Shown: in pieces, positions 1 to 15,319 of the stretch | How the letters are laid out: every line of letters begins with the position of its first letter | Numbering within the stretch: the stretch's first letter is position 1 | DNA from: Candidatus Hydrogenedentota bacterium | Lineage (GTDB): Bacteria > Hydrogenedentota > Hydrogenedentia > Hydrogenedentales > JAGMZX01 | DNA length: 15,319 nucleotides | NCBI GenBank assembly: GCA_029556545.1 | Contig: JAKQEQ010000096.1 | Coordinates: 1 to 15,319 of the forward strand | Direction: 5' to 3' | Program-made: the position numbers and the translations under genes | The notes under the pieces: generated by a model | The model's input: only the letters and a program-made list of their open reading frames with translations | Databases searched by the model: none | Told to the model about the DNA's origin: nothing

Positions 1-3245
<3,245 letters not shown>

Positions 3246-3597
3246 GCGATAGCCTCCTAATCAAGGGGCGTTGGCGTAGTATTCGGTACTCGAAACGGCC
3301 AACGGGTAATCAGAACAGGCGACACGTGACCTCATTACGCGCACAACAGTCCGGGGGCGGGGTAGACGTAAACTGGCGGTTACCTTCATACCTTCGCTCA
3401 TGGTCTCGCTGTCGGCATACCGATTCGTAACGAGAACATATTCTTAACCAACTTACTTAAACTAATATTCCCGATTATCTTTGTCGTGTCGAGGGAGGAG
3501 AGGCGCAAACTCCGAGAATAACGCCCTCTTGGATTGCACACACTCGATTGAGTAGGATGCGGGCCAGCAACGGAAAACGCTATGCGGAGTGCTGTTC
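3246..3597. other. Divergent intergenic region
   Basis: About 350 bp separate the starts of the large exported protein (minus) and the PHP-like gene (plus). I see no convincing gene here. An AT-rich island at about 3425-3481 stands out against the GC-rich surroundings. On the minus strand a loose pair (TTGGTT, 16-base gap, TACGAA) lies inside and beside the island. On the plus strand there is a TAATAT at 3463-3468 but no good -35 element. Promoters for both genes probably lie here, but neither is firmly assigned. Confidence 0.5.
3586..3589 (+). promoter_or_regulatory. Ribosome binding site choosing ATG 3598
   Basis: GGAG is followed by an 8-base spacer and ATG 3598. The alternative in-frame GTG at 3589 overlaps this motif and has no well-spaced site of its own, so the ATG is preferred. 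The difference is only three residues. Confidence 0.5.
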
Positions 3598-4926
3598 ATG
3601 CGCGAAGTGCTGGAGCGGGAAATTGATGATTTTGACGTAGCGTTCCGGTGGACGGCGCTCGAGGAACTGGAGGCGTTGGCGCGCGAGGGCGCAATCGCCT
3701 TGCCTGAAACCGGAGACCGCGTCAACCTGCATTGCCATTCCTTCTTCTCTTACAACGGCTACGGCTACTCGCCGTCGCGCCTTGCGTGGTTGGGCCGCGC
3801 GGCGGGACTGTACGCGATGGGGATTGTGGATTTCGACGTACTGGACGGGGTTGACGAATTTCTCGAAGCGTGCGCGCTGCTTGGGCTGCGCGGGTGCGGC
3901 GGATTCGAGACGCGCGTCTTTGTGCCGGAGTTCGCGGGGCGCACGATCAACTCGCCCGGCGAGCCGGGCATCGCCTACCACATGGGCGTCGGCTTCGCCT
4001 CGGGCGAGGCGGTCGACCCGGCCCCGCTCGACGCATTCAAGCACACGGCTCAGGAACGCACGCGCGAACTGGCCGCGCGCGTGAGCGCGCACCTCGATCC
4101 GGCGGGGGTGGACTTCGAGCGCGACGTGCTGCCGCTCACGCCGAATTGGAACGCCACGGAGCGGCACGTGTGCATGGCGCTGGACGCAAAGGCGCGTTCG
4201 GTGTTTCCCAAGGACGAGAAGCGCGCGGCCTTCTGGGCCGAAAAGCTGGGCGAGCCGCCGGAGCGCATAACCGCCGTGCTGGACGACTCGCCCGCGCTCC
4301 AGGGGCTGGTCCGCGCCAAGACAATGAAAGCGGGCGGGGTCGGGTACGTGAAACCGGAGGGCGGCGACTTCCCGACGTTACGCGACGTGAGCGCCTTTGT
4401 CCTTGCCAATGACGCGATTCCCACGTTCGCCTTTCTCGACGGTACGTCGGACGGCGAACAGTGCATGATCGAGCTGCTCGACGTGATGATGGAATCCGGC
4501 GTCGCCGCAGTCAACATCATCCCCGACCGCAATTGGAACTATAAGGATTTCGACGTGCGCCGACGCAAGGGCGAACTGCTTCACCGGTTCGTTGATGAAG
4601 CGCGGTCGCGCGACTTGCCGATCGTCGTCGGCACGGAAATGAATGCGTACGGCCAGCGTTTCGTGGACGACTTTGACGCGCCCGAACTCGCGCCCCTGCT
4701 GCCCGTGTTCCTCGAAGGCGCCGACATCGTGTACGCCCATACCCGGCTGCAACAGCACGCGGGGCTTGGTTACCTCAGCGCGTGGGCGCGTCAGAGTTTC
4801 CCCGATATCGGCGCGAAGAACGCCTTTTACGCGGAGGTCGGGCGGTTGCTTGACCCCGCCGATCAGGACGGGCTGAGCCACGTCACGCCGGAGTCGTCGC
4901 CGACGGACGTTCTCGCCGCCCTGTAG
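3598..4926 (+). CDS. PHP-domain-like putative metal-dependent hydrolase
   Basis: The protein has 442 residues from ATG 3598, or 445 from GTG 3589; an in-frame stop at 3553 limits the upstream extent. PHP-type features: motif I as NLHCHSFFSYNG (H45, H47), a motif II equivalent GIVDFDVLDG (residues 75-84) where Phe79 replaces the usual His, Glu104 in GGFET, and His128 in AYHMGVGF, like the 'HILGYG' strand of PHP proteins. The C-terminal half carries NIIPDRNWN and a second GTE (Glu347) within VVGTEMNAYG. PHP proteins are metal-dependent phosphoesterases or hydrolases; the substrate here is unknown. No signal peptide or membrane segment is seen, so it should be cytoplasmic. It precedes the trp operon by 134 bp but nothing ties it to tryptophan synthesis. 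Fold assignment is moderately sure; function is open. Confidence 0.75.
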   Translation: MREVLEREIDDFDVAFRWTALEELEALAREGAIALPETGDRVNLHCHSFFSYNGYGYSPSRLAWLGRAAGLYAMGIVDFDVLDGVDEFLEACALLGLRGCGGFETRVFVPEFAGRTINSPGEPGIAYHMGVGFASGEAVDPAPLDAFKHTAQERTRELAARVSAHLDPAGVDFERDVLPLTPNWNATERHVCMALDAKARSVFPKDEKRAAFWAEKLGEPPERITAVLDDSPALQGLVRAKTMKAGGVGYVKPEGGDFPTLRDVSAFVLANDAIPTFAFLDGTSDGEQCMIELLDVMMESGVAAVNIIPDRNWNYKDFDVRRRKGELLHRFVDEARSRDLPIVVGTEMNAYGQRFVDDFDAPELAPLLPVFLEGADIVYAHTRLQQHAGLGYLSAWARQSFPDIGAKNAFYAEVGRLLDPADQDGLSHVTPESSPTDVLAAL

Positions 4927-4934
4927 TCCGTACG

Positions 4935-4960
4935 TCCCTAGTCCCTAGTCCCTAGTCCCT
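4935..4960. repeat. 7-bp tandem repeat and G-quadruplex motif
   Basis: TCCCTAG is repeated perfectly three times with a fourth partial unit. On the minus strand this reads as four GGG runs, each separated by the 4-base loop ACTA, an ideal four-tract intramolecular G-quadruplex pattern. A further CCC run follows at 4961-4963. It lies between the PHP-like stop and trpD, on the template strand for trp transcription. Confidence 0.75.
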
Positions 4961-4972
4961 CCCATAGGGTTC

Positions 4973-5002
4973 TTGCATCGCCGATTCCGCGGTTGCTACA
5001 CT
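4973..5002 (+). promoter_or_regulatory. Weak candidate promoter for the trp operon
   Basis: TTGCAT (4973-4978), an 18-base gap and TACACT (4997-5002) form a weak sigma-70-like pair about 60 bases before trpD. Matches are 3/6 and 4/6. No leader peptide with consecutive Trp codons and no attenuator with a T-run is visible between 4927 and 5060. Confidence 0.2.
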
Positions 5003-5060
5003 GCGCGCCTTGGCATGCGATATAACGTTTCCCGCCTTCTGCCATTTCCGGGACGCACTG

Positions 5061-6077
5061 ATGGCCATTCAGGAAAGCATTGCGAAACTGATCAATAAGA
5101 GCGACTTGGGCCGCGAGGAAGCGGCGCAAGCCATGCGCGAATTGATGTCCGGCGAGGCCACGGACGCGCAGATGGCGGGGTTCCTGGTCGCACTTGCCAT
5201 GAAAGGGGAGACCGTCGAGGAGATCGTGGGCCTGGCGTCAACCATGCGCGCGTTCGCCACGCCGGTGCCGGTATCGCGGAAGCCGCTCGTTGACACGTGC
5301 GGCACGGGCGGGGACCACTCGGGGACGTTCAATATCTCGACGGCCGCGGCGTTCGTAACGGCGGGGGCGGGCATAGCCGTGGCGAAGCACGGCAACCGGA
5401 GCGCGTCGAGCCGCTGCGGGAGCGCGGACGTGCTCGAGGCGCTGGGCGTGAGTATCGAGGCGGACCCGGCGGTTGTCGGGCGGTGCATCGATGAAATCGG
5501 GATCGGCTTTCTCTTCGCGCGGACGCTGCACAGCGCCATGGGGCACGTGGCGCACGTGCGCACGGAACTCAAGATACGCACCGTGTTCAACATTCTCGGC
5601 CCGTTGACGAATCCGGCGAACGCGGACGGCCAGGTGATGGGCGTGTACGTCGGCGACTTGGTCGCGCCGCTGGCCGAGGCACTTCAAAACCTGGGCGCGC
5701 GCCATGCCTTCGTCGTTCATGGCTGCGACGGGCTCGATGAATTAACGCTGGGGGGGCCGTCGCGTGTGGCCGAGGCGAAGGACGGCCGCATCAAGACGTA
5801 TGAAATTACACCAGAGCACTTCGGGTTGGCGCGACGCCCGAAGTCCGCGTTGATCGGGGGCGATGCGGAGACGAATGCGCGGCTCTTGCGCGACGTGCTC
5901 GATGGAAAGCGCGGGCCGCACCGGGACATTGTGCTACTCAACGCGGCGCCGGCCATCGTCGCGGGGCAGCAGGCGGGTGATCTCGAGGGCGGAATAGAAC
6001 GGGCCGCCGTCTCCGTTGACTCGGGGGCCGCACTGGAAAAACTCGAACAACTGATCAGACACTCCCATGATTCTTGA
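5061..6077 (+). CDS. trpD: Anthranilate phosphoribosyltransferase
   Basis: TrpD transfers the phosphoribosyl group of PRPP to anthranilate, the second committed step of tryptophan synthesis, in the cytoplasm. The 338-residue length matches the family. The PRPP-binding CGTGGD motif is at residues 80-85, the KHGNRSASSRCGSAD segment at 109-123 and the metal-binding GLDEL at 224-228. I chose ATG 5061 because the family N-terminus (AIQESIAKL) starts there; an in-frame TTG at 5010 would add 17 residues with no family match. There is no fused TrpG domain. The stop overlaps the start of trpC by 11 bases, so it is the first gene of a tightly coupled operon. Confidence 0.97.
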   Translation: MAIQESIAKLINKSDLGREEAAQAMRELMSGEATDAQMAGFLVALAMKGETVEEIVGLASTMRAFATPVPVSRKPLVDTCGTGGDHSGTFNISTAAAFVTAGAGIAVAKHGNRSASSRCGSADVLEALGVSIEADPAVVGRCIDEIGIGFLFARTLHSAMGHVAHVRTELKIRTVFNILGPLTNPANADGQVMGVYVGDLVAPLAEALQNLGARHAFVVHGCDGLDELTLGGPSRVAEAKDGRIKTYEITPEHFGLARRPKSALIGGDAETNARLLRDVLDGKRGPHRDIVLLNAAPAIVAGQQAGDLEGGIERAAVSVDSGAALEKLEQLIRHSHDS

Positions 6078-6849
6078 TGAAATAGTTGCGTACAAGCGCG
6101 AGGAGGTGGCGGAGCGGAAGGGCGTGATCCCACTGCCGGCTCTCGAAGACCGCGTCGGCGAAGTTGATCCGCCGCGCGATTTCCGCGCCGCCCTGCGCCA
6201 GGACGGCATCAGCCTCATTGCCGAGATCAAGCGCGCCTCGCCATCGCGGGGCGACATCCTCCCCGGCGTGGACGCGGTCGAGGTGGCGGCGTTGTACGAG
6301 CAGAGCGGCGCGCGGGCCTTGTCCGTGTTGACGGACGCGCGGTTCTTCAAGGGATCGCTGGACGACCTAACATCTGTGCATCAGAATGTGAACGTGCCCT
6401 GTTTGCGCAAGGAGTTCATTATCGATTCGTATCAGATATTCGAGGCGCGCGCCGCGGAGGCGGACGCCGTGCTGCTCATCGCGCGGATACTATCAGACGC
6501 GCAGTTGGCCGAGTTTCTGGGGATCGCGCGAACGCTCGGGATGCAGGCCCTGGTTGAGACCCATACGGAGGAGGAGATCGCGCGGGCCGTGCGCGCGCGT
6601 GCGCATATTATCGGCATCAATAACCGGGACCTGGACACCCTTGAGGTGCGCTTTGAGACGACGCTGCGCCTGAAACGGCGCGTGCCCGGCGGGCACGTCC
6701 TGGTCAGTGAAAGCGGGATCCATACGCGGGACCAGGTGAAACAGCTCGAGGACGGCGGCGTGGACGCCATCCTGGTGGGCGAGTCGCTGATGATGAGTCA
6801 CGACATCCGCGCGAAGATACGGGAGTTGCTCGGGCGTGACGAAGGTTAA
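6067..6849 (+). CDS. trpC: Indole-3-glycerol-phosphate synthase
   Basis: TrpC closes the indole ring, turning carboxyphenylaminodeoxyribulose 5-phosphate into indole-3-glycerol phosphate. The 260-residue single-domain TIM barrel shows the expected active-site residues: LIAEIKRASPSRG (E53, K55), LRKEFI (K115), VETH (E164), INNRDL (N185) and VSESGI (E215, S216). The phosphate-binding ILVGES follows at ~235-240. It is not fused to TrpF. It overlaps trpD by 11 bases and trpF by 14 bases, so translational coupling is likely. Confidence 0.97.
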   Translation: MILDEIVAYKREEVAERKGVIPLPALEDRVGEVDPPRDFRAALRQDGISLIAEIKRASPSRGDILPGVDAVEVAALYEQSGARALSVLTDARFFKGSLDDLTSVHQNVNVPCLRKEFIIDSYQIFEARAAEADAVLLIARILSDAQLAEFLGIARTLGMQALVETHTEEEIARAVRARAHIIGINNRDLDTLEVRFETTLRLKRRVPGGHVLVSESGIHTRDQVKQLEDGGVDAILVGESLMMSHDIRAKIRELLGRDEG

Positions 6850-7409
6850 GATTTGCGGCATCACGAACGTGGAGGACGCGCTGGCCGCCTGTGAGGCCGG
6901 GGCCGACGCGCTCGGCTTCGTGTTTGCGCCCGAGGCGAAACGGCGCAATCGCCACATCGAGCCCGAGGACGCGCGCGCGATTGTCGAGCAGTTGCCGCCG
7001 TTCGTCACGACCGTGGCGGTATGCGTGAACGAGCCGGTGGAACGCCTGGCACAGGTGCTCTCATTCGTGGACTGCATACAGTTTCATGGCGATGAGGATC
7101 CGGCCGCCGTCGGGAGCATGCCCTGGTTGGCCATCAAGGCGTTTCGGACCGGGCCCGAATTCAGCATCGAGGAGATGCTCCGGTATCCCTGCCGGGCGTA
7201 TCTGCTCGATGCCTACTCGGGCGAAGGGCGGGGCGGCACGGGGCAGGTTTGCGACTGGGAAATCGCGAAAGAGGCCGTCGCCACGGGCAAGCGCATTATC
7301 CTCGCGGGCGGCTTGACGCCCGAGAACGTGGCCGAGGCCGTCCGGGCCGTTCGGCCCTACGCCGTGGACGTGTCGGGCGGCGTCGAGGCCGCGCCGGGAA
7401 AGAAGGACC

Positions 7410-8644
<1,235 letters not shown>

Positions 8645-8648
<4 letters not shown>

Positions 8649-9448
8649 ACCGGATCATCCAGCGTTTCGCGGAATTGAAGGCGCGCGGCGAGACCGCGTT
8701 CATCCCGTACATCACGGGGGGCGACCCCACCCTCGCGCGGACGGAGGAAATCATTTTGGCGCTGGCCGAGGCCGGTTCGGACGTAATCGAACTCGGAGTG
8801 CCCTTCTCCGACCCCGTCGGCGACGGGCCGGTCATTGCCGAGGCCGCGTTGCGCGCCCTCAACGGCGGCGCGACCCTCGACCGCATCCTCGAACTCGTCG
8901 CGCGGGTGCGTAGGCGCACCGAGGTCCCGATACTGCTTTTCACGTACTACAACCCGGTGCTGGTCTACGGCGCGCCGCGCTTCGCCCGCGACGTCGCGGC
9001 CGCCGGCGCGGACGGCGCGCTCTGCGTGGACCTGCCCGCCGAGGAGGCCGACGAGTATAAGGCCACGCTGGACGCGGCGGGCCTGTGCACCGTCTTTCTT
9101 GTCGCCCCCACCACGACCGAAGAACGCCTCGACCGCATCGTCGCGAAATGTTCCGGGTTCGTGTATTACGTGAGCCGTCTTGGCGTCACCGGGGCGCGCG
9201 AAGACCTGGCCGCGGACCTCCGGGAAGCCGTGGCCCGCATCAAGCGCCACACGGACAAGCCGGTCGCCGTCGGCTTCGGGATCAGCACCCCGGAACAGGC
9301 GGCCGCCGTCGCCGGCCTCGCCGACGGCGTCATCGTCGGTTCCGCTATCGTCCGCCTCATCGCGCAACTCGGCGACACGCCCGAAACGGCGGAAAAGGTG
9401 GGGGAATTCGCCGCGATGCTCGTGGCTGCCGGTAAGAGGCGCGAATAA
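8645..9448 (+). CDS. trpA: Tryptophan synthase alpha subunit
   Basis: TrpA cleaves indole-3-glycerol phosphate to indole, which is channelled to TrpB. The 267-residue TIM barrel has catalytic Glu49 and Asp60 in [14 protein letters not shown], at the same numbers as in the enterobacterial enzymes. Other hallmarks are YYNPV (101-105), YVSRLGVTG (175-183), GFGIS (210-214) and the phosphate-binding VGSA (231-234). The ATGA overlap with trpB is a usual arrangement for the two subunits. The stop shares one base with the start of the next small gene. Confidence 0.97.
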
Positions 9449-9639
9449 TGACTCCGGAGAAGCGCAAGAAGGACTTTGATTGCGTCCAGATGAAGCGGGA
9501 GATTCAGGAGCGAATCTACGAGGCCACCAAGGGTATGACGCTACAGCAGCGCATGGCGTATACACGGAAAAAGATCGCCGAGAGTGAGTTTGCGCATTTC
9601 CTCGATCTGCCGGGCGGCAAGACCGCAACGCGCTTGTGA
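9448..9639 (+). CDS. Small conserved-looking charged protein at the end of the trp operon
   Basis: The 63-residue protein starts at a TAATG junction with trpA, so it is probably co-translated. It is charged and mostly helical by composition. The pattern is DFDCVQMKREIQ (9-20), then GMTLQQRMAYTRKK (29-42), then FAHFLDLPGG. From memory this 'DCVxMKxxI...GMT' layout resembles short proteins scattered through cyanobacteria and planctomycetes, some predicted as antitoxin-like; I cannot confirm it and there is no toxin partner here. It has no signal, membrane segment or Zn site. That it is a real gene is supported by the coupled start, an in-frame length suited to the gap and good codon use. Function is unknown. 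Confidence 0.7.
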   Translation: MTPEKRKKDFDCVQMKREIQERIYEATKGMTLQQRMAYTRKKIAESEFAHFLDLPGGKTATRL

Positions 9640-9647
9640 AAAGGACG

Positions 9648-9668
9648 CGCCGCGGGAACAGCGCGGCG
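9648..9668. terminator. Hairpin between converging genes, possible terminator
   Basis: A perfect 7-bp GC stem, 9648-9654 pairing with 9662-9668, has a 7-base loop. On the minus strand it is followed by TCCTTTT, so it best fits termination of the M14 peptidase transcript. On the plus strand no T-run follows, so the trp operon end is less well served. Confidence 0.45.
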
Positions 9669-9678
9669 GCCAGGTTTG

Positions 9679-10587
9679 TCAATGCCAGTGATCGCCGCGG
9701 AGAAATAGCAGGCCTCTCCTTGCCGCGCCCTGCATCGCGACGCGGTCCTCGAAGGGCCGGCGCGACGGGGACTCGAATAGAAAAGCGCGGTCGGATTGCG
9801 TGAGCCGGAAGTAGTTGCCGAGGCTCAGGCCGCGTCCGGCGCGGGCAAGGCGCAGCGCCCATAGCGGCGTGTAGAGCACGCCATCGCGGGTGCGAAAGCA
9901 GACCATCCACGTGTTCTGCTCGATGGGATGGCCGCGTTCGCGCAGGTCGTCGATCACGTCTCGGCACAGGGCGGTATAGCCGTTCGCGATCTGGTAGAGG
10001 TAGAAGCCGTCGGCGCTCGAGTCTTCGTGATGTTCGATGAGGAGGTCGTATCGGTTCGCGGCGATCAGATCGCGAAGGATGCGCCCCTCCTGCGTGTTGA
10101 ACGAGGCGAAGTCCCGGTTTAGGTCGTAACCCTGCTGATTGCAGCGCTTGTTATGGACCCAGCCCCACGGATTCGCAAGGGGGACGATATCGAACGCTAT
10201 GCCCGGCCATGCGTCGGGGTCCTGGGCAAGTTCTTCGATGAAGCGGACAAGACTCTCGACGCCCGCCGGCTCGCTGCCGTGCACGCCGCCGGTCAGCAGC
10301 ACATGCGCGCGCGATTCGCCTTCAGGGACGCGGCGGACGCGCCACAGCGGGGCTTCGAAGGCGTCATACCGCACATGCCCCAGTGTATCGAGGGCCAAGC
10401 GCGGCCCAGCGGCGACGGCCTGTTGCAACCGGCGCTCGAATTCGGCGAGGTCGCGCGCGACTTTCAACGAAGCGGGGTAGGGCGCATGGGGCCGGCGCAC
10501 CCGGTGCAGTCCGTACAGGCCGCCCGCGACCAGGACCGCCGCCAGCACGGCGGCAATGATCATCGCTATGACCCAGCGTTTGCGCAT
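9679..10587 (-). CDS. Membrane-anchored M14-family zinc carboxypeptidase
   Basis: The 302-residue protein has an N-terminal hydrophobic segment (~6-24) after MRKRW, so it is anchored in or exported across the membrane. The M14 zinc site is visible: H103 and E106 in GGVHGSEPAG, the substrate-binding N157 and R158 in YDLNRDF, and the third zinc ligand in EHHEDSS (H186 or H187). The catalytic Glu is probably E272 in FLFESPSR. These enzymes remove C-terminal residues from peptides, and related families deacylate amino acids. The layout recalls the Rep34-like M14 subgroup. A GGGAGG ribosome site lies just upstream of ATG 10587. A role in cell-wall peptide or extracellular peptide trimming is an inference. 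It is transcribed toward the trp operon and away from the glycyl radical enzyme gene. Confidence 0.88.
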   Translation of the reverse strand: MRKRWVIAMIIAAVLAAVLVAGGLYGLHRVRRPHAPYPASLKVARDLAEFERRLQQAVAAGPRLALDTLGHVRYDAFEAPLWRVRRVPEGESRAHVLLTGGVHGSEPAGVESLVRFIEELAQDPDAWPGIAFDIVPLANPWGWVHNKRCNQQGYDLNRDFASFNTQEGRILRDLIAANRYDLLIEHHEDSSADGFYLYQIANGYTALCRDVIDDLRERGHPIEQNTWMVCFRTRDGVLYTPLWALRLARAGRGLSLGNYFRLTQSDRAFLFESPSRRPFEDRVAMQGAARRGLLFLRGDHWH

Positions 10588-10710
10588 GCGGACGCCTCCC
10601 AGGGAACAGCTACGGTAACGACATGGCCACAGTCTACCGGGTGCGATGGAGAAAACGGTAGTGCCAAAGCCCGCGCCGTCTATCTGATCGATCCGATCTG
10701 ATGAGACTTC

Positions 10711-10739
10711 TTGTTCAGCAGGCTGAAAAGCGGTAGAAT
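10711..10739 (+). promoter_or_regulatory. Sigma-70-like promoter for the glycyl radical enzyme gene
   Basis: TTGTTC (10711-10716), a 17-base gap and TAGAAT (10734-10739) form a good pair, with the -10 box matching 5/6. Expected transcription start is near 10746, giving a ~25-base leader. A GAGGT ribosome site at 10759-10763 precedes ATG 10770 by six bases. Confidence 0.5.
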
Positions 10740-10769
10740 CAACGCAAAGAGAAACAGCGAGGTGGTGGC

Positions 10770-13025
10770 ATGAACCGCAGAGACTTCTTGCGGACAGCTT
10801 CGGGGGCCGCGGTCATCGCGGCGGGGCCGACCGTATCCGTTAGCGCGCGCCCGTCCGACACAACAACGTTGCCTCCGAGCCGTTGGGATGATTTCTGGCG
10901 TCCGGATACGCCGTGCCGCCTTTCGGAGACCACGCGGCGACTCGCGGCGCGCGCCATTTCCGGCGAGCACGGCCGCGCGATGGCCCGCGCGACCTTCGCG
11001 TTGGACCCGGCAGCGGTTGCTGACCTATCGCCGGACATGCGCTACGCCCGCGCGGTGCAACTCGTCGCGGAACAAGCGCCGCTTCGCGTGCTTCCCAGCG
11101 AACTGATTGTCGGGTCCGCGACGCTGCTCGAAGCACCGGCCCATCTGGCCCCCCTTGCGGATGTTCACAGCACCAGCCATACGACGCTCGGATTCGCGCA
11201 GGTCTTGCGCTCGGGCTACCGAGGTCTCCGGCAACGTATCGAGGATCGCCTCGCGCGGGAGCCGCAAGCCGGCGTCTCCCCCACTCCCGGTTCCGGGGGC
11301 GCGGACCTGCTCGAAGCCATGCTGGTCTGCCTGGACGCGGCGGCGGTCTGGCACAGACGCTACATGGACCTGCTCGACGAACGCATCGCCGCGAGCGACG
11401 GCGTTGAGCGCGAGACCTACACGCACACCCGCGACGCCTTGCGCAACGTACCGGAGAATCCGCCCGAGACCTTTCACGAGGCAGTGCAGTCGCTGTGGTT
11501 CATGTACGCCTTCCAACGGCTCATGGGCACGTGGTCCGGCATCGGGCGCATCGACGAGATGCTCGGGCCGCATCTCGAACGGGACCTCGAAGCCGGGCGC
11601 CTCACGCTCGACGAGGCTCGGGAAATTCTCGCCCATTTCTGGATCAAGGGCTGCGAATGGATTGGCGCGTTCGATACGCGCGGCTCCGGTGACGCGCAGC
11701 ACTACCAGAACGTCATCCTCGCCGGCGTGGACCCGACGGGGCGGGAAGTCACGAATGCCGTGACGTATCTCGTCCTCGACATCGTCGAGGAACTGCACAT
11801 CAGCGATTTCCCGATCGCGGTGCGCCTGAATCGCAACACGCCGCGCCGATTGCTGCGGCGCATGGCCGAGGTGCAGCGCCACGGCGGCGGCATTGTCGCC
11901 GCGTACAACGAGGACGTGGCCATCGAGGCTCTCACGCGATTCGGCTATCCCGTCGAGGAGGCGCGCACCTTCGCCAACGACGGCTGCTGGGAAATGCTCG
12001 TCCCCGGCAGGACGGCCTTCATCTACGTGCCCTTCGACGCGCTCGGCCTTTTGCACGGCGCGCTCGGGCTACACGACCCGGCGCAGCCCGCGCCGGACTT
12101 CCCGGACTTCGAGACCTGCTACGCCGCCTTCCGCGAACGGCTCGCGGCGCATCTCGACGGGTTTCACCAGATGGCGGACCAGCACTGGACGCAGGGGCCG
12201 CCCGCGCCGCTGGTCTCCATGTTCGTCGAGGATTGTATCGAACGCGCGCAAAGCTACTACGCGCGCGGCGCGCGCTACAACGTGATTGCGCCGCACGCGG
12301 GCGGTCTCGCCAACGTCGCGAACAGCCTGCTGGTCATCAAGCGTCTGGTCTACGAGGACCGTTATCTGACCTTGCCGGAATTCGTCGAGGTGCTGCGGTC
12401 CGACTGGGACGGCCACGAGCACCTGCGGCAATTGGTGCTGAACCGTTTCACGTTCTACGGAAATGACGATGACGAAGCGGACGCGATGGTGCGGCGGGTC
12501 TTCGACGACTACACCGCGCTGGCGGGACAGGTCCGCGATCGCAACGGCGTCCTGCGGCCCACGGGTATCAGCACCTTCGGGCGCGAGATTGAGTGGAGTT
12601 TCCCCGAGGGACCCCGGCGCGCGTCCCCGGACGGGTACAAGCGCGGCGCGGTGCTCGCCACGAATTTCTCGCCGTCGCCCGGCACAGACCTGCAAGGCCC
12701 GACCGCGGTACTCCAGTCGTACTGCAAAATGGACTTCACCAAGACGCCGAACTGCGCCACAGTCGAACTCAAGGTCCATCCCGAGAGTGTCAAGGACGAA
12801 CGGGGACTCGACGCGATGGTCGCGCTGCTCGAAAGTTTTGTCCGCCTCGGCGGCATGTTCATGCATGTCGACGTGGTTGACTCCGCGATGCTCATCGACG
12901 CGCAGCGCCACCCCGAGAAATACCCGAACTTCGCCGTGCGCATCGCCGGCTGGTCCGCCCGCTTCGCCACGCTCGACAAGCACTGGCAGGACATGGTCAT
13001 CCAGCGCACGCAGCAACGGGTCTGA
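10770..13025 (+). CDS. Tat-signalled glycyl radical enzyme (pyruvate formate-lyase-like family)
   Basis: The 751-residue protein begins with a twin-arginine signal (NRRDFLRT, residues 2-9), a weakly hydrophobic stretch and a likely cleavage after SVSA (residue 26). The rest looks like a full glycyl radical enzyme. The PFL-like region covers ~80-600. The thiyl Cys is probably C406 in NDGCWEM, with a Glu two residues on as in glycerol, choline and hydroxyproline eliminases rather than PFL's Cys-Cys. SPSPGTDLQGPTA is at ~634-646. The C-terminal glycyl loop is VRIAGW (723-728, radical Gly727), followed by SARFATLDKHWQDMVIQRT. Known members do radical C-C, C-O or C-N cleavage in the anoxic cytoplasm after activation by a radical-SAM activase. 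No activase is nearby. An eliminase-type reaction is an inference; the substrate is unknown. Confidence 0.85.
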   Translation: MNRRDFLRTASGAAVIAAGPTVSVSARPSDTTTLPPSRWDDFWRPDTPCRLSETTRRLAARAISGEHGRAMARATFALDPAAVADLSPDMRYARAVQLVAEQAPLRVLPSELIVGSATLLEAPAHLAPLADVHSTSHTTLGFAQVLRSGYRGLRQRIEDRLAREPQAGVSPTPGSGGADLLEAMLVCLDAAAVWHRRYMDLLDERIAASDGVERETYTHTRDALRNVPENPPETFHEAVQSLWFMYAFQRLMGTWSGIGRIDEMLGPHLERDLEAGRLTLDEAREILAHFWIKGCEWIGAFDTRGSGDAQHYQNVILAGVDPTGREVTNAVTYLVLDIVEELHISDFPIAVRLNRNTPRRLLRRMAEVQRHGGGIVAAYNEDVAIEALTRFGYPVEEARTFANDGCWEMLVPGRTAFIYVPFDALGLLHGALGLHDPAQPAPDFPDFETCYAAFRERLAAHLDGFHQMADQHWTQGPPAPLVSMFVEDCIERAQSYYARGARYNVIAPHAGGLANVANSLLVIKRLVYEDRYLTLPEFVEVLRSDWDGHEHLRQLVLNRFTFYGNDDDEADAMVRRVFDDYTALAGQVRDRNGVLRPTGISTFGREIEWSFPEGPRRASPDGYKRGAVLATNFSPSPGTDLQGPTAVLQSYCKMDFTKTPNCATVELKVHPESVKDERGLDAMVALLESFVRLGGMFMHVDVVDSAMLIDAQRHPEKYPNFAVRIAGWSARFATLDKHWQDMVIQRTQQRV

Positions 13026-13035
13026 GGCGCGCGGT

Positions 13036-13545
13036 CTATACCGTCGTGCCTGCCTTTCCGGGCACGTAGGGCTCGATAATCACGCGGTTCGAGGAGATCC
13101 GCCACTTCGCCGCGTAGTTTTGCTCGTAATAGCGGTCGTTCAACTCGTGGATCAGGTCCTGACAGTCGCTTATATCCGCCTCCATCAGGTCCCGCATGGA
13201 CAAGATGCCGCAATACTGGTTGTTGCTGTCCACGACGATGAGATGGCGCACGTGATGCGTCACCATGATCGCCTTGGCCATGCGGCTTTCGTCGTCCAGG
13301 TGCACGATATTCACCGCCGTGCTCATCACGTCGCGCACGCGCACCTTGTCCGGGTCCAGTCCTTTATAGACGACGCGCGCGAGTACGTCGCGCTCCGAGA
13401 ACACGCCCACAAGCTCGTCGCCGCTCTTTACGGCGGCCGCGCCAATCTTGCGCTCGCATAGTTCGCGGACCGCCTCGCGCACGGTCGCGTCCGCCTCGAC
13501 CCAGAACGGGTCCCATTTCCGCACTACGCTTTGAATCACACTCAT
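13036..13545 (-). CDS. Paired CBS-domain protein
   Basis: The 169-residue protein has two CBS motifs: ~10-65, ending in GVFSERDVLARVV, and ~68-122, with VRDVMST at the start and GILSMRDLM at the end. Such pairs bind adenine nucleotides (AMP, ATP, SAM) and act as energy sensors, but no catalytic domain is attached. The ~45-residue tail (NDRYYEQNYAAKWR and VIIEPYVPG) is not recognised. A strong AAGGAGG ribosome site lies at 13550-13556. It converges on the glycyl radical enzyme gene with only 10 bases between stops and diverges from the aminotransferase gene. Its partner protein is unknown. Confidence 0.9.
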   Translation of the reverse strand: MSVIQSVVRKWDPFWVEADATVREAVRELCERKIGAAAVKSGDELVGVFSERDVLARVVYKGLDPDKVRVRDVMSTAVNIVHLDDESRMAKAIMVTHHVRHLIVVDSNNQYCGILSMRDLMEADISDCQDLIHELNDRYYEQNYAAKWRISSNRVIIEPYVPGKAGTTV

Positions 13546-13604
13546 CGCCCCTCCTTTCCGGCATCGGACATCGTTCCTTTTCGCCCCGTCCGACGCCTGC
13601 TTTG

Positions 13605-13613
13605 TGTTATGCT
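13605..13613 (+). promoter_or_regulatory. Candidate extended -10 promoter for the aminotransferase gene
   Basis: TGT followed directly by TATGCT fits an extended -10 element (TGn plus a 4/6 box). No -35 box is visible at 16-18 bases upstream. The predicted start, near 13620, falls just before the inverted repeats at 13622-13667. Confidence 0.3.
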
Positions 13614-13621
13614 CACGTCAA

Positions 13622-13667
13622 GGCGCACCGACGCCCCCAAAGGCGTCGTACCCGGTCCGGGTGCGCC
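13622..13667 (+). promoter_or_regulatory. Structured leader element upstream of the aminotransferase gene
   Basis: GGCGCACC (13622-13629) pairs with GGTGCGCC (13660-13667). Directly stacked inside it, GACGCC (13630-13635) pairs with GGCGTC (13642-13647) around a 6-base loop. The 12-base bulge (13648-13659) can itself form a competing hairpin, ACCCGG with CCGGGT (13650-13662), which would break the outer stem. No T-run follows, so it is not a standard terminator. It could be an RNA switch, a protein site or a transcript-stabilising end. Confidence 0.4.
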
Positions 13668-13715
13668 GCAGCTGACTTGTCGCCATTCACCCGCAACAGA
13701 AGGAACACAGGCTCC

Positions 13716-14933
13716 ATGACGGATTCTTCCCGGCTCGCCCTCCTGGGCGGTGTCCCCGTGCGCGACGAGGCGCGGCGCCCCTGGCCCAAGTGGCCGATTT
13801 CGGACGAACTGGAGCGCGCGACGATGCTCGAGGTGCTCGAAAGCGGCGCGTGGTGGTACGGCGAGCGCGTGCGCCGCTTCGAGGACCGCTACGCGGCCTT
13901 TCAGGGGGCGGCCCACTGCGTTTCCTGCACCAGCGGCACGACCGCGCTCGAAATCGCCTTGCAGGCCCTCGGCGTGCAGCCCGGCGACGAAATCATTACC
14001 TCCCCGTACACCTTCGTCGCCACGGCCTCCGCCGTCGTCCGTCTCGGCGCGGTCCCGGTCTTCGCGGATGTCGACGACTCGTGGTGCATCGACCCCGATC
14101 GCATCGAGGCCGCCGTCACCCCGCGAACCCGCGGCATCGTCCCGGTCCACTTCGGCGGGAGAATCTGCGACATGGACCGCATCAACGCGCTTGCCGACGA
14201 GCGAGGGCTGTTCGTGTTGGAGGACGCCTGCCACGCCTGGGGCAGCCGCTGGAACGAACGTGGCGCGGGCGTTCTGGGCCGCTGCGGCGTGTTCAGTTTC
14301 CAGCACTCGAAGAACATCACGGCGGGCGAGGGCGGCGCCATCGTGACGAACGACGAAGACCTCGCGCTGCTTTGCCGGTCGTTGGTCAACTGCGGGCGCG
14401 ACCCGGTGAAAGGATGGTACCTGCACGTGAACTTCGGGACGAACGCGCGCCTCACCGAGTTCGCGGCCGCCATCCTCGATGCACAACTCGAACGACTTAA
14501 AGACCAGACCGCGCGCCGCGAACACAACGCGGCCCTGCTAAATGAGGCGCTCGCGCAGATCGAGGGTCTCGAACCGCAACCAGGCGACCACCGCATCACG
14601 CGGCGGTCCTACCACCTGTACTGCCTGCGCATCGACCCCGACCGCTTCGGCTGCCCCCGTGATCGGTTCATCGAGGCCGCCCGCGCGGAAGGCCTGCCCA
14701 TCGGCGCGGGGTATCCCGTGCCGCTGTACAAACAACCCGCGTTTGTTGACGCCGCGTTTCACGATTACCGCGCCTGTCACTGCCCGCGGGCCAACGACCT
14801 GTGCGAACGGAGCGGCATGTGGTTCCGGCATTCGCTGCTCCTCGGCTCCGAGGACGACATGCGCGAGATCATCGCCATCGCACACAAGATAAAGGCCAAT
14901 GTCGCCGAACTGCGGACCACCGACAACGCTTGA
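13716..14933 (+). CDS. DegT/DnrJ/EryC1/StrS-family PLP aminotransferase
   Basis: The 405-residue cytoplasmic enzyme has the fold-type I features of this family: SGTT (73-76), EDACHAWG (169-176; Asp170 contacts the PLP ring nitrogen), and PLP Lys199 in FSFQHSKNITAGEGG. Members usually transfer an amino group from glutamate or glutamine to a keto-sugar or cyclitol. The N-terminus (LALLGGVPVR) and the SGAWWYGERVRRFE region recall the AHBA synthase and scyllo-inosose aminotransferase (StsC) branch. I chose ATG 13716 because family similarity begins there; an in-frame start at 13602 would run through the structured leader. No nucleotide-sugar, Gfo/Idh or glycosyltransferase gene lies beside it, so the substrate cannot be told from context. 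Confidence 0.9.
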   Translation: MTDSSRLALLGGVPVRDEARRPWPKWPISDELERATMLEVLESGAWWYGERVRRFEDRYAAFQGAAHCVSCTSGTTALEIALQALGVQPGDEIITSPYTFVATASAVVRLGAVPVFADVDDSWCIDPDRIEAAVTPRTRGIVPVHFGGRICDMDRINALADERGLFVLEDACHAWGSRWNERGAGVLGRCGVFSFQHSKNITAGEGGAIVTNDEDLALLCRSLVNCGRDPVKGWYLHVNFGTNARLTEFAAAILDAQLERLKDQTARREHNAALLNEALAQIEGLEPQPGDHRITRRSYHLYCLRIDPDRFGCPRDRFIEAARAEGLPIGAGYPVPLYKQPAFVDAAFHDYRACHCPRANDLCERSGMWFRHSLLLGSEDDMREIIAIAHKIKANVAELRTTDNA

Positions 14934-14957
14934 GACGCGATGTGCGCGGGGTCAGCC

Positions 14958-15176
14958 ATGAAAACGTCTCGTTCTAGACCGAACCGCGGGCCGATCAACC
15001 ACCACCCCGTCATTCCCGCGGAAGCGGGAATCCAGCGGGCACAGAACCGCGTCGCGAAGACCGTAACCTGCCCGCACTGCCGCTACGAGCGGCCGCGCCG
15101 CGATCCGCACTGCCCCCTGTGCGGCTACCCTTGGCCGTGGCTGAAACGACCCAAAGACGCGTCCGGGCAAGAATAG
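14958..15176 (+). CDS. Small zinc-ribbon protein
   Basis: The C-terminal half holds two CxxC knuckles, CPHC (38-41) and CPLC (52-55), typical of a zinc ribbon, followed by GYPWPWLKRPKD. The N-terminal part includes VIPAEAGIQ (residues 18-26), which is simply the translation of a palindromic repeat at 15012-15031. The start is therefore unsure: ATG 14958 has a GGGG stretch upstream, while ATG 14940 would add six residues. It follows the aminotransferase by 24 bases. Function is unknown, but nucleic-acid or protein binding is usual for such knuckles. Confidence 0.55.
   Translation: MKTSRSRPNRGPINHHPVIPAEAGIQRAQNRVAKTVTCPHCRYERPRRDPHCPLCGYPWPWLKRPKDASGQE
15012..15031. repeat. Palindromic repeat (CATTCCCGC...GCGGGAATCC type)
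   Basis: ATTCCCGC and GCGGGAAT form a perfect 8-bp inverted repeat around GGAA. Repeats of this type are dispersed in many bacterial genomes and are often translated as 'VIPAEAGIQ' in spurious or extended reading frames. Here it lies inside the N-terminal part of the zinc-ribbon gene. Confidence 0.75.
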
Positions 15177-15180
15177 GCCC

Positions 15181-15245
15181 CGTTGCCTCATCAGAAAATC
15201 TACCCGAAATGGGATTCGTTGCCTCACCCAAAAACCTACCCGAAG
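15181..15245. repeat. Two imperfect direct repeats, 36-bp period
   Basis: Copies start at 15181 and 15217. Both begin CGTTGCCTCA and share AAAA and CTACCCGAA with a few differences between. Only two copies are visible, directly after the zinc-ribbon stop. They may be a short tandem duplication or the edge of a larger repeated element. Confidence 0.6.
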
Positions 15246-15259
15246 GGGAAACGGTCTTG

Positions 15260-15319
15260 ATGGGGATTCCGGGCCTCGTTTCGACCCGGTCGGGACTGCT
15301 GCCGGCGGGGTGGTCCGCT
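15260..15319 (+). CDS. Possible start of a further gene, cut by the window edge
   Basis: ATG 15260 follows a GGGGA at 15245-15249 and opens a frame of 20 codons to the edge (MGIPGLVSTRSGLL...). It is too short to identify and may be chance. Confidence 0.15.
   Translation, partial: MGIPGLVSTRSGLLPAGWSA

Follow-up and report, generated by a model that had tools for sequence, protein, structure and literature searches.

We have identified a glycyl radical enzyme (GRE) whose gene encodes a twin-arginine (Tat) type signal peptide, a feature shared across one clade of related bacterial proteins. GREs have been studied as cytoplasmic or microcompartment enzymes, since oxygen cleaves the glycyl radical. 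Judging from sequence, we consider it probable that the protein is charged by a cytoplasmic activase, exported in folded form via Tat and active as an eliminase outside the cytoplasm; export, radical loading before export, the reaction class and the substrate are all inferred. The gene lies in a stretch of 15,319 nucleotides from a Candidatus Hydrogenedentota bacterium (assembly GCA_029556545.1, contig JAKQEQ010000096.1), the whole of which we call the window. The relevant features are:

10770..13025, + strand: GRE gene, eliminase type, ATG start, 751 amino acids
10759..10765, + strand: Shine-Dalgarno-like GAGGTGG 5' of the ATG, from sequence
10770..10847, + strand: Tat-type signal peptide, residues 1-26 (TIGR01409; RR invariant in the clade)
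11178..11180, + strand: His137, aligned with glycerol dehydratase His164 and HypD His160
11262..11282, + strand: loop residues 165-171, low model confidence, at the site of the LamG domain of Hydrogenedentota relatives
11985..11993, + strand: CxE motif of Cys406 (thiyl radical), Trp407 and Glu408, by alignment
12948..12950, + strand: Gly727 (glycyl radical) in RIAGWSARF, by alignment

Active site and family of the enzyme

The first-pass annotation had called a full-length GRE-like protein here, and this is borne out: the window protein matches PF02901 (E 5.1e-96, 323.2 bits, gathering score 24.3) and PF01228 (E 1.5e-22, 80.6 bits, gathering score 22.2) far above their cut-offs, with the radical residues intact. 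Its AlphaFold model has a mean pLDDT of 88.3 and displays an ordered GRE fold from about residue 45, while residues 1-40 are modelled with low confidence (pLDDT about 35). GRE eliminases are marked by a CxE motif in the Cys loop (PMC7077986), a criterion which Cys406-Trp-Glu408 meets. Cys406 and Glu408 (in NDGCWE), His137 and Gly727 are invariant in the relatives wherever these columns are present. The HypD residue corresponding to His137 is His160, mutation of which abolishes activity (PMC7077986; the HypD numbering presumes that the PDB chain carries a tag of 20 residues).

Diol and glycerol dehydratases are the closest folds to both the window model and that of the relative L013. A similar fold (TM 0.80 with the window model, Z 38-40 with that of L013) is seen in glycerol dehydratase (1r8w), propanediol dehydratase (5i2g) and trans-4-hydroxyproline dehydratase HypD (6vxc), which share with the window protein the CxE Cys and Glu, the active site His and the glycyl loop. 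Identity to them is about 23-31%, and the window's subfamily, unlike these enzymes, has a family-specific GSGDAQxYQN. We know of no solved GRE eliminase with a Tat signal or a LamG insert. His281/Ser282 of B12-independent glycerol dehydratase (GD) are replaced by Trp255/Ser256 in the window protein, so homology does not imply glycerol as the substrate. Assignment as HypD was rejected: the window protein scores 331.6 bits against an NCBIfam equivalog cut-off of 1100, and HypD Asp278 and Asp339 are unmatched, the aligned window residues being Ser256 and His311. Choline TMA-lyase (CutC), sulfopropanediol dehydratase, the aryl decarboxylases and PFL were likewise set aside, with scores far under every NCBIfam equivalog cut-off.

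Nearer relatives are the sister GREs of Lentisphaerota, Kiritimatiellota, Bacillota and Chloroflexota (L026-L052), which are about 45-60% identical to the window protein and, like members of its clade, have activase neighbours, but carry neither the signal nor the LamG insert. Tat and Tat-less members agree at the active site columns examined, save for a small number of Ser/Pro, Ser/Thr and Cys exchanges (positions 256, 306 and 295). Because these columns match, the comparison suggests that the chemistry would be that of the Tat-less relatives, moved outside. The core contains fewer cysteines in Tat members (8.3, against 10.0 in the others, p 0.004), a difference which is uncorrected for kinship and which we do not count as evidence. 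Three Tat-less proteins (L033, L040 and L043) have a different segment of ~155-193 amino acids near the N-terminus, with no Pfam match in the two that were scanned.

The N-terminal signal and its distribution

The window protein starts with MNRRDFLRTASGAAVIAAGPTVSVSA, followed by RPSD after a cleavage-like site. The parts of a signal can be recognized as an n-region MNRRDFLR, an uncharged and weakly hydrophobic h-region TASGAAVIAAGPTV and the cleavage-like site SVSA, which leads into a hydrophilic linker. The NCBIfam model TIGR01409 (TAT_signal_seq) scores 22.1 bits, above its curated cut-off of 16.7, and the Pfam TAT_signal model stays below its own (16.6 against 22.7). The sequence criteria for a Tat substrate are thus met by the RR motif, the weakly hydrophobic h-region and a signal model above cut-off, from which we infer TatC-dependent export. 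A TatC gene is present in the window's own genome and in 22 of 23 other genomes.

Among 84,980 species genomes scanned, 56 related loci were found, all of them in metagenome-assembled or uncultured genomes. One clade, to which the window protein belongs and which draws its members from Hydrogenedentota, Planctomycetota, Armatimonadota and Bacteroidota, has RRx[F/L] followed by a hydrophobic stretch in all of its 20 rows; no relative outside this clade has it when scored identically. TIGR01409 matches 17 of 19 N-termini of the clade, whose only invariant columns in this region are the two arginines; the N-terminal sequence around them diverges. In a tree built from the GRE core without N-terminal columns, the signal requires one change among 47 scored rows. 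The 24-row clade that holds the 20 Tat rows has an SH-aLRT support of 97, and the branch joining exactly these 20 has 51 only; the remaining four rows are Armatimonadota in which no signal was seen (three scorable, one cut off at the N-terminus). Three members found later (L087, L100 and L102) all have the signal.

These observations, with a ribosome site whose AGGTGG ends 4 nt before the ATG, agree with the annotation's claim of a twin-arginine signal at the protein start, and they answer its question whether homologues share the signal as a clade. As a possible refutation it had named homologues that all lack the first ~35 residues, and here the outcome is split: one clade keeps the signal and the sister lineages have none. 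The protein could still be an ordinary cytoplasmic GRE, its RR segment unused as a signal or its true start lying downstream, for instance at the TTG of codon 34. This internal TTG is present, and the segment is indeed absent from sister lineages with the same active site. We nevertheless regard this reading as unlikely, given arginines that stay invariant over four phyla while the surrounding N-terminus diverges, the signal model matches across the clade, the good ribosome site at the ATG and the LamG insert of relatives, a domain type usual in exported proteins. GAGGTGG just 5' of the ATG supports the start that includes the signal; we reject a misplaced start or a chance RR pair in view of this ribosome site and of conservation across the whole clade. 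A promoter and terminator scan was empty.

The Tat-GRE is an accessory trait with a patchy distribution. It occurs in 14 of 68 genomes of Hydrogenedentota, the window's phylum; in Armatimonadota (the phylum of L014) the subfamily, with or without signal, is found in 19 of 291 genomes, and in the phylum of L005 in one of 392 sampled. The subfamily is absent from a genome that belongs to the same genus as that of the window.

Activase pairing and inferred charging before export

In eight Tat-GRE relatives (L005, L006, L008, L009, L018, L020, L025 and L034), which span Planctomycetota, Armatimonadota, Hydrogenedentota and Bacteroidota, a radical-SAM activase is encoded directly 3' of the GRE; four of these activases, with relatives, were run against Pfam. 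No signal peptide was seen in any of the eight, and those of L006 and L025 may have longer N-terminal extensions. Pairing also holds at the level of genomes: among 68 Hydrogenedentota genomes, 13 of the 14 that have a Tat-GRE encode an activase over cut-off, against 11 of the 54 that have none (Fisher p 9e-7). Three genomes that are 97-99% complete (G011, G012 and G057) encode a single PF01228 GRE, the Tat-GRE, and exactly one activase.

The window's own genome (G000) encodes four GREs and two activases, neither of which adjoins the window GRE gene. Among the activases neighbouring the subfamily, the best match of its C43 activase is the one adjoining the related GRE of L026 (59% identity), which makes the C43 activase the likely partner of the window GRE; this is inferred, and a cognate pair has not been shown. 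The three other GREs of this genome (C36, C18 and C105) are distantly related and lack a Tat signal, and that of C105 has its own activase adjacent. At L026:8161-11034, the activase reading frame continues into a DUF2961 domain, a possible fusion.

In our preferred reading, the GRE would fold in the cytoplasm, where a radical-SAM activase without a signal (probably that of C43 in this genome) would place the glycyl radical on Gly727. The Tat translocase would then move the charged, folded enzyme into the periplasm or to the cell surface, where Cys406 and Glu408 would serve in thiyl radical chemistry. Its extracytoplasmic substrate would most likely be a polyol or a diol derived from a sugar. 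The order of charging and export is inferred from an activase without a signal and from the ability of Tat to carry folded proteins (PMC7317946).

The annotation had offered two options: a radical that is loaded and then exported, or one that is no longer used. The former fits the sequence evidence, with export and radical inferred; the latter is disfavoured by invariant Cys, Glu and Gly, by an adjacent or sole activase and by active site columns like those of Tat-less relatives. A variant in which the Tat-type N-terminus is real and the exported, uncharged GRE barrel serves as a binding or structural scaffold outside the cell seems very improbable to us. Oxygen cleaves GREs at the glycyl radical (PMC8683613), and an exported radical would be costly given this sensitivity; the LamG insert suggests binding, and 10 of 18 Tat members with downstream sequence have no adjacent activase. 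Against a scaffold stand the invariance of Cys406, Glu408, His137 and Gly727, the shared active site columns, the activase neighbours of eight members and the three genomes in which the sole GRE accompanies the sole activase.

The least probable of the alternatives, in our estimation, is that the enzyme is exported uncharged by Tat and activated outside, or that an uncleaved signal keeps it anchored in the inner membrane, where activation takes place. A clear AxA site is missing from some members of the Tat clade. However, radical-SAM activases require SAM and low-potential electrons, both found in the cytoplasm, and the paired activases have no signal peptide.

Charging before export, which we prefer, would resemble the general case of Tat-exported cofactor enzymes, with an RR signal and folded export after cofactor loading, except that the part of the "cofactor" would here be played by a protein radical that a radical-SAM activase installs. 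If this is true, a stored protein radical crosses the membrane and is put to use at a place where recharging by the activase is impossible, and GRE chemistry extends to the periplasm or surface. We found no description of a Tat-exported GRE in the open-licence literature searched, although reports elsewhere are not excluded; if confirmed, this would be the first such radical enzyme known to us to work outside the cytoplasm. In this clade, Tat export of an enzyme that bears a radical can be put to a direct test.

LamG insert, inferred location and genomic context

Nine Hydrogenedentota relatives have ~210 extra residues at window position 171. The segment matches Laminin_G_3 (PF13385) in all three tested (E 2.6e-20, 2.3e-16 and 5e-10), and the predicted LamG domain of L013 resembles a Bacteroides carbohydrate-binding protein (4dqa; Z 18.8, 2.6 Å RMSD across 181 residues). 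LamG-type domains are typical of exported proteins, and the insert is thus independent evidence for an extracytoplasmic site, location itself being inferred. In most Hydrogenedentota relatives, this inserted, lectin-like domain would hold the enzyme to glycans. The window protein has no such insert and displays a short, low-confidence loop at the site. Because it is nevertheless placed among LamG-bearing rows on the tree, either a loss in the window lineage or two gains of the insert are implied.

The window's own genome encodes heme-copper oxidases, which means that oxygen might enter the periplasm. The enzyme may therefore be of use only in anoxic periods, and once exported it would be beyond recharging by a cytoplasmic activase.

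The only recurrent neighbours of the subfamily's GREs are the activase (21 loci) and AraC regulators (10 loci). Hints on the substrate come from sulfatase-like genes (four loci), a GH127, a GH32 and a DUF2961; from these and the LamG insert we guess at a carbohydrate-derived diol. The lectin insert and some neighbours thereby tie this unassigned GRE subfamily to carbohydrate turnover. For the Tat-GRE clade as a whole, we put forward only tentatively that its members are radical-charged in the cytoplasm, exported folded via Tat and act on glycans or glycan-derived substrates at the surface, some of them held there by a lectin domain.

Elsewhere in the window, 182 bp from the GRE start, a divergent gene (9679-10587, - strand) encodes an M14/AstE-like hydrolase with an N-terminal hydrophobic segment, which is not recurrent beside GREs. 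The window also has an ordinary run of overlapping trpD-trpC-trpF-trpB-trpA genes (5010-9448, + strand; Pfam). A 445-residue protein (3589-4926, + strand) has no Pfam or NCBIfam match, and a large protein (3-3245, - strand) contains GEGEGE runs and Dictyostelium-type CTDC repeats.
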